NCBI RefSeq assembly: GCF_900604485.1
Contig: NZ_UWOP01000002.1
Span: 1 to 64,000, forward strand
Length of the DNA: 64,000 bases
Source of the DNA: Enterococcus mediterraneensis
GTDB taxonomy: Bacteria > Bacillota > Bacilli > Lactobacillales > Enterococcaceae
Direction of reading: 5' to 3'
Shown: piece by piece, positions 1 through 64,000 of the stretch
How the letters are laid out: every line of letters starts with the position of its first letter
Position numbering within the stretch: the stretch's first letter is position 1
Notes under the pieces: model-generated
Database searches by the model: none
Told to the model about the DNA's origin: nothing
What the model saw: only the letters and a program-made list of their open reading frames with translations
Program-made: the position numbers and the translations under genes

Positions 1-53
1 ACGGCTACGATAATCACGTCTTTTTGAAATTGTTTTCCTTTGAACTGAGTCAT
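1..53 (-). CDS. IS1216-like transposase, N-terminal fragment (cut by window edge)
   Basis: The minus strand from 53 translates as MTQFKGKQFQKDVIIVAV, matching the conserved start of IS6-family DDE transposases (IS1216: ...FKGKQF..DVIIVAVGYYLRY). A GGAGG lies 7 bases upstream of the ATG at 53. An ATG at 59 is also in frame but sits only one base from the GGAGG, so 53 is preferred. The catalytic DDE region is outside the window, so intactness cannot be judged. Confidence 0.85.
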   Translation of the reverse strand, partial: MTQFKGKQFQKDVIIVA

Positions 54-127
54 CTTCATTCCTCCAAGCTATCTTTTTCAATTATTTTACCTCAAAATGA
101 GCTTATCGGAAACTTTGCAACAGAACC
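1..127 (-). mobile_element. IS6-family (IS1216-like) element, right end; truncated by window edge
   Basis: The sequence AAACTTTGCAACAGAACC at 110-127 is, on the minus strand, GGTTCTGTTGCAAAGTTT, the terminal inverted repeat I recognise from IS1216. The minus strand inside it carries the start of a transposase. These two together place an IS6-family end here. IS1216 copies commonly join plasmid-derived segments in enterococci, which fits the accessory genes that follow. The rest of the element lies outside the window. Confidence 0.9.
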
Positions 128-156
128 TTTATTCTCAACAGTAGAAACCTATGATA

Positions 157-196
157 AACTTAGATTATCAGAATTTTCCAAATGATAATCTAAGTT
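157..196. repeat. Perfect 13-bp inverted repeat beside the IS end
   Basis: AACTTAGATTATC at 157-169 is repeated inverted as GATAATCTAAGTT at 184-196 with a 14-base spacer. There is no T-run on either side, so it is not a standard terminator. It lies 30 bases outside the IS end and 140 bases upstream of the first gene. It could be an operator or a relic of an earlier junction. Confidence 0.5.
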
Positions 197-334
197 GTTC
201 AAGAATAGGGGCTGTATGATTTGGTCTATATATTATGACCATTTAGGAAGTTTTAATCATATCAAAAGTAGAGAAAAAATATTCAAAGCTATATTTTCTT
301 AAAATTTCCATTAGTCAAAGAGAGGAGATTAACT

Positions 335-877
335 ATGATAGACAAAAATGAGAAAGAGATTTTATTATTGAATAGCGAGAAAAATTTCAAAGAACTACTT
401 GAAATAATTGAATCAGTACCGAAAAGTAAAAGAGGAATTTCTATTGAAACTCCAGAGAGAGATAAAAATTTTAGAGATGTTTTAATGCATCTTTATGAAT
501 GGCACGCAATGCTTGAGAGATGGTATAGAGAGGGTATGGATGGGGATATTCCTTTTATGCCAGCACCTGGTTATAAGTGGAGTAGTATTAAACTCCTGAA
601 TATACGGATTTGGGAGAACTATCAAGATGTGACATTAAATCAAGCTATAAAAAAATTGAAGTTAAGTCACCAAAGAGTAACAGACTTAATTAAAATACAT
701 ACGAATGAAGAAATCGTGACAAAAAAATATTATAAGTGGACGAAAACAAGTAATTTGTTCAGTTATTTTACAGCGAACACATCTAATCATTACATTTGGG
801 CTGTGAAAAAATGTGAAGTTATCGCAAAGGCTTTAAAAGAAATAGAAAATGAAAATTTTGTAAAAACGTCTACTTAA
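335..877 (+). CDS. ClbS/DfsB family four-helix-bundle protein (DUF1706-like)
   Basis: A 180-residue soluble protein. The N-terminal pattern (helix, then VLMHLYEWHAMLERWYREG at about residues 50-68, PAPGYKWSSI at 76-85, and a C-terminal NHYIWAVKK) matches the ClbS/DfsB family. Founding members protect against the genotoxin colibactin; most relatives have no known substrate. The start at 335 has GGAGATT upstream, and a perfect hairpin follows the gene. It lies between the IS end and other accessory genes. The family call is from memory of the fold pattern, and a resistance role here is not shown. Confidence 0.7.
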   Translation: MIDKNEKEILLLNSEKNFKELLEIIESVPKSKRGISIETPERDKNFRDVLMHLYEWHAMLERWYREGMDGDIPFMPAPGYKWSSIKLLNIRIWENYQDVTLNQAIKKLKLSHQRVTDLIKIHTNEEIVTKKYYKWTKTSNLFSYFTANTSNHYIWAVKKCEVIAKALKEIENENFVKTST

Positions 878-907
878 ACGAACGAGGACTTTAATAGAGT
901 AAACAAA

Positions 908-935
908 AGGGAACTTCTAAAAATGGAAGTTCCCT
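908..935 (+). terminator. Hairpin terminator after the ClbS-like gene
   Basis: AGGGAACTTC / GAAGTTCCCT form a perfect 10-bp stem with an 8-base loop, 31 bases after the stop. The T-tract is weak (TTAATTCT). Confidence 0.65.
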
Positions 936-973
936 TAATTCTCGTAAAAAATCAACAATATAATTTAACATAG

Positions 974-1597
974 CCAAAAGTAAAAAAATATAAAGAATCT
1001 ATATCAGACAAAGGTTTTTATGGTAACTATAGTAAAGATAATATTAGAAGTTTTCTAACAAAAAAAGTGGACTCCGTAATTGAAAAAGAAAAAAACAAAA
1101 AAAAAAGTAGTTTGTTTAATTTGGAAAAAATTGATTATAAAGCAAATTCAGTAATTAATGAAGAAGATAGTAGGAATGTTCAATTCTATGAAGATTTGAT
1201 GGATATTTTTGATCCTATTGAATTTGATAATGATGAGAGATTGCTTTTAATCTATGCATTCATGGATGAAACAGCTATTTTTTCAACGGATGAGTCATTT
1301 TATAGGAAAGTTATTCAATGGGAAAGTGATAACAATTTAAACAGCTATTTGAGCGATAGAGTATTTGACGTACTAACAAAATTAAGTAACAAAGGGATTT
1401 TAAAGGAAGAATACTACAACTACTTAGATGAATATTCGGCACGCTATATTTTGCAGGCACACGATTACAAGAGACTAAAAAAATTTCTATTAGAAAAACA
1501 GGATAGAATCTCTACTGTTATTGAAAAATATAAAATGCCAGTAATGGTTGATCCGTTTGCAGATAATAATCTTGATGAATCAGAATTACCATTCTAA
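974..1597 (+). pseudogene. Hypothetical protein, probably 5'-truncated
   Basis: The open frame runs from just after a TAG at 971 to a TAA at 1595-1597. It has no ATG near its start and no ribosome binding site; the first usable start is a GTG at 1067 preceded by an A-run. The frame upstream of 1067 still reads like protein (FYGNYSKDNIRSFLTKK), which suggests that the 5' end of a longer gene was lost. The product is lysine- and acid-rich with no membrane segment. I do not recognise the family. If it were translated from 1067 the product would be 176 residues. Confidence 0.45.
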
Positions 1598-1742
1598 TTT
1601 TGTAGGATAAAATGATGTGATATAAATAATTTTTAGTACTCAAAACCAGTGTTAACAACTATCTTATTTTTCACCTGTAACAACTTGACTAATAGTATTT
1701 TGTGAATAGTTAAGGTTATTAAAAATTTTTGGAGGTAATTCG

Positions 1743-2600
1743 ATGCTTTTTTCTGAAAGATTAGGTTTTAAAAAAGTGGAAGATATTATACTTGTAGATA
1801 GATTGTCAGAAACTCTTAAAAATAGTTTAGCAAATGTGATTTATGATATTTTTCAAGAGAGTCATAAGATCCATAGTGAGTATGATTATAGGAAAACGGG
1901 TTCTTGGAAAATATACTACTTTTTAATAAAAGAGTTTTTTAAAGGACAAATAAATAATAGTTTGGATTGTGGGTATGGTTTTACTGTTTACTATGAGGAG
2001 ATTATTGATCGTTTAGATAACATGGAGTGGTATGCATATTTTGATTTACTAGAGACTTTAGCAAAGATGAAAATAATAGATATACGAAAAAGGAAACGCA
2101 TTAATAACATACTAGAATCGGAAAATTCAGGTTATAGATTAAGTGAAAGTAATGAATTTATACCGATAACAGACGACGTTGCTATTAAGAATATAGATGC
2201 TGCATCAGAATCAACATTTGAATATGCCAAAAATCATATTCAGAAATCTCTTACATATATAAGTGATAAGCAAAATCAAGACTATAATAATGTTGTCAGA
2301 GAAGCAATCAGTGCTGTTGAAAGCTGTATTATTGAAATTTCAGGTTTGCCAGCAACAAAAAAGAATACTTTAGGAACTGCTGTTAAAGCAATTAGGGATA
2401 ACCCGAATATTGAAATTGATCTTACCTTTTTAAAACCGTTTGAGACTATGTATGGTTTAGCGAGTAATAATGGAATAAGACATGCTGGAAATGAAAAAGC
2501 GATTGTGTCTGATTTACCAGATGCAATTTTAGTACTAACAACATGTTCAGCCTTAATTAATTATTTGGGAATAAAATTGCTAAATAATCCTCCAAAATAA
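1743..2600 (+). CDS. AbiJ-NTD4-like protein; candidate abortive-infection gene
   Basis: A 285-residue soluble protein starting behind GGAGGTAATTCG. Residues about 1-110 (MLFSERLGF..., then LDCGYGFTVYYEEIIDRL) resemble the AbiJ N-terminal domain 4 group. Residues about 150-285 contain REAISAVESCIIEISG and GLASNNGIRHAGNE, a helical pattern found in the C-terminal half of many AbiJ-like proteins. AbiJ was described as a lactococcal phage-exclusion protein. The domain call is by eye. The setting, next to a toxin-antitoxin pair and a SEFIR gene, supports a defence role without proving it. Confidence 0.65.
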   Translation: MLFSERLGFKKVEDIILVDRLSETLKNSLANVIYDIFQESHKIHSEYDYRKTGSWKIYYFLIKEFFKGQINNSLDCGYGFTVYYEEIIDRLDNMEWYAYFDLLETLAKMKIIDIRKRKRINNILESENSGYRLSESNEFIPITDDVAIKNIDAASESTFEYAKNHIQKSLTYISDKQNQDYNNVVREAISAVESCIIEISGLPATKKNTLGTAVKAIRDNPNIEIDLTFLKPFETMYGLASNNGIRHAGNEKAIVSDLPDAILVLTTCSALINYLGIKLLNNPPK

Positions 2601-2645
2601 TGAAGAGTATGTTCGTGAAAGAATAATTGTTCGAAACTAATACTA

Positions 2646-2673
2646 TTTTTACAATGTATATGCATTGTAAAAA
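2646..2673. terminator. Bidirectional-type hairpin between the AbiJ-like gene and the TA pair
   Basis: TTTTTACAATG and CATTGTAAAAA form a perfect 11-bp inverted repeat around TATATG. T-runs on both outer arms suit termination in either direction. It is also close enough to the next promoter to act as an operator. Confidence 0.5.
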
Positions 2674-2701
2674 ATCATAATTAAATTAAATATAAGAGAT
2701 A

Positions 2702-2730
2702 TTGAACAATATGGATATACGGTATATACT
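2702..2730 (+). promoter_or_regulatory. Promoter of the AbrB/Doc operon with overlapping dyad
   Basis: TTGAAC (2702-2707), 17 bases, TATACT (2725-2730). The short dyad ATATAC-G-GTATAT lies inside the promoter, which fits autorepression by the AbrB-type antitoxin. This is a by-eye call. Confidence 0.5.
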
Positions 2731-2750
2731 TAATTATAGGAGTTGATTTT

Positions 2751-2987
2751 ATGAATATAAAAAAACGAAAAATTAGAGAAGTAGGTAACTCAATAGTTGT
2801 CACTTTATCAAAAGAGAGTTTATTACAAAAAGGATTGAAACCTGGAGATACTATTTTTATTGATGAAGACAAAATGATGGATGCAATCGTGAAAGAAGAA
2901 AGCAATTTAGATCTCGAAATTGATATGTATGTGAATCAAGCTCTATCTGAATATGATGCGGCGTTCAAGGAATTAGTTGATCGATGA
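2751..2987 (+). CDS. AbrB/MazE-type antitoxin of a Doc toxin pair
   Basis: 78 residues. Residues 5-45 carry the swapped-hairpin AbrB signature: KIREVGNSIVVTLSKE followed by GLKPGDTIFID. This fold binds DNA as a dimer. The acidic C-terminal tail (residues 50-78) would be expected to bind and block the toxin. The ribosome binding site TAGGAG precedes the ATG. Its stop overlaps the toxin start as ATGA, the usual translational coupling in toxin-antitoxin operons. Classical Doc toxins pair with Phd, so an AbrB-type partner is a less usual but known combination. Confidence 0.8.
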   Translation: MNIKKRKIREVGNSIVVTLSKESLLQKGLKPGDTIFIDEDKMMDAIVKEESNLDLEIDMYVNQALSEYDAAFKELVDR

Positions 2988-3394
2988 TTTATTTGAGCGA
3001 AAGAGACATTGTAAAATTGAATGTTATTCAAATAAAAAGATATTCACCAAAGGAAACAATTGGCGTTATTGATAAAAATGCTTTGAGTATGGCTGTAAAT
3101 CAACCGAAACAGCATATTTTTGGAAAAGATCTCTATCCCGATGTGTTCAGCAAAGCAGCAGTTCTCTTAATAAATCTGATCAAAAAGCATCCATTTCACA
3201 ATGCTAATAAACGTACAGCATTTTTAGCTACATATATTTTTCTTAAGCTAAACGGCTGTTCACTGAAAATGGAAAATCAGGAAGTTGTAGAATTTGTAGT
3301 TAGAATTGCTACGTATCAGGGGGAGTTTAATGACTTAAAAGAGGCAACAACTGATATACTAAAAAATAATTCCACAAAAATAGGAGCAAACTAG
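2984..3394 (+). CDS. doc: Death-on-curing (Doc/Fic family) toxin
   Basis: 136 residues. HPFHNANKR at residues 69-77 matches the Doc version of the Fic motif (HxFx[D/N]ANKR). Doc of phage P1 phosphorylates elongation factor Tu and stops translation; the same reaction is inferred here from the motif. The protein has usual Doc length, lacks an N-terminal inhibitory helix, and starts inside the antitoxin stop codon (ATGA), so antidote and toxin are made from one message. It probably stabilises the surrounding accessory DNA. Confidence 0.85.
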   Translation: MIYLSERDIVKLNVIQIKRYSPKETIGVIDKNALSMAVNQPKQHIFGKDLYPDVFSKAAVLLINLIKKHPFHNANKRTAFLATYIFLKLNGCSLKMENQEVVEFVVRIATYQGEFNDLKEATTDILKNNSTKIGAN

Positions 3395-3432
3395 TTATCC
3401 AGTTAAATCTGGAGAGTTAGTTTGTTTTTGTT

Positions 3433-3525
3433 TTGGTTTACATAAGATAAATTATGCGAAGTTCATTATTTTAAAAGCTTAAATAATAAGCTTTTTTATA
3501 ATACCAATTTATTTATGTAAACCAA
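3433..3525. repeat. About 20-bp inverted repeat (GGTTTACATAA) flanking a terminator
   Basis: TTGGTTTACATAAGATAAAT starts at 3433 and is repeated inverted as CAATTTATTTATGTAAACCAA at 3505-3525. Between them a small hairpin, AAAAGCTTA (3473-3481) / TAAGCTTTT (3487-3495), could terminate the doc transcript. A third copy of GTTTACATAAGAT lies at 7266-7278 in direct orientation relative to the first. The repeats may be recombination or element-end sequences. Confidence 0.55.
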
Positions 3526-3900
3526 TGACCTTAATCGCTTAAGCAAGCACGTTATGTAATACTCTACTCTCTCCAAAACTAATGACTATCTATTTTCAAA
3601 GAAGCTAGAATGATTATCTGATCCAATGATAATTTATATTTAATTCCTGGTCTACTACTCTTCTTTTAATCAATTAATGTCTAACGTACTGTACACGATA
3701 AAGTAGGAAGACTTATTTTCAACTCCGGATTCATTTTTTTAATTCGGTGAAAATCACTAAATTAAGAGTTTATCCAAGTTCATTTTAGCTGAGAATACGC
3801 TTGAAAATAATTTTGATGAATTTTCCTGAATTAAAATTTATTAACTTGTTGAGTGATATAATTGTAATGTATTACCAAATAGTTAGCACTTAGATTAGTG
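3526..3900. other. AT-rich gap without a gene
   Basis: About 375 bases between the inverted repeat and the SEFIR gene contain only short open frames with stops in all frames. I see no convincing gene, RNA or strong promoter. Confidence 0.5.
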
Positions 3901-4851
3901 ATGGAAAGGAATAGTGAGAACAAGATGACTGGTAGAAATCCCAAAGTATTTATATCATATTCATGGGAGAATAAGGAAAATAAAGAATGGGCTAGAGAAC
4001 TAGCAGACAAATTACTTGAAAACGGTATTGATGCATATATAGATCAGTATGATTTAAGTTTAGGTGATAGATTACCTCAGTTTATGGAGCAACAAATATC
4101 CGATTCAGATTATGTTCTAATTATATGTACACCAGAGTATAAAAAAAAGGCAAATAATCGTACAAGTGGTGTTGGGTATGAAGGTCATATTATCTCAGCA
4201 GAATTGCTTTCTGGAAAAAATGAACGTAAATTTATCCCAATAATTAAAGAAGGACGTGCAAGCGAAGTACTTCCTACTTTTCTTGCTGGAAAGCTTGGAA
4301 TTGATTTATCAGATAGCCAACATTATGATGAAAACTTAGATGATTTAATTACAACTATATTTGGTGTTAAGAGAAAACCAGCATTAGGTGATATACCTAG
4401 GCATATTAAAGGCAGTCCCTTACTACCTATAGAACATAATGAAAATAAAGATATTGAAATCTTAGGAATTATCACTGATAAAGTAACTGTACCTAAAATG
4501 GATGGCTCAAGGGGTTCTGCATTATATAAAATTCCATTTAGATTAAATAGAGTACCAAGTCAGCTTTGGAAAGAGTTGTTTGTTAGAAATTGGAATTCAC
4601 CACCACGATATACAACAATGCATAGACCAGGAATTGCTTCTGTTGTAGACGATGAAATTTTACTTAATGGAACAACTATTGAGGAAGTCCGGGAATATCA
4701 TCGGGAAACTTTAAAACTTTGCATTGAAAAAAGTAATACTCAAGAAAAAAAAATATTGCTAGAGGAGGAACAAAAAAAAGAGAGAGAGAATGAGCGAGTC
4801 AGATCACATAAAGAAAGTGTTCAGAAATTAGCAGATGAATTAGAGTTCTAG
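3901..4851 (+). CDS. SEFIR (TIR-like) domain protein; candidate single-gene phage defence
   Basis: About 316 residues. Residues 14-155 match the SEFIR branch of TIR-like domains: [50 protein letters not shown] and [11 protein letters not shown]. Bacterial SEFIR proteins are reported as phage-defence effectors thought to deplete NAD+. Residues 175-270 form a separate domain I do not recognise ([28 protein letters not shown]), followed by a highly charged coiled-coil-like tail (about 275-310). The start is uncertain: ATG at 3901 and ATG at 3925 are both in frame and neither has a good ribosome binding site. It converges with the resolvase; the two stops overlap by 4 bases. Confidence 0.75.
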
Positions 4852-5456
4852 TTGATAGTCAGTTCTTTCTTAATTCGATACACAGTTTGTCTAGTTACAT
4901 TATAGTCTGTTGCTATTTTTGAAATAGCGACACCATTCTCCAGGTCCTGAACGATGCTTCTATAAACAAGGCGACGTTGAGGATCTTTTGTGTTCGCACT
5001 GTATAACTTAGGACGTCCTTTATAGACGCCGTTTGCTTTAGCAATCATTATCCCTTGTGCCTGGCGTCGTTTTGATTCAGTACGCTCTTGTTCAGCAATC
5101 ATGGCCAAAATTTGAATGATTAGGTCTTTGATAAATTTATCCAGGAGAGGATTTCCGCTTGCTTCAGCCATGATCGGTAAACTGGTGATAATGAGTCGTA
5201 CATTTTTCTTCTTTAAATAATTCACTGAATCGATAATCTCGTCATAATTTCGTCCAAGTCGATCAATGGCTTCTACAATAAAAATATCTTGCTCTCTGAC
5301 AAAATCTAAAGCTTCCTGAAAAATCGGACGATGACTAATCGTCGCTCCAGATTGCTTTTCTATAAAAATTTTTTCAGCGCCAAACTTTTTCATTTCTTCA
5401 ATTTGCCGTTGTTCATTTTGATCGATTGATGAAACTCGGATATATGCAATTTTCAA
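4848..5456 (-). CDS. Serine recombinase / resolvase, plasmid type
   Basis: 202 residues. The N-terminal catalytic domain starts [18 protein letters not shown] with the nucleophilic serine at residue 9. [11 protein letters not shown]-like motif ([15 protein letters not shown], about residues 60-74) and an arginine-rich E-helix ([14 protein letters not shown]) follow. [20 protein letters not shown] at about 174-193 is a helix-turn-helix. This is the resolvase/invertase layout used for plasmid multimer resolution and Tn3-like transposons. A res-like palindrome lies 82 bases upstream, so the site and its recombinase travel together. Confidence 0.9.
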
Positions 5457-5537
5457 AAATTTTACCTACTTTCTCGAACTGTTTAAAACACACCCTAATC
5501 ATACATTTAAAAACCATATTTTTCAATGTTATACCTA

Positions 5538-5567
5538 TGTCTATTTAGGGTACACTTTAAATAGACA
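5538..5567. promoter_or_regulatory. Res-like palindrome upstream of the resolvase
   Basis: TGTCTATTTA (5538-5547) and TAAATAGACA (5558-5567) are perfect 10-bp inverted arms with a 10-base spacer. The size and spacing fit a resolvase dimer site (res subsite). It lies in the resolvase promoter region, where res sites usually sit. Confidence 0.6.
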
Positions 5568-5785
5568 ATACGGTCTTGAATTATAAAAGCTAAAAAGAAA
5601 TAAGCACTCGTATAAAACAAGTATGGTTTTTTCCATTTCATAGACTTTTAAGAACAAATTTAGTATGCTCAATGCATGATGATAAAGGTCGTTATTTTTT
5701 ACTATATTTGTAAATGAAATAAATCTAGTAAAAAATATGATAAAGAATAGATAATTTTTACACAGAGTAAAAGGGAGGAAGAGGA

Positions 5786-6184
5786 GTGAGAAGAAAACTA
5801 TTTTTAGGGGGTGTTTTGCTGGTTTTGCTTTCATTTTTTTATGTTAGCGATTTGAAGAAAAAGGACTTAGCAGATGAGATACCACCAAATCGATTGATAG
5901 GAGTTGTAGTTAAACAGGATTATGATAAATTAATATTGATTGTAAAAACGACTGAGATTGCAAAAGAAAGTCCGTTAAGTGTTGGAGAAGAGGTTTACTT
6001 TGATTTTTCTACGCCAAAAATGAATGATCTAGGAAACTATCCAACTCGAACAGAAAGAATTCAAGCTTTAAAAAAATATACAGTTGGAAGTAAAATTGCA
6101 TTTGGTTTTGTAAACGAGAGCGTTAACAAGGAACGGGTTTTTGACCTTGCTTTACTTGATAATATTTCAATTTTAGAAAATTAA
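5786..6184 (+). CDS. Hypothetical membrane-anchored or secreted protein
   Basis: 132 residues from a GTG start with GGAGGAAGAGGA upstream. Residues 1-20 (RRKLFLGGVLLVLLSFFYV) are a single N-terminal membrane segment or signal anchor; no lipobox cysteine is present. The remainder is a soluble, beta-rich-looking domain exposed outside the cell. I do not recognise the family. It sits in the accessory block and has no obvious operon partner. Confidence 0.6.
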   Translation: MRRKLFLGGVLLVLLSFFYVSDLKKKDLADEIPPNRLIGVVVKQDYDKLILIVKTTEIAKESPLSVGEEVYFDFSTPKMNDLGNYPTRTERIQALKKYTVGSKIAFGFVNESVNKERVFDLALLDNISILEN

Positions 6185-6199
6185 GGATAGGGTTTAGTT

Positions 6200-6498
6200 G
6201 ATAAGGTAAAAGACCTAATCATTGATACTAATGTGGATACTAATAAGATGAGTTATTATATTTCTCCTGCCAAAGTTAAGTCACTGAGTTCCCAAACTAA
6301 AAAATTAAATACTGTTAATGTGTTTGCTGCATTTATTGGTCTAACTCCTGGAATAATTCCCTTAGTCTTTGGTTCTTCGGTTTCTGCAAATCAAGTCTTT
6401 ATAAATACAGCAAAAAAAGGTAAGGGCGTACAATTAAACTATATAGTAATAGTTCAACAGATACTTACAGCACGAATCAAAATTATGTAATAAAATAG
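6200..6498 (+). pseudogene. Small hydrophobic protein, possibly bacteriocin-like, frameshifted near its 3' end
   Basis: The frame opening at about 6200 reads VDKVKDLIIDTNVD, then MSYYISPAKVKSLSSQTKK, a hydrophobic stretch (VFAAFIGLTPGIIPLVFG) and a basic turn (KKGKGVQLNYI). It ends IVIVQQILTARIKIM at 6490. Another frame through the same end reads SNSSTDTYSTNQNYVIK and stops at 6498, which looks more like a natural extracellular tail. This suggests a single-base lesion around 6445. No good start or ribosome binding site exists for GTG 6233 or ATG 6248. The link to bacteriocins is only by general appearance. Confidence 0.35.
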
Positions 6499-6514
6499 TT
6501 TGGAGGTAACTACT

Positions 6515-6679
6515 ATGCTAATAACAAAAATTTCTTTAGCTATTGCAGTAATATTAGGCATTTGTTTATATTTTGTGTTGCCACCGGTAAACTTCTTTAT
6601 ATATTTTACTATTCCAGCGGTTATTATTGTTAATGTGATAAGGATTGTTGTAAAAAAGAAACAAGAAAAGTATGCTTAA
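6515..6679 (+). CDS. Small two-segment membrane protein
   Basis: 54 residues behind a strong ribosome binding site (TGGAGGTAACTACT-ATG). Two hydrophobic segments at about residues 5-22 and 26-44 are followed by a basic tail (VVKKKQEKYA). It begins 17 bases after the broken hydrophobic ORF, an arrangement that would suit a toxin/immunity or peptide/immunity pair, but nothing in its sequence proves that role. It is below the size most gene callers accept. Confidence 0.55.
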   Translation: MLITKISLAIAVILGICLYFVLPPVNFFIYFTIPAVIIVNVIRIVVKKKQEKYA

Positions 6680-6797
6680 GATTGGTGAATGATCTCATGA
6701 AAGTAAAAAGAGTAGTCGTGATTTTAACGACTATTCTTTTTAAGATCGTGTAAACCATTGTGTAAAATAAAAATACATTAATTAATGTGTGATTATT

Positions 6798-7203
6798 ATG
6801 AGTGATAATAGTTTAGAAGAATTTTTAAAATCTAGAGAATCAGATACTTGCAGTGACCCAAAAAAATTAGATTTTTTGGTCTAACTTTTGAGAGGTGGTA
6901 CAAAATAATGAGTACAACAAAACTTTCCACTACAAAGAGATCACTGATAATAAATTGTTCAATCATATTATTTTGTCTCTAATGACAAATGGAGCTAAAC
7001 AATTTCCAGAATTAAGAGAAAAAATTGCCACCTATTCTGAGGAGAATTTCGAGGAAGTCGATGAAAATTGATCCATAAATAATGATCAGGTGGTTCGTGA
7101 GGAGTTCGATTTACTTGAATTGTTGATCGATCATTTTGATTTAGAGATGCTCCAGATTCTAAAAGAAAAAATAGAGTCAAGAACCTTACGTTACACTGAG
7201 TAA
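6798..7203 (+). pseudogene. Degraded plasmid-type gene remnants
   Basis: Several short frames read like pieces of real proteins but do not connect. MSDNSLEEFLKSRESD runs 6798-6884. From about 6910 a frame reads NKTFHYKEITDNKLFNHI and continues through MTNGAKQFPELREKI to a TGA near 7070. A last piece, EEFDLLELLIDHFDLEMLQ, ends with TAA at 7201-7203. A GAGAGGTGG ribosome binding site at about 6889 leads into a frame that stops at 6982. I read this as one or two frameshifted or nonsense-damaged genes. The family is not recognised. Confidence 0.4.
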
Positions 7204-7301
7204 TTTCATTAATGCAAGGGGAAGACTGGTTGGAGTTTTCATCACTAATCTTTCTTTTTTTATCAGTTTACATAAGATGGATATAATAAACAAAAAAGAA
7301 A

Positions 7302-7332
7302 AACCGGCGCTTATTGATCGTCAGCGCCGGTT
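7302..7332 (-). terminator. Terminator of the PfpI-like pseudogene
   Basis: AACCGGCGCT (7302-7311) and AGCGCCGGTT (7323-7332) form a perfect 10-bp stem. On the minus strand it is followed by a T-rich tract. Confidence 0.8.
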
Positions 7333-7350
7333 GTCATTAACAAAAATCAG

Positions 7351-7708
7351 TCAGGCGAGAGGATCACCGTATTTTTCCAAATACCCATAGTAGCCCATCT
7401 TATATAAACGAATCGTTTTCTGTCGGATTTCATCTGTCGCGAAATCGACAGCTTGTAAGATCAAGTCGGTGAATTCGATAGGGGCGATCCCATTGGCTGT
7501 AATCAGGTTTTTATCTCTCACAGCCTGTTGTTCCATAAAATCTTCTTTATTGCGATAATTTTCTATCTCCAACCAAGGGGACTGCGCGTTTCCTGTATGT
7601 TTATAGCCTTGCAGCAAACCATTCTTCGCTCTGATTCAGTGTACTGGTAACGTACACGCCTTCCCAATCCGCATATTCATCCAACAAAAATGTAATTGCT
7701 CTTTTCAT
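7351..7708 (-). pseudogene. DJ-1/PfpI family protein with internal deletion and frameshift
   Basis: From the ATG at 7708 the minus strand reads MKRAITFLLDEYADWEGVYV and continues to NQSEEWF before a stop. The other frame then picks up NGLLQGYKHTGNAQ and runs to the end (GYYGYLEKYGDPLA). Both pieces are the N- and C-termini of the same DJ-1/PfpI (type 1 glutamine amidotransferase-like) protein. The middle part, including the region expected to hold the reactive cysteine, is missing. The junction is near 7617-7630, where the expected flanks share AATGG, consistent with a microhomology deletion. The terminator is intact. It lies at the border of the accessory block. Confidence 0.85.
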
Positions 7709-8212
7709 TCTTGTACGCTCCTTTTTTCAGAAATATAATCAGCTGACCGTCGCAATTAAAACAGATAAATAGTCATGTTAGGTTTTCCATCAAAAAGCAA
7801 GAGTGTATTTTTTCAATTATCAACAGAGCAGATCTTGGTTTTTCCTACACATAGCTGATGCATTTGTTCAAAAATATCTTATCATTTTATAAAACTCACT
7901 ACAAAGCATCCAATTTGGCTAAGGACTGTTTTAAGAATTTCTATTATTTATCCAAATTTTTGAAAATACGAGTTTAATGCTGTTTGTTATGGTTAATAAT
8001 TAAGGTTTACTTAAATTGTTATTTTAGGTAAACTCTAATATTTTGTAATTAAAGTTTACTTTGTTGTGCTAAAAAAGTTAGAGTTCCTCTGCGTTTTTGT
8101 TGCGGCACGGATGCTTGACACTTGCAAAGCGTTCAACTTGTAAAGTCAATCAATTGACAGATGCAACACCCTAATGGATATAATTATTTATAAGCAGAAA
8201 GGGGAGTTGAAA
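7709..8212. other. Intergenic region with GTTTAC repeats and promoter
   Basis: No gene seen. TAATTAAGGTTTACTT (7997-8012) and TAATTAAAGTTTACTT (8046-8061) are near-identical direct repeats 49 bases apart, with an inverted GGTAAAC between them at 8027. TTGACA at about 8155 and TATAAT downstream suggest the DUF305 promoter, though the 19-base spacing is long. Confidence 0.45.
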
Positions 8213-8665
8213 ATGAACAAGTATGTAAAGTTTTTGGTGATGATTCTTGTTTCGACAATTGTCATGTTTGGTATGATGTATTTGAATGTATTTTCTATCG
8301 ACCACATCTTTTTTAGTCAAACCCGTATTTATATGGCGTTGATGATGGGAGCGGCAATGGCAATCATAATGCTGCTTTTTATGTGGAAAATGTATGAAAA
8401 CAAAAAAGCCAATATTGGTATTTTAGTAGTGAGTGCACTGATTTTTTGTTTGTCGCTTTTCTTGGTTCGCAGTCAGGCGACAATCAAAGACACGGATTGG
8501 ATGAAGGCAATGATTCCGCATCATTCGATTGCTGTTTTGACAAGTAATCGGGCGAATCTGGAGGATCCGGAAGTCAAGGAGTTGGCAGAGGAGATCATCG
8601 ATGCCCAAGAAAGAGAGATCCAACAAATGAAGGAAATGATCAAGAGATTGGAATCTGAACAATAA
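8213..8665 (+). CDS. DUF305 domain membrane protein
   Basis: 150 residues from the ATG at 8213, chosen because AAAGGGGAG lies just upstream; the frame is open to 8174. Three membrane segments at about residues 5-25, 35-58 and 65-85 precede an extracytoplasmic domain with MIPHHSIAVLTS (about residue 100). This is the metal-site-like MxxHH motif of DUF305 (ferritin-like) proteins. Such proteins often sit with copper or other metal resistance genes, but no such neighbour is visible here. It is probably a single-gene unit, with a terminator right after the stop. Confidence 0.8.
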   Translation: MNKYVKFLVMILVSTIVMFGMMYLNVFSIDHIFFSQTRIYMALMMGAAMAIIMLLFMWKMYENKKANIGILVVSALIFCLSLFLVRSQATIKDTDWMKAMIPHHSIAVLTSNRANLEDPEVKELAEEIIDAQEREIQQMKEMIKRLESEQ

Positions 8666-8676
8666 TAAAGGAAAAG

Positions 8677-8725
8677 AATCGCTACTTAGACGGGTAGAGT
8701 AAAGCAGGCAAAGTAGCGATTTTTT
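8677..8725 (+). terminator. Terminator after the DUF305 gene
   Basis: AATCGCTACTT (8677-8687) pairs with AAGTAGCGATT (8711-8721), followed by TTTT. Confidence 0.8.
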
Positions 8726-8946
8726 GTGGGCTAGTAATGAAAAGGAGAGAAAACCATATCACTATTTAAAAATTTTCTGTGAATAAATAAACCTAAAACA
8801 ACTTCTCAAACAATTTGCTAAGAAGCTTCAAAATAACAGCGATTGTTCTTTAAAGAACCTTTAAAAATCAAGCGGGAAACTGCGGATTTCATTGACAGAC
8901 GTGCTATACTATTCTCAGTTTGAAGATTAGGAGAGGTGGTCGCGCC

Positions 8947-10731
8947 TTGAATGAACGCATCAAAAATAAATTAGCTCTTTTACCGGATCAGCCGGGTTGT
9001 TATCTCATGAAAGATAAAAACGGTACGATCATCTATGTGGGAAAAGCGAAAATTTTAAAAAATCGTGTCCGGTCTTATTTCACTGGCAGTCATAATACAA
9101 AAACGGAACGTTTAGTTTCAGAGATCGATGATTTCGAATATATCGTGACGGAGTCGAATATCGAAGCTTTATTACTAGAAATCAATCTGATCAAGAAAAA
9201 CGATCCGAAATACAATATCATGCTGAAGGATGACAAAACCTATCCTTTCATTAAGATCACTAACGAAAAATATCCTCGTTTGATGATCACTCGAAAAGTC
9301 TTGAAAGACAAAGCACTATATTTTGGTCCTTATCCTGATGTAGGAGCGGCTAACGAAACGAAAAAAATCTTGGATCGTCTGTTTCCGTTACGCAAATGCG
9401 GCGTACACCAAAAAGAGCCTTGTCTGTACTACCATTTAGGACAATGTTTATGTCCGTATGTATTTGATGTCGATCCTCAAGTTTATAAAGACATGGTGGA
9501 AGAGATCAAAAGCTTCTTAAATGGCGGGCATACGCATATCCAAGAAGAAATCATGAAGAAAATGGATACGGCGGCACAAAATCTGGAGTTTGAAAAAGCA
9601 GCGGAATACCGCGATCAGATCAAAGCGATCGAAACAGTCATGACCCGTCAAAAAATGACGCAAACAGATTTTATGGATCGAGATGTTTTCGGTTATGCAG
9701 TAGATAAGGGTTGGATGTGTGTCCAAGTCTTCTTTGTGCGTCAGGGGAAATTGATTGAACGCGATGTATCGATCTTTCCATTTTATAATGAAGCGACAGA
9801 AGACCTGTTGACTTATATCGGGCAATTTTATCAAGAAGCAGAGCATATCGTACCAAAAGAAATCTTGATCCCTAATGATATCGATCAAGAAGCAGTCGCA
9901 ACAGTTTTAGAAACGAAAGTTCTGCAACCAAAACGCGGCGAGAAGAAGAAATTGGTAGAGTTGGCCAATAAAAACGCTCAAGTCGCTCTTTCTGAAAAAT
10001 TTGATTTGATCCAACGTAAACAAGAACGAACGATTGGCGCAGTTGAAAAACTAGGGAATGCAATGAATATCCCCACGCCGGTTCGAATCGAAGCTTTTGA
10101 TAATTCTAACATTATGGGGACCAACCCGGTTTCCGCAATGGTTGTTTTTGTTGATGGAAAGCCTTCGAAGAAAGATTATCGAAAGTATAAAATCAAAACA
10201 GTTGTCGGGCCAGATGACTATGCTTCTATGAGAGAAGTTATCTATCGGCGATATTCGCGAGTTATCAAAGAAGGATTGACCCCGCCGGATCTGATCATTA
10301 TCGACGGAGGTAAAGGACAGGTAGATGCTGCAAGAGAAGTTTTAGCCAATCAATTGGGAGTAGATATCCCTATCGCTGGCTTAGCGAAAGATGATAAGCA
10401 TAAAACGAGTGAACTGCTTTTTGGACCAACATTGGAAACCATTAAATTAGAGCGGAATTCCTCAGAGTTCTTCTTATTGCAACGGATTCAAGATGAAGTC
10501 CATCGGTTTGCTATCACTTTCCATCGTCAATTACGCAGCAAGAACAGCTTTGCGTCGAAGTTGGACGGCATTGAAGGACTGGGTCCGAAACGGAAAAAAC
10601 TGCTGCTGAAGGAATTCAAGTCATTGAAAAATATTCAAGCAGCCAGCATTGAAGAAATAAAAGCAGTCGGTATCCCAGAAAAAGTCGCGGAAAATGTTTT
10701 GCAAGAATTAACAAATGAAGTGAAGAAATAG
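8947..10731 (+). CDS. uvrC: UvrABC excinuclease subunit C
   Basis: 594 residues from a TTG start. The frame gives L(M)[18 protein letters not shown], the family's normal N-terminus, and AGGAGAGGTGG lies 7 bases upstream. UvrC makes the two incisions around damaged DNA in nucleotide excision repair. A GIY-YIG domain occupies about residues 10-95 ([19 protein letters not shown]), a UVR motif about 200-235 and an RNase H-like nuclease about 380-530 ([28 protein letters not shown]). Tandem helix-hairpin-helix motifs are at the C-terminus. All expected parts are present. It is a single-gene unit closed by a terminator. Confidence 0.97.
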
Positions 10732-10773
10732 TTTTAATAAGAAACATATCATTGAATCAAAATAAAGTAGAAG

Positions 10774-10799
10774 CCGAATCGTTCGTGATTCGGTTTTTT
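10774..10799 (+). terminator. Terminator after uvrC
   Basis: CCGAATC / GATTCGG stem with a 6-base loop and a T6 tail. Confidence 0.85.
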
Positions 10800-10948
10800 C
10801 ATTTTCCTTCTTAAATAGAACGTTATTTAAAAAGGTCTGGTATCATATTTTTGTTAGAGCTTATACTTGATGGTATAATTTTTTATAAGGGATGAAATGA
10901 CATTCTTTATTAAACGGTATGTTTTTTTATAATGAAGGAGGAATGGAA

Positions 10949-11323
10949 ATGAAACATGTAAAGGCGTTGGTGGTCAAGGCGATCGTGATTTGGGCAATTC
11001 TGTGGGTGGTGCTCACTGGATTCTATGGTGTAAGCTTCTTGGATTCTACGATTGTTGGAGTGATTATTGTAGTGATGATCTACATTTTAGGGGATTTGCT
11101 CATTTTAAGAAAGATCGGCAATGTCGTGGCAACGATCGTTGATGCAGGTTCGGCAGGCGTTATCCTATGGTTGTACTTGTATTTCATGAATGATACTGCT
11201 GACATCTGGATGAAAGTATTGATTCCGGCTGTGCTGATAGGATTGTTTGAATGGTTCTTCCATAAATGGCTTCTAAAAGAAGGTGTAGTTCCTGACGAAA
11301 GAAAGATGGAGGAACGACTTTAA
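10949..11323 (+). CDS. DUF2512 (YndM-like) membrane protein
   Basis: 124 residues. The ATG at 10949 is preferred because AAGGAGG lies 7 bases before it; an ATG at 10943 sits only 1 base from it. Four hydrophobic segments (about residues 5-25, 29-48, 55-75 and 84-104) end in a charged cytoplasmic tail (DERKMEERL). The pattern matches DUF2512, small four-helix membrane proteins of Bacilli with unknown function. It stands alone. Confidence 0.75.
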   Translation: MKHVKALVVKAIVIWAILWVVLTGFYGVSFLDSTIVGVIIVVMIYILGDLLILRKIGNVVATIVDAGSAGVILWLYLYFMNDTADIWMKVLIPAVLIGLFEWFFHKWLLKEGVVPDERKMEERL

Positions 11324-11366
11324 TCGATTAATAAATAAGCCAGAATAAAATAAGATATAAAATAAA

Positions 11367-11462
11367 ACGTCCGAGCAATGATTGGTGGAAATTCCTTCTG
11401 TGATGTCCGATGAAATTCAACATCACTAAAGAAACGCCATTCTTGTTCGGATTGTTTATTTT
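11367..11462. other. Nested inverted repeats, possible structured RNA
   Basis: GTCCGAGCAA (starting about 11370) can pair with TTGTTCGGA near 11445-11453. Inside it TGTGATGT (about 11399) pairs with ACATCAC (about 11419), a perfect 7-bp stem. T-rich sequence follows (TTGTTTATTTTAAG). It could be a two-hairpin terminator of the DUF2512 gene or a small RNA. Confidence 0.4.
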
Positions 11463-11554
11463 AAGATGACTTTCATTTAAGGCATAGTTTTTTAGACATT
11501 AGGGGAATTTTGATATAATAGGACCACCTAATAACAGATAGGAGCGGAATAGTG

Positions 11555-12330
11555 ATGGACTTTAAGGGAACGATTCATTTTAATCAGAAGAAACAAAAAT
11601 CGATTTTCCTGAGTATGGCAGCCTAATCATCAGTAAAAATGAGACTGAAACCAAGCAGTCGGCAGTTAGTTTAGAAATAAAAGATAAAATTGTTGTAGCA
11701 ATCAAGATGGGTAAAACAAACGAAGAAGGCAAGGAAGTTGATCAACTAGTAAAAATCTTGCCACCAGAAGATATCGAAACGATTTATGTAGCAGAGAAGC
11801 TGCTCCAACAAGCAGAAGAAGCAGGAATGACTAATTTGACTGAATCTGCTGAGCGTATAAATATCCCAACCAATCACTTGAAGCGGGTAGAGGAATATAC
11901 TACACATATCCTGCTTGTTTTGGAAAAATTTGGGATCATTTTACAAACAAAACCTAAGAAAAAACCGGCAAAAGCGCAACACCGCTGGAATAAAGCGGTC
12001 AGCCAAATGGAATTTTTTGTGGATGATTTTGACAGCAAAGCGACAATAATCTGGCAAAAACGCAATGAGATGCTGATCAAGGCAGGGGCGGTCATGAAGC
12101 AAGAAATGCCTTTGAATAAGGATGGGTCTGTCGGTATGTCAGCGCGAATGGCAGAAAAGATCCGTGCCGAAAATGCGGATAAGTTCAAGGATTTTGTTAC
12201 TACCGAAGACATTGTATTGAAAAGTGTCAATGAAGTCGGTTTGTTTTTATATTTTGCGGGAACAAACAGCTAGCTAGTATTGAAGGATAAAGATGGCAAG
12301 ACGATCGATGAATGGACGGTTGTTAAATAA
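11555..12330 (+). pseudogene. Hypothetical gene broken by one frameshift and one nonsense codon
   Basis: A gene starts at ATG 11555 behind TAGGAGCGG: MDFKGTIHFNQKKQKSIF. The frame then hits a stop at 11626, while the +2 frame continues naturally as PEYGSLIISKNETETKQ into a long ORF, implying loss of one T in a T-run at about 11600. The ORF reaches TAG at 12271-12273, and the same frame then continues LVLKDKDGKTIDEWTVVK to TAA at 12328-12330. The TAG is probably a former CAG. The protein would be about 258 residues, helical and soluble. I do not recognise the family. The piece from ATG 11707 to 12273 (188 residues) is all that could be made intact. Confidence 0.75.
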
Positions 12331-12360
12331 CTGATTATGAACAACAAATAAAGCGAGACT

Positions 12361-12394
12361 GACTCTGAATCTTATAATGATTTAGAGTCTTTTT
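12361..12394 (+). terminator. Terminator before serC
   Basis: GACTCTGAATC / GATTTAGAGTC stem (one G-U pair) followed by T5. Confidence 0.8.
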
Positions 12395-12499
12395 GTTTGA
12401 ATTTTCAAAAAATTATAGTTAATTCTCAATTTATTCCTTTTATCCCAAAGAGGTATCTGCTAGAATGAGTGTTAATTATTTGAAAAGGAGTCGAAGTGA

Positions 12500-13579
12500 A
12501 TGACAGTGTATAATTTTTCAGCTGGTCCAGCTGTTTTACCCAAAGAAGTATTGGTAAAAGCTCAATCCGAAATGTTGGATTATCAACAAAGCGGCATGTC
12601 GGTGATGGAGTTGAGTCATCGCTCCTCCTTATTTGAAGAAATCATTCAAACTGCAGAAAAAAAATTACGGGAATTAATGGAGATTCCTGAGAATTACCGA
12701 GTATTATTTCTACAAGGTGGCGCAAGTCTGCAATTTACGATGGTACCGCTGAACTTAGCACAGGAGAAAAAAACGCTGTACGTTGAAACTGGTGTTTGGT
12801 CGAAAAAAGCGATCGCAGCGGCACGGTCATTGGGTAATGTCGAGGTGGAAGTCGTGGCCTCCAGTAAAGATGATCAGTTTCGTCATATCCCCGAAATCAA
12901 AAAAGAGCAGATCGACCAATCGGCAGCCTATGTACATCTGACTACGAATAATACGATTGCCGGGACAGCTTTTCAGAAAATTCCTGATGTTGGAGATGTT
13001 CCTGTCGTAGCGGATATGTCCTCCAATATTTTGGCAAATGACTATAATGTAAAAGATTTCGGCTTGATCTATGCAGGAGCTCAGAAAAATATTGGTCCAG
13101 CAGGTCTGACAGTCGTGATCGTCAGAGAGGACCTTCTAGGAGATGGTGTTTTCGCGCCGATGTTGGATTATAAACTGCAGGCTGAAAACGGCTCTTTGTA
13201 CAATACACCGCCAACGTATAGCATCTACATTGCCAAGCTGGTTTTTGAGTGGTTATTAGCTAAAGGCGGTGTGTCGGCGATTTTAAAAGAAGACAAAGAA
13301 AAAGCAGCTTTGCTTTATGAAGCAATCGACCGTTCAGCATTGTTTTCAAATCCGATTGAAAAAACGAGCCGGTCGATCACCAATATTCCTTTTTCAACGG
13401 GAAATGCTGAATTGGATCGGCGATTTATCCAAGCAGCGGAAGCACAAGGATTTATCAACTTAAAAGGTCATCGGTCGGTCGGCGGAATGCGGGCGAGCCT
13501 TTATAACGCATTTCCTAAAGAAGGAGTTATCGCATTGATCGAGTTTATGAAAGAGTTTGAAACATCTTGCGCTGACTAG
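12500..13579 (+). CDS. serC: Phosphoserine aminotransferase
   Basis: 359 residues, the usual length. It converts 3-phosphohydroxypyruvate and glutamate to phosphoserine, the second step of serine synthesis; it depends on PLP. Seen: N-terminal [22 protein letters not shown] at about 72-78, and the PLP-binding lysine 196 in [26 protein letters not shown] near residue 325 is the phosphate-binding signature. AAAAGGAG precedes the ATG. It is followed 61 bases later by serA, so the first two pathway steps are co-expressed. A separate serB is not in the window. Confidence 0.97.
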
Positions 13580-13640
13580 CAATAAGCGCGTTTCTACTAT
13601 TGTAAAAAGATTGAAAAACAGTAAAAAAGGAGGTTACTCA

Positions 13641-14822
13641 ATGTTTCATATCAAAACTTTCAATACGATTGCCCCGGAAGGATTAGCTCGTTTTGACGAA
13701 AACTATATTCTCGATGGTAATGATCAGCCAGATGGAATTCTGCTGCGCAGTAAAAATCTGCATGACTATGCTTTTCCTGATTCTGTCACAGCGGTTGCAA
13801 GAGCCGGCGCTGGTACTAATAATATCCCAATCGATCAGTGTACAGAACGAGGAATCGTCGTATTCAATACACCAGGGGCCAATGCCAATGCGGTCAAAGA
13901 ATTAGTGATCGCAAGTTTACTGCTTTCGGTTCGTCCAATCCTTCGCGGAGCAAAATGGGTTCAGACGCTGACAGGTGCAGATGTTGAAGAACAAGTAGAA
14001 GCCCAAAAGAAACAATTTGCCGGAACGGAGTTAGAAGGCAAGCGTTTAGGTGTTATTGGACTGGGTGCGATCGGTGCTATGGTAGCAAATGATGCGTACC
14101 GTTTAGGCATGGAGGTCGTTGGTTACGACCCTTATGTTTCAGTAGATACAGCTTGGAGCATTTCACGGCGTGTCAAACGAGCCGCGGAATTGTCCGAAAT
14201 TTTTACCAGCTGTGATTTTATCACCGTCCACGTACCGTTGATGGAAAATACACGGCACTTGATCGATCAAGCTGCATTGGCCCAAATGAAACCAACTGCC
14301 TGTTTGTTTAATTTTTCTCGGGGAGAGATCGTGGATACCGATGCAGTGGTCGCAGCATTGGATTCAGAAAAACTAGCCAGCTTTACGACAGATTTTGCCA
14401 GTGAGAAATTGTTAGGCCATAAAAAAATCTTGGTACTGCCTCATTTAGGAGCATCTACGGAAGAAGCTGAGGTCAATTGCGCGAAGATGGCAACAGAAAC
14501 GATCAAGCGCTTTTTAGAAACAGGCACCATCACAAACTCTGTCAATTTTCCTTCAGTGGATATGGCGTTTTACTCTCCTTATCGATTGACGATCATTCAC
14601 AAAAATATCCCTAATATGCTGGGACAAATCTCGTCAACGATCGCCGAACTAGACATCAATATCGAAAACATGGTCAATCGCGGTCAAAAAGAGCACGCCT
14701 ACACTTTAGTGGATGTTCAAGAAGACAGTCGGGAAAAAGTCGCACAAGTAGCGGATCGCTTGAAAGAAAATCCAGATATCATCCGGGTGCGAGTGATCAC
14801 GCAACCAGAAGGAGGATACTGA
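13641..14822 (+). CDS. serA: D-3-phosphoglycerate dehydrogenase
   Basis: 393 residues from the ATG at 13641, chosen for AAGGAGGTTACTCA upstream. It oxidises 3-phosphoglycerate with NAD+, the committed step of serine synthesis. The Rossmann motif GVIGLGAIGAMVAND is at about 155. The catalytic arginine lies in NFSRGEIVD (about 235), and histidine in LPHLGASTEEAE (about 275). A C-terminal ACT domain (about 320-393) is the likely site of serine feedback. It is the short form, lacking the extra intervening domain of long SerA proteins. Its stop overlaps the next start by one base. Confidence 0.96.
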   Translation: MFHIKTFNTIAPEGLARFDENYILDGNDQPDGILLRSKNLHDYAFPDSVTAVARAGAGTNNIPIDQCTERGIVVFNTPGANANAVKELVIASLLLSVRPILRGAKWVQTLTGADVEEQVEAQKKQFAGTELEGKRLGVIGLGAIGAMVANDAYRLGMEVVGYDPYVSVDTAWSISRRVKRAAELSEIFTSCDFITVHVPLMENTRHLIDQAALAQMKPTACLFNFSRGEIVDTDAVVAALDSEKLASFTTDFASEKLLGHKKILVLPHLGASTEEAEVNCAKMATETIKRFLETGTITNSVNFPSVDMAFYSPYRLTIIHKNIPNMLGQISSTIAELDINIENMVNRGQKEHAYTLVDVQEDSREKVAQVADRLKENPDIIRVRVITQPEGGY

Positions 14823-16045
14823 TGGTAAAGATTCGTCCATTTAAAGGAATTCGTCCCCCGGCAGATGCAGCAGAAAAAGTTGCTGCGCTGCCTTATGATG
14901 TGGTAGACAGTCAAGAAGCTCGTCAGCTGGCTGAAGGAAATCCATACAGTTTTTTTCATATTGACAAAGCAGAGATCGATCTGCCAGATTCAGTGGATCC
15001 TTATGATGACGCAGTGTATCAAAAAGCAGCGGATAATTTAGCGTCTTTCAGAGAAAAAAAGTGGCTGGTTAAAGAAGAGCGTCCCGTTTTTTATCTGTAT
15101 CAGTTAAGTATGGGGCAACAAAGCCAAACTGGTTTAGTAGTATGTACTTCGATCCAAGATTATTTGGATAATAAGATCAAGAAACACGAATATACCCGTC
15201 CAGAAAAAGAACAAGATCGCATCCGCCACATGGAAGCCTGTGATGCCAATACCAGTCCTATTTTTTTAAGCTACCGCAAAGACAATGAGATCCAAGCTCA
15301 GATAGATCAATGGCAGAAAAATCACGCTCCATTGTTTGAATTTACTAGTTTCTATGACGTATCCCACAAAGTTTGGCAAATCGACGAACCAACAACGATC
15401 GATACCTTTGTAGAATTATTTGAAAAAGTGCCTGCACTATATATCGCTGACGGGCATCATCGAACGGAATCAGCGGTAAAAGTAGGGATGAATAAACAAG
15501 GGGGCAGTCCAGAAAGTGAAGTCTTCTTGTCGATCATCTTTCCTGACGATCAACTAAAAATCTGGGAATATAATCGTCTGTTAAAAGCAGATGTCCCGGA
15601 TAATTTCATGGATCAGCTGCAAGAGGATTTTATAGTTGAAAAAACCGGTCAGACTAAACCTGACAAACTCCATGATGTTCATATGTACTGGGAAAGTGAT
15701 TGGTATCGTTTGTCTGTTAAACCAGAAAAAATTCCTGATACATTGATCGAAAGCTTGGACGTTTCTCTTTTGCAACGCTATGTATTTGAAAAGGTCTTTG
15801 CCACTGAGGACATACGAACAGATCCGCGGATCGATTTTATTGGCGGAGTTCGCGGAACCGAAGAATTGGAACGTTTGGTTGATCAAAAGAAAGGAACCGT
15901 CGCTTTTTCTCTGTACCCGACAGCTATGAAAGATTTATTAGCGGTAGCAGATGCTGGAGAGATCATGCCTCCAAAATCCACATGGTTCGAACCAAAATTG
16001 TTGAGTGGCTTGTTCCTGCACGATTTAGAAACAAAAGAGCTTTAA
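14822..16045 (+). CDS. DUF1015 family protein of the serine operon
   Basis: 407 residues. The start (VKIRPFKGIRPPADAAEKVAALPYDVV) and the motif ALYIADGHHRTESAVK at about 214-229 are hallmarks of DUF1015. The motif KKHEYTRPEKEQDR at about 117-130 is also typical. The biochemical role is not established as far as I know. The ATG overlaps the serA stop (TGATG), so translation is coupled, and the serC-serA-DUF1015 order recurs in Firmicutes. This supports a role tied to serine metabolism without defining it. No membrane segment. Confidence 0.85.
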   Translation: MVKIRPFKGIRPPADAAEKVAALPYDVVDSQEARQLAEGNPYSFFHIDKAEIDLPDSVDPYDDAVYQKAADNLASFREKKWLVKEERPVFYLYQLSMGQQSQTGLVVCTSIQDYLDNKIKKHEYTRPEKEQDRIRHMEACDANTSPIFLSYRKDNEIQAQIDQWQKNHAPLFEFTSFYDVSHKVWQIDEPTTIDTFVELFEKVPALYIADGHHRTESAVKVGMNKQGGSPESEVFLSIIFPDDQLKIWEYNRLLKADVPDNFMDQLQEDFIVEKTGQTKPDKLHDVHMYWESDWYRLSVKPEKIPDTLIESLDVSLLQRYVFEKVFATEDIRTDPRIDFIGGVRGTEELERLVDQKKGTVAFSLYPTAMKDLLAVADAGEIMPPKSTWFEPKLLSGLFLHDLETKEL

Positions 16046-16086
16046 ACCAGCTAATAAAAATAAAATAACGATTTTCTCTTATCCGG

Positions 16087-16125
16087 ATGACAATTGACTT
16101 TTGCTAAGTCGATTGTCATTTTTTT
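16087..16125 (+). terminator. Terminator of the serC-serA-DUF1015 operon
   Basis: ATGACAATTGACTT / AAGTCGATTGTCAT, a 14-bp stem with a 5-base loop and a T-run. Confidence 0.9.
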
Positions 16126-16250
16126 GATCAACCTGTCTATATCCGAACGATATATATTCAATTCCCATGAAATATTGCAAAAAACTAGAAAATGTTGATT
16201 AGAATGGTATACTAGTGAAAAATAAAACAAATTAAAATAACGAGGTGCCA

Positions 16251-16883
16251 ATGAATAAAAACAAAGGATCAAAAAATGTATCTCTGTCTGTTATTAAAAA
16301 AATGAGTTATTTTATAAGCGGTATTTTTTTAATCACTATCAGTTTGCAGTGGTTTTTATTGCCTTTTAATATTGCATCAGCTGGTGTCGGAGCGATCGGT
16401 TTTTTATTGTCACATTTATATACGATTGAACAAACGATCGCGGTTTTTTGTATCAACGTTATTATGTTAGGATTTTGTTGGCTTTTATTAGAAAAGCGCA
16501 CGTTTTTGAATACTGTATCCGGCAGTTTGTTGTTTCCGATTTTTTTAGGACTGATCCCCCAGTGGGAAATGGTTTCTCATCATGGCTGGTCGCTAGTGTT
16601 GGGAAGTCTGTTATTTAGTTTAGGAATATTTCTGCTTTATCAGATCGATGCGTCAAATGGCGGCGTGACGGTCCCACCGCTGATTTTTAAGAAGTATCTG
16701 AATTTACCAGTTGCTTACGGGATATTTATGACCAACTTTTTGATCATCTTATTGAACCTGAAAGCATTTGGCATTATTCAAGCGCTTTTGTCGGCCTTTT
16801 CTATTGTTTTGATCTCGCTTTCCATGAGTTTTTATCAAAAATACTGGGAAACGATGACAGGAAACTTAAAAAAATTGTTTTGA
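16251..16883 (+). CDS. YitT family membrane protein
   Basis: 210 residues from the ATG at 16251 (CGAGGTG upstream). Five or six hydrophobic segments and the motif NIASAGVGAIGFLLSHL (about 42-58) match the YitT/DUF161 membrane region. FLLYQIDASNGGVTVPPLIF at about 130-149 also matches. Many members carry a C-terminal cytosolic DUF2179 domain, which is absent here, so this is the short form. The function is unknown; a transporter-like fold is usually assumed. It stands alone upstream of the HAD gene, 75 bases away. Confidence 0.75.
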   Translation: MNKNKGSKNVSLSVIKKMSYFISGIFLITISLQWFLLPFNIASAGVGAIGFLLSHLYTIEQTIAVFCINVIMLGFCWLLLEKRTFLNTVSGSLLFPIFLGLIPQWEMVSHHGWSLVLGSLLFSLGIFLLYQIDASNGGVTVPPLIFKKYLNLPVAYGIFMTNFLIILLNLKAFGIIQALLSAFSIVLISLSMSFYQKYWETMTGNLKKLF

Positions 16884-16957
16884 TCAGCGACTGCCATCTG
16901 ATTGGAAAAGTGCTAAACTGATTAATGAGAGACTGTTTTATTAAAGGGGAGCCAAAA

Positions 16958-17659
16958 ATGGAAGGAATTATTTTTGATTTTAACGGGACTATGTTTCAAG
17001 ATTCTAAGCTGCACGAACAAGCTTGGTTGGAAATGATCCGCAGATATACACCGCGAGATATTTCAGAACAAGAGATTTTAATGAACATCCACGGACATAC
17101 CAATGATGAGATCTTGCGTCACTTCGTTTCTAAGGATCTGGATGCGGTGGAAGTTGCAAAGCTTTCTGAGGAAAAAGAGCAGAATTATCGAGAACTTTGT
17201 CTGAAAGATCCTGAACAGCTGGTTTTGACAAAAGGATTGCAAAAAGTGTTGGAGCATCTCAAAGAACAGGCGATCCCGCGGACAATCGCCACAGCAACCG
17301 GTAAAGAAAATCTGGATTTTTATTTTGATGTCTTTGATTTGGCTCGCTGGTTCACCTATGAAAAAGTGGTCTATGATGACGGGACATTCCCGGGAAAACC
17401 ACAGCCGGATATTTTTCTGAAAGCCGCAAAAATGATTGAGCTTTCACCAGAAAAATGTATCGTGATCGAAGATGCGTATTCTGGATTACTGGCGGCTCAA
17501 CGGGCTGGTATCGGCAAGATTATTGCCATTGATCCTTCTAAAAAGAACCAAGATATTTTTCGTGAAAAGAACATGCACCTAGAAGATATCATCCAAGATT
17601 TCACTGAGTTTCCGTTGTCGTTGTTTGGAAATTCGGTCGCTGTTGAAAAAAATCAGTAA
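16958..17659 (+). CDS. HAD family phosphatase, beta-phosphoglucomutase-like
   Basis: 233 residues from the ATG at 16958 (AAAGGGGAGCC upstream). HAD motif I is IIFDFNGTMFQDS, motif II TIATATGK (about residue 118) and motif III GKPQPDIFLKAA (about 145). Motif IV is CIVIEDAYSGLLAAQRAG (about 164). In motif I the second acidic residue of the usual DxD is an asparagine (DFNGT). That variant is common in a lactic-acid-bacterial HAD subgroup, so it does not by itself mean loss of activity. The helical cap lies at about 15-85. The substrate cannot be named; a sugar phosphate is likely. Confidence 0.8.
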   Translation: MEGIIFDFNGTMFQDSKLHEQAWLEMIRRYTPRDISEQEILMNIHGHTNDEILRHFVSKDLDAVEVAKLSEEKEQNYRELCLKDPEQLVLTKGLQKVLEHLKEQAIPRTIATATGKENLDFYFDVFDLARWFTYEKVVYDDGTFPGKPQPDIFLKAAKMIELSPEKCIVIEDAYSGLLAAQRAGIGKIIAIDPSKKNQDIFREKNMHLEDIIQDFTEFPLSLFGNSVAVEKNQ

Positions 17660-17733
17660 TTGATGAAATGATGCTGGGATAGTTCTTTATTTTAGTTGAT
17701 AATTAATAGCATTAGAAGCCATCTGCAATGGTT

Positions 17734-17765
17734 TTCTTGCAGTATGGAATGAAGATTGCTATACT
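17734..17765 (+). promoter_or_regulatory. Promoter of the ABC-F leader
   Basis: TTGCAG, 17 bases, TATACT just upstream of the small leader ORF and the ABC-F gene. Confidence 0.55.
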
Positions 17766-17801
17766 GGCAGTAAGAATTATAGGAGAGGGGGAAACGAATC
17801 A

Positions 17802-17939
17802 ATGGTCAGCATGTCAAAAATAACAATGAACGAAATCAGTCTTCGTTATTTCATCAGCTTTTGTCATGCCCTTACCTTCAAAAAAGCGATCAAGGGAGCA
17901 GTACGTCCAAAAATCGCAAAAATTGAAGAAAATCAGTGA
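17802..17939 (+). CDS. Small ORF in the leader of the ABC-F gene
   Basis: 45 codons: MVSMSKITMNEISLRYFISF then a basic part (FKKAIKGAVRPKIAKIEENQ). GGAGAGGGGG lies 11 bases upstream. It sits between a promoter and a terminator hairpin that precedes the ABC-F start. I do not recognise it. In inducible antibiotic-resistance ABC-F genes a translated leader controls such a hairpin, so this ORF may be a regulatory leader, but a role as an ordinary small protein is equally open. Confidence 0.45.
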   Translation: MVSMSKITMNEISLRYFISFCHALTFKKAIKGAVRPKIAKIEENQ

Positions 17940-17982
17940 CCATGAGAAGCGTTTCAATCTTCTATCTGTTTATAAAATAACG

Positions 17983-18011
17983 AGGTCATGATAATTGTCA
18001 TGACCTTTTTT
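17983..18011 (+). terminator. Terminator/attenuator immediately upstream of the ABC-F gene
   Basis: AGGTCATGA / TCATGACCT stem with a 6-base loop and a T6 tail. It ends 31 bases before the ABC-F start codon, inside the presumed leader. A terminator in that place usually means regulated readthrough. Confidence 0.7.
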
Positions 18012-18042
18012 CGTGGTCTCTGATCTATAAGGAGAGAGACAA

Positions 18043-19611
18043 ATGCTGATACAGGCAAATAAAATTACGAAAAATTTCGGCACAACGCCGCTATTCAAAG
18101 AACTAGATGTAACGATCCATCAAGGAGAGAAAATCGGTTTGGTGGGGACAAACGGTAGTGGGAAAAGCAGTTTACTCAATATTCTTGTTGGTACAGAAGG
18201 AATCCAAGCCGGGACCGTGGCCCGCAAAAAGGGGTTAGTGATCGGGTTTGTTCCGCAAAAACTATCTACGAGTCCCCAAACGGTAAAAGAATATTTATTG
18301 AACAGTTTCCAAGAAATTCGAAATCTGCGGCAGGAGATGCAGCGAATCGAGAGCCGCATGTCAGAGGAAACTAGCGACGTGGAACGATTGTTGAACCACT
18401 ATGGCAACCTGCAGGAAACCTACGAAAAAATCGGCGGATATACATTGGAAGATCATATAATCGGCACCTTGAAAGGCTTGGGGATCGGAGATAAGTTTGA
18501 AAAGCCCCTTCACCAGTTGAGCGGCGGCGAGCGGGTCAGAGTCGAGCTTGCCCGAATCTTGGTGGGGGACGCCGAGATACTTTTATTAGATGAGCCTACC
18601 AATCACCTAGATCTTGAAGGGATCCAATGGCTGGAAAATTATTTAAACCATACTAATCAGGCATACTTAGTCATTTCCCATGACCGAGCATTCTTAGACA
18701 ATGTTGTGGACCGTATCATAGAAATAGAAGATGAGCAGTTAGTGAACTATGCTGGCAATTACAGCAAGTATGCCGAGTTGAAACGAGAACGAGTCGCGGC
18801 ACTTCAAAAAGACTTTGAATTACAGAAAAAAGAGATCCAACGACTTGTCCTGATGGCTCGTCGGTATCGGCAATGGGCCAATGAAGCGGACAATGAAGAT
18901 TTTTATCGGAAAGCAAAAGAAGTCGAAAGACGCATCGAAAAATTAAAGACGCAATTAGTCAAGCCGCCGGTACCGCCTAAACGGCGATTGCAGCAGGTGA
19001 CGCAGGCTGGACGTTCCGGAAAAGAAGTGGTGATCGCCAAAAACATCGGGAAAATCGCTGGTGAAAAGCTGCTGTTTTCTGACAGTCACTTTATCCTTTA
19101 CCGTCAGGAACGAGTGGCGTTGATGGGGCAAAACGGCAGCGGGAAAAGCACATTGATCCGTTGTCTTTTGGGAGAGACTTCATTAGATGAAGGAGAGATC
19201 CGTTTAGGGGCGAATATCAAGATCGGTTACCTACCTCAAAAGTTTTCCTTTGAAAAACCGGATCAGCGGATATTGGATCACGTAAAAACGGTGATTTCCG
19301 ATGAACAAAAGGCTCGACAAACGTTGGCTCGTTTCGGCTTTTTTGCAGAAGATGTCAATAAACGCATCAAAGATCTTTCCGGCGGGGAACAAATGCGTTT
19401 ATACCTTTTACGATTGTTGCAGGCTAAAATCAATTTTCTGATTTTAGATGAACCAACGAACCATCTGGACATCTACGGCAAAGAAGAGCTGGAAGAAATT
19501 TTGTCTCATTACGATGAAACACTGCTGGTAGTTTCCCATGATCGTTATTTTTTGAAAAAAGTGACCGAGAAACAATTGTTGATCCAAGATAATGAAGTTG
19601 TGAAAAAATAA
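18043..19611 (+). CDS. ABC-F family ATPase (ribosome-acting)
   Basis: 522 residues with two nucleotide-binding domains and no membrane segment. Domain 1 has Walker A GTNGSGKSS (about 35), signature QLSGGERVRVE and LLLDEPTNHLD. Domain 2 has Walker A GQNGSGKST (about 363), DLSGGEQMRL and LILDEPTNHLD. Between them (about 240-310) lies a charged helical linker (LQKKEIQRLVLMARRYRQW), the interdomain arm that reaches into the ribosomal E site in this family. ABC-F proteins either tune translation or dislodge ribosome-targeting antibiotics. The short C-terminus ending LLIQDNEVVKK and the attenuator-like leader lean towards a resistance-type member, but no subfamily can be fixed by eye. Confidence 0.85.
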   Translation: MLIQANKITKNFGTTPLFKELDVTIHQGEKIGLVGTNGSGKSSLLNILVGTEGIQAGTVARKKGLVIGFVPQKLSTSPQTVKEYLLNSFQEIRNLRQEMQRIESRMSEETSDVERLLNHYGNLQETYEKIGGYTLEDHIIGTLKGLGIGDKFEKPLHQLSGGERVRVELARILVGDAEILLLDEPTNHLDLEGIQWLENYLNHTNQAYLVISHDRAFLDNVVDRIIEIEDEQLVNYAGNYSKYAELKRERVAALQKDFELQKKEIQRLVLMARRYRQWANEADNEDFYRKAKEVERRIEKLKTQLVKPPVPPKRRLQQVTQAGRSGKEVVIAKNIGKIAGEKLLFSDSHFILYRQERVALMGQNGSGKSTLIRCLLGETSLDEGEIRLGANIKIGYLPQKFSFEKPDQRILDHVKTVISDEQKARQTLARFGFFAEDVNKRIKDLSGGEQMRLYLLRLLQAKINFLILDEPTNHLDIYGKEELEEILSHYDETLLVVSHDRYFLKKVTEKQLLIQDNEVVKK

Positions 19612-19738
19612 TTTTTTTCTGATGGAGACATTGAGCTATCGACCATTAAAAGCTACTTTTCTTCAGGTAAAACGAATCATTTTATCATGACATCAATTAT
19701 ATTCGTTTAGATAACTGATTATATTTCCACCAAAAAGA

Positions 19739-19774
19739 GCGCGTGAAATGACCGATTTTCATCATTTCACGCGC
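19739..19774 (-). terminator. Strong hairpin, terminator of ilvD1 (minus strand)
   Basis: GCGCGTGAAATGA / TCATTTCACGCGC, a perfect 13-bp stem; on the minus strand it is followed by TCTTTTT. Confidence 0.8.
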
Positions 19775-19797
19775 TACATTATTGAAACTTATACCAC

Positions 19798-19830
19798 AAC
19801 TGTCTCTTTAAAAACAGGGACGGTTTTTTC
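19798..19830 (+). terminator. Hairpin terminator on the plus strand
   Basis: AACTGTCTCT / AGGGACGGTT (two G-U pairs) followed by T6. It would end transcription from the ABC-F side. Confidence 0.6.
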
Positions 19831-19850
19831 TTTTTCTAAAATCAGTACAA

Positions 19851-21554
19851 TCACTCTTCTTTTTTCCAAAAATCAGTAATTGCACCTTTTGCGGAGCTGG
19901 AAACCAGATGCGCATATTTTCCTAGGACACCGCGAGAATATAGCGGTGGAATCACAAGTTCGGTTTGGCGTTTGGCAAGTTCAGCTTCTGGAACTTTCAT
20001 TGTAAGTTCTTTGGTATCTTGATCGATTACGACAATATCGCCGGTCTTCAGTAATGCGATCGGTCCGCCGTCTTGAGCTTCAGGCGCAATATGTCCAACC
20101 ACCAATCCATGAGTTCCTCCTGAGAAACGTCCATCTGTCAGTAATGCGACTGTTTCTCCTTGACCTTTTCCGACGATCATACTTGATAATGACAGCATTT
20201 CCGGCATGCCAGGTCCACCTTTTGGCCCGACATAACGAACAACAACTACGTCTCCATCGACAACTTCATCCGCAAGAACCGCATCGATCGCTTCTTCTTC
20301 ACTGTTGAATACTTTAGCCGGGCCTTCGTGGCGACGGACTTTTACGCCGGAAACTTTTGCGACCGCGCCTTCTGTAGCCAAATTACCGTGAAGGATGATC
20401 AGTGGACCATCTTTCCGTTTTGGATTTTCTAAAGGCATGATAACTTGTTGACCATCCTTCAATGAAGGGACATCCGCTAAGTTTTCTGCAATTGTTTTAC
20501 CGGTAACGGTCAAACAGTCGCCATGAAGATAGCCGTTTTCATAAAGATATTTCATTACGGCAGGCACACCGCCGACTTCGTACAAATCTTGGAAAACATA
20601 TTTTCCGCTTGGTTTCAAGTCTGCTAGATGTGGAACTTTTTCTTGGAAGTCATTGAAGTCATCCAACGTCAATTCTACGTTTGCTGCATGTGCCATTGCC
20701 ATCAAATGCAAGACAGCATTGGTGGAACCGCCCAGTGCCATAACGACAGTGATCGCATTTTCAAACGCTTTACGAGTCATGATGTCTTTTGGATAGATTC
20801 CTTTTTCCAATAATTTCATAACTGCTTCGCCGGCTTCGTCGACGTCACGTAATTTTGCTTCGGTCGTTGCAGGGTGAGAAGAGGAGCCTGGCAAACTCAT
20901 GCCCATCGCTTCGATCGCAGAAGCCATTGTGTTTGCAGTGTACATACCACCGCATCCGCCAGGTCCAGGACAGGCGTTGCATTCGATTCGGCGTACTTCT
21001 TCAGCGGTTATGTCATGGTGGTTCCATTGGCCGATCGCTTCAAATACCGAGACCAGATCAATATCTTTGCCGTCAAGATTTCCGGGAGCGATGGTGCCGC
21101 CATAAACAAAAATCGAAGGGATGTCTGTATTGGCGATCGCGATCATACAACCCGGCATATTTTTGTCGCAGCCGCCGATTGCTACAAAGGCATCACAGTT
21201 ATGTCCGCTGATGGCAGCTTCAACTGAATCAGCGATGATATCCCGTGAAGGCAATGAAAAACGCATTCCGGGAGTCCCCATTGCGATACCATCTGAAACA
21301 GTGATTGTGCCGAATTGAACAGGCCAACCGCCAGCTGTGATGACCCCTTTTTTGGCAAGTTTTCCTAGATCTGCTAAGTGAATGTTGCAAGGAGTATTTT
21401 CTGCCCAAGTACTGATGACACCAATGATTGGCTGCTCAAGTTCTTGGTCGCTCATCCCTGTTGCTCGTAATAGCGCGCGATTTGGTGATTTGACCATACT
21501 ATCATAAATATTACTTCTGATACGGATATCTTTTTTTGGCTGTTTGTCAGTCAT
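19851..21554 (-). CDS. ilvD: Dihydroxy-acid dehydratase, first copy
   Basis: 567 residues from the ATG at 21554 (GAAGGGAAG upstream). It dehydrates dihydroxy-isovalerate and dihydroxy-methylvalerate to the 2-oxo acids of valine and isoleucine synthesis, using an Fe-S cluster. Seen: cluster cysteine motif [13 protein letters not shown] (about 120), [18 protein letters not shown] (about 190) and [12 protein letters not shown] (about 455). [10 protein letters not shown] is at about 487. The CDKNMPG form matches the lactococcal-type lineage and differs from the second copy at 22442. It stands alone and diverges from the SufT-like gene. A sugar-acid dehydratase cannot be fully excluded. Confidence 0.88.
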
Positions 21555-21628
21555 AATATAACTTCCCTTCCAAAACAATCATTATTATTTCAGCGTTAAC
21601 TTTGAATAATTTAATTGCATTCTAACAC

Positions 21629-21643
21629 AATCTTTTCAAAATT
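21629..21643 (-). promoter_or_regulatory. Possible CodY box upstream of ilvD1
   Basis: The minus strand reads AATTTTGAAAAGATT, 3 mismatches by eye to AATTTTCWGAAAATT. It lies about 75 bases upstream of the start codon in AT-rich DNA, so chance is possible. Confidence 0.3.
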
Positions 21644-21737
21644 CTAGCCTTAAATAAAAAAAATCACAAAAAACTATTGAAAAAAAGAATGTTTCATGAA
21701 AAAATACACATAATCTTTTCTGAATGGAGGAAAAAGG

Positions 21738-22079
21738 ATGAGAGAAGATATCTTGGTAAATGATCGGGCAGCTGCGATCAGTGAACAATTGATTGAAAAA
21801 TTCGAAATGATCTATGATCCTGAAATAGGATTGGATATATATAATTTGGGTTTGTTGTATGAAGTTGACTTAGACGAAAATGGGCATTGCAAAGTGGTCA
21901 TCACTTTTACCTCGATGGGGTGCGGCTGCATGGCAACAGTCCCTGGTGAACTCGTGGCGGCACTTAAAGAAATCAAAGAAATCGAGGACGTAACTGTGGA
22001 GACAGTTTGGTCACCTGGGTGGAAAGTTACGCGCATCAGTCGTTTCGGCCGAATCTCTTTGGGGATCAGTCCAAAATAG
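21738..22079 (+). CDS. SufT/MIP18-family Fe-S assembly protein (DUF59)
   Basis: 113 residues. DPEIGLDIYNLGLLYEVDLD (residues about 31-50) is the conserved MIP18/PaaD-like signature. VVITFTSMGCGCMATVPGEL (about 57-76) holds the conserved cysteine, here as CGC. SufT-type members help mature Fe-S enzymes. It diverges from ilvD1 and lies upstream of ilvD2, so it sits between two genes for Fe-S dehydratases. AATGGAGGAAAAAGG precedes the ATG. A role in loading those enzymes is an inference from position. Confidence 0.85.
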   Translation: MREDILVNDRAAAISEQLIEKFEMIYDPEIGLDIYNLGLLYEVDLDENGHCKVVITFTSMGCGCMATVPGELVAALKEIKEIEDVTVETVWSPGWKVTRISRFGRISLGISPK

Positions 22080-22192
22080 AAAAAAATCCATTCTTGTTTA
22101 AATCTGGTCAACAAATAAATAATACGAAAAAATTTCTTTGGCACTTCAGTAAGTCATGAAGGACTAGGAACATCTATTTTCAAAACTATTAG

Positions 22193-22207
22193 AATATTTT
22201 GAAAATA
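22193..22207 (+). promoter_or_regulatory. Possible CodY box upstream of ilvD2
   Basis: AATATTTTGAAAATA, 3 mismatches by eye to AATTTTCWGAAAATT, directly upstream of the -35 at 22210. Confidence 0.4.
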
Positions 22208-22209
22208 TG

Positions 22210-22238
22210 TTGACATAGATAAACTAAAGGTATACAGT
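22210..22238 (+). promoter_or_regulatory. Promoter of the ilvD2 unit
   Basis: TTGACA at 22210-22215 with a TATACA/TACAGT -10 region at 22231-22238. Confidence 0.6.
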
Positions 22239-22281
22239 TAGTAAAAATTAAGTTCCACTTAAAACAAAAGGAGAAAAACCT

Positions 22282-22335
22282 ATGAAATTCAGACAATTGA
22301 AAGCAGTCATTTTAATTATTAGGTTTAGGACTTAG
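22282..22335 (+). CDS. Branched-chain leader peptide of ilvD2
   Basis: 17 codons: MKFRQLKAVILIIRFRT. AAAGGAG precedes the ATG. The run A-V-I-L-I-I (codons gca gtc att tta att att) contains five branched-chain codons in a row. The stop codon (TAG, 22333-22335) lies at the end of the first attenuator segment. The last residues (R-x-R-T) and the underlying AGGACTTA match the ilvB leader at 48538. Confidence 0.85.
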   Translation: MKFRQLKAVILIIRFRT

Positions 22336-22415
22336 AACGAGAACAACATCGTTTAAGTCCTGTTTGTGTTTGAATGGGACTTCATGAACCCCATTCATAT
22401 TGAGTGGGGTTTTTT
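22327..22415 (+). promoter_or_regulatory. Transcription attenuator of ilvD2 (five pairing segments)
   Basis: Segment 1 AGGACTTA (22327-22334) pairs with segment 2 TTAAGTCCT (22353-22361). Segment 2 can instead pair with GGACTT of segment 3 (22377-22382). Segment 3 AATGGG (22373-22378) can pair with CCCATT of segment 4. Segment 4 ACCCCATTC (22388-22396) pairs with segment 5 GAGTGGGGT (22402-22410), followed by T6: the terminator. A ribosome stalled at the Ile/Val codons leaves segment 1 free, so 1:2 forms, then 3:4, and transcription continues. A ribosome at the stop codon covers segment 1, so 2:3 and 4:5 form. Confidence 0.85.
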
Positions 22416-22441
22416 ATTTTAAAAAAATTGAGGTGTTTGTT

Positions 22442-24121
22442 TTGAGAAGTGATCAGATAAAAAAGGGTATTGATGCTGCGCCTGCAAGAAGTCTATTGTA
22501 CGCAACAGGACAAGTGAAAAATTATCATGATATGGAAAAACCGTTTATTGCTATTTGTAATTCTTATATTGATATCGTACCAGGGCATGTTCATTTACGG
22601 GAATTAGCTGATATTGCCAAAGAAGCAATTCGAGAAGCAGGAGGAATCCCTTTCGAATTCAATACGATCGGAGTTGATGACGGAATCGCAATGGGATATA
22701 TCGGGATGCGGTATTCATTGCCTAGCCGGGAATTGATTGCTGATTCAGCTGAGACAGTCATCAATGCTCATTGGTTTGACGGAGTTTTCTATATTCCAAA
22801 TTGCGACAAGATCACACCAGGAATGATCATGGCAGCAATGAGGACTAATGTTCCAGCGATCTTTTGTTCTGGAGGCCCAATGAAAGCAGGTGTTGATCCA
22901 AGAGGTCATCAAATAACGTTGTCGTCAATGTTTGAAGCAGTTGGAGCTTACAAAGAGGGTGAAATCTCTAGTGAAGAATTCCGCTTTATGGAACAAAACG
23001 CCTGTCCAACTTGCGGCTCTTGTGCTGGAATGTTCACCGCGAATTCTATGAATTGCTTGTTAGAAGTTTTAGGAATGGCACTTCCTTATAACGGAACGAC
23101 ATTAGCTGTCTCAGATGATCGGCGCGAACTCGTTCGACAGTCAGCGTTTAAACTTATGGATCTAGTAAAGAAACAAATAAAGCCGCGGGATATTGTCACA
23201 AAAGAAGCAATTGATGATGCTTTTGCCCTAGATATGGCAATGGGCGGATCTACAAATACGGTATTGCATACGTTGGCGATTGCCAATGAAGCGGGAATTG
23301 ACTATGATCTATCTTCAATCAATCAAATTGCAGAGCGTGTTCCATATATTTCTAAAATCGCTCCGTCTTCGGCCTATTCCATGCATGATGTCCATGAAGC
23401 AGGGGGAGTTCCGGCTATTATTAAAGAATTGCTTGATGTAGAGGGCGTCTTGCATCCAGATCGAATAACGGTAACCGGAAAAACATTGCGTGAAAATGTG
23501 TCTGAAGCGAAAATCAAAAATTATGACATTATCCATTCAAAAGAAAATCCCTATAGTTCAGTTGGCGGTTTATCCATTCTTTATGGGAATTTAGCACCAA
23601 ATGGTTCAGTTATTAAGGTTGGCGGAGTAGATCCATCAGTCAAAGTGTTCACTGGTAAGGCAATCTGTTTTGATTCTCATGATGAAGCAGTGGCGGCTAT
23701 CGATGATCATACAGTAGAAAAAGGACATGTTGTGGTGATTCGTTATGAAGGACCAAAAGGCGGGCCGGGTATGCCAGAGATGCTGGCGCCAACTTCTAGT
23801 ATCGTTGGAAGAGGTTTAGGAAAAGAAGTTGCTTTAATTACTGATGGTCGTTTTTCTGGTGCTACCAGAGGAATAGCGGTTGGCCATATTTCTCCTGAGG
23901 CCGCGGCAGGTGGTCCATTGGCGTTAGTGAAAGACGGAGATGAGATAACCATTGATCTTATCAATCGCTCACTGAATCTAAACGTTGATGAAAAAGAACT
24001 TGAACGTCGACAAAAAGAACTGCCAAAATTTGTATCAAAAGTAAAAAACGGCTGGTTAGGTCGCTACACAGCTCTTGTTACTTCAGCAAACACAGGTGGA
24101 ATAATGAAGTTACCAGAGTAA
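22442..24121 (+). CDS. ilvD: Dihydroxy-acid dehydratase, second copy (Bacillus/E. coli-type)
   Basis: 559 residues from a TTG start with TGAGGTG 6 bases upstream; the resulting N-terminus [19 protein letters not shown] aligns with Bacillus IlvD. Seen: [10 protein letters not shown] (about 120), [19 protein letters not shown] (about 190), [20 protein letters not shown] and [10 protein letters not shown]. It carries all the cysteines of the [4Fe-4S]-type family and catalyses the third common step of valine and isoleucine synthesis. It is the first gene after the attenuator, and the BASS transporter follows 21 bases later. It is probably the biosynthetic dehydratase under branched-chain control. 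Confidence 0.93.
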
Positions 24122-24142
24122 AAAAAGAGAGAAGGAAAAATA

Positions 24143-25108
24143 ATGAAAGTTTTAGAGTCTATGAGTCAATTTATTTCCAAATATTTTACAGGATTAGTAA
24201 TTTTGTTAGCTGCGTTATCATATTTGGATCCACAGCCAGGAGTAGGTATTGCACCTTACACATCCTATCTGCTGATGATCGTTCTATTTGGTATGGGGCT
24301 TAGTTTGCGGATAGAAGATTTTAAACGGATCGGGAAAAATCCGATACCGGTAGTTTTGGGGACCATTGCCCACTATGTCATCATGCCGGGTCTTGCATTT
24401 CTTTTAGTCCATCTATTTCACTTAGAAGGACCAGCGGCAGCCGGCGTTATTTTAGTGGGATCATGCCCTTCAGGAACTTCCTCGAATGTCATGGCTTACT
24501 TAGCAGGCGGCGATGTTGCTTTAGATGTTTCCATCGGTTTTCTATCAACATTATTAGCACCATTCATGATTCCATTGCTGGTTTCAACACTGGCTGGAAG
24601 TTACGTTGACGTTCCGGCAAGTCAAATGTTTATGAACACGGTAAAGATCGTCCTTATTCCAATTGTCCTTGGTGTAGCAGTTCATACTATTTTTGGTCAT
24701 AAAGTGGATAAAGTCAACCATGTGACCCCGTTGATCTCACAAACAGCGATTTTATTGATTATTGTAGCTGTTTTTTCCGCAAATCATTCTCAATTTACAA
24801 ATACTAAAACGTTACTAATTGTTCCTGTAGTGATGTTGCATAATCTATTAGGCTACTTATTGGGGTTTGTGTTTGCAAAAATCGTTCATTTGAACAAACC
24901 TCAACAAAAGGCGATTACCTTTGAAGTTGGTATGCAAGATTCTGCGTTAGGAGCGACACTGGCAATGAAGTTCTTTTCTCCTGAAGCAGCGATTGCTTCA
25001 ACCATTTTCTCCGTTTGGCATAATATATCTGGTTCGATCTTGTCCTCTTGGTGGCGTAATAAATCATTGAAAAAGGAACAAGTTGTTGTCCAACAAGTTA
25101 ATGTCTAA
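24143..25108 (+). CDS. BASS family transporter (bile acid:sodium symporter / PanS-like)
   Basis: 321 residues with nine or ten membrane segments. GVILVGSCPSGTSSNVMAYL at about 105-124 and FEVGMQDSALGATLA at about 264-278 are the crossed-helix motifs of the BASS fold. Family members move organic anions with sodium: bile acids, pyruvate, or ketopantoate (PanS). The gene follows ilvD2 in the same attenuated unit, so its substrate is likely tied to this pathway, for example 2-oxoisovalerate or ketopantoate. That substrate is an inference. GAGAAGG precedes the ATG. Confidence 0.85.
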   Translation: MKVLESMSQFISKYFTGLVILLAALSYLDPQPGVGIAPYTSYLLMIVLFGMGLSLRIEDFKRIGKNPIPVVLGTIAHYVIMPGLAFLLVHLFHLEGPAAAGVILVGSCPSGTSSNVMAYLAGGDVALDVSIGFLSTLLAPFMIPLLVSTLAGSYVDVPASQMFMNTVKIVLIPIVLGVAVHTIFGHKVDKVNHVTPLISQTAILLIIVAVFSANHSQFTNTKTLLIVPVVMLHNLLGYLLGFVFAKIVHLNKPQQKAITFEVGMQDSALGATLAMKFFSPEAAIASTIFSVWHNISGSILSSWWRNKSLKKEQVVVQQVNV

Positions 25109-25249
25109 AATGAATCATTGCAGATAAAGTAGAAAAAATTTTACTAGAGGAAAAATCAGCTTGTCCGAAATCGCTGGGTACAACAAAAGGGCGTGGAGAC
25201 AGTCTTTAGGTTTGTAAGGCTTATCTGGGCTTTGCGCGATACACTACCA

Positions 25250-25290
25250 AAAGTTCTCAAAAAACAGTTCTGTTTTTTGAGAACTTTTTC
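25250..25290 (+). terminator. Terminator of the ilvD2-BASS unit
   Basis: AAAAGTTCTCAAAAAACAG pairs with CTGTTTTTTGAGAACTTTT-like sequence after a 3-base loop, followed by TTTCTTTT. Confidence 0.85.
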
Positions 25291-25387
25291 TTTTCCTAGG
25301 GATAAAACAAAAAAATAGGATACAGCTTCTTTTACAAAATGTTTTTAGAAGTGCTGGCGAACTCTCAAAAAATTTTTGATGTAGTTA

Positions 25388-25416
25388 TTGACTTCCATAT
25401 AAATATCAGCTATTAT
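25388..25416 (+). promoter_or_regulatory. Promoter of leuABCD
   Basis: TTGACT (25388-25393), 17 bases, TATTAT (25411-25416). A CodY-like AATTATTTAAAAATT (25430-25444; 3 mismatches when read on the minus strand) lies just downstream, near or after the transcription start. Confidence 0.55.
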
Positions 25417-25474
25417 TTGTACAATTCAAAATTATTTAAAAATTCTGTCAATTTAATTGAAAGTTGGTATCTGC

Positions 25475-25513
25475 ATGAATACAATCCAAACGAAAACAGT
25501 CTTATTATTATGA
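25475..25513 (+). CDS. Leucine leader peptide of leuABCD
   Basis: 12 codons: MNTIQTKTVLLL, ending in gtc tta tta tta tga. Three consecutive leucine codons before the stop suit leucine-specific attenuation. The ribosome binding site is weak (GAAAG). An overlapping longer ORF in another frame (25339-25533) is judged spurious. Confidence 0.75.
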   Translation: MNTIQTKTVLLL

Positions 25514-25516
25514 TTG

Positions 25517-25600
25517 AGGGCTCGCCTAATTGAAGGAGAGTCCTGTTTCGCATTGTATGGAGCGGGATTTCAGCATCCCATTTCCATGGGATGCTTTTTT
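25517..25600 (+). promoter_or_regulatory. Transcription attenuator of leuABCD
   Basis: AGGGCTC (25517-25523) can pair with GAGTCCT (25538-25544). TTTCGC just after that can pair with GCGGGA (25562-25567). GGGAT can pair with ATCCC of the terminator's left arm. The terminator is GCATCCCAT (25573-25581) / ATGGGATGC (25586-25594) plus T6. The order of alternatives matches the ilvD2 and ilvB attenuators. Confidence 0.8.
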
Positions 25601-25632
25601 ATTACTATTGGACAGAAAAAGGAGGAAACAAA

Positions 25633-27135
25633 ATGAGAAAGATTCAATTTTTTGATACAACACTACGGGATGGAGAACAAACGCCGGGTGTAAATTTTGA
25701 TACAAAGGAAAAAGTTCAAATCGCAAAACAGTTGGAACGATGGGGGATCGATGTCATTGAAGCAGGTTTCCCAATCGCTTCGCAAGGAGATTTTGAAGCA
25801 GTAAAAGCCATCGCCGAAACAGTGACCAATATGACGGTTGCCGGCTTAGCCCGTTGCCGAAAACCAGATATCGATCGCGTAACTGAGGCACTGGTCGATG
25901 CGAAAGATCCCCAAATCCATGTATTTCTTGCTACAAGCCCGATCCATATGGAAGAAAAATTACACATGACAGAAGAGGAAGTGTTAGCTTCGATCGATGA
26001 ACATGTCCGCTATGCCCGCGAACGTTTTGAAAAAGTGCAGTTTTCGCCGGAGGATGCTACCCGAAGTGAGAAAGCGTTCTTGTTAAAAGCTGTTCAGACA
26101 GCTGTTCGTGCCGGTGCGACGATCATCAATATTCCCGACACGGTGGGTTATTCCAATCCTACTGAGTACGGGGCACTGATTCGCTTTTTGATCGATGGTG
26201 TAGCTGATCCGTCCATTATTTTTTCTTCCCATTGTCATGACGATCTGGGAATGGCGGCAGCAAACGCATTGGCTGCGATAGAAGCAGGTGCCAATCGTGT
26301 GGAAGGAACGATCAATGGAATCGGCGAGCGGGCAGGAAACACACCTTTGGAAGAGATTGCTTTGAGTTTAGCTACCCGTAAAGATTTTTACCAAGCGGAA
26401 TCACAAATCACCTTTAAAGAAACCAAGCGGACGAGTGATCTGGTGGCACGTTTGTCTGGGGTAAGCGTACCTCGGAATAAAGCGATCGTGGGAGCAAATG
26501 CCTTTGCCCATGAATCAGGCATCCATCAAGATGGGGTACTAAAAAATCCCGGCACCTACGAAATCATCACTCCGACATTCGTTGGCGTAGCAAATAATTC
26601 TTTGCCCCTTGGAAAACTTTCCGGACGTCATGCCTTTGCAGAAAAAATGAAAGATCTTGGTTTTAATTTCTCCGACGAGGAACTGCAGCCGATTTTTAAA
26701 AAGTTCAAAGACTTAGCTGATAAGAAAAAAGAAATCAATGATGATGATTTATTGGCATTGGTTGCCAGCCGCAAAGCAGCACCTTGCCGCTTGACCGGTC
26801 TGCGAGTCAGTTATTCGTTGGAAGGGGTAGAGGCAACTGTCACGATCACAGAAAATGAAAAATCTTTTTCAGAAACCGTACAAGGATCAGGAAGTATTCA
26901 AGCAATCTATCAAGCAATCGATCAATTGCTACCTACGACAACCATTCTGGAGGATTATCAAATCAAGAGCATCACAGCAGGAGAAGATGCTCAGGCTGAA
27001 GTATATGTGGCACTGATCGATCAAGAGGGACGAATCGTTCATGGGACAGGGATCGATTTTGATGTATTGCATGCTTCTGCCAAAGCTTATTTAGAAGCAA
27101 AGAGTCGGGTAAAAAGCCGGGGTGAAAACAAGTGA
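25633..27135 (+). CDS. leuA: 2-Isopropylmalate synthase
   Basis: 500 residues from the ATG at 25633 (AAGGAGGAAACAAA upstream). It condenses 2-oxoisovalerate with acetyl-CoA, the committed step of leucine synthesis. Seen: [17 protein letters not shown] (residues about 6-22), metal-binding HCHDDLGMA (about 204-212), [13 protein letters not shown] and HESGIHQDG (about 295-303). A C-terminal LeuA dimer/regulatory domain (about 385-495) is the usual site of leucine feedback. Its stop overlaps the leuB start (GTGA), so the genes are coupled. Confidence 0.97.
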
Positions 27136-28199
27136 GTAAAAAAGTTGTTGTACTTGCCGGAGACGGTATTGGACCAGAGATCATGGATGCGGCATTAGTA
27201 GTATTTCGAGAATTGATCAAGATCAAAAATTGGAGCATCGACATTGAAGAATTGAATTTTGGCGGAGCAGCGATCGACCATGAAGGCAGTCCGTTCCCGG
27301 AAAAAACACGCCAAGCCTGTGAAACAGCGGATGCGATTTTATTAGGAGCAATCGGCGGACCCAAATGGGATCAGGCTACAGAACGACCAGAGCAAGGATT
27401 ATTGGCGCTGAGAAAACAATTGAATCTTTACGCAAATGTTCGGCCGATCACGATTTCTCCTGTTTTGACAAAATTTTCTCCCTTACGGCCGGAAATCGCC
27501 TCAGGAGCAGATTTTGTCGTCGTTCGCGAGCTGACTGGCGGGATCTATTTTGGAGAACCGCGATCACTTTCTGAAGAAGAAGCCATTGATACTTGTTCCT
27601 ACCAACGTTCAGAAATCGAACGAATTTTACACTTTGCGTTTTCTCTAGCCCGTACTCGAAGAAAAAAAGTGACTTCTGTGGACAAAGCAAATGTTTTGGC
27701 CACCAGCAAGCTATGGCGCAAAATCGCAGAAGAAGTGGCGCAAGAATATCCTGATTGCCAATTAGAGCATCAATTTGTCGATTCTGCCGCAATGTCTTTG
27801 ATTAAGGAACCACGCCGCTTTGATGTCATTGTGACGGAAAATCTTTTTGGTGATGTATTAAGTGACGAAGCATCCATGATCCCAGGTTCGTTAGGAGTGA
27901 TGCCAAGCGGCAGTTATAGTGAAAACGGCCCATCCTTGTATGAACCGATCCATGGCTCGGCACCGGATATTGCCGGCTTAGGAATTGCCAATCCTGTTTC
28001 TATGCTGCGTTCATTAGCGATGATGTTGCGGGAAAGCTTTGGTGAACCAGAAGCCACTGGTTGGATCGAAGAGGCTTGTAATGCTGTGATGGAAGATGGG
28101 ATCTTTACTAAAGATTTAGGGGGTACTGCATCAACACAAGAGTTTACCGATGCAGTCATGGAAAAGATCAGGAGGTATGCAGATGAGTACACTATTTGA
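27132..28199 (+). CDS. leuB: 3-Isopropylmalate dehydrogenase
   Basis: 355 residues from a GTG start overlapping the leuA stop by 4 bases. It oxidises and decarboxylates 3-isopropylmalate to 2-oxoisocaproate with NAD+. Seen: [13 protein letters not shown] at the N-terminus, [11 protein letters not shown] (about 71), [13 protein letters not shown] (about 137), [11 protein letters not shown] and [20 protein letters not shown] (about 236-255). The final [16 protein letters not shown] is the dinucleotide-side motif. All family motifs are intact. Confidence 0.97.
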
Positions 28200-29565
28200 T
28201 AAATTATGGGAAAGACATGTCGTGGCAGGAGAAGAAGGCGGCGCGCAATTACTGTATGTGGATCTGCATCTGATCCATGAAGTAACTAGTCCCCAAGCGT
28301 TTGAAGGTTTGCGTCAAGCGGGACGAAAGCTGCGGCATCCTGAAAAAACCTTTGGAACGATGGACCATAATGTGCCAACTAAAGATATTTTTAATATCAC
28401 TGATATGATCGCAAAAAAACAAATGGATGCGTTGCGGAACAACTGCAAGGAATTTGGTGTAGAATTTTGCGACAATGGCAGCCAAAATCAAGGGATCGTT
28501 CACATGGTGGGCCCGGAATCAGGTTTGACACAACCCGGAAAGGTAATTGTTTGCGGCGATTCCCATACAGCGACAAACGGGGCTTTTGGCGCATTGGCAT
28601 TTGGGATTGGAACCAGTGAAGTTGAACACGTTTTTGCGACACAGACGATTTGGCAGCAAAAGCCCCAAAACATGGGAGTGAAAATTACTGGTACTCTTGC
28701 GCCAGGAGTCTTTGCCAAAGACATCATCCTTGCCTTGATCGGAACATATGGAACAGATTTTGGAGTTGGCTATGCCGTTGAATTTTTTGGTGATACGGTT
28801 GCGGCTCTTTCTATGGAAGGCAGAATGACGATTTGTAACATGGCCATCGAAGGCGGGGCAAAAATGGGAATGATCGCTCCGGATGAAAAAACGTTTGAGT
28901 ACGTCAATGGGCGTCAACATGCACCTAAAAACATGGAAGAAGCAATCGCAGACTGGCAAACGCTATATACGGATCAAGAAGAAGATTACGATGTCATTAT
29001 TGAATTGGATGCAAACAAGCTCGCACCATTTGTCACTTGGGGAACAAATCCGGAAATGGGGATTCCTGTGACGGGGGTTTTTCCAGAAATCAAAGATATG
29101 AATGACGAACGGGCGTATCAATATATGGATCTTGCTCCCGGGCAAAAACCGGAAGAAATTGAGATCGGCTATGTATTTATCGGTTCCTGTACCAATGGCC
29201 GACTTTCTGATCTGAAGGAAGCTGCGGCGATGATCAAAGGACGAAAAATCAAAGAAACTGTTCGGGGGATCGTAGTTCCCGGTTCCCGTCCGGTCAAACA
29301 TGCGGCTGAAGCGATCGGTCTGGATAAAATTTTTACCGAGGCAGGATTTGAATGGCGGGAGCCGGGATGTTCTATGTGTTTGGGAATGAATGCCGATAAA
29401 GTACCAGCCGGTGTCCATTGCGCCTCAACAAGCAATCGGAATTTTGAAGGACGTCAAGGAAAAGGAGCGCGTACGCATCTGTGCAGTCCGGCTATGGCAG
29501 CAGCTGCTGCAGTATACGGAAAATTCATTGACATTAGAAAGGAAGCTGTTTATGGAAACATTTGA
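28183..29565 (+). CDS. leuC: 3-Isopropylmalate dehydratase, large subunit
   Basis: 460 residues; the ATG at 28183 lies inside the leuB end (17-base overlap) behind AGGAGGTATGCAG. It isomerises 2- to 3-isopropylmalate with LeuD. Seen: MDHNVPT (about 58), [19 protein letters not shown] (about 126-144), and the [4Fe-4S] ligands in [13 protein letters not shown] and [11 protein letters not shown]. The length is that of the bacterial large subunit. No defect seen. Confidence 0.97.
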
Positions 29566-30136
29566 TCAACACAAAGGCAGAATCGTTCCATTGATGAATG
29601 ACAATATTGATACCGATCAGATTTTACCCAAAGAATACCTTAAACGAATCGAAAAAACCGGATTTGGTCGCTTTTTATTCGATGAATGGCGGTATCTGGA
29701 GGATCATTCGCCAAATCCAGAGTTCTCATTGAATCAGGAACAGTATAAAGGAGCCTCGATTTTGATTACTGGAGATAATTTTGGTTCAGGATCATCCAGA
29801 GAACACGCAGCGTGGGCTTTACAGGATTTTGGGTTTCGGGCAATCATTGCAGGAAGCTATGGGGACATTTTTTTCATGAATGCAATGAAAAATGGTTTGC
29901 TGCCGATTACTTTGTCATTAAGTGAACGACAACAATTGGCAAACATTCCTGGTGAAGCAGAAGTTATCATTGATCTGCCTAATCAAACAGTTAATACACC
30001 TGTCGGCAACTTCTCTTTTGATTTCGATCATGATTGGAAGGAAAAACTGGTCAACGGGTTGGATGACATCTCTATCACGATGACTTATGAAGACAAAATA
30101 GCCGCTTACGAAAAAACGATCCCAAGTTATTATTGA
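29552..30136 (+). CDS. leuD: 3-Isopropylmalate dehydratase, small subunit
   Basis: 194 residues from the ATG at 29552, overlapping the leuC stop by 14 bases; AAAGGAAG lies upstream. Seen: [13 protein letters not shown] (about 18-30) and [17 protein letters not shown] (about 70-86), the swivelling-domain motifs that complete the LeuC active site. It is the last gene of the leu operon, followed by a strong terminator. Confidence 0.97.
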
Positions 30137-30187
30137 GAAAACAAGTAAGGAAAAAAATGAACATTGAATTATTCAGCACTTATACGA

Positions 30188-30228
30188 CCACCCGCCTGAT
30201 TGTTATACTTCAATCAGACGGGTGGAAT
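30188..30228 (+). terminator. Terminator of leuABCD
   Basis: CCACCCGCCTGATTG (30188-30202) pairs with CAATCAGACGGGTGG (30211-30225), one mismatch; the T-tract is weak (AATTTTAT). Confidence 0.8.
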
Positions 30229-30308
30229 TTTATAGTAGAAAATAATCGATGAAAAGAGAGAAGCTTATCTATATATGTAGTGAAACTTCTATAATAGAAG
30301 GATAAAGC

Positions 30309-30659
30309 TTAGTTATTGAAACTGATTTTCTGGGTTCTCCATAGGCCGTAACCAGCGCTAAGGATAATAATAAGCAATAGGATTACTGTCAGAGTAAGTC
30401 TTGTTTTTTCAGTGAAATATTGAACTAAGACCCACATACAAGTTAGCATACTAGAAGAAATATAATAAAGACGTGGTTTATTACGACCAAAATAACAAAT
30501 AAATAAAAAGTCGACAATTAAAAAAGTCAGCAAAAATGCAGTAATTGCGATAAGCATGGCATTTCTTTCCGATCTGAAGTCATAATAACTTAAAATAGAT
30601 AAGACGAATGTCAGAATCATCATGATGTATCCAATAAATTTACTTGATTTTAACTTCAT
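30309..30659 (-). CDS. Hypothetical four-helix membrane protein
   Basis: 116 residues with four hydrophobic segments (about 9-27, 33-55, 66-82 and 88-107). It has a basic start (MKLKSSKF) and end (WRTQKISFNN). GGAGTGAG precedes the ATG. It has no family signature I recognise and stands alone between the leu terminator and the VOC gene. Confidence 0.6.
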   Translation of the reverse strand: MKLKSSKFIGYIMMILTFVLSILSYYDFRSERNAMLIAITAFLLTFLIVDFLFICYFGRNKPRLYYISSSMLTCMWVLVQYFTEKTRLTLTVILLLIIILSAGYGLWRTQKISFNN

Positions 30660-30916
30660 AAACTCACTCCTATATAAATTTGTAGTCTGTTAATAAAAAA
30701 ACAATCTATTACAGATAGTATAACTTGAAACTTCTATATACGTCGTTTACTTTACATAAAATTTTTAAATAAAAAACATCATATTTTTTTTGCAGTAAAG
30801 GAAAGTTTCACATCTCATCTTAGAAAAGATTGCCTTTTTCTAAAGGAAGGTCTGGCTTTTTGACGTGGAAACCGTTTTCGTGAGATGATATTTCTATCAA
30901 AGTGGAGGTGAAAAAG

Positions 30917-31324
30917 ATGTCAACGATGGTATTTGCTAACTTTCCTGTACAAGATTTAGCAAAAGCGACGGAATTTTATACGAAACTTGGATTTACAAAG
31001 AATGAAGAATTTTCTGATGAACGAGCAAGTGGGATGGTTTGGGATGCTAACTTCTGGGTCATGTTATTGACCCATGATTTCTATAAAGAATTTATTGGCG
31101 AAAGAGAGCTTATTGATCCTCACAAAATGAGTGGCGTGTTAGTGGCATTCAGTCTTGAAAGTGCCGATGCTGTAAGAAAAATCGCGAAAGCAGCAGAAGA
31201 AAATGGCGGGTCTTACTACAAGTCAAAACCTAACCAAGCAATTCCTGAAGAAACGATGCTTGGATATGAAGTTGTCGATTTGGATGGCAATATCTTAGAA
31301 CCAACTTGGATGGCGATGCCGTAA
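30917..31324 (+). CDS. VOC family (glyoxalase/bleomycin-resistance-like) protein
   Basis: 135 residues from the ATG at 30917 (GGAGGTGAAAAAG upstream). FANFPVQDLAKATEFYTKLG at the N-terminus and MLGYEVVDLDGNILEPTWM at the C-terminus are the two beta-alpha-beta-beta-beta halves of a vicinal-oxygen-chelate fold. The terminal glutamate (ILEP) and others would bind metal. The substrate cannot be told; most such proteins are of unknown role. Single gene, with a terminator just after it. Confidence 0.8.
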   Translation: MSTMVFANFPVQDLAKATEFYTKLGFTKNEEFSDERASGMVWDANFWVMLLTHDFYKEFIGERELIDPHKMSGVLVAFSLESADAVRKIAKAAEENGGSYYKSKPNQAIPEETMLGYEVVDLDGNILEPTWMAMP

Positions 31325-31341
31325 AAAATGAGCTCTTGAAA

Positions 31342-31382
31342 AAAACATGCGAAACAGGATAATACCTGTCCCGCATGTTTTG
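31342..31382. terminator. Bidirectional terminator between the VOC and ClpP genes
   Basis: AAACATGCGAAACAGG pairs with CCTGTCCCGCATGTTT, with A and T runs on both sides, serving the two converging genes. Confidence 0.8.
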
Positions 31383-31392
31383 ATTTTCAGGG

Positions 31393-31989
31393 CTATTTTC
31401 CGATATCTTCTGACGTGTTGATGATCTTGCCAACAATGCCGTAATCTTTGGCTTCGTCGACGGACATCCAGAAGTTTCGATCAGTATCTTTTTGGACTTT
31501 TTCGATGGATTGGCCTGTTGCTTCAGCAATCAATCGATTGATCCGTTCCCGTGTACGGATGATTTCTTTGGCCTCGATTTGGATCTCAGTGGATTGACCC
31601 TGAACGCCGCCAGCCGGTTGATGGATCATGTAGCGCGTATTAGGCAAGCTGTAACGGTTTTCTTTTTCCGCGCCTAAATAAATCGTGATCCCTGCACTGG
31701 CTACCCAGCCGGTACCGATCACATTGACTTTTGGTTTAATGAATCGGATCACGTCATGGATCGTATCACCGGATTCCACATGGCCGCCTGGACTATTGAT
31801 ATAGACGTTGATTGGATCATCTGATAGAGCGGCCAACAGTAACAATTGGGAAGTCACATCTTTAGCTAGTTCTTGCGTGATTTCACCATAAATCAATACA
31901 GTTCGTTGTTCCAAAAGTTTTTTGCGGTAAATACTGGATAGATCATTGCTTTGTTTTTCATTTTCATCTTCTTCATCTAAATAAAACAT
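31393..31989 (-). CDS. Divergent ClpP-like serine protease
   Basis: 198 residues from the ATG at 31989 (AAAGAGGTG upstream). The fold motifs VYINSPGGHVESG and MIHQPAGG are present. The triad reads Ser98 (GTGWVASAG), His123 and Asp168 (KDTDRNFW). The main ClpP usually has GMAASMG around the serine; GTGWVASAG marks a separate paralogue. The acidic N-terminus (LDEEDENEKQSND) replaces the usual axial-loop start. Housekeeping ClpP docks Clp ATPases to degrade proteins; this one may form mixed or separate rings. Single gene. Confidence 0.85.
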   Translation of the reverse strand: MFYLDEEDENEKQSNDLSSIYRKKLLEQRTVLIYGEITQELAKDVTSQLLLLAALSDDPINVYINSPGGHVESGDTIHDVIRFIKPKVNVIGTGWVASAGITIYLGAEKENRYSLPNTRYMIHQPAGGVQGQSTEIQIEAKEIIRTRERINRLIAEATGQSIEKVQKDTDRNFWMSVDEAKDYGIVGKIINTSEDIGK

Positions 31990-32190
31990 AAAAACACCTC
32001 TTTCATTAGTCATCACTAAAATGATATAGCAAAAACGGTAGTAAAACAATTATTTGCCATCGAAGAAAGACTAACTGACATTAAAATTGAAAAAATATCC
32101 GAAAGCCAGCCATTATCCTATTCATTTGTACAAACGAATAGGAGAAAACTGCTTTCGGATATTTATATTACAATGTTAGATTCTGCTCCA

Positions 32191-33882
32191 TCAAGCAAAC
32201 ATTTTCTTCGCTGCCCGTGCCAAGGTCTTCAGGTCTTTATCATAGCGAGGCGTAGGCACTAAGCGGGACATTGGAATACCGGCAAAATGATACGCGGCGA
32301 TCTCGCCGGAACGAACAGCACTTTGTTCGGTAAAGATCATTTGATAAGGCTGTTCCACAAACTCACCGGTAAACGCCAGATTCGTAGAATGTTGCGGAAT
32401 GACTTTTGGCCGGTCGGTTTTTGCTCTATTGTTGAAGAGGGCAGAAGCATAAGGCATGTAGACAGGGATGTTGTTGATGACACTGTCTAAGATCTCTGCT
32501 TCTTTGTCGCGAATATTACCAGGACCAGGATCGACTTTAGAAAGTTGCCCGATCAGTTCCAGCAGCATTTCCTTGCCGTTCATCTTGATATATTGTTTGT
32601 CCACAAACTCTCCGCGGCGGCGAGGGTACAAGAAATAGCCCCAGATAACCGTTTCATTGGGTTTTTGTGTCGTAAAGTGTGGTTGATGATGGACAACGAT
32701 CGACATATTGACGTCTTTTTGACCCAATGGTGTGATCGGTGAAGTCGAGATAAATGAGTTCAACGCATTCCCCGGTACTTGGGTAGTGATCCGTGTGATT
32801 TCATTCAGCAGCAAATGGTTTTTTGTAGTCAGTGTGAAACTGACCCATTCGCTGGCATTACGATCGGCAAAGAATTTGTCGGGATTGCCTAAATTGTAAA
32901 AATGTTCACTGGCTTTTTTCCATAGACTGGAAGCGGCGCCGTAATCCATATTTTCAGGAGCAGGGGTTTTATAATCTCCTAATGTCGCGGAATCGGTGAT
33001 AGAGCCGTTGGTAAAGAACACGGCGGTATCTTCATCTACGGGAATATTTTGTTCTTCATTTGTTTTGGTGTTGATCATTTTTAAACCAGTTACGGTAATT
33101 TCATCTTGCATGGCAGTCTTTTTGAATTCCCAATCAATTACTCGACGATTCAAGATGATTTTACAGCCTTGTTCTTTCAAGTAATTGATCAATGGCAGCA
33201 TGATACTTTCATATTGATTGTAGCGGGTACGGTTGACACCGACTAAATGTTCGATCTGCGTGAATTCATAGATCATTTGATGCATGTAGCGGCGCAGTTC
33301 TTGAGCGGAGCTTTGGGTACGGAAGGCAAATGTCGTTTCCCACATGAACCAAAAGTTCGTTTCAAAAAAGTGCGGAGAATCTTTGAAATAATCAGCGATC
33401 GTTATATTGTCCAGCTTTTCTTCTTCCGAATCCGGCATAGCAACTAATTTTGTCAGAAGTACGCGGTCTTTGTTGTCCAATCCTAGATGACCGCCGTCGA
33501 TGATGCCTTTGCCGCCTTCTAATAGACGAGCTTTGTCGAATGTCCGATGTTTCGCATCAAAATCTCTTGTGTCTTCTGCGGCAGTCATCTCTGGTTCAGT
33601 CGCAGAAGGAATCCGGTCCAAAAGATCCATCAAATCCACATAAGTCCGATAATTCAGCATCCGCCCACCGCGAGCGACATAGCCTTTTTGGTTTTCCAGC
33701 GGGTGATTCTTGTTCCAATATTCATCAGTGACATCTTCAGTGGGCGCGCCGTCATTTGAGCCATGGTCGTCCAATGAATAAAAAGTGATCTGTTCGCCGG
33801 ACCAGCGGCCTTCTTGGATCAAGTAGACTGCTGCCGCCATATTTGCTAAGCCGGCTCCGATCATGATTGCTTTTGTTTTCAT
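32191..33882 (-). CDS. ohyA: Oleate hydratase
   Basis: 563 residues. It adds water to the cis-9 bond of oleate and other unsaturated fatty acids, giving 10-hydroxy acids; FAD is required structurally. Seen: FAD motif MIGAGLANMAAAVYLIQEG at residues 7-25, GGRMLNYRTYVDLMDLL (about 71-87) and FRTQSSAQELRRYMHQM (about 187-203). EWVSFTLTTKNHLLL is at about 345. The length fits the family. In Gram-positive cocci it helps detoxify antimicrobial host fatty acids. A 42-residue membrane protein lies 36 bases upstream on the same strand. Confidence 0.95.
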   Translation of the reverse strand: MKTKAIMIGAGLANMAAAVYLIQEGRWSGEQITFYSLDDHGSNDGAPTEDVTDEYWNKNHPLENQKGYVARGGRMLNYRTYVDLMDLLDRIPSATEPEMTAAEDTRDFDAKHRTFDKARLLEGGKGIIDGGHLGLDNKDRVLLTKLVAMPDSEEEKLDNITIADYFKDSPHFFETNFWFMWETTFAFRTQSSAQELRRYMHQMIYEFTQIEHLVGVNRTRYNQYESIMLPLINYLKEQGCKIILNRRVIDWEFKKTAMQDEITVTGLKMINTKTNEEQNIPVDEDTAVFFTNGSITDSATLGDYKTPAPENMDYGAASSLWKKASEHFYNLGNPDKFFADRNASEWVSFTLTTKNHLLLNEITRITTQVPGNALNSFISTSPITPLGQKDVNMSIVVHHQPHFTTQKPNETVIWGYFLYPRRRGEFVDKQYIKMNGKEMLLELIGQLSKVDPGPGNIRDKEAEILDSVINNIPVYMPYASALFNNRAKTDRPKVIPQHSTNLAFTGEFVEQPYQMIFTEQSAVRSGEIAAYHFAGIPMSRLVPTPRYDKDLKTLARAAKKMFA

Positions 33883-33918
33883 CGTTCTTCCTCCATTCTG
33901 ATAGGTTTCAACTGTTGC

Positions 33919-34047
33919 CTAACTAGCGTCATATTCGTCATAGAGATGCCGATCATCTTCAAAAAAACCGGTCTTTTTAGCAAGATAGGCAACACCTAAA
34001 CCAAGGATACCGGCTGCTAAGCCAAGGTGGAATAGTTTCTTTTTCAT
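33919..34047 (-). CDS. Small single-span membrane protein upstream of oleate hydratase
   Basis: 42 residues: MKKKLFHLGLAAGILGLGVA, then YLAKKTGFFEDDRHLYDEYD. One hydrophobic helix (about 5-23) is followed by an acidic tail. AAAGGAGATG lies 9 bases upstream of the ATG. It ends 36 bases before ohyA, with no terminator between, so the two are probably co-transcribed. The function is unknown; recruiting the hydratase to the membrane is one speculation. Confidence 0.75.
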   Translation of the reverse strand: MKKKLFHLGLAAGILGLGVAYLAKKTGFFEDDRHLYDEYDAS

Positions 34048-34225
34048 GGAAAACATCTCCTTTCTGAGTTCCGTCGTTCTTTCTATAATTCAGCATAGTT
34101 CTGCTTAAAAATGAATGCAAATCATAAGCGGAAAAACGATTGCCTCTTTAGACAAATGAGAGTCACTGTCTAATTTTTAGTCAAAAAGGGAGTATTTTTG
34201 AAATCAATACAAATGACTTTTGCAA

Positions 34226-34260
34226 AAAAACAGTCTTTCGGTTTTCCGAAAGACTGTTTT
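34226..34260. terminator. Hairpin terminator
   Basis: AAACAGTCTTTCGG pairs with CCGAAAGACTGTTT around a TTTT loop. On the minus strand it ends transcription from the alcohol dehydrogenase gene. Confidence 0.75.
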
Positions 34261-34308
34261 GGATAATACAATCATAATAGATTTAAAAGGAAAGTAAGTG
34301 AAACGCTG

Positions 34309-35442
34309 CTAAGGTTTCAAGACGACTTTGACATTGTTGTCAGCTTTTTTGTCAAAGATCTCGTAAGCCTCTGCCGCTTGGTCCAACGGCATGGAATGAG
34401 TAATGATTTGTGTAGGATCGATTTTTTCTTCCGCGATCATCTGATAGATCTCCGGCATCAGATGGATTATCGGAGCTTGACCATGTTTCACGGTGATGTC
34501 TCTCATGAACAGCTCGTTCAATGGGTAAGAAGAAGCAGGAGTCATGTAAACACCGGTGATCTGGATCGTCCCGAATTTTTTGACGGCTTTGGCTGCCATC
34601 TGGATCGGCAAGATCGTCCCAACTTGGAAGCTCACTAAGTTTTTAGCTTTTTCTTTCAACGGTTCGACACCGTCCATACCGACACAATCGATCACTACAT
34701 CAGCACCGCCTTTTGTCAGCTCGTAAAGCTCTGTACCTGAATCAGAAGAATCGGTAAAGTCAAAGGTCTCAACCCCATTGTAGCTTTTCGCTAATGACAG
34801 CCGATGCTCCACCGCATCGACAGCGATAACTCGTTTTGCGCCTGCCATAACGGCGAATTTTTGGGCGAACAATCCCACTGGTCCGGAGCCTAAAACGATC
34901 ACTGTATCGCCTTTTTTAACACCGGCGTTCAAAACACTCCAGTAGGCGGTAGGCAAGATATCAGATAAAAACAACACTTTTTCATCAGGGATCGTGGTTT
35001 CCGGAACGATAAAAGAAGTCGTATCCGCAAAAGGCACTCGTAAAAATTCTGCTTGTCCGCCTGCATAATTTCCATTCAATTTACCAAATCCGAAAAGACC
35101 GCCATAGATTTGATCAGGATTGGAAATGTCACACTGGCTTTCCATATGATGTGTGCAAAAATGACAGTGTCCGCAACTGATATTGAAGGGGATGACGACG
35201 CGATCACCTTTTTTTAGCTTTTTGACATCAGCGCCCACCTCTTCTACGATACCCATCGGTTCATGCCCAACAACATAATCTTTTTCAAGGACTGCTTGTC
35301 CGTGATGGTACAGATGCAGATCAGATCCGCAAATAGCGGTGGCAGTGATTCGAATGATCGCATCGCGACTATCTTGGATCTGAGGATCGGGAACATTCCG
35401 TACTTCCATTTTTTCTTTGCCTTGCCAAGTTACTGCTTTCAT
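34309..35442 (-). CDS. Zinc-dependent alcohol dehydrogenase (MDR family)
   Basis: 377 residues, longer than simple alcohol dehydrogenases and close to the glutathione-independent formaldehyde-dehydrogenase-like branch. Catalytic zinc ligands are in AICGSDLHLYHHG (about 38) and VGHEPMG (about 58). Structural zinc cysteines are in SCGHCHFCTHHMESQC (about 89-104). The NAD(P) motif VIVLGSGPVGLFAQ is at about 179. The substrate is not known. GGAGGCC precedes the ATG. Single gene. Confidence 0.85.
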   Translation of the reverse strand: MKAVTWQGKEKMEVRNVPDPQIQDSRDAIIRITATAICGSDLHLYHHGQAVLEKDYVVGHEPMGIVEEVGADVKKLKKGDRVVIPFNISCGHCHFCTHHMESQCDISNPDQIYGGLFGFGKLNGNYAGGQAEFLRVPFADTTSFIVPETTIPDEKVLFLSDILPTAYWSVLNAGVKKGDTVIVLGSGPVGLFAQKFAVMAGAKRVIAVDAVEHRLSLAKSYNGVETFDFTDSSDSGTELYELTKGGADVVIDCVGMDGVEPLKEKAKNLVSFQVGTILPIQMAAKAVKKFGTIQITGVYMTPASSYPLNELFMRDITVKHGQAPIIHLMPEIYQMIAEEKIDPTQIITHSMPLDQAAEAYEIFDKKADNNVKVVLKP

Positions 35443-35825
35443 AATGGCCTCCTTTGTTTATCAACCGAGTGCTTCTTACAAAAAAATAGGTAACAACAAA
35501 TATAGTGTGTTCAAAAAATAATCTCTTCTAACAGAACTATATTCTCATTATTTTTTACTTTATTCAAGAAAATGGAACTTGAGGAAATAAAAAAAGTCAT
35601 TGCTCCTTTCGTTTTAGAAGTATTTAAAAAACAAATAAAAGCTGCTTTTTTATTCTATAAAATGTTTGTTTTTTTATCTTTTTGATAAAAAAGATTGCCA
35701 AAAGAAAAGGATAGCGCTATCATTATAGTATCGCAAGATTTAAATTTTGGTTATTTTATAATTTTGGAAAATAATTTTTTTTGTAAATCTAGCGATAATT
35801 TGTTGATGGGAACAAGGAGGAAAAA
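35443..35825. other. Intergenic region upstream of the sugar-transporter operon
   Basis: Very AT-rich. It contains the divergent promoters and the palindromic operator at 35710-35721; no gene. Confidence 0.5.
35710..35730 (+). promoter_or_regulatory. Palindromic operator (cre- or LacI-type) at the sugar-transporter promoter
   Basis: GATAGCGCTATC (35710-35721) is a perfect 12-bp palindrome with a central CG. It resembles a catabolite-responsive element (TGATAGCGCTATCC on the minus strand) or a LacI-family operator. It ends 4 bases before TATAGT (35725-35730), a likely -10 box, so binding would block transcription. Confidence 0.6.
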
Positions 35826-37148
35826 ATGAAATCGAAACTATTGAAATGGAGTATTGTACTAGCTGGTACCGCGATCTTGACTAGCGGCTGCGGCAATGGC
35901 AGTCAAACTGCCGCGAACACAGATGGCAAAGATGAGGACGGCAAAGTGACCCTTGACTTTTGGTCTTTCTGGGGATCTGGTGCCAGAAAAGATGTCATCA
36001 AAGAAATCATTGACGATTTTAACAAATCTCAAGATGAGATCACTGTAAAATATACATATCAGCCATGGGGCGATATTTGGACAAAATCACTTTCGGCGAT
36101 CACTGCGGGAAATCCGCCTGATGTCATTGTTCAAGACATCAATTCTGTCGGACAGCGAGCAGAAGCCAAACAAGCAACAAATCTGAACGAGTTTATCGCA
36201 GACGATTATTCTGAACAGTTTTATCCGCAATTATGGGACACTGTTTTATATGAAGATGATGCTTATGCGGTTCCTTTCAATACCGACACACAAGTGATCT
36301 TCTACAATAAAAAGATCTTTAAAGAAGCAGGTATCACAGAAAGCGAATTGCCTAAAACTTGGGATGAGCTGGAGACGATCGCTCACAAGCTGGATGAAAA
36401 ATCCGGAGATAATTTCTCCCGGATCGGATTTTATCCTCTATGGAGTATCGGAACAGATGTCTGGGCGATCAACGCAGACGATGGGACCAGCTGGTTTGAT
36501 GAAGATGAGAATGTCAAAGTGGACACACCTAATAAAGTCGCTGCCCTTGAATGGATCCAAAAATGGCAAAAACATTACGGTACAGATACCATCAACCGTT
36601 TGGAAGCTGAGTTTGGTTCTGGGGTCTCTGATCCGTTCCTATCAGGCTTAGTAGCGATGAGAGGGCAAAATATCAACTACTATTCAAACTTGCAGGAAAA
36701 TGCTCCGGAAGATTTTGAATTTGGTGTTATTCCATTACCAGAAAGAACAACTGGTTCCGGACACTGGACTTGGGGCGGCGGTTTTGTGCTGGAAGTACCT
36801 TACGGCGCGAAACATCCGGAAGAATCCTATGAGTTCATGAAGTATCTGACTTCTCCAGAGGTTCAGGAAAAATTCGGCGAGAAAAGTTTTGATATCATGG
36901 CGAACAAAGAAGCCAATGAAAGTTTGGCCAACAATGATAACTTGACTGATAATGGCCGGATGATCTATCAAATCGCAGATGAAAATCTCGCAAATACCGT
37001 CATCACGCCAGTCCCACTGACTGCTCCTGATTATACTTCGTTGATCAAAGAACAATTGGATCAAATTTTACTAGGTAGAAAAACTGCGGAACAAGGTCTG
37101 AAAGATGCTCAAAAGAGTGTGGAAAATCTGGTGGAACAAAATAAATAA
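35826..37148 (+). CDS. Sugar ABC transporter, substrate-binding lipoprotein
   Basis: 440 residues. A lipoprotein signal ends in ILTSGCG (cysteine at residue 22), so it is membrane-tethered outside the cell. The mature part has the family-1 solute-binding pattern: VTLDFWSFWGSGARKDVI, GNPPDVIVQDI and AVPFNTDTQVIFYNKK (about 140-155). GGFVLEVPYGAKHPEESYEF is at about 320. It captures a sugar or oligosaccharide for the two permeases that follow. The exact sugar is not evident. AACAAGGAGG precedes the ATG. Confidence 0.92.
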   Translation: MKSKLLKWSIVLAGTAILTSGCGNGSQTAANTDGKDEDGKVTLDFWSFWGSGARKDVIKEIIDDFNKSQDEITVKYTYQPWGDIWTKSLSAITAGNPPDVIVQDINSVGQRAEAKQATNLNEFIADDYSEQFYPQLWDTVLYEDDAYAVPFNTDTQVIFYNKKIFKEAGITESELPKTWDELETIAHKLDEKSGDNFSRIGFYPLWSIGTDVWAINADDGTSWFDEDENVKVDTPNKVAALEWIQKWQKHYGTDTINRLEAEFGSGVSDPFLSGLVAMRGQNINYYSNLQENAPEDFEFGVIPLPERTTGSGHWTWGGGFVLEVPYGAKHPEESYEFMKYLTSPEVQEKFGEKSFDIMANKEANESLANNDNLTDNGRMIYQIADENLANTVITPVPLTAPDYTSLIKEQLDQILLGRKTAEQGLKDAQKSVENLVEQNK

Positions 37149-37261
37149 TCAGATGAAGGTACAACTGCGTTTAAAAACGAGTTGTACCTTTGTTTTACCA
37201 AAAATCAATGAGCGTATAAGTCTGTTGGGTAGTTTATTAAATGAAGAAGGTGATGGATGCA

Positions 37262-38191
37262 ATGGCAAAAAAAACGTACTCAAAGAAAAAACGGCGAGAG
37301 ATTTTCTGGGGATATCTCTTTATCGCGCCTTTCATCATAGGATTTGTCGTATTTATGTTAGGACCGATGCTGTTCTCATTTATCGGAAGTTTTACAGATT
37401 ATAATCTGACCTCCAAAATGAATTTTATCGGATTGAGAAATTTCCAAAGGATGTTTTTCCACGATGATCTTTTTTGGAAGTCATTATACAATACAGTTTA
37501 TTTTGTTGTCTTCAATGTTCCGTTGACTACGGTCTTCAGTATTTTTTTGGCAGTTTTATTAAATCGAAAATTGAAAGGAATCTCTTTCTTTCGGACCGCT
37601 TTTTATCTGCCGGCAATTTTATCTGGTGTTGCTGTTTATATTTTGTGGATGCAGCTGCTTTCACCGTCAGCAGGAATGATCAACACCGCATTAGGCTGGT
37701 TCGGTATTCAAGGACCATCTTGGCTGTTTGATCCTCAATGGACCAAGCCGGCATTGATCATTATGAAGATTTGGAGTTCTGGAGGAGCGATGCTGCTTTA
37801 TCTGGCAACCTTGCAAAATGTTCCACCGGCACTTTACGAATCGGCTGAGATCGATGGTGCCGGAGCGTGGCAGAAGTTTCGCAATGTGACACTGCCTTTG
37901 ATCACGCCGATCATTTTTTATGATGTGGTCACTTCTTCTATCGGCTCTTTCCAGATCTTCCAAGAAGCATACGTCATGACTAAAAATGGGACAGGGGGAC
38001 CGTCCAATTCATTGCTTTTTTACAATCTGCATATGTGGAACAAAGCGTTTGTTGGGTTTGATATGGGGTATGCCATGGCGATGTCCATGATCCTTTTTGT
38101 GATCGTATTAGTATTGACGTTTATCAATTTGAAATTCGCTAATAAGTGGGTTCATTATTCTGGAGGTAAGGCACATGAGAACAAGCTATAG
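37262..38191 (+). CDS. Sugar ABC transporter permease 1 (MalF/UgpA type)
   Basis: 309 residues from the ATG at 37262, chosen for GAAGGTGATGG upstream. Six membrane segments are visible. The EAA loop ESAEIDGAGAWQKFRNVTLPLITP (positions about 200-223) binds the ATPase. The first segment (WGYLFIAPFIIGFVVFML) and the SLYNTVYF motif are typical. It lies 113 bases after the binding-protein gene and overlaps permease 2 by 17 bases. Confidence 0.93.
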   Translation: MAKKTYSKKKRREIFWGYLFIAPFIIGFVVFMLGPMLFSFIGSFTDYNLTSKMNFIGLRNFQRMFFHDDLFWKSLYNTVYFVVFNVPLTTVFSIFLAVLLNRKLKGISFFRTAFYLPAILSGVAVYILWMQLLSPSAGMINTALGWFGIQGPSWLFDPQWTKPALIIMKIWSSGGAMLLYLATLQNVPPALYESAEIDGAGAWQKFRNVTLPLITPIIFYDVVTSSIGSFQIFQEAYVMTKNGTGGPSNSLLFYNLHMWNKAFVGFDMGYAMAMSMILFVIVLVLTFINLKFANKWVHYSGGKAHENKL

Positions 38192-39071
38192 TGAATGTGA
38201 TGCAAATCAAACCGTCAAAGTGAAAAAATATGCCAGCTTGAAACGGACCACAAAAATCAAAAACATTGCCAGCTACGCTGTATTGATCTTAGTGGGCGCG
38301 ATTTTGATTACGCCGTTATTGTGGATGGTCTTTACTTCCCTGAAGCCGATGGAAGAAATCGTTCAATTCCCGCCGACTTTTTTCCCGGAAACGATCCATT
38401 GGGGAAATTACGCAGAAGCGATCCGTTCTTTTCCGTTTTGGCAATATGTAAAAAATACATTGTTTATCACCACACTAGTAGTGATCGGCAATGTATTGTC
38501 TAATTCGTTTATTGCGTACGGTTTTGCAAAGCTGAATTTTCCAGGTAAAAAAATCTTTTTCGCATTGGTACTTTCTACGATGATGATTCCTGGTTTTGTG
38601 ACGATGATCCCTCAATATGTACTCTTTTCTAAAATCGGTTGGGTAGGGACCTATCTGCCGTTGATCGTGCCGTCTTTCTTCGGGAGTGCCTTCAATATCT
38701 TCTTGATGCGGCAATTTTATTTATCTATCAATGATGAATTGATCGAAGCCGCAGAAATGGATGGAGCCAATCATTTGTATATTTGGAGCCATCTGATGAT
38801 CCCGTTGACAAAACCTGCGTTGATCACGATCGCCATCAATTCTTTCAATGCAGCATGGAACGATTTCTTAGGTCCCTTGCTTTATATCCAAGATCAAGAC
38901 AAATACACGCTGCAGATCGGTCTGCAAGTGTTTCAAAACCAATCGACGACCCAATGGAACTATTTGATGGCCGGTGCGACATTGGTATTGTTGCCGACGA
39001 TCCTGCTGTTCTTCTTTGCTCAGAAATACTTTATTGAAGGAATGGATCTTACGGGAGGCACGAAAGGCTGA
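38175..39071 (+). CDS. Sugar ABC transporter permease 2 (MalG/UgpE type)
   Basis: 298 residues; the start lies inside permease 1, behind GGAGGTAAGGCAC. Six membrane segments. The EAA loop is EAAEMDGANHLYIWSHLMIPL (about 195-215). VFTSLKPMEEI after the first segment and a WNDFLGPLLY motif (about 233) are typical of the MalG class. No ATPase gene follows, so the pair probably uses a shared ATPase (MsmK type) encoded elsewhere. Confidence 0.93.
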   Translation: MRTSYSECDANQTVKVKKYASLKRTTKIKNIASYAVLILVGAILITPLLWMVFTSLKPMEEIVQFPPTFFPETIHWGNYAEAIRSFPFWQYVKNTLFITTLVVIGNVLSNSFIAYGFAKLNFPGKKIFFALVLSTMMIPGFVTMIPQYVLFSKIGWVGTYLPLIVPSFFGSAFNIFLMRQFYLSINDELIEAAEMDGANHLYIWSHLMIPLTKPALITIAINSFNAAWNDFLGPLLYIQDQDKYTLQIGLQVFQNQSTTQWNYLMAGATLVLLPTILLFFFAQKYFIEGMDLTGGTKG

Positions 39072-39676
39072 TGGATACAAAACTGAATAGGTTTATCTTG
39101 CGGGTTTGCTTTTGGGTGCCTAAATTAGTTTATTTAAACATTTTATGGGCAATCCATGCATTGCCGCTGATCACGCTGGTTCCTTCAACAAGAGCATTGA
39201 TCCGAAGTATTCTTCATTTTCAAACAAATACGGAAACAACAGGGATCCGCGCAGTATTCATTGTTTATTTTAAAGAGAACACTTATTTTTCTCGAAAGAA
39301 AGAATGGCTGTATTCTCTTTATTTCTGGTTGATCCTCATTGATTACTGGGTGCTGAACCCTGAAACATTTATCGGAGCCAGTATTCGAATCGCGTTGCTC
39401 TTATTTTGTTTACTGAGCAGTTTCATTTTGGTCTATCAAACGCTTTTGAGTCATAATCAAGATCGATCGATCTCGTTCTTTTTTGCTTTTTTCAGTTTTT
39501 TACGCAATCCATGGATCGCGTTAGGACATGTCGTGCTTACAGTGAGCGGATTTCTTCTCTTGCTTTCTTTTAGTCCGGCATTACTGATTTTTTCAGGGAT
39601 AAGTATTCTTTTATTTTTCAATCTGCAATATCTACAAGCACTCCCTAAAAAGCATCTATTTTCATTTGAAAAATAA
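39071..39676 (+). CDS. YesL-like (DUF624) membrane protein
   Basis: 201 residues with four or five hydrophobic segments. LNILWAIHALPLITLVPSTRAL at residues about 23-44 is the conserved DUF624 stretch. Such proteins commonly accompany carbohydrate ABC transporters, and here the ATG overlaps the permease 2 stop by one base (GATGG). The role is unknown; help in transport or regulation is assumed. It is the last gene of the operon. Confidence 0.75.
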   Translation: MDTKLNRFILRVCFWVPKLVYLNILWAIHALPLITLVPSTRALIRSILHFQTNTETTGIRAVFIVYFKENTYFSRKKEWLYSLYFWLILIDYWVLNPETFIGASIRIALLLFCLLSSFILVYQTLLSHNQDRSISFFFAFFSFLRNPWIALGHVVLTVSGFLLLLSFSPALLIFSGISILLFFNLQYLQALPKKHLFSFEK

Positions 39677-39711
39677 TGACAATTCTAGAATTATTAAAAA
39701 GAACAAAACAA

Positions 39712-39778
39712 ATATATCCGTGTGTTAGCAGAAGACCTCTCCTGTTGAAGAGAATATCTGCTGATACACGGATATTTT
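39712..39778 (+). terminator. Terminator of the sugar-transporter operon
   Basis: A long stem (ATATCCGTGTGTTAGCAGA with TCTGCTGATACACGGATAT, one G-U pair) followed by T6. Confidence 0.85.
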
Positions 39779-39925
39779 TTGATTTTTTAGCGAGATTAAA
39801 AAAGCAAAAAAACTTTTTAATCGTTTTTAAGTCATAATATTTGATTAAATTTGTTGTTTTTGACAAAATTTTAGTAGTGAAAGGAATTCTTATCCCGGAA
39901 TTTTAAATTTTAGGGAGGTGAGAAC

Positions 39926-40867
39926 ATGATCGAATATTATAAAATGACAAAAAGCGGCGTGAACAGTAGCGGGAAAGAAGAAGCGAATTGGCTGAATTTG
40001 CAAAATCTTTCAGAAGAAGAGCTGATAAAGGTAACCGATCAATATGATCTTCCACTGGATCTGTTTGCTGGTATCGATGAACCGGAAGAAGTCTCTCGAG
40101 TCGAACGTATCCATTCGGAGAAACTAACAAATGTGTACTCGTTGATCGTTTTAAACTTAAGTGCAGAAACAGAACGATCGATCGAAGCGCGCTTGCATCC
40201 GATCTCATTTGTCAAAGCAGACGGGTTGCTGATCACTTATTCTAGCAGAGAATCTGACTTTATCCATTCTGTGATCGAGAAATATCGGCAGGAGTTCAAC
40301 AGTTTTGAAAAAGTCATCAGTTATTCCCTCTTGTCCATTTACAATCACTACCTTATGGAGTTGGAAGAGATCAAGAAACGGATCGACAAATTAGATCAAT
40401 CGGCACGAAATACGACTGAAAATGAAGAACTATTCAAGCTGGCAGACACCACTCGTGACATTGTTTATATCGATCATACATTAAGAGATCAAGATGAAAC
40501 ACTGAATTATCTTATGGAGCATACCGATTTTCAAAATAAGATCGGCGATAAAGAATTGCTTTACGAAGTTCGTCTGAGACACCGGCAAGTCAATAAATTG
40601 ATTGAAATTTATCGCGATCTGCTGGAAACAGTCGGAGGATTATTTACCGATATGATGGACAATAATCTGAACCATTTGATGAAGTACTTGGATTCAGCTG
40701 CACTGGTCATCTCGATTCCGGCACTGATCTCAGGAATCTGGGGAATGAATACTGGGGGATTACCGGGAGCGAAATCAAACTTAGCGTTTTTTGTAGTGCT
40801 GGTTCTTTCAATCATTCTAGCAGCGATCGCTGCGGTTTACCTGCATCGTAAAGATTATTCTAAGTGA
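39926..40867 (+). CDS. CorA-family divalent metal transporter
   Basis: 313 residues. A long cytosolic N-terminal funnel (1-250) is followed by two C-terminal membrane segments. The signature GMN motif is in SGIWGMNTGG (about 272-281), and a basic end (LHRKDYSK) follows. The family moves Mg2+, Co2+ or other divalent cations as a pentamer. The protein shares the lactic-acid-bacterial subgroup features (MIEYYKM start). AGGGAGGTGAGAAC precedes the ATG. Single gene. Confidence 0.9.
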   Translation: MIEYYKMTKSGVNSSGKEEANWLNLQNLSEEELIKVTDQYDLPLDLFAGIDEPEEVSRVERIHSEKLTNVYSLIVLNLSAETERSIEARLHPISFVKADGLLITYSSRESDFIHSVIEKYRQEFNSFEKVISYSLLSIYNHYLMELEEIKKRIDKLDQSARNTTENEELFKLADTTRDIVYIDHTLRDQDETLNYLMEHTDFQNKIGDKELLYEVRLRHRQVNKLIEIYRDLLETVGGLFTDMMDNNLNHLMKYLDSAALVISIPALISGIWGMNTGGLPGAKSNLAFFVVLVLSIILAAIAAVYLHRKDYSK

Positions 40868-41074
40868 GCAAAATCGTTAATAAGAAGCTGAGACAACTTT
40901 GCTTTGGGAAATGTTCATACTATCAGCGGAAAATGCCGAAAGTCATTCTTTAAAGCAAGGAGCACAATAATATCTGTATGGATAGTTGTTTTGCCGCAGC
41001 TCTTTTTATAACAGAACATTTTAAAAGGGGGGAGAAGAGTTCTATAAAATTCCAGAAAAGAAAGGAGGCGCGAA

Positions 41075-41641
41075 ATGAAAAAAGGCTGGAAAGTTTTACT
41101 GGTAATCATATCCATCATTTTAATCTCTACCTTGTTGCCAGTCATGTTGATGAACAACTCGTATTTTGAATTACCATTTGGTTTTGCGTCGATTCGATCA
41201 TTTTCAGAAATCAATTATTTCTTGCGGCAATATCTGTTTTGGAGTGCTACGATCTTCATTCTTTTATTGCTGATTCTGATAGTAGTGATCCTTTTCTATC
41301 CAAAAGCAAAAGAGACGTTTGTTTTAAAAGAGGATAAAGGAACACTGACTTTGAAAAAGAGCGCGATCGAAGGCTACGTCAGTTCTAAACTGAATCAGCG
41401 GGAATTTGTGGAAAAACCGCGGATCAATGTTCATGCTACGGAGCGAAAAATCAAAGTCAACGTCAATGGGAAATTAAAGAGAACTTCTTCCCTTATTGGA
41501 AAGATGGATGTCTTGATGAAAGAAATCCAACAAGAACTGCAACAAATGCTTGGAAAAGAAAAAGCAATCGATGTCAACGTCAATTTTACCAATTTTGATA
41601 CAGAGAAATCGAAAAAAAATACTGACTCGCGGGTGCAATAG
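41075..41641 (+). CDS. amaP: Alkaline shock response membrane anchor protein
   Basis: 188 residues. Two membrane segments (about 5-25 and 50-72) form a hairpin, followed by a cytosolic domain with VNVHATERKIKVNVNGKL-like beta strands (about 115-135). In staphylococci AmaP tethers Asp23 to the membrane. AAAGGAGGCGCG precedes the ATG. It leads a three-gene cluster with a DUF2273 protein and a Gls24 protein, spacings 12 and 20 bases. Confidence 0.88.
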   Translation: MKKGWKVLLVIISIILISTLLPVMLMNNSYFELPFGFASIRSFSEINYFLRQYLFWSATIFILLLLILIVVILFYPKAKETFVLKEDKGTLTLKKSAIEGYVSSKLNQREFVEKPRINVHATERKIKVNVNGKLKRTSSLIGKMDVLMKEIQQELQQMLGKEKAIDVNVNFTNFDTEKSKKNTDSRVQ

Positions 41642-41653
41642 GAGGGCAACGTC

Positions 41654-41845
41654 ATGAAAGATCTACTTTTAGACTACAAGCTCCCCATCATTGGCGGGGG
41701 CATTGGATTAGTCTTAGCAATCTTGCTATTAACAATCGGATTTTTTAAAACCCTTTTGCTGCTGATTATTACATTTTTGGGAGCGGCGATTGGAATGTAT
41801 GTAAAAAACCACGGACTGTTAGATAATTATCTAAACAATAAATAA
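41654..41845 (+). CDS. DUF2273 small membrane protein (GlsB-like)
   Basis: 63 residues with two hydrophobic segments (about 12-30 and 32-50). The start MKDLLLDYKLPIIGGGIGLV matches DUF2273, which almost always lies between amaP and gls24/asp23 genes. AGGAGGGCAAC precedes the ATG. It is probably part of the membrane complex that holds Gls24. Confidence 0.85.
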   Translation: MKDLLLDYKLPIIGGGIGLVLAILLLTIGFFKTLLLLIITFLGAAIGMYVKNHGLLDNYLNNK

Positions 41846-41865
41846 AACTTAGGGGGAATCCAGTA

Positions 41866-42627
41866 ATGAACAACAACATGAAACCAGGAAACAACGATGT
41901 AAAACCAGTATCAGCACATCCAGATCCAGTTGATCCAAACATAACAGAAAACAAAAAACCATTAACTGAACATCCAGATCCAGTTGTACCAAACGCAACA
42001 GAAGAGATCGCTAAAGAAAATGCGAAACGGGAACATGACAGCATGGGCGCTGGACATCATTCAGGACCAGCGGCACCGCATCATGGCGACTCTCAATCCA
42101 TGCCGCACAACGCTTCTTCTGAAACAGACGGATCAGATATTCGAGGCGAAGTAACTTATGATGATAAAGTAGTCCAAAAAATTATCGGGATCGCTTTAGA
42201 TAAAATTGATGGACTATTGACTGTTGATGGCGGCTTCTTCTCGAATGTTGCCGAAAAATTAGTGAATACAGATAATCCAGCAGCCGGTATCAATACGGAA
42301 GTTGGTAAAAAACAAGTGGCTGTAGATATGGATGTCGTGGTAGAGTATGGCCGCAATATCAAAGAAATCTATAACCAAATGAAGACACTGATCCATGATG
42401 AAGTGAAGAAGATGACTGATCTTGAAGTCATTGAAGTCAACGTCAATGTGGCGGATATCAAATCAAAAGAAGAGTACGAAGAAGACAGCGATACAGTACA
42501 AGACAAAATGTCTCGCGCTGCCGCAACGACTGGCGAATTCGCTTCACGTCAAACAAATAAAGCTAAACACGCAGTCAACAAAGGCGTGGATAAAGTACAA
42601 GAAAACAGAGAACCTCGCGTAGAGTAA
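41866..42627 (+). CDS. gls24: Gls24/Asp23 family general stress protein
   Basis: 253 residues. Residues about 90-200 form the Asp23 domain (GEVTYDDKVVQKIIGIALDK, GKKQVAVDMDVVVEYG, LEVIEVNVNVADIK). The N-terminus is unusually long and holds a repeated unit, HPDPVDPNITEN (18-29) and HPDPVVPNATEE (36-47), then a His-rich part (GAGHHSGPAAPHHGD). The tail is helical and charged. In E. faecalis Gls24 is linked to bile and starvation resistance. It is the last gene of the amaP cluster. Confidence 0.9.
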   Translation: MNNNMKPGNNDVKPVSAHPDPVDPNITENKKPLTEHPDPVVPNATEEIAKENAKREHDSMGAGHHSGPAAPHHGDSQSMPHNASSETDGSDIRGEVTYDDKVVQKIIGIALDKIDGLLTVDGGFFSNVAEKLVNTDNPAAGINTEVGKKQVAVDMDVVVEYGRNIKEIYNQMKTLIHDEVKKMTDLEVIEVNVNVADIKSKEEYEEDSDTVQDKMSRAAATTGEFASRQTNKAKHAVNKGVDKVQENREPRVE

Positions 42628-42650
42628 TCCTCAAATAACTGATCAAAAAG

Positions 42651-42714
42651 ACCTGTGACAGAAGTCAGAGCTAATCGATTATTAGCTTGAGCGGCTTCTA
42701 TCACAGGTTTTTTA
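42651..42714. terminator. Bidirectional terminator between gls24 and the GNAT gene
   Basis: ACCTGTGACAGAAG pairs with CTTCTATCACAGGT, and an inner AGCTAATcgatTATTAGCT stem adds to it; T-runs lie on both sides. Confidence 0.85.
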
Positions 42715-42717
42715 GTG

Positions 42718-43206
42718 TCACAAATCTGTATCTGATAAATTTTTGAGATACCAGACATTCATTGCCGAATGCTCACTGCCATTCAAAGGATGACCCAGAG
42801 ATTCGAAACCATACTTTTCATAAAGGGCACAGGCAGATTTCAGATCAGTATGGGTCTCTAAATAACAAGATCTGTAATGTTTTTTCGCAAATGACAAAGC
42901 GGTAAGCATCAATTGATGAGATAAACCTGATTTTTGAAATTCCGGATAGAGATAAAGCTTCTGCAATTCACAAATACTTTCAGAAGCTGAAAACGGAGCG
43001 ATCCCGACCCCGCCGATGATCGTATGTTCATGTTCCAGCACCCAGTAATTTCCCGGAGTGTGTGTCTGATAATAGTCATATAAATGATCAAGATGAGGAT
43101 CGAAATAGGCGGTACCGGGAAGTGCCAGATCCAGATGTTCAAGAGATCTTTTGACTAAGGTCATCACCGCTTGATTGTCCTCTTTGGTCATAGGGCGCAC
43201 GTGCAT
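42718..43206 (-). CDS. GNAT family N-acetyltransferase
   Basis: 162 residues. The acetyl-CoA loop region is LQKLYLYPEFQKSGLSHQLM (about 83-102) and a YEKYGFE motif lies near residue 135. The exact R/QxxGxG/A box is slightly degenerate (QKSGLS). GTTIGGVG-type strand IIGGVGIAPF precedes it. The substrate is unknown. AAAAGGAGCGGC precedes the ATG. It converges with gls24. Confidence 0.8.
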   Translation of the reverse strand: MHVRPMTKEDNQAVMTLVKRSLEHLDLALPGTAYFDPHLDHLYDYYQTHTPGNYWVLEHEHTIIGGVGIAPFSASESICELQKLYLYPEFQKSGLSHQLMLTALSFAKKHYRSCYLETHTDLKSACALYEKYGFESLGHPLNGSEHSAMNVWYLKNLSDTDL

Positions 43207-43334
43207 AGAAAAGCCGCTCCTTTTTAAGAATTAGTATAGTGGTCGTTACTTGATTACTAGCATTATACATAACTTCGGTATTTCTGTATAATAAAATAGA
43301 AAGAAAATAATTTGCAATTTGAAGGAGAGTTTTT

Positions 43335-43676
43335 ATGAGCCGCATCTATCAAATGACATTTGCCAGTATCTACCCAATGTATGTTCAAAAAGTCGAACGT
43401 AAAGGACGGACCAAAGAGGAATTAGATCAAGTCATTGAATGGCTGACAGGTTTTGATGAATCGAAACGAACAGAAATGATCGATACAAAGGCAACTTTTG
43501 AAGAATTTTTCGATCAAGCACAACTGAATCCTAATGTATCTTTGATCAAAGGGGTAGTCTGCGGTGTTCGTGTCGAAACCATCGAAGAACCATTGATGCA
43601 AAAAATCCGCTATTTGGACAAACTTGTTGATGAGTTGGCAAAAGGAAAAGCTTTGGAAAAAGTATTGAGAAGTTAA
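43335..43676 (+). CDS. DUF2200 family protein
   Basis: 113 residues, soluble. [25 protein letters not shown] and the middle [21 protein letters not shown] are conserved through DUF2200. The function is not known. AAGGAGAG precedes the ATG. Single gene. Confidence 0.85.
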
Positions 43677-43795
43677 CTGATCAAAATCAGACATAAATAT
43701 GAGAACAACAATGAATATTGGAGAATCGAACTTTTTACGCCGTTTTTTAAGTGCTCCCATACAAGTTGCTTCTATTTTAATTAAAACAGCGAAAT

Positions 43796-43809
43796 TGTAA
43801 ACGGTGTCA
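43796..43809 (+). promoter_or_regulatory. cre site (CcpA) upstream of alsS
   Basis: TGTAAACGGTGTCA fits TGWAANCGNTNWCA at every position. It lies about 220 bases before alsS and about 130 before a probable -10 (TATACT, 43931-43936). That is far enough upstream to act as an activating site, as CcpA does for overflow acetoin synthesis in Bacillus. Confidence 0.7.
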
Positions 43810-43973
43810 ATCGGAACTGTCTCGCTTGTCGTGCAAGAATTTTGTTAGTTTGGTTGTTTACGGATTTATTAAATAGAGATTGAAAGCCTATTCTTCAAAC
43901 AAAATACTAAACAAATCGAAAAGACCATGCTATACTAGCTAATGCAACAGGGCTAAAAACTGTACTAATATTG

Positions 43974-44010
43974 ATGCTTGTTTTTTCTTTATTTAGAAAA
44001 AACAGAGCAT
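43974..44010 (+). promoter_or_regulatory. Hairpin in the alsS 5' leader
   Basis: GTTTTTTCT (43980-43988) pairs with AGAAAAAAC (43995-44003), extended by ATGCT / AGCAT. It ends 17 bases before the start codon and just before AAAAGGGG, so it may limit ribosome access or protect the message. There is no T-tail. Confidence 0.5.
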
Positions 44011-44027
44011 AAAAGGGGTAATTTTCA

Positions 44028-45692
44028 ATGACCAAAGAGATAAAACAAGGTTCTAAAACTGTAGTAGAAAGTTTGATCAATCATAAGGTAGATTATGTTT
44101 TTGGAATCCCGGGAGCAAAGATCGACGGGGTTTTTAATGAATTGGAAGATCAAGGTCCTGAATTGATCGTTACAAGACATGAACAAAATGCGGCGTTTAT
44201 GGCTCAAGCGATCGGTCGGATCACTGGAGAACCTGGAGTCGTGATCGCTACCAGCGGTCCAGGAGCTAGTAATCTAGCTACAGGTTTAGTGACCGCAACC
44301 GCTGAAGGAGACCCGGTGTTAGCGATCGCTGGACAAGTCAAACGCAGCGATCTATTGAAACTGACCCACCAAAGCATGGACAATGCAGCGTTGTTCAAAC
44401 CAATCACTAAATACAGTGTGGAAGTACAAGATCCTGAAACCATCTCAGAAATCATTGCTAATGCCTATCGTATGGCAAAAAGTTCTAAAAAAGGTGCCAG
44501 TTTTATCAGCATTCCTCAAGATGTAGTTGATGCGCCTGTAAAAGGCGAGGTCATCAAACCATTGAAAGATCCACAACTAGGTTCAGCATCAGCTGATGAT
44601 ATCCGCTATTTGGCAGAAAAGATCCGTGACGCAAAATTGCCGGTTTTATTGGTAGGTATGCGTGGTTCCAGTGAAAAAGAAACAGCTGCGATCCGTAAAC
44701 TAGTAGATAAAACTGACTTGCCGGTAGTTGAAACCTTCCAAGCAGCCGGTGTCATCTCACGGGAATTGGAGGAACACTTCTTTGGACGTGTGGGACTTTT
44801 CAGAAATCAGCCTGGAGACATGTTATTAAAACGCAGTGACTTAGTGATCGCGATCGGTTATGACCCTATCGAATACGAAGCTCGCAACTGGAACGCAGAA
44901 AAAGATGCACGGATCATCGTGATCGATGAAACACCAGCGGAAATCGATCCTTATATGCAGCCGGAAAGAGAATTGATCGGTAACATCTCCGCTACGCTGG
45001 AACTCTTGAACGATTCTTTAGAAACCAATCAAGTTTCAACAGACGCAAAAGAATATCTTGCCTCTTTACAAGAAAAATTGACCGCTCGTGATGTAGTGGA
45101 AACACAAGGCGATGAAGGGATTTTGCATCCATTAGAAGTCATCAATACGCTGCAATCAAAAGTCACCGATGATATGACAGTCACAGTCGATGTGGGCAGT
45201 CATTACATTTGGATGGCACGACATTTCAGAAGTTATGAACCACGCCATTTGTTATTCAGCAATGGGATGCAAACATTAGGTGTTGCTTTGCCATGGGCGA
45301 TCTCTGCGGCGTTGGTTCGTCCTGATACGCAAATCGTTTCAGTTTCAGGTGACGGCGGCTTCTTGTTCTCTGCCCAAGATTTGGAAACGGCGGTTCGTAA
45401 AAAATTAAACATCGTCCACTTGATCTGGAACGATGGACACTATAATATGGTGGAATTCCAAGAGAAAATGAAATACCAACGTTCATCTGGTGTGGATTTT
45501 GGCTCAGTTGATTTTGTAAAATATGCAGAAGCATTCGGTGCTAAAGGACTTCGAGTAACCAATGTAGAAGAATTGGAACAAGCGTTGGAAGAAGGGTTCG
45601 CAACAGAAGGTCCTGTGATCATCGATATCCCTATCGATTACCGCGACAATGAAAAATTAGGTGAAACGATTTTACCAGATCAATTTTATTAA
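44028..45692 (+). CDS. alsS: Catabolic acetolactate synthase
   Basis: 554 residues. It joins two pyruvates to 2-acetolactate, for acetoin production. TPP domain: the conserved glutamate in [19 protein letters not shown] (about 47-65) and [15 protein letters not shown] to NDG (about 443-470). It pairs with alsD 12 bases downstream and has no small subunit, which marks the catabolic FAD-independent form rather than IlvB. A cre site and leader hairpin lie upstream. Confidence 0.95.
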
Positions 45693-45704
45693 GGAAGTGT
45701 TAAC

Positions 45705-46412
45705 GTGTTAGAAAAAAATTTATACCAACATGGAACGATGGGTGCTTTAATGGCCGGATTATTGGATGGAACAGAAACAATCTCGAAGATACTTGAACAT
45801 GGATCTTTGGGAATAGGTACATTACATGGATTAGACGGCGAACTCATTATTTTAGACGGAGTTGCTTATCAAGGTCGTTCAGACGGCGCATTGATCCAGT
45901 TATCTGGTACAGAAACAGCATCCTACGCTGCGGTGACCAACTTTATGGCGGATAAGCAATATGATATCGAAGCGATGGATGGGGAAACGCTGAAAAAAGA
46001 GATCCTGTCTAATGAAGCAGGAGAAAATCTTTTCTTGGCCGTCAAGGTCACCGGTCTATTCAAAAATATGCACATTCGAATCATGCCAAAACAAGAAAAA
46101 CCTTATAAACGACTGGTGGAAGTGTCAAAAGTACAGCCGGAATTTCAACAAGAAAACATCCAAGGAACATTGATGGGTTTCTTTACGCCAGCGCTGTTCC
46201 AAGGTATAGCTGTCGCAGGATTCCATCTGCATTTTGTCGATGAAGCCAAGACATTTGGCGGTCACGTAATGGATTTTGAAGTGGAAAAGGGGCATGTTGA
46301 GATCAGTCAGATCGAATCATTGATCCAACACTTTCCTGTGAACGACCCAACTTTTGTTGAAGCTAAGATCGACTATGCCGATCTGGAAAATGAGATCCAA
46401 GCAGCAGAATAA
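45705..46412 (+). CDS. alsD: Alpha-acetolactate decarboxylase
   Basis: 235 residues from a GTG start (AAGGAAGTG upstream). It decarboxylates 2-acetolactate to acetoin. Seen: LGIGTLHGLDGELIILDGVAY (about 36-56), the metal-binding HLHFVDEAKTFGGHV (about 172-186). The three zinc-binding histidines are present. Also called budA. It follows alsS in one operon and ends before a strong terminator. Confidence 0.95.
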   Translation: MLEKNLYQHGTMGALMAGLLDGTETISKILEHGSLGIGTLHGLDGELIILDGVAYQGRSDGALIQLSGTETASYAAVTNFMADKQYDIEAMDGETLKKEILSNEAGENLFLAVKVTGLFKNMHIRIMPKQEKPYKRLVEVSKVQPEFQQENIQGTLMGFFTPALFQGIAVAGFHLHFVDEAKTFGGHVMDFEVEKGHVEISQIESLIQHFPVNDPTFVEAKIDYADLENEIQAAE

Positions 46413-46470
46413 CAGAAATATCATTAAAAATAGGATCGTAACGTAAGTAGTTTTGTTTCGATCTATCAAA

Positions 46471-46511
46471 AAAGGAGTTCTCGAAATATTTCGAGAACTC
46501 CTTTTTTATCT
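46471..46511 (+). terminator. Terminator of alsS-alsD
   Basis: A perfect 34-base palindrome (AAAGGAGTTCTCGAAA on each arm) followed by T-rich sequence; usable in both directions. Confidence 0.9.
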
Positions 46512-46572
46512 CTCATCATCCATCTATAAAAGAGGAGCGATGAATTGTCTAATCCATTGAAGCAATTAAAAA

Positions 46573-47754
46573 TCAGACGAGCAATCCGGTAATGATCGCA
46601 CTTAAAAAGCTGACCAGTGTTGCGCTCAATAAGATTTTCAAGCCGTGTTTTGCAATCAGATTGCCTTTTTCTTCGTTTAAGCCTTTCATCGCACCAGAGA
46701 TGATTCCAATAGAAGCGAAGTTTGCGAATGAAACTAAAAAGACAGAGATGATCGCTGTTGTCCGATCACTGAAAGCATACGTACCATTTGCTAATTCTGT
46801 CATTGCGACGAATTCATTTGTGACTAATTTGGTGGCCATGATACTGCCGGCATCGACTGCTTCTGACCAAGGAATCCCTGTCAAAAGTGCTAATGGAGCA
46901 AAGACATAGCCCAAGATTTCTTGAAAAGAAATCCCGAAAATCCCTGAGAAGATCGCATTGATCATCGCGATCAACGCTACAAAACCAATCAACATAGCTG
47001 CTACCGTTACCGCAACATGAAAACCATCTAAGATATATTCTCCCAGCATTTGGAAGAAGGTCTGTGATTTGTCTTCTTCAATCACTAATTCATCTTCATT
47101 TTCGTTTAATTCATAAGGATTGACGATGGATGCGATAATAAAACCGCCAAATAAATTCAAGACCAGTGCAGTAATCACATATTTCGAATCAATCAGTGCC
47201 ATGTAAGAGCCGACGATCGACATGGATACGGTAGACATCGCTGAGATTGCCATCGTGACTAAACGTTTTTCTGTTAAAAGCGGAAGCTCTTTTTTGACAG
47301 AGATGAATACTTCCGACTGACCAAGGATGGCTGAAGCAATTCCGTTGTAAGATTCCAGTTTGCCCATTTTATTGATTTTGCTCAATCCTAAACCGATCAT
47401 ACGCATGAACCATGGCAGAATCTTGATATATCGCAAGATACCAATAATTGCGGAAATAAAAATAATCGGCATCAAAACGTTGAGGAAGAAAGGAAAACTG
47501 CCTTTATTTGCGATGCCGCCAAAAACAAATTCAACACCGGAATTAGCAAAAGACAATAATTGATCAAACATTTTTGATAAACCAGCGACAACCGTTGTCC
47601 CGGCAGTTGTTCGTAACAGCAGAAAGCCTAGAACAAATTGCAGGAAAAACATCCAGACCAATGGTTTCAAACGGATTGCTTTTTTATTTGTACTGATCAG
47701 GTAAGCAACCCCTAAAACCACAATAAAACCAATAAAACTTAAAAGATAATTCAA
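46573..47754 (-). CDS. nupC: Concentrative nucleoside transporter (NupC family)
   Basis: 393 residues, nine or ten membrane segments. ILGQSEVFISVKKELPLL (about 164-181) and SIMATKLVTNEFVAM (about 300-314) are the substrate-binding repeats of concentrative nucleoside transporters. They take up nucleosides with H+ or Na+. GGAGTGATT precedes the ATG. Upstream GATAACGTTTTATC (palindromic arms GATAA/TTATC at about 47840-47853) could be an operator. Confidence 0.9.
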   Translation of the reverse strand: MNYLLSFIGFIVVLGVAYLISTNKKAIRLKPLVWMFFLQFVLGFLLLRTTAGTTVVAGLSKMFDQLLSFANSGVEFVFGGIANKGSFPFFLNVLMPIIFISAIIGILRYIKILPWFMRMIGLGLSKINKMGKLESYNGIASAILGQSEVFISVKKELPLLTEKRLVTMAISAMSTVSMSIVGSYMALIDSKYVITALVLNLFGGFIIASIVNPYELNENEDELVIEEDKSQTFFQMLGEYILDGFHVAVTVAAMLIGFVALIAMINAIFSGIFGISFQEILGYVFAPLALLTGIPWSEAVDAGSIMATKLVTNEFVAMTELANGTYAFSDRTTAIISVFLVSFANFASIGIISGAMKGLNEEKGNLIAKHGLKILLSATLVSFLSAIITGLLV

Positions 47755-48419
47755 ATAATCACTCCTTATAAAATTCGATTTATTGTATCTATTTTTATTT
47801 AAAAAAACTATCGAAATCCGATATTTTTTAGCACATTCTTAGATAAAACGTTATCAAAAAATAACGAAAACGGTTTATCGGTAAATAGGTAAGATCATCG
47901 GCTTTTTATGTCTGGGATAAAAGAGTTTCACTTAAATCTAAAAGTCTAATTTTTTTCTGTATGTTAGAAACAAGCAGTGTTCTTGCTCCTGTTGATTACT
48001 GCGTCGCTTTGGAGAGACGAATCAAAGAAAAAATTTTTTAAGCAAAAAAATTTCAATAAAGGCATCAGAACAAAGAAGAAAAACAGTCGACATTCAGGAG
48101 AAACATCTCTATCTAAAAAAATATAAAATAACGTCACTGAAATCATTCAATCACAAGAAGATTTTACAGGAATGGAACGGCTAAATGGTCGAGGATATTT
48201 TTCCTTTTAAAAAATCTCAATTTTTAAGAGTAGCAAACTAAGTACAAGAAAAATTTTGCAGTGATGTATACAAATGAGATTTTTCTGGTCAACTCAGCTA
48301 AAAGATGTTCTTCAGTAGGTAAAGGTAAAACCAGATCATTGAAGGGATCCAGTTGGGGATCAGAGGTGATCAATACGCTTAAAAATAACTAATAGCAACT
48401 GATTTGAAAATAAAAATGG
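47755..48419. other. Long intergenic region between nupC and the ilvB leader
   Basis: About 660 bases with no gene I accept. Short frames such as VTEIIQSQEDFTGMERL (about 48130-48210) look faintly coding but have no start or ribosome binding site; they may be relics. The right end holds the CodY-like box and promoter of the ilvB unit. Confidence 0.5.
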
Positions 48420-48434
48420 AATTTTCAGAATTTT
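48420..48434 (+). promoter_or_regulatory. CodY-like box upstream of ilvB
   Basis: AATTTTCAGAATTTT, 2 mismatches to AATTTTCWGAAAATT, 14 bases before the -35 box. CodY represses branched-chain synthesis in many Firmicutes when Ile/Leu/Val are plentiful. Confidence 0.6.
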
Positions 48435-48448
48435 TAGCAAAAAATGTG

Positions 48449-48477
48449 TTGACAATAAAAAAAACGAGGTATATATT
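48449..48477 (+). promoter_or_regulatory. Promoter of ilvBNCA
   Basis: TTGACA (48449-48454), 17 bases, TATATT (48472-48477). A consensus sigma-A promoter 61 bases upstream of the leader peptide. Confidence 0.75.
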
Positions 48478-48537
48478 TAGTTCAACAAATTTTTACACAT
48501 TTTATTTTAATTTTATAATGAATTGGAGATACCCATC

Positions 48538-48588
48538 ATGGTTAAGAATTTTGCAAACATCGTCATTGTTTTACGATCGAGGACTTAA
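48538..48588 (+). CDS. Branched-chain leader peptide of ilvBNCA
   Basis: 16 codons: MVKNFANIVIVLRSRT. Codons atc gtc att gtt tta give I-V-I-V-L in a row. TTGGAG lies 8-10 bases upstream. The stop (TAA, 48586-48588) ends inside attenuator segment 1. Its C-terminal R-S-R-T resembles the R-F-R-T of the ilvD2 leader. Confidence 0.85.
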   Translation: MVKNFANIVIVLRSRT

Positions 48589-48684
48589 GACATTGCGCTA
48601 AACGCTAATGTTTAAGTCCTGTTTGTCTTAACCAAATGGGATTTAAGACATCCCATTAAATTTTAATGGGGTGTCTTTTTTTTA
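48580..48684 (+). promoter_or_regulatory. Transcription attenuator of ilvBNCA
   Basis: Segment 1 AGGACTTAAGACATT pairs with segment 2 AATGTTTAAGTCCT (48607-48620). Segment 2 TTAAGTCC can pair instead with GGATTTAA of segment 3. Segment 3 AATGGGAT (48635-48642) pairs with ATCCCATT (48650-48657). The terminator is AGACATCCCATT (48646-48657) / AATGGGGTGTCT (48665-48676) with T8. The order of alternatives is the same as for ilvD2. Confidence 0.88.
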
Positions 48685-48785
48685 AGAAGAATGGAGTGGA
48701 TATATGAGAACAAATAAAAACAAAATGAGATTCTTCGATACATCAACTCAATTTTGCAACAAAATTTATGGAAGGAGGATAGCCA

Positions 48786-50462
48786 ATGACCGATAAAAAC
48801 TACACGGGAGCAGAGATTTTACTAAAAGTCTTGAAAGAACATGATGTCGATACGGTATTCGGCTATCCAGGAGGAGCAGTCCTTCCACTTTATGATGCGT
48901 TGTATGACGATAGTATCCACCATATCTTGACTCGTCACGAGCAAGGCGCAGTACATGCAGCAGAAGGTTACGCAAAAGCAACCGGCAAACCGGGAGTAGT
49001 GATCGTTACAAGCGGACCCGGGGCAACAAATGCTGTGACTGGGATAGCAGATGCAATGAGCGATTCTGTACCGTTGATCGTATTTACCGGTCAAGTAGCG
49101 ACCTCTGGTATCGGCAAGGATGCCTTTCAAGAGGCTGATATTGTTGGAATCACCATGCCGATCACTAAAAATAATTATCAAGTTCGTTACCCAGAAGATT
49201 TACCGAAAATCATTGATGAAGCTTTTCATATTGCGACCACTGGCAGAAAAGGTCCAGTCGTGATCGATTTGCCGAAAGATTTGACTGTCAGTCGTATCCA
49301 ATATACAGCACGCAAGCCAGTTCATCTGGCAAGTTATCAGCCGACATACCAGCCAAATAAATTACAGATTCATCGTTTGATAGAAGCATTGAAGCAATCG
49401 AAAAAGCCTGCTGTGTTAGCTGGCGGAGGGATCCATTACGCAGATGCAGTCCCAGAGTTTCGTCAATTTATTGAAAAATATCGTATTCCTACATTGTCAA
49501 CTTTGTTGGGATTGGGGGCATTGCCGACAGATCATGAATTGTTTTTAGGTATGGGAGGAATGCATGGTACATTTGCCGCTAACATGGCATTGACTGATTG
49601 CGATTTGTTGATTAATTTTGGCGCTCGATTCGATGATCGGCTAGCAAGCGCGCCGCAATCATTTGCGCCGAATGCCATCATCGCACACGTCGATATCGAT
49701 CCAGCTGAAATCGGAAAAGTAGTTAAAACGCAGTTGCCGATCGTTGGTGATGCGAAGGCCGCACTCCAAGCCCTGTTAGCAGAAGACGCTACTGTTTCTT
49801 GTAGCAAGTGGCAAGAGCTGAACCAACTTCGAAAGAAACGCCATCCTTTCCATTACCAACCAAGTGAAGAGGAAATCAAACCGCAAGCGATCATTGAAGA
49901 AATCGGCAGAATCACCGATGGAGAAGCGATCGTTGTAACAGACGTTGGACAGCATCAAATGTGGGCTGCGCAGTTTTATCCATTTAAAAATACCAATCAG
50001 CTGATCACAAGCGGCGGCTTAGGAACAATGGGATTCGGGATCCCCGCTGCGATTGGGGCGCAATTAGCACACCCGGATAAAACAGTCGTATTATTTGTTG
50101 GCGATGGCGGGTTTCAAATGACTAGCCAAGAGCTTGCGATCTTGAATGATTATCAATTACCGATCAAAATCATTCTTTTGAACAACGGTTCTCTTGGTAT
50201 GGTTCGACAATGGCAAGAACGCTTCTTTAACGGCCGCAAATCAGAATCCGTTTTTCACAGTCAGCCAGATTTTATCAAACTTGCGGAAGCTTACGGTGTA
50301 CAAGCGAAAAAATACGAACAGCAAAATCAGCTTGCGGATTTTGCGGATTTCTTCCAAAAACAGGCACCGGTTTTGATGGAAGTTATGATTCCGGGAACAG
50401 AAGAAGTTTTGCCGATGGTTCCTGCTGGTAAACCAAATGATCAAATGTTGGGGGTGGACTAA
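48786..50462 (+). CDS. ilvB: Acetohydroxyacid synthase, large (catalytic) subunit
   Basis: 558 residues. It makes acetolactate and acetohydroxybutyrate, the first common step for valine, leucine and isoleucine. Seen: VFGYPGGAVLPLYDAL, the TPP glutamate in LTRHEQGAVHAAEGYA (about 46-61), FQEADIVGITMPITK (about 118), and GDGGFQMTSQELAIL to LNN (about 440-468). GMVRQWQERF (about 473) is the anabolic-type motif absent from AlsS. AAGGAGGATAGCCA precedes the ATG. ilvN follows directly. Confidence 0.97.
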   Translation: MTDKNYTGAEILLKVLKEHDVDTVFGYPGGAVLPLYDALYDDSIHHILTRHEQGAVHAAEGYAKATGKPGVVIVTSGPGATNAVTGIADAMSDSVPLIVFTGQVATSGIGKDAFQEADIVGITMPITKNNYQVRYPEDLPKIIDEAFHIATTGRKGPVVIDLPKDLTVSRIQYTARKPVHLASYQPTYQPNKLQIHRLIEALKQSKKPAVLAGGGIHYADAVPEFRQFIEKYRIPTLSTLLGLGALPTDHELFLGMGGMHGTFAANMALTDCDLLINFGARFDDRLASAPQSFAPNAIIAHVDIDPAEIGKVVKTQLPIVGDAKAALQALLAEDATVSCSKWQELNQLRKKRHPFHYQPSEEEIKPQAIIEEIGRITDGEAIVVTDVGQHQMWAAQFYPFKNTNQLITSGGLGTMGFGIPAAIGAQLAHPDKTVVLFVGDGGFQMTSQELAILNDYQLPIKIILLNNGSLGMVRQWQERFFNGRKSESVFHSQPDFIKLAEAYGVQAKKYEQQNQLADFADFFQKQAPVLMEVMIPGTEEVLPMVPAGKPNDQMLGVD

Positions 50463-51990
<1,528 letters not shown>

Positions 51991-52005
51991 AAAGTTGGGG
52001 AGCGG

Positions 52006-53262
52006 ATGGAAGAGTTAACATATATGGATGTCGAGGCGGCCTATCAAGTCTTGGCTCCAGCAGTAAATAAAACTCCGTTACAATATGATCGTTATCTTTC
52101 AGAAAAGTACGATTGTCAGGTGTATCTAAAAAGAGAAGACCTGCAAAAAGTTCGTTCATTCAAGTTGCGGGGAGCCTACTATGCGATTCATCAGCTGCCA
52201 AAATCAGAATTAGCAAAAGGGATCGTCTGTGCCAGCGCGGGAAATCACGCACAAGGAGTCGCTTTTACATGTAAGGAAATGGATGTGAAGGCAACGATTT
52301 TCATGCCTACAACCACACCAAACCAAAAAATCTCGCAAGTGGAATTTTTCGGCGGAGAGAATGTCGAAGTCAAATTAATTGGGGATACATTTGACGCTTC
52401 TGCTTCAGCAGCAAAAAACTTTGCTGCTGAAGGAGGACAAACATTCATTCCACCCTTTGATGATTATGCGATCATTGCTGGACAAGGAACGACTGCCGTA
52501 GAGATTTTCAATGAAGCAAAAGCAAAACAGGTTTCCGTAGACGTTCTCTTAGCAGCGGTTGGCGGAGGCGGCTTGCTAAGCGGCGTTTCTCTTTACGCGA
52601 AAGGCGTATCTCCAAATACAAAAGTAATAGGGGTCGAGCCAACAGGAGCAGCATCAATGGCCGCTGCTTTTGAAGCTGGCGCACCTGTAGATTTAGCGGA
52701 GATAGAAAAATTTGTTGATGGCGCAGCTGTAAAAAAAGTCGGTCAGCTGACTTATGATATTTGTAAAAAGAACGTTGATCAGCTCTTAGCAGTTCCGGAA
52801 GGACAGGTTTGTTCAACGATTTTAGAACTTTACTCAAAACAAGCGATCGTTGCTGAACCGGCTGGCGCGCTAAGTGTCACAGCTCTTGAAGTTATCAAAG
52901 ATGAAATCAAGGGAAAAACAGTTGTTTGCGTCATCAGCGGTGGGAATAATGATATTAATCGGATGGCGGAAATTGAAGAACGTTCCTTAGTGTTTGAAGG
53001 ATTAAAACATTATTTTGTGATCAATTTTCCGCAGCGTCCAGGAGCTTTGCGGGAGTTTGTTACCGATATTTTAGGGGAAGGTGACGACATCACTCGATTT
53101 GAGTATACAAAAAAGGTCAATCGGGGAACCGGCCCGGTCGTTCTTGGTATCTTGTTGAAGGAACCAGAGAGCTTAGCGCCTCTTTTGGCTAGAATCGCTG
53201 ACTTTGACCCGTCATTTATTGAATTGAGTCAAAATCCATCCCTATATTCGTTATTAGTATAG
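52006..53262 (+). CDS. ilvA: Threonine deaminase (biosynthetic)
   Basis: 418 residues. It converts threonine to 2-oxobutyrate, the entry step of isoleucine synthesis; PLP-dependent. The PLP lysine lies in [13 protein letters not shown] (about 48-60). [11 protein letters not shown] (about 80) and [11 protein letters not shown] (about 183-193) bind the cofactor phosphate. A single C-terminal ACT-like regulatory region (about 335-418) makes it the short Bacillus-like form. GGGGAGCGG precedes the ATG, 15 bases after ilvC. Confidence 0.95.
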
Positions 53263-53340
53263 TAGAAAAAAGAAAAAGGTATTATTGGGTGAAAGTATAA
53301 AATAACGAAATAGATTTTCTTTTATAAAGGAGCGCGACTT

Positions 53341-54354
53341 ATGGAAAAAATGGATTGGGCAAATCTGGGGTTTCAGTATCATAACTTACCCTATCGTTTT
53401 GTTGCACATTTCAAAGAAGGGCAATGGCAAAAAGGTACCTTGCAAGAATCAAATGAATTAACAATCGGCGAAGCTTCGACGGCGTTGCATTATGGCCAAC
53501 AGTGTTTTGAAGGATTAAAAGCCTATCGACGCAAAGACGGAAAAATCCAATTATTCCGTGCAGATCAAAACGCGCAACGTTTGAATCAGAGCGCTAAACG
53601 TTTGTTGATGCCGGAAGTACCAGAGAGTATGTTTTTAGAAGCAATCAAAACTGTTGTTCGGGCCAATGAGGAGTTTGTTCCTCCATATGGCTATGGGGCT
53701 ACATTGTACGTGCGGCCTTTATTGATCGGTGTGGGGAATTGTTTAGGTGTTCAGCCAGCAGAAGAATATCTCTTTATCGTCTTCTGTTCACCAGTAGGCG
53801 CCTACTTTAAAGATGGGCTGAAACCTGCTGATTTTATCGTTACGGATTTTGACCGGGCAGCACCTGTCGGGACGGGCGCAAGCAAAGTCGGCGGGAATTA
53901 CGGCGGTAGTTTGTACCCCCATCTAGAAGCGGTGAAAGCTGATTTTGCGGATTGTATTTATCTTGATCCTGCTACCCATACAAAAATCGAAGAAGTAGGA
54001 GCAGCAAACTTCTTTGGGATCACTCAAGATGGAGAATTTGTTACACCGTTATCAGAGTCCATCTTACCATCCATTACGAAATATTCATTGCTTTATTTGG
54101 CAAAAGATCGCTTTGGTATGCCAACAATCGAGGGCGATGTCTATATCGATGAGCTGGATCGATTCAAAGAAGCCGGTGCATGCGGAACCGCTGCAGTCAT
54201 CACACCAATCGGTGGCATTCAATATAGAGATAATCTTCATGTCTTTTACAGTCAGACCGAAGTTGGACCGACGATCCGGAAACTATATGACGAATTGGTC
54301 GGTATACAATTTGGTGATGTTGAAGCTCCTGAAGGCTGGATCCAAGAAGTATAG
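53341..54354 (+). CDS. ilvE: Branched-chain amino acid aminotransferase
   Basis: 337 residues. It transfers the amino group from glutamate to the three branched-chain 2-oxo acids, the last step of all three pathways. Seen: LHYGQQCFEGLKAYRRKDG (about 49-67), VRPLLIGVG, the PLP lysine in GTGASKVGGNYGGSL (about 178-192) and EVGAANFF. AAAGGAGCG precedes the ATG. It starts 78 bases after ilvA with no terminator between, so it is probably part of the same unit. Confidence 0.96.
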   Translation: MEKMDWANLGFQYHNLPYRFVAHFKEGQWQKGTLQESNELTIGEASTALHYGQQCFEGLKAYRRKDGKIQLFRADQNAQRLNQSAKRLLMPEVPESMFLEAIKTVVRANEEFVPPYGYGATLYVRPLLIGVGNCLGVQPAEEYLFIVFCSPVGAYFKDGLKPADFIVTDFDRAAPVGTGASKVGGNYGGSLYPHLEAVKADFADCIYLDPATHTKIEEVGAANFFGITQDGEFVTPLSESILPSITKYSLLYLAKDRFGMPTIEGDVYIDELDRFKEAGACGTAAVITPIGGIQYRDNLHVFYSQTEVGPTIRKLYDELVGIQFGDVEAPEGWIQEV

Positions 54355-54357
54355 AAA

Positions 54358-54405
54358 AACGATTCATTTGATCGACTTATAAAGTGGTCAAATGAATCGT
54401 TTTTG
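54358..54405 (+). terminator. Terminator after ilvE
   Basis: AACGATTCATTTGA (54358-54371) / TCAAATGAATCGTT (54388-54401), a perfect 14-bp stem with a T5 tail. Confidence 0.9.
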
Positions 54406-54487
54406 CGTAGAAATCAAAAAGGAAGCTGTTCATTCGTGTCAGCTTTCTTTTTGATCATTTTTATGTTCAAAATAGGGGATGATCGCT

Positions 54488-55024
54488 TCAGTTTTTTTTC
54501 AATTCGTCCCGCAAAATTCCGTACTTCACGGAATCAAAATATTGGTTCTGCCAGAATCGTACTTTGCGGATGACACCTTCTTTTTGCATCCCAATCTTTT
54601 CGCCGACTTTTTGCATCCCAAGATTACCGGACCATGTGGTAAAACCAAGATGCGGTAAATAAGGATAGCGGTCAAATAATTCATGGCACCAAAGTTTTAA
54701 CGCGGCAGAACCGATCCCATTTCCCCAATCGGCTGGATCATAAATCGTGATACCTGTCTCAAGCCATTGTTTTAACTGACCATCTTCCCAATAAGCAGTG
54801 ACCATACCTACTAGCTGATTTTCAGTCATGATCAATTTCCGATGAGGATGATTCACCGAGTCTTTGCCCCAACCGGTAGAAAATTCTTGCCAGTTCAACA
54901 CCGGGTCCTGAAAATACGGACCATTAAATTCCATCCATGTCAAATCAGCATTTGGACCATAACTGATTTCCCATAATGGTTTCAAATCTTCTTGCGTGAT
55001 TTCTTTCAACCAGATTTTTTTCAT
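54488..55024 (-). CDS. GNAT family N-acetyltransferase (RimJ/RimL-like)
   Basis: 178 residues from the ATG at 55024; the frame is open to 55069. Motifs: LETGITIYDPADWGNGIGSAA (about 90-110, with acetyl-CoA-binding WGNGIGS), LGFTTWSGNLGMQKVGEKIG and MQKEGVIRKVRFW (about 150). This pattern is that of RimJ/RimL-type acetyltransferases acting on N-termini or small amines. The substrate is unknown. Single gene. Confidence 0.85.
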   Translation of the reverse strand: MKKIWLKEITQEDLKPLWEISYGPNADLTWMEFNGPYFQDPVLNWQEFSTGWGKDSVNHPHRKLIMTENQLVGMVTAYWEDGQLKQWLETGITIYDPADWGNGIGSAALKLWCHELFDRYPYLPHLGFTTWSGNLGMQKVGEKIGMQKEGVIRKVRFWQNQYFDSVKYGILRDELKKN

Positions 55025-55212
55025 AATTACCCCATACACGCTCTCTTTTTTCACATAGTATAGCACCACGACAGAGGCAAAGCAAAAAGAATTTGTGAGA
55101 AAAAAGCTGTTGTATGGCCGTTTTTTTAATTACATCGTATTCTTTGAAAACAAAGATATTTGCCGTTCTTTCATCCAAAATAGGTCTAAAGTCCTAGCAA
55201 AATTTACTTTAC

Positions 55213-55250
55213 CTGTCGTAGTAGTTGGAGTATACTGATTACAACGACAG
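55213..55250 (+). promoter_or_regulatory. Inverted repeat overlapping the padR promoter
   Basis: CTGTCGT (55213-55219) and ACGACAG (55244-55250) are perfect inverted arms around the -10 box TATACT (55231-55236). They lie 26 bases before the PadR start codon, the place where PadR proteins repress their own operons. Confidence 0.65.
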
Positions 55251-55275
55251 ATGAAGTAATAATGGAGGAAGCAAA

Positions 55276-55602
55276 ATGATCTCAAGTGATGGCATTCGCG
55301 GGTATAATGATGCGATTATTTTGTCAATCCTGAAAAAAAATGATTCTTACGGGTATGAGATTTCAAAAACGATCCGTGAAGTGACGGATGAAAAATACAT
55401 CATCAAAGAAACGACACTTTACTCCGTTTTTGCGCGCCTGGAAAAAAATAATCTGATCAGTTCTTATCCTGGAGAGATCACACATGGTAAGAAACGGACC
55501 TACTATAAAATAACGGAACCTGGATTAGAATATTTGAAGGAAAAACAACAGGAATGGCAATCAACAAAAGCAGTTGTTGATCAGTTTATGGAGGGAAATT
55601 AA
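55276..55602 (+). CDS. PadR family transcriptional regulator
   Basis: 108 residues. A winged-helix domain: ILSILKKNDSYGYEISKTI (about 16-34), KETTLYSVFARLEKNNLI (about 44-61), and the wing GKKRTYYKITEPG (about 72-84). The short C-terminal helix (about 85-108) mediates dimers. It lies directly upstream of a HAAS-domain membrane gene with no gap, the common PadR/HAAS pair. Confidence 0.92.
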   Translation: MISSDGIRGYNDAIILSILKKNDSYGYEISKTIREVTDEKYIIKETTLYSVFARLEKNNLISSYPGEITHGKKRTYYKITEPGLEYLKEKQQEWQSTKAVVDQFMEGN

Positions 55603-56346
55603 ATGGATACGATTCGCAATTATTTAGAAAGTCTTTTTATCGAAGTACCGAAAACAACAGAGACTGAAAAACTAAAATCAGATTTATTAGCAAACATGGA
55701 AGATCATTATCATGAATTGATTGAAGAAGGAAAAAGCGAGCATGAAGCTATCGGAGCTGTTATCGCTACGTTCGGTTCCATTGACGAGTTGTTGGAAGAG
55801 TTGAATTTGGAAAAGGAAATGGAGTTTACGCAGCAAGAAACCAACGTCTTCGATTTGGAAGACGCGGAACATTACTGGAAAGAATACAGGAAGGCCAGTT
55901 TGCAGATTGCGTTTGGTGTATTCACCAGTTGGGGAACATTGGGCAGTTTTCTATTTTTCATAACGATTGATGGAGTCGCATTGGCGTTTTGTAGTTTATT
56001 TTTAGGGATCGCAATATCAGTGGGACTATTCATTATCGGCGGTATGAGATATACAAAGGCGAGTCGGTCAATGGCAAATCTTGTGGTCTCCAGCAAGGTG
56101 ATGCGAGAAGCAGCATTACGAGAAGATGCCTATCGACGCAGTTTTGCTTTTTCTTTAGTAGTAGGGATCGGATTATGTGTCTTTTCTCTATTTCCGATCA
56201 TGGCAAGTATCAGCGGCGGCTTTCACCCAGCGTTGGGTATTTTTATGTTCTTTTCAACAGCATCTTTAGGAATCTTTTTGCTGACATACGGCAGTATGAT
56301 CCGCAATTCTTACCATAAACTAACCAAAGACGGATTTTTATGGTAA
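55603..56346 (+). CDS. HAAS/permease-prefix-domain membrane protein (DUF1700-like)
   Basis: 247 residues. Residues 1-70 are the helical HAAS-type prefix (YLESLFIEVPKTTETEKLKSDLL, HYHELIEEGKSEHEAIGAVI, FGSIDELLEEL). Four membrane segments follow at about 105-125, 128-148, 180-200 and 210-232. The start follows the padR stop directly (TAAATGG). Such pairs respond to envelope stress in many Firmicutes; the signal here is not evident. Confidence 0.8.
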   Translation: MDTIRNYLESLFIEVPKTTETEKLKSDLLANMEDHYHELIEEGKSEHEAIGAVIATFGSIDELLEELNLEKEMEFTQQETNVFDLEDAEHYWKEYRKASLQIAFGVFTSWGTLGSFLFFITIDGVALAFCSLFLGIAISVGLFIIGGMRYTKASRSMANLVVSSKVMREAALREDAYRRSFAFSLVVGIGLCVFSLFPIMASISGGFHPALGIFMFFSTASLGIFLLTYGSMIRNSYHKLTKDGFLW

Positions 56347-56378
56347 AGCCAACATTGAGAAAATTGTATAGCAATATA

Positions 56379-56417
56379 AAAAGTGGAAACCATTAGTTTG
56401 ATGATTTCCACTTTTTT
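56379..56417. terminator. Bidirectional terminator
   Basis: AAAAGTGGAAACCAT pairs with ATGATTTCCACTTTT (one mismatch), with A and T runs outside, between the HAAS gene and the converging recombinase gene. Confidence 0.85.
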
Positions 56418-56432
56418 GTTGGATCGAAATAT

Positions 56433-57002
56433 TTAAGCACCCAGCCGGAAAGATTTTAGAGAAGTGGCTACTTCATCGTCAGTGATCCCGATATATCTTT
56501 TCGTGATCTCTTGAGAACTGTGATTGAAAATATACATCAAAATGGCGATATCTTTAAATTCTTGATAATGATGGTAGCCAAATGTCTTTCTTAGAGTATG
56601 GGTCCCTATATCGTGCCGATCCAATTTTTCAGCAGCATCAGTCAAAATTTTATAGACTGTGTTCCGTTTGATGTGCCCGCCTTGTTGACGGGAAGGAAAG
56701 AGCCAGTCTTCATCTTTCATATCTTTGATGTATTCATTGATCTCATAGCGGATATTTGTCAGAAAGAGAGGTTTTCTTTTTCTGGTTTTTTCTTCTATTA
56801 TATAGGGCTGATCACTGTAACGGACATCACCGACTTTCAGCTTCACGATGTCACCCATCCGAAGCCCATTGTTGATTCCAAATAAAAATAAAAATTCATT
56901 TCGCTTGCCGAACTCCGTTTTTGAAAGTTCGTGTTGAAAAAGAATAATATCTTTTTCCGTACGAAGGGGTTGGACGTTGTACGTCATTTTTGCTTTAGCC
57001 AA
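56433..57002 (-). CDS. Short tyrosine recombinase
   Basis: 189 residues. All catalytic residues are visible: Arg48 (NNGLRMGD), a lysine near 72, His135 and Arg138 (GTHTLRKTFGYH), His161 (FNHSS) and Tyr170 (KRYIGI). It lacks most of the N-terminal core-binding domain of phage integrases, giving it a minimal, invertase-like length. Members of this short type are found as stand-alone chromosomal genes in Lactobacillales. A perfect palindrome lies 134 bases upstream. No excisionase or phage gene is adjacent. Confidence 0.88.
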   Translation of the reverse strand: MAKAKMTYNVQPLRTEKDIILFQHELSKTEFGKRNEFLFLFGINNGLRMGDIVKLKVGDVRYSDQPYIIEEKTRKRKPLFLTNIRYEINEYIKDMKDEDWLFPSRQQGGHIKRNTVYKILTDAAEKLDRHDIGTHTLRKTFGYHHYQEFKDIAILMYIFNHSSQEITKRYIGITDDEVATSLKSFRLGA

Positions 57003-57472
57003 AAATCAAACCTCCTGGCATTCTTTTGCGTATTTATTTATGAAAATTCTGACTTCATCATTAAGAGAATTTTGTCTCGTTTTGATGAACTGAAAAAACG
57101 ATATTTCTAAAAATGGCGATTTAATAGGATTTTCAGTTCACTATTTTAAACAAAATAGTGAACTTATTATAGCACACTCATTTAATTAGTAAAGGATGGA
57201 TAAAAAAGACAAAAAACAAGTGATGTCGCAGAGGAGGATTCTAAGCCCATGTTTATATTTTTTATGAGTAGGTGTAGGTAACTTGATCTCTGAGTGCGTA
57301 TTTTTGAGAAACCCAATATTTAGTGGGAAAATACGTGTTTAAATGGCGATTTCTGTAATCTTTATCATAGAAAATCAAAATAATTTATTTAGCGTCCTTC
57401 AATCAAAAATGCTTGTGATATACTGAATATAAGGAAACTAGGTGAAAAACAACCTGAAAGGAGAGCGACAAA
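57003..57472. other. Intergenic region with palindrome and direct repeat
   Basis: No gene accepted. It holds the palindrome at 57136-57163 and two copies of AAATGGCGATTT (57111-57122 and 57341-57352). Confidence 0.5.
57136..57163. repeat. Perfect 12-bp inverted repeat upstream of the recombinase
   Basis: GTTCACTATTTT (57136-57147), AAAC, AAAATAGTGAAC (57152-57163). A 28-base palindrome without a T-tail; more like an operator or recombination site than a terminator. Confidence 0.7.
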
Positions 57473-57709
57473 ATGGAAGAATCGATTTTTTTTAATTTGG
57501 GAAATGCTATCGCTTCTAACTATGATACAAAGGAATTAGCCCGCACAGCTCAAATTGAATATTCAAAACGAAAGCTTGGAGGTCATTTAGTGATCGTAAA
57601 AGATCCTGAGACCGGTGAACAATTTCTTTTTGATACCAGTGATCAATTGGAATCAGCTGAAGACGGAAAACCATTTGTTGAACAATATATCGTGGAGCGG
57701 AAAGAATAG
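57473..57709 (+). CDS. Hypothetical small soluble protein
   Basis: 78 residues, acidic: NLGNAIASNYDTKELARTAQ, then GGHLVIVKDPETGEQFLFDT. GGAGAGCGAC precedes the ATG. It has an alpha/beta look with no membrane segment. I do not recognise a family. It stands alone before the glycerol dehydrogenase gene, 215 bases away. Confidence 0.65.
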   Translation: MEESIFFNLGNAIASNYDTKELARTAQIEYSKRKLGGHLVIVKDPETGEQFLFDTSDQLESAEDGKPFVEQYIVERKE

Positions 57710-57924
57710 CCTTTTTCGATTGGTGTATGCAGTTAGCAAAGAGTCAGAAAGTCATTTTTATTAGTGACAGATTTTTATGGTTATTGTTATTTTAAAAGCA
57801 AAATGTGTTGCGTTAAAATGTAAGGGTTTTCTTAGGTGGTGTGTTTCTACCGAACACAAACTAATTGGGTGAATGAAATTTGTTTTCTTCACTTTAATTA
57901 AATAAAAATTTTTGGAGGGTTCAC

Positions 57925-59025
57925 ATGGAAAAAGTATTTGCCAGTCCATCAAGGTATGTACAGGGTCGGGATGTTTTAACAACAGGGATCACGCATCTTC
58001 AAAGTTTGGGAAAGACACCTTTGTTGCTGTGTGACGACGTAGTCTGGGGAATCGTTGGTGAAAAATTCCAAATGAATTTGGAAAAAGCAAATATGCAAGT
58101 TACACGAGTCGAATTCAACGGCGAAGCATCAACAGTCGAGATCGATCGCGTCAGTGAAATCGGGAGATCCAATAATTGTGATCTAGTCATTGGTTTAGGC
58201 GGCGGAAAAACGATCGATGTGGCCAAAGCCATTAGTGATAATTTGGAAATGCCAGTGGCGATCCTTCCAACGATTGCGTCCACTGATGCTCCAACCTCTG
58301 CTTTATCTGTTATTTATTCGGAAGAAGGAACCTTTGAGAAATACTTATTTTACAAAAAGAATCCAGAATTGGTATTGGTGGACACTTCAGTGATCGCAAA
58401 AGCTCCTTGTCGATTATTAGCTTCCGGGATCGCGGATGCTTTAGCAACATGGGTAGAAGGTCGATCAGTCATTGAAGCCCACGGGTCAACAATGAGTGGT
58501 GGTGCGCCAACATTAGCTGCCGAAGCGATCGCTGCAAAATGTGAAGAGGTTTTATTCGAAAATGGTCTTCAGGCTTTCGAAGCCTGTCGCGCAAATGTTG
58601 TTTCACCAGCGTTAGAAGCCGTGGTAGAAGCGAACACATTGCTCAGCGGGATCGGTTTTGAAAGCTGTGGACTTGCTGCGGCACATGCGATCCATAACGG
58701 GTTCACTGCATTACATGGAGAGATCCATAGTTTGACTCACGGTGAAAAAGTGGCCTATGGGACATTAACACAACTGTTTTTAGAAAATAAACCGAAGGAA
58801 ATGTTGGATCGCTTCATCTATTTCTATCAAGCTCTTGATCTGCCGACAACATTGCAAGATTTGAAGTTGGAGGGTGTTTCTTATGGTGATTTGCTGAAGG
58901 TCGGTAAATTGGCGACTCAAGAAGGAGAGACTATCCATCAAATGGCTGAAAAATTCACCGCCGAAGATGTTACTGACGCACTTTTTGCAGTTGATGCGTA
59001 CGTTCGGTCGTTGAGGAATGGATAA
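57925..59025 (+). CDS. gldA: Glycerol dehydrogenase
   Basis: 366 residues. It oxidises glycerol to dihydroxyacetone with NAD+ (or reduces the product). Iron-containing-alcohol-dehydrogenase superfamily. NAD motif DLVIGLGGGKTIDVAKA (about 89-105), STDAPTSALSVIY (about 118), and zinc ligands in ASGIADALATWVE (Asp), AAAHAIHNG and HSLTHGEKVAYG (His). GGAGGGTTCAC precedes the ATG. No dihydroxyacetone kinase genes are adjacent. Confidence 0.93.
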   Translation: MEKVFASPSRYVQGRDVLTTGITHLQSLGKTPLLLCDDVVWGIVGEKFQMNLEKANMQVTRVEFNGEASTVEIDRVSEIGRSNNCDLVIGLGGGKTIDVAKAISDNLEMPVAILPTIASTDAPTSALSVIYSEEGTFEKYLFYKKNPELVLVDTSVIAKAPCRLLASGIADALATWVEGRSVIEAHGSTMSGGAPTLAAEAIAAKCEEVLFENGLQAFEACRANVVSPALEAVVEANTLLSGIGFESCGLAAAHAIHNGFTALHGEIHSLTHGEKVAYGTLTQLFLENKPKEMLDRFIYFYQALDLPTTLQDLKLEGVSYGDLLKVGKLATQEGETIHQMAEKFTAEDVTDALFAVDAYVRSLRNG

Positions 59026-59073
59026 GTAATGATCAATTGGTCCATTTAACGGAGACAAAGAGGAAAAAGGGGT

Positions 59074-59289
59074 ATTGATCCGCAATCAATCAATGAGATT
59101 TCTGAACTATATAAAAGCGTAGACTGGACGAATTACACAAATAATACCAAAAGATTGTCCAAAGCTTTTGATAAATCTGAATATGTGATAAAACGTGATG
59201 AAAAAGACAAAATCAACGCTTTTGTTCGGTGGATCACTGATTTTAGCTGTTTTAGCATTCAGTCACCGTTGGTTGCTCGTGATCATTAA
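59074..59289 (+). pseudogene. GNAT acetyltransferase remnant
   Basis: The frame reads IDPQSINEISELYKSVDWTN, then NTKRLSKAFDKSEYVIKRDE and INAFVRWITD, before degenerating to a stop at 59287-59289. That is the N-terminal half of a small GNAT acetyltransferase (ELYKSVGW..Y..NPKRLSKAF..S). The acetyl-CoA-binding half is gone and no start codon or ribosome binding site remains. Confidence 0.7.
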
Positions 59290-59649
59290 AGGAAACAAAA
59301 AAGGTGAGTTGAAGTTCAAACCATATTATTATGACAGCCCTTAAGCAAATCTTTTTGTGATTAAATAAGTTTCTGAAAGCACTGGAAATAAAAGAATATT
59401 TACAAAAGCGTGTATGAGGAAAGCGCCATTTGAAGGTTGACCTGATCCAAAAAGTTAGACTTTTATGGAGTGGAGAAATCCACTCCTTTTTCATATGCTA
59501 AAAATTATATTTTTAAGCAATTGCTACTGTTTTATGAAATTGGACTGGATTTTGCTAGTTCGATTTTTATTTAATTTATTATTGTAATAGATATAGCAAT
59601 CGTTCCTTTCAGATTATTCCAAATCGGAAAACTTCTAACTTTAAAAACT
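59290..59649. other. Intergenic region without a gene
   Basis: It holds a hairpin GGAGTGGA / TCCACTCC plus T5 (59467-59491), a terminator on the plus strand. Nothing else is convincing. Confidence 0.5.
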
Positions 59650-59856
59650 TCATCGATTTAACCATAATATACCGAATCCGATGATCATTATCACTCCACC
59701 CCATAAAAATTGCCAGAACATACTCCGATCACCTAACATCCAACGAAAAAGGAAAAATTTTCTGCCAAACGCAAATAATAACAGGCCGATCGTAAAAACG
59801 ATAAATCCAGTAAAGCCTAAGGGATTATTGTTGTATTCATTTATCAATTGATCCAT
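59650..59856 (-). CDS. Small membrane protein
   Basis: 68 residues with two hydrophobic segments (about 14-30 and 47-65). The loop GRKFFLFRWMLGDRSMFWQF between them is basic. GGAGTAAC precedes the ATG. It resembles small immunity-like or YidE-like hypothetical membrane proteins of lactic acid bacteria, but I cannot name a family. Confidence 0.6.
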   Translation of the reverse strand: MDQLINEYNNNPLGFTGFIVFTIGLLLFAFGRKFFLFRWMLGDRSMFWQFLWGGVIMIIGFGILWLNR

Positions 59857-60252
59857 GATGTTACTCCATTCATTTGAATTCTAGTCAGAAAATTTTTTGC
59901 CACATCTATTATCCAACGAGTTTATACGTGGTTAAGTGGGTAAACAAGGAATCTGACTGTGTACAGTTTTTACTTTAGTATCTGTACTCCGATAGTATAC
60001 AGGTGTAGCTGTAAGGTTACTATAAGTTGCCATACGGGTAATCAAATGATAGAGGAAGGGAAAAGAAAAATCAATGTAAAGGGCAAAAGACTAAATTTTT
60101 TTAAGTTATAGATAATACACTTGCGGAAGTATTCCTTAGATTTATTAGCTTTTATGTACAAAATAATGATCTTATTTTATATTGTTATATGACCTTAATG
60201 CTAAACTGGAAAAGGAAAGCCGTCAACAAAGTACATAACTAGGAGCATAGGG
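59857..60252. other. Intergenic region without a gene
   Basis: CTGTACTCC...GTATACAG (59982-60002) is a short imperfect dyad of the kind MerR-type regulators bind, but no such regulator is adjacent. Otherwise I see nothing beyond AT-rich sequence. Confidence 0.4.
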
Positions 60253-60663
60253 ATGAGAAAACAGAGTATTGAGTGTTGGATTTATAACAAAGACTTAAAA
60301 AAGTTTTTACTGTTGGAGGTAAAAACACAGGATCTGCAATTTTGGCAGCCGGTAACCGGTGGGATCGAACAGGACGAAACGCCTGAAGAAGCTGCAATTC
60401 GCGAAATATGGGAAGAAACAGGTTTGAAAATAAATAGACAGTCTATTTTCGAACTAGGCACCCAGATTGTTCCAATAAATGAGACATTGATCATAGAAAA
60501 GACTCTTTTTTTGACATCGGTTGTTGAAGATGAGGTTCGTATTTCCAATGAACATGTCGATTGGAGATGGGAAGACTGTCAGCGTATTCATGATTTTCTT
60601 TATTGGGAGAATAATAAAAGCAGTTTCAAATTAGCAGTGGAGCTTGTGGGGGGAAAGTTGTAG
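60253..60663 (+). CDS. Nudix hydrolase
   Basis: 136 residues. The Nudix box GX5EX7REUXEEXGU is complete in GGIEQDETPEEAAIREIWEE plus TGL (about 36-58). Nudix enzymes cleave nucleoside diphosphates linked to another group and need Mg2+. The dihydroneopterin-triphosphate-pyrophosphatase-like look (VTGGIEQ..., WRWEDCQRI) suggests a nucleotide substrate, but it cannot be named. Single gene. Confidence 0.9.
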   Translation: MRKQSIECWIYNKDLKKFLLLEVKTQDLQFWQPVTGGIEQDETPEEAAIREIWEETGLKINRQSIFELGTQIVPINETLIIEKTLFLTSVVEDEVRISNEHVDWRWEDCQRIHDFLYWENNKSSFKLAVELVGGKL

Positions 60664-60828
60664 ATACTGTAATTGAAGAAGTAAGAGCAGATATCCAATG
60701 AACTAGGTATTGAAACGTATATTGATTTAAGACAAATATAGTTTAAAAAATCGGCCAAAAGAAGGAGTTTTTTCTACTGAATGTATGGTATTGTTTATAT
60801 ACTTACTTAGGAAAAAGGAGTTTACAAG

Positions 60829-61200
60829 ATGAGTTGTTTAGGAAATATTATTTGGTTCATTTTTGGCGGATTAGCAGGTGCTATCAGCTGGTTTCTCGCT
60901 GGCTGTTTATGGTGTATCACGATTGTGGGAATCCCTGTTGGCAAACAGTGTTTTAAATTAGCCTCGATGTCATTAGCACCTTTTGGAAAAGAAGTCGTTT
61001 ATGAGGGGAATGGAGTCTCAGTTATTCTAAATATTATTTGGCTGTTGGTTTCTGGGATCCCGTTGGCGTTAGCTCACGTCGCAAGTGCCATTTTATTGGC
61101 AATCACGATCATCGGTATCCCATTTGCTAGCCAATCATTAAAGATGGCTCGCTTAGCATTGATGCCGTTTGGTGCGAGAATCATCTATACTGATCGTTAG
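60829..61200 (+). CDS. YccF family membrane protein
   Basis: 123 residues. Two similar halves, each a hydrophobic hairpin ending in a conserved turn: ITIVGIPVGKQCFKLASMSLAPFG and ITIIGIPFASQSLKMARLAL plus MPFG. This internal duplication is the YccF signature. The function is unknown. AAAGGAG precedes the ATG; a terminator follows the gene. Confidence 0.9.
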   Translation: MSCLGNIIWFIFGGLAGAISWFLAGCLWCITIVGIPVGKQCFKLASMSLAPFGKEVVYEGNGVSVILNIIWLLVSGIPLALAHVASAILLAITIIGIPFASQSLKMARLALMPFGARIIYTDR

Positions 61201-61260
61201 GAAATTTTGATTTGTCGAACCAGTAGTTTTTGAGGATATAAGATTTCATGTTTTAAAAAT

Positions 61261-61306
61261 AAAAAGTGCTGAAAACCTTGATGTGGTGGTTTTCAGCACT
61301 TTTTCT
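61261..61306 (+). terminator. Terminator after the YccF gene
   Basis: AAAAAGTGCTGAAAACC / GGTTTTCAGCACTTTTT, a perfect 17-bp stem; usable in both directions. Confidence 0.9.
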
Positions 61307-61383
61307 GGTGTTAACAGATGGAACAACACCAACAGAAGTGAAGCGGGAGCAGAAAAATCTTCTGTGTCATTTTCGTAGAAAGA

Positions 61384-61863
61384 TTAATTGATCCTATAAG
61401 AATATTCCATCTCAAAAATTCTGCACTTGCGGATGTTCTGTTCAGCCTGTTTTTTAGTTTCGTAAATCGCGGCTTCTAACCGATGACTGCCTACTGAAAG
61501 AAACGGGCTGTTTTTATCCTCGTTTACATTGAAGCCAAATGATCGCAGTGTTGCTTTTGTTGCCGGCATCACTTGTTTTCCATCTAAATAAATCGCGGTA
61601 TAGTACTTGTTGGGCAGGTTATCAAAGGTAAAAATGATTTCACCAGTTTTTAACTGGGCTAGATTGATTTTTCTTCCGATATCCTGATAATCGGGATCAA
61701 GGTTATTAACTTCGGAAATCGTAAATATTATAGGGAAATCTGCTTTTGGGGATGAGACGCAGGTTTCCTCCTTGGTACTATTCTTACTCCGTCTATCAAA
61801 GCTAAGGAATAGGACACTAATCAACAAAATAATCAGAAACAAGAACGCTACGAGTTTCTTCAC
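61384..61863 (-). CDS. Hypothetical membrane-anchored extracellular protein
   Basis: 159 residues. Residues 1-23 (KKLVAFLFLIILLISVLFL) are a single membrane anchor. The outer domain looks beta-rich (AQLKTGEIIFTFDNLPNKYY, then SVGSHRLEAAIYETKKQAEQ), with two cysteines (about 35 and 146) that could pair. I do not recognise the family. AAGGAGGATCG precedes the ATG. Confidence 0.65.
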   Translation of the reverse strand: MKKLVAFLFLIILLISVLFLSFDRRSKNSTKEETCVSSPKADFPIIFTISEVNNLDPDYQDIGRKINLAQLKTGEIIFTFDNLPNKYYTAIYLDGKQVMPATKATLRSFGFNVNEDKNSPFLSVGSHRLEAAIYETKKQAEQNIRKCRIFEMEYSYRIN

Positions 61864-62237
61864 AGATCGATCCTCCTTTAGTATGAAAAATTTTTGAATC
61901 TGAGACGATTATCTTCAAAAACGAAAATATCTTTCCTGAGAGTGTTGATTTCAGAAAAAGCATACAGCTAAAAGAAATCGTTATCAATGAAACAAAAAGT
62001 ATTTAATTATCTGGTCATCGAACACTTTTTTATACTCTTTCGTCAAGGTCAGTTTATTCTTGTTTTTCACGTTGGATTTTTCAAAAAAGATACTTTAAAA
62101 AGGATTGTATTGTAAGCGGTTTTATGATAACGTCCTTTATAGAAAGATAAATGACGAGAAGATTATAACGGATTTGATTAAGGACAAACAACAAGCAGAG
62201 GATTTATTGATATGGTTTGAGAAAATGGAGGGCATTC
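61864..62237. other. Gap with a possible broken small ORF
   Basis: A frame ending at 62248 reads INDEKIITDLIKDKQQAEDL, then IWFEKMEGIHEK. It looks coding and overlaps the next start codon, but it opens only after a stop at 62096 and lacks a start codon. It is probably the tail of a lost gene. Confidence 0.4.
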
Positions 62238-62507
62238 ATGAAAAGTAAAGACTCTCATTTAGGCGTCTATGTAGCAATTCTTCTCTACGGTCTGATACCA
62301 AGAATTACTATAAATCTACACTTTTTTAATTCAGAATCAAGATCTTCCATTGTCAGTATGGTTACCATTCTCATGTTCGTGATCGCTTATCAAAAGACTG
62401 AGAAAGGAAAGTGGGAGCGTCTTGATCTAGGAAATATGGTATTGGCAGCTTATGTACTATGTATTTTATTCACCATTATTCAGTTTTTACCGACTGAATT
62501 CATGTAG
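62238..62507 (+). CDS. Small membrane protein with three hydrophobic segments
   Basis: 89 residues from the ATG at 62238 (TGGAGGGCATTC upstream). Hydrophobic segments lie at about 9-25, 37-54 and 67-86. No family recognised. A second small membrane ORF follows 110 bases later, possibly in the same unit. Confidence 0.6.
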   Translation: MKSKDSHLGVYVAILLYGLIPRITINLHFFNSESRSSIVSMVTILMFVIAYQKTEKGKWERLDLGNMVLAAYVLCILFTIIQFLPTEFM

Positions 62508-62617
62508 TAGGCAGTAAAGGAGAAGGCTAAAGATAGAAGAACATAGATTTGTTGCAATTTTGAAAAGAAACTTGGTTACGAGGACTCAAATCAAAACCAA
62601 AGGCAGGACACATTTTC

Positions 62618-62779
62618 GTGGGTAAGCTGATTTTGGCGACTTATACTATTGCTGTATTGTTGCTTTATCTAAAGTTTAGAAAACACAGGAATAAGGAGAC
62701 GAAAACAATCTTTATTTTAGCGCTGATTGCTTGGGTCGCCTTGTTCTGTCTTTTCTACAGTATTCCAGGATATTTGTAA
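62618..62779 (+). CDS. Small two-segment membrane protein, GTG start
   Basis: 53 residues: VGKLILATYTIAVLLLYLKF, a basic turn (RKHRNKETK), then IFILALIAWVALFCLFY. AGGCAGGA lies about 9 bases before the GTG. Too short for most gene calls, but the helix-turn-helix-in-membrane pattern and spacing are convincing. The function is unknown. Confidence 0.5.
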   Translation: MGKLILATYTIAVLLLYLKFRKHRNKETKTIFILALIAWVALFCLFYSIPGYL

Positions 62780-62810
62780 CTAATTTTGCTTTTTAAATCC
62801 ACATCACGTT

Positions 62811-62848
62811 AAAAAGCCCGCCGATCCTGAGATCAACGGGCTTTTTTT
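62811..62848. terminator. Bidirectional terminator
   Basis: AAAAAGCCCG / CGGGCTTTTT with an inner GATC/GATC pairing, serving the small membrane genes and the converging methyltransferase gene. Confidence 0.85.
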
Positions 62849-62926
62849 GTCCAGTAAAATAATTAAAATCTACATTCTAACTAATGAATGGGACCAATAT
62901 AGAACATCTACTTCCGGTATTTAGAA

Positions 62927-63529
62927 TTATGCTTTCTTCCCAGTCGCCAAGAAAAGTGACGCGTCTTGGTGCATAAACAGTTTTTCCCCATGATGGAAAG
63001 TGTGGCTGGTGACAGAAGAGAAGCCGGCTGCTTTTAACTTCTGATGTAATTCTTGCTGGTCAAATCCATTGTGGACCTTTGGATGATTGATTCGATCGTT
63101 TTTATCAAAATCCACGATCATCAGCTGTCCTTCAGGAGCTAAAAGTTCATAGAGTTTCTTTAAAATAGTTTCTGTATCAGGAATATGTAAAAGAACCAGT
63201 GAAACGAGGATCACATCGGCTTTGACAGTAGGAAATGAAACCGAAGCGTCAGCATGAATCGTTCGTACGTTTTTCAGATTCGCTGTATTGATTTTTTCTT
63301 CTGCCATTTTCAGCATCGTTTCCGCAGCGTCCGCAATAATCAACTCTTTAAAAGCATCAGCAAAAGGCAAGCTGACAAGTCCAGTGCCGCCACCGTAATC
63401 AAGTAAAACTTTTTGATTGGTGTTTACAGGGAAATACTTTACTACTTCCTCACGGATAATTGCAGCTAATGCCTGCCGGTCTGGTGTGTCGTAATGGTTC
63501 GCTATCGTATCAAAAATATTTTTTGTCAA
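62927..63529 (-). CDS. Class I SAM-dependent methyltransferase
   Basis: 200 residues. Motif I is VLLDYGGGTGLVSLPFA (about 41-57), the acidic loop IIADAAETMLKMA (about 64), motif III-like ADVILVSLVLLHIPD (about 104) and LLAPEGQLMIVDFDK (about 128-142). This is the UbiE/Methyltransf_11-type fold for small molecules. The substrate is unknown. AAGGAGATATT precedes the ATG. Confidence 0.85.
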   Translation of the reverse strand: MTKNIFDTIANHYDTPDRQALAAIIREEVVKYFPVNTNQKVLLDYGGGTGLVSLPFADAFKELIIADAAETMLKMAEEKINTANLKNVRTIHADASVSFPTVKADVILVSLVLLHIPDTETILKKLYELLAPEGQLMIVDFDKNDRINHPKVHNGFDQQELHQKLKAAGFSSVTSHTFHHGEKLFMHQDASLFLATGKKA

Positions 63530-63633
63530 AAGAATATCTCCTTACTGATGGTTACAAATTTTACTCATTATACCACATATAAGTGTGCTTCAAATGCTAT
63601 ACTTACATCAAAGAAGCGATCAATGGAGGAAAT

Positions 63634-64000
63634 ATGGAGATTATTTTTGTAAAAGAACCTGCAGAAAAGAGCAGATGCGTGCAGGAAGTATTGTTGGATC
63701 TACCTGAATGGTTTGGTCTGCCTGAATCAACACAAGAATACATCGAAAAATCAAAGGAGTTTCCTTTATGGTGCGTGAAGAAAGAAGAAGAGTATCTTGG
63801 ATTTATCAGCCTTTCTTCAACCAGTGAAGACACAGCAGAGATTTATTGTATGGGTGTCAAAAAAGAAGCGCATCATCAAGGAATAGGGAAGCAACTTTTT
63901 CATACGGCAGAAGAATATGCAAAAAAGCAGTATAAATTTCTGCAAGTAAAAACGGTCGATGAAGGGCTTTATCCGCAATATGATCAAACAATCCGTTTTT
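63634..64000 (+). CDS. GNAT family N-acetyltransferase, cut by window end
   Basis: At least 122 residues from the ATG at 63634 (ATGGAGGAAAT upstream). EIYCMGVKKEAHHQGIGKQL (about 68-87) carries the acetyl-CoA-binding QGIGKQL box. The C-terminus (ending ...YPQYDQTIRF in the window) continues outside. Three other GNAT loci are in this window (42718, 54488 and the remnant at 59074). Confidence 0.85.
   Translation, partial: MEIIFVKEPAEKSRCVQEVLLDLPEWFGLPESTQEYIEKSKEFPLWCVKKEEEYLGFISLSSTSEDTAEIYCMGVKKEAHHQGIGKQLFHTAEEYAKKQYKFLQVKTVDEGLYPQYDQTIRF

Follow-up and report, generated by a model that had tools for sequence, protein, structure and literature searches.

In the trp and his attenuators of enterobacteria, the position of a ribosome on a leader open reading frame (ORF) selects one of several mutually exclusive hairpins, and a stalled ribosome covers segment 1, which favours the antiterminator. 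For the branched-chain amino acids (BCAAs), the Rfam family leu-phe_leader presumably represents the leu/ilv leaders of Lactococcus and Streptococcus. Leader peptides of BCAA genes have been predicted in both of these genera (cited in PMC5794164), and leader-peptide control of such genes there is not new. The closest described system is Rli60 of Listeria monocytogenes (RF02414), an experimentally supported ribosome-mediated attenuator. PMC5864092 gives Rli60 four segments, with energies of −10.3 kcal/mol for the antiterminator and −17.1 kcal/mol for the terminator, and reports less ilvD transcript in mutants of the leader start codon and of the ribosome-binding site. In Staphylococcus aureus, ilvD is preceded by an attenuator with a 26-amino-acid Leu/Ile peptide and a different antiterminator model (PMC5794164). 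The ilvD motif of PMC8632094, confined to Veillonella, was considered and set aside as something else.

Here, we analyse the leader of ilvD2 in a stretch of 64,000 nucleotides from Enterococcus mediterraneensis (the window). It shares with Rli60 the ilvD gene downstream, a short BCAA-rich leader peptide and a U-tailed terminator, and with the S. aureus attenuator the BCAA-rich leader peptide before ilvD (PMC5794164). Unlike in the trp and his attenuators, a stalled ribosome would leave segment 1 free. The region is very probably a ribosome-mediated transcription attenuator for ilvD that is homologous to Rli60. Its leader ORF, two exclusive pairing sets, terminator and long-range 5′ pairing are established by the sequence and by comparison.

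The ilvD2 leader and its sister attenuators

All features of the leader lie on the forward strand. The leader ORF, MKFRQLKAVILIIRFRT (17 codons, 22282–22335), was read directly; it starts with the ATG at 22282 behind a GGAG ribosome-binding site (22270–22273), carries the sensor codons V-I-L-I-I as codons 9–13 (22306–22320) and ends with a TAG stop codon (22333–22335) inside segment 1 (22327–22340). Segment 2 (22349–22361) is joined to segment 3 (22372–22382) by a linker, L (22362–22375), the final four bases of which also belong to segment 3. Segments 4 (22387–22396) and 5 (22402–22411) form, together with the T-run 22410–22420, the terminator. The early codons (segment 0, 22287–22295) have a possible partner at 22367–22375 according to group swap tests, and folding and swap tests pair an upstream arm, U (22249–22269), with 22362–22383, i.e. 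with linker L and segment 3. A promoter-like TTGACA-17-TACAGT at 22210–22238 is a consensus match only, such sites being as frequent in 21500–25700 as expected (12 found, 12.3 expected). The gene itself, identified by Pfam as a dihydroxy-acid dehydratase (ilvD2, 22442–24121), has a TTG start at 22442 with GAGGTG upstream (22430–22435). Direct reading agrees with the earlier note, which had described a 17-codon ORF with V-I-L-I-I ahead of a TTG-started ilvD and had placed the stop codon within segment 1. That note mentions neither of the two sister attenuators, does not connect the leader with Rli60 and contains no pairing between segment 3 and the 5′ part of the leader.

When 22080–22441 was shuffled 3000 times with dinucleotides preserved, 16 of the shuffles contained a short ORF with a run of at least five I/L/V residues and a ribosome-site-like motif; the whole window holds five on the forward and one on the reverse strand, two of which are the ilvD and ilvB leaders. 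The fold of 22283–22420 has a z-score of −4.57, and its stability was equalled in none of 200 shuffles. Of the single helices of the ilvD leader, 1:2, 3:4 and 4:5 were equalled in 2, 5 and 0 of 1000 shuffles, respectively, and the terminator 4:5 is the most stable. Helices 2:3 (91 of 1000) and 0:L (84 of 1000) both fall within the shuffles, so that the support for 2:3 comes from the comparison across leaders.

Whole sister attenuators of the same type were found at 25475–25602, before leuA, and at 48538–48684, before ilvB. A BLAST self-search of the source genome gave a match at 48610–48696 (E = 1.4e-5) ahead of ilvB, where the leader MVKNFANIVIVLRSRT (48538–48588, forward strand), with I-V-I-V-L, was read directly and attenuator segments 1–5 span 48580–48675 (forward strand). 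In this copy the early codons 48540–48547 pair with 48626–48633 (0:L; none of 1000 shuffles as good), and the U pairing is absent (331 of 1000 shuffles as good). The leuA copy was found by reading the leuA region; its leader MNTIQTKTVLLL (25475–25513, forward strand), with V-L-L-L, is without a clear ribosome-binding site, and its attenuator segments occupy 25518–25595 (forward strand), with the terminator at 25572–25595. Helices 2:3 and 3:4 of the leuA copy are not above shuffles (240 and 363 of 1000, respectively). A covariance model built from the three window copies and five relatives (R1) finds three places in the source genome at E up to 0.1 and gives the leuA copy 62.7 bits, although this sequence is part of the R1 training set.

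Conservation of the pairings and kinship with Rli60

At E up to 0.1, R1 matched 72 of the 105 genomes of the window's family, in 11 of its 17 genera. IlvC (1e-30) was missing from all 33 unmatched genomes, four of which are less than 90% complete, and was present in all four matched controls; the element is thus absent where the pathway is absent. Two R1 matches, L120 (E = 9.2e-4) and L123, are without a leader and were rejected as chance matches. Nine weak R1 places (E = 0.03–0.08) lay outside the set that was read, and some of them may be leuA leaders like L121, L122 and L124. In these three leuA leaders 1:2 and the terminator are kept and the GGGAT-type segment 3 is seemingly missing, possibly a simpler version of the element.

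The pairings were assessed in an alignment made by MAFFT without structure (A4), which covers leaders found ahead of ilvD, ilvB and ridA and holds 79 of the 84 available (78 of them distinct); L019, L025, L036, L087 and L093 were left out as copies or near-copies. Pairing is possible in 94.2% of the alignment cells for the set 1:2 + 3:4 and in 96.2% for the set 2:3 + 4:5, compared with 26–55% in controls slid by 1–3 columns, and the single helices 1:2 and 2:3 reach 95.5 and 96.2%, respectively. Double-sided changes were found in five pairs of the first set (three in 1:2 and two in 3:4) and in eight of the second; 4:5 has the most of all helices (seven of nine pairs), and 2:3 has just one of seven, with GC in 59 leaders, AU in five and a broken pair in 14. 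The pairing measures were matched by shuffles in 0 to 7 of 500 cases; given the relatedness of the sequences, these figures should not be taken as probabilities. Mutually exclusive pairings, the mark of a ribosome-mediated attenuator, have thus been kept in evolution. The five segments, two exclusive pairings and U-tailed terminator described in the earlier note are present, and all four helices are kept in the 79 aligned leaders. A lack of conservation of the leader codons or pairings, which the note had set against its own reading, was looked for across relatives and not found.

That CodY alone controls these genes and the leader is a relic is very improbable. There are CodY-like boxes near both promoters, at 22193–22207 (three mismatches) and 48420–48434 (two mismatches); however, the window has no excess of such boxes over chance (20 against an expected 16.3), and both the leader and its pairings are conserved over many genera, which does not suit a relic.

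Rfam gave no match in the window at gathering score. The Rli60 model RF02414 scores 39.4 bits on the element against a cut-off of 60 (E = 0.049), with the full model (1–191) aligned to 22242–22387; this match, like that at L125 (1501–1683), ends where segment 4 begins and leaves out the terminator hairpin 4:5. Over the order, RF02414 matched 53 of 395 genomes at E up to 0.001, 23 of them above the cut-off. Fourteen of the 53 belong to the window's family, all below the cut-off, and the source genome is unmatched at this threshold. A second covariance model (R2), built from A4 only and therefore trained without Listeria, matched 183 of the 395 genomes at E up to 0.01 (about four chance genomes expected) in 45 of 80 genera; the training family accounts for 46 of these genomes. 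The R2 matches include RF02414's own places of 163–185 bits; in genome G252, for example, the R2 match at 2028361–2028485 (82.9 bits) overlaps the RF02414 match at 2028266–2028448. Since a model made from the family only finds Rli60 at its own locus, we take the element to be an Rli60 homologue and not a new kind of regulation. The window has the features of Rli60: ilvD is preceded by a short leader peptide that contains BCAA codons, and by a terminator. Conversely, the Rli60 loci carry the leader MKTTKSVITILLL (13 amino acids, as in PMC5864092), and the same five segments and 5′ arm are visible in their sequences, whereas Rli60 was published with four segments; the mapping between the two descriptions is unsure. 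Unlike Rli60, the element of the window's family also precedes ilvB, leuA and ridA, with other codons.

Outside the family, 40 R2 places were read, and the gene behind was recognized in all but eight. Among the leaders of other families are some ahead of ilvD, such as VITILLL, and others with a pure-Ile run; SBF-family transporter genes follow seven of the latter. Over the class, R2 matched 42 of 299 genomes, 19 of them in one Staphylococcus-like genus with leaders such as NILVILLC; RF02414 is above its cut-off in two of three Staphylococcus-like loci scanned. Streptococcus-like genomes gave a weaker R2 match, and the three that were read have a Leu-run leader before leuA. The predicted leu/ilv leaders of Lactococcus and Streptococcus cited in PMC5794164 likewise point to leader-peptide control. 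Six of seven further loci that were read have such a leader and gene. The match L274 (E = 4.1e-5) appears to be due to chance, and matches near such E values include false ones. In a set of 23 loci, R2 gave no match in 15, including six Streptococcus ilvB loci, Companilactobacillus and Convivina. The attenuator named after its Listeria example seems to serve lactic acid bacteria widely as a BCAA switch.

A T-box riboswitch would be the usual device for this pathway in Bacillota, and two Bacillus loci (L200 and L203), both without an R2 match, do have one ahead of ilvB. In the window, however, no T-box (RF00230) was found at gathering score, nor in 18000–56000 at E up to 5; at this sensitivity the leader also showed no specifier loop, and we give this explanation practically no weight. 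When 39 loci were scanned with Rfam, the only families above cut-off were rli60, T-box and tRNA, and no T-box was seen beside an attenuator in these loci.

Ribosome position and the long-range pairing

The position of the sensor codons relative to segment 1 was compared in 82 leaders (81 from the family and one of the Listeria type, with L071 left out), which were also used for folding. In 72 of the 82, a distance of 7 nt separates the last sensor codon from segment 1 downstream, a constancy that may partly stem from the choice of matches, as the search model includes the run. In every one of the 82, the stop codon lies close to the beginning of segment 1, at most 7 nt before and 5 nt after it. 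The ilvD leader was folded under constraint over the region that begins 20 nt upstream of the ATG and ends with segment 4; a ribosome footprint from −13 to +15 around the P site was assumed, and pairing was expressed as an index (pair probabilities summed along the best diagonal and divided by 5, so that values above 1 are possible). With this short 5′ end, a ribosome on the sensor codons gave indices of 1.20 for 1:2 and 1.04 for 3:4, a ribosome at the stop codon gave 0 for 1:2, 0.97 for 2:3 and 0.02 for 3:4, and the empty leader gave 1.19 for 1:2 and 1.07 for 3:4. Over the 82 leaders the mean 3:4 index was 0.61 when stalled, 0.52 when empty and 0.32 at the stop codon, so that the empty and stalled states barely differ, and the mean 2:3 index at the stop codon was only 0.27; in several leaders the state change is absent or 3:4 is nearly absent. 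The attenuator reading of the earlier note draws support from these short-5′-end folds, the 7-nt spacing, the pair conservation and the occurrence of the element in the 72 family genomes.

Under a shortage of Ile, Val or Leu, the ribosome would stall on codons 9–13 and leave segment 1 free; helices 1:2 and 3:4 would then form and RNA polymerase would continue into ilvD. With plentiful amino acids, the ribosome would reach the stop codon in segment 1 and block 1:2, so that 2:3 could form and 4:5 would terminate transcription. The switching step itself we infer. Taken bare, the five segments would imply read-through of an untranslated leader, and folding with the short 5′ end (20 nt before the ATG) still favours this at the ilvD locus; the idea was rejected as it conflicts with the Listeria start-codon and ribosome-binding-site mutants (PMC5864092). 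The four-segment logic of Rli60 avoids the conflict differently, with a terminator that simply wins when the leader is untranslated and with no regulatory part for 1:2 and 2:3. It is backed by the segments, helix energies and start-codon and ribosome-binding-site mutants of PMC5864092, and in the window's ilvD leader, likewise, no helix is more stable than the terminator. It leaves unexplained, however, why 1:2 and 2:3 are conserved at 95.5 and 96.2% and why the stop codon is placed near segment 1 in 82 of 82 leaders, and we regard it as unlikely.

A further pairing bears on the untranslated state. The constrained folds first showed the 5′ part of the leader pairing with the stretch after segment 2. 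An unbiased map was calculated with 14-base windows, comparing native with swapped partners in 13 genus-by-gene groups of at most three sequences each from the 79. It shows one antidiagonal, between −24 to +14 around the ATG and the first 34 bases after segment 2, in up to 12 of the 13 groups; in the family the pairing covers the ribosome-binding site and the start codon. There is also a weaker off-diagonal patch between the upstream region and about 44–58 bases after segment 2 (10–11 of 13 groups), for which the likeness of segments 3 and 5 offers a partial explanation. For the whole region (−45 to +24 against 32 bases) native pairing exceeded swapped pairing in all 13 groups (80 sequences). 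The ilvD arm (22249–22269 with 22362–22383) amounts to −15.0 kcal/mol and was equalled in nine of 1000 shuffles, for a region that was chosen after folding. In another set of group swap tests U was opposed by one of the 13 groups, the window ilvB (−8.4 native, −12.3 swapped), and 0:L also by one, ridA (−7.3 native, −7.4 swapped). For 0:L a control by synonymous recoding was weak (mean z of −1.26, native in the best 5% for 8 of 59), and in 18 leuA leaders 0:L is absent (native −4.4, permuted −5.2; 1996 of 2000 permutations reached at least the native value).

In 15 of 15 Listeria-type loci, an arm of ten bases, the first of them 26 nt upstream of the ATG, pairs with ten bases of linker L and segment 3: CCATTTAACG with CGTTAAATGG in eleven loci, CCATTTAATG with CATTAAATGG, changed on both sides, in L136, and a pairing with one G–U pair in the other three. 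In the Staphylococcus-like loci nine arm pairs were found in six of seven and six pairs in the seventh. Both of these arm patterns were defined after the Listeria-type sequences had been inspected. In L152 (TTCAGCCAA opposite TTGGCTGAA) and L154 (TCAACCAAAC opposite GTTTGGTTGA) the arm lies within the leader ORF. Mapping of 34 groups from other families gave a patchy picture, with 15–25 of the 34 in the best cells; here the start codons of eight loci had been reset by hand to a better ribosome site, and three leuA loci, L168 and three of the seven Staphylococcus-like loci were left out.

In an untranslated leader the 5′ part would bind linker L and segment 3, and 4:5 would then terminate; in most family groups the arm would also hide the ribosome site. 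Read-through would then require that translation of the leader has begun and has stalled. Such an arm fits the lowered ilvD transcript of the Listeria start-codon and ribosome-binding-site mutants (PMC5864092) and offers a testable reason why untranslated leaders stay shut despite a free segment 1. Equilibrium folding from the predicted transcription start, however, gave the same result for each of the three ribosome states, with both 4:5 and the U pairing formed; as it fails to separate them, the switch must be kinetic or need a second ribosome. How segment 3 escapes from the arm during a stall is a guess: through a second, initiating ribosome or because the long-range pairing is slow. The chances are about even that the leader is a three-state switch in which the arm acts as a second guard, general to the Lactobacillales/Staphylococcus-like family including Rli60, with a register that shifts and sensor codons that are swapped by gene. 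An arm that acts on initiation of leader translation only, with no hiding of segment 3, would account for a family map that covers the ribosome-binding site and start codon. This alternative is somewhat improbable, as the pairing extends into segment 3, the ilvD arm (22249–22269) lies upstream of the ribosome-binding site and the Listeria-type arm begins 26 nt before the ATG in all 15 loci. The arm is new here and apparently undescribed, and its function as a second guard is inferred from these comparisons; literature searches, which covered few subscription papers, returned no report of an Enterococcus ilv/leu leader peptide, a ridA leader or such a 5′ arm.

Sensor codons and neighbouring genes

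Sensor codons were counted in the longest run of I, L and V, where this has three or more residues. The 66 ilvD leaders contain a mixture (176 Ile, 89 Val and 133 Leu), as do the six ilvB leaders (15 Ile, seven Val and 12 Leu). In the 26 leuA leaders 92 of 100 sensor codons are for Leu, with four each for Val and Ile, and in 11 of 12 ridA leaders 37 of 38 are for Ile and one is for Val, the twelfth (L095) having a run of two. The sensor codons thus match the pathway downstream and change with the gene, as is characteristic of attenuators. One RNA frame with varied sensor codons before ilvD, ilvB, leuA, ridA and SBF genes amounts to a natural experiment, and the codons hint at the roles of the ridA and SBF-family transporter genes.

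The nearly pure Ile leaders (MNATTTRQMIIIIRLRT and kin) precede a RidA-type gene in twelve loci of one genus (L083, L084, L086–L089 and L092–L097). The gene was recognized by eye in all twelve loci and by Pfam (PF01042) in one, and it is followed by a GntR-like-looking gene in three or more of them. RidA is associated with isoleucine synthesis, at its threonine dehydratase step. A pure-Ile sensor fits this link and suggests that RidA is under Ile control.

In the window, an SBF-family (bile acid:Na symporter) gene at 24143–25108 lies between ilvD2 and the leu genes. Distant relatives of it (34–38% identity) have an Ile-run attenuator of their own in seven loci of other families (L150, L152, L164, L171 and L175–L177), which makes it possible that the SBF transporter may carry an acid of the isoleucine pathway. 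On the other side of the leader the window holds a second, different ilvD-type dehydratase gene, divergent from ilvD2 (19851–21578 on the reverse strand, against 22442–24121 on the forward strand), and a gene for an Fe–S assembly protein (PF01883) at 21738–22079 between the two. The BCAA genes seen are on the second contig (293,065 bases) of the three-contig assembly.
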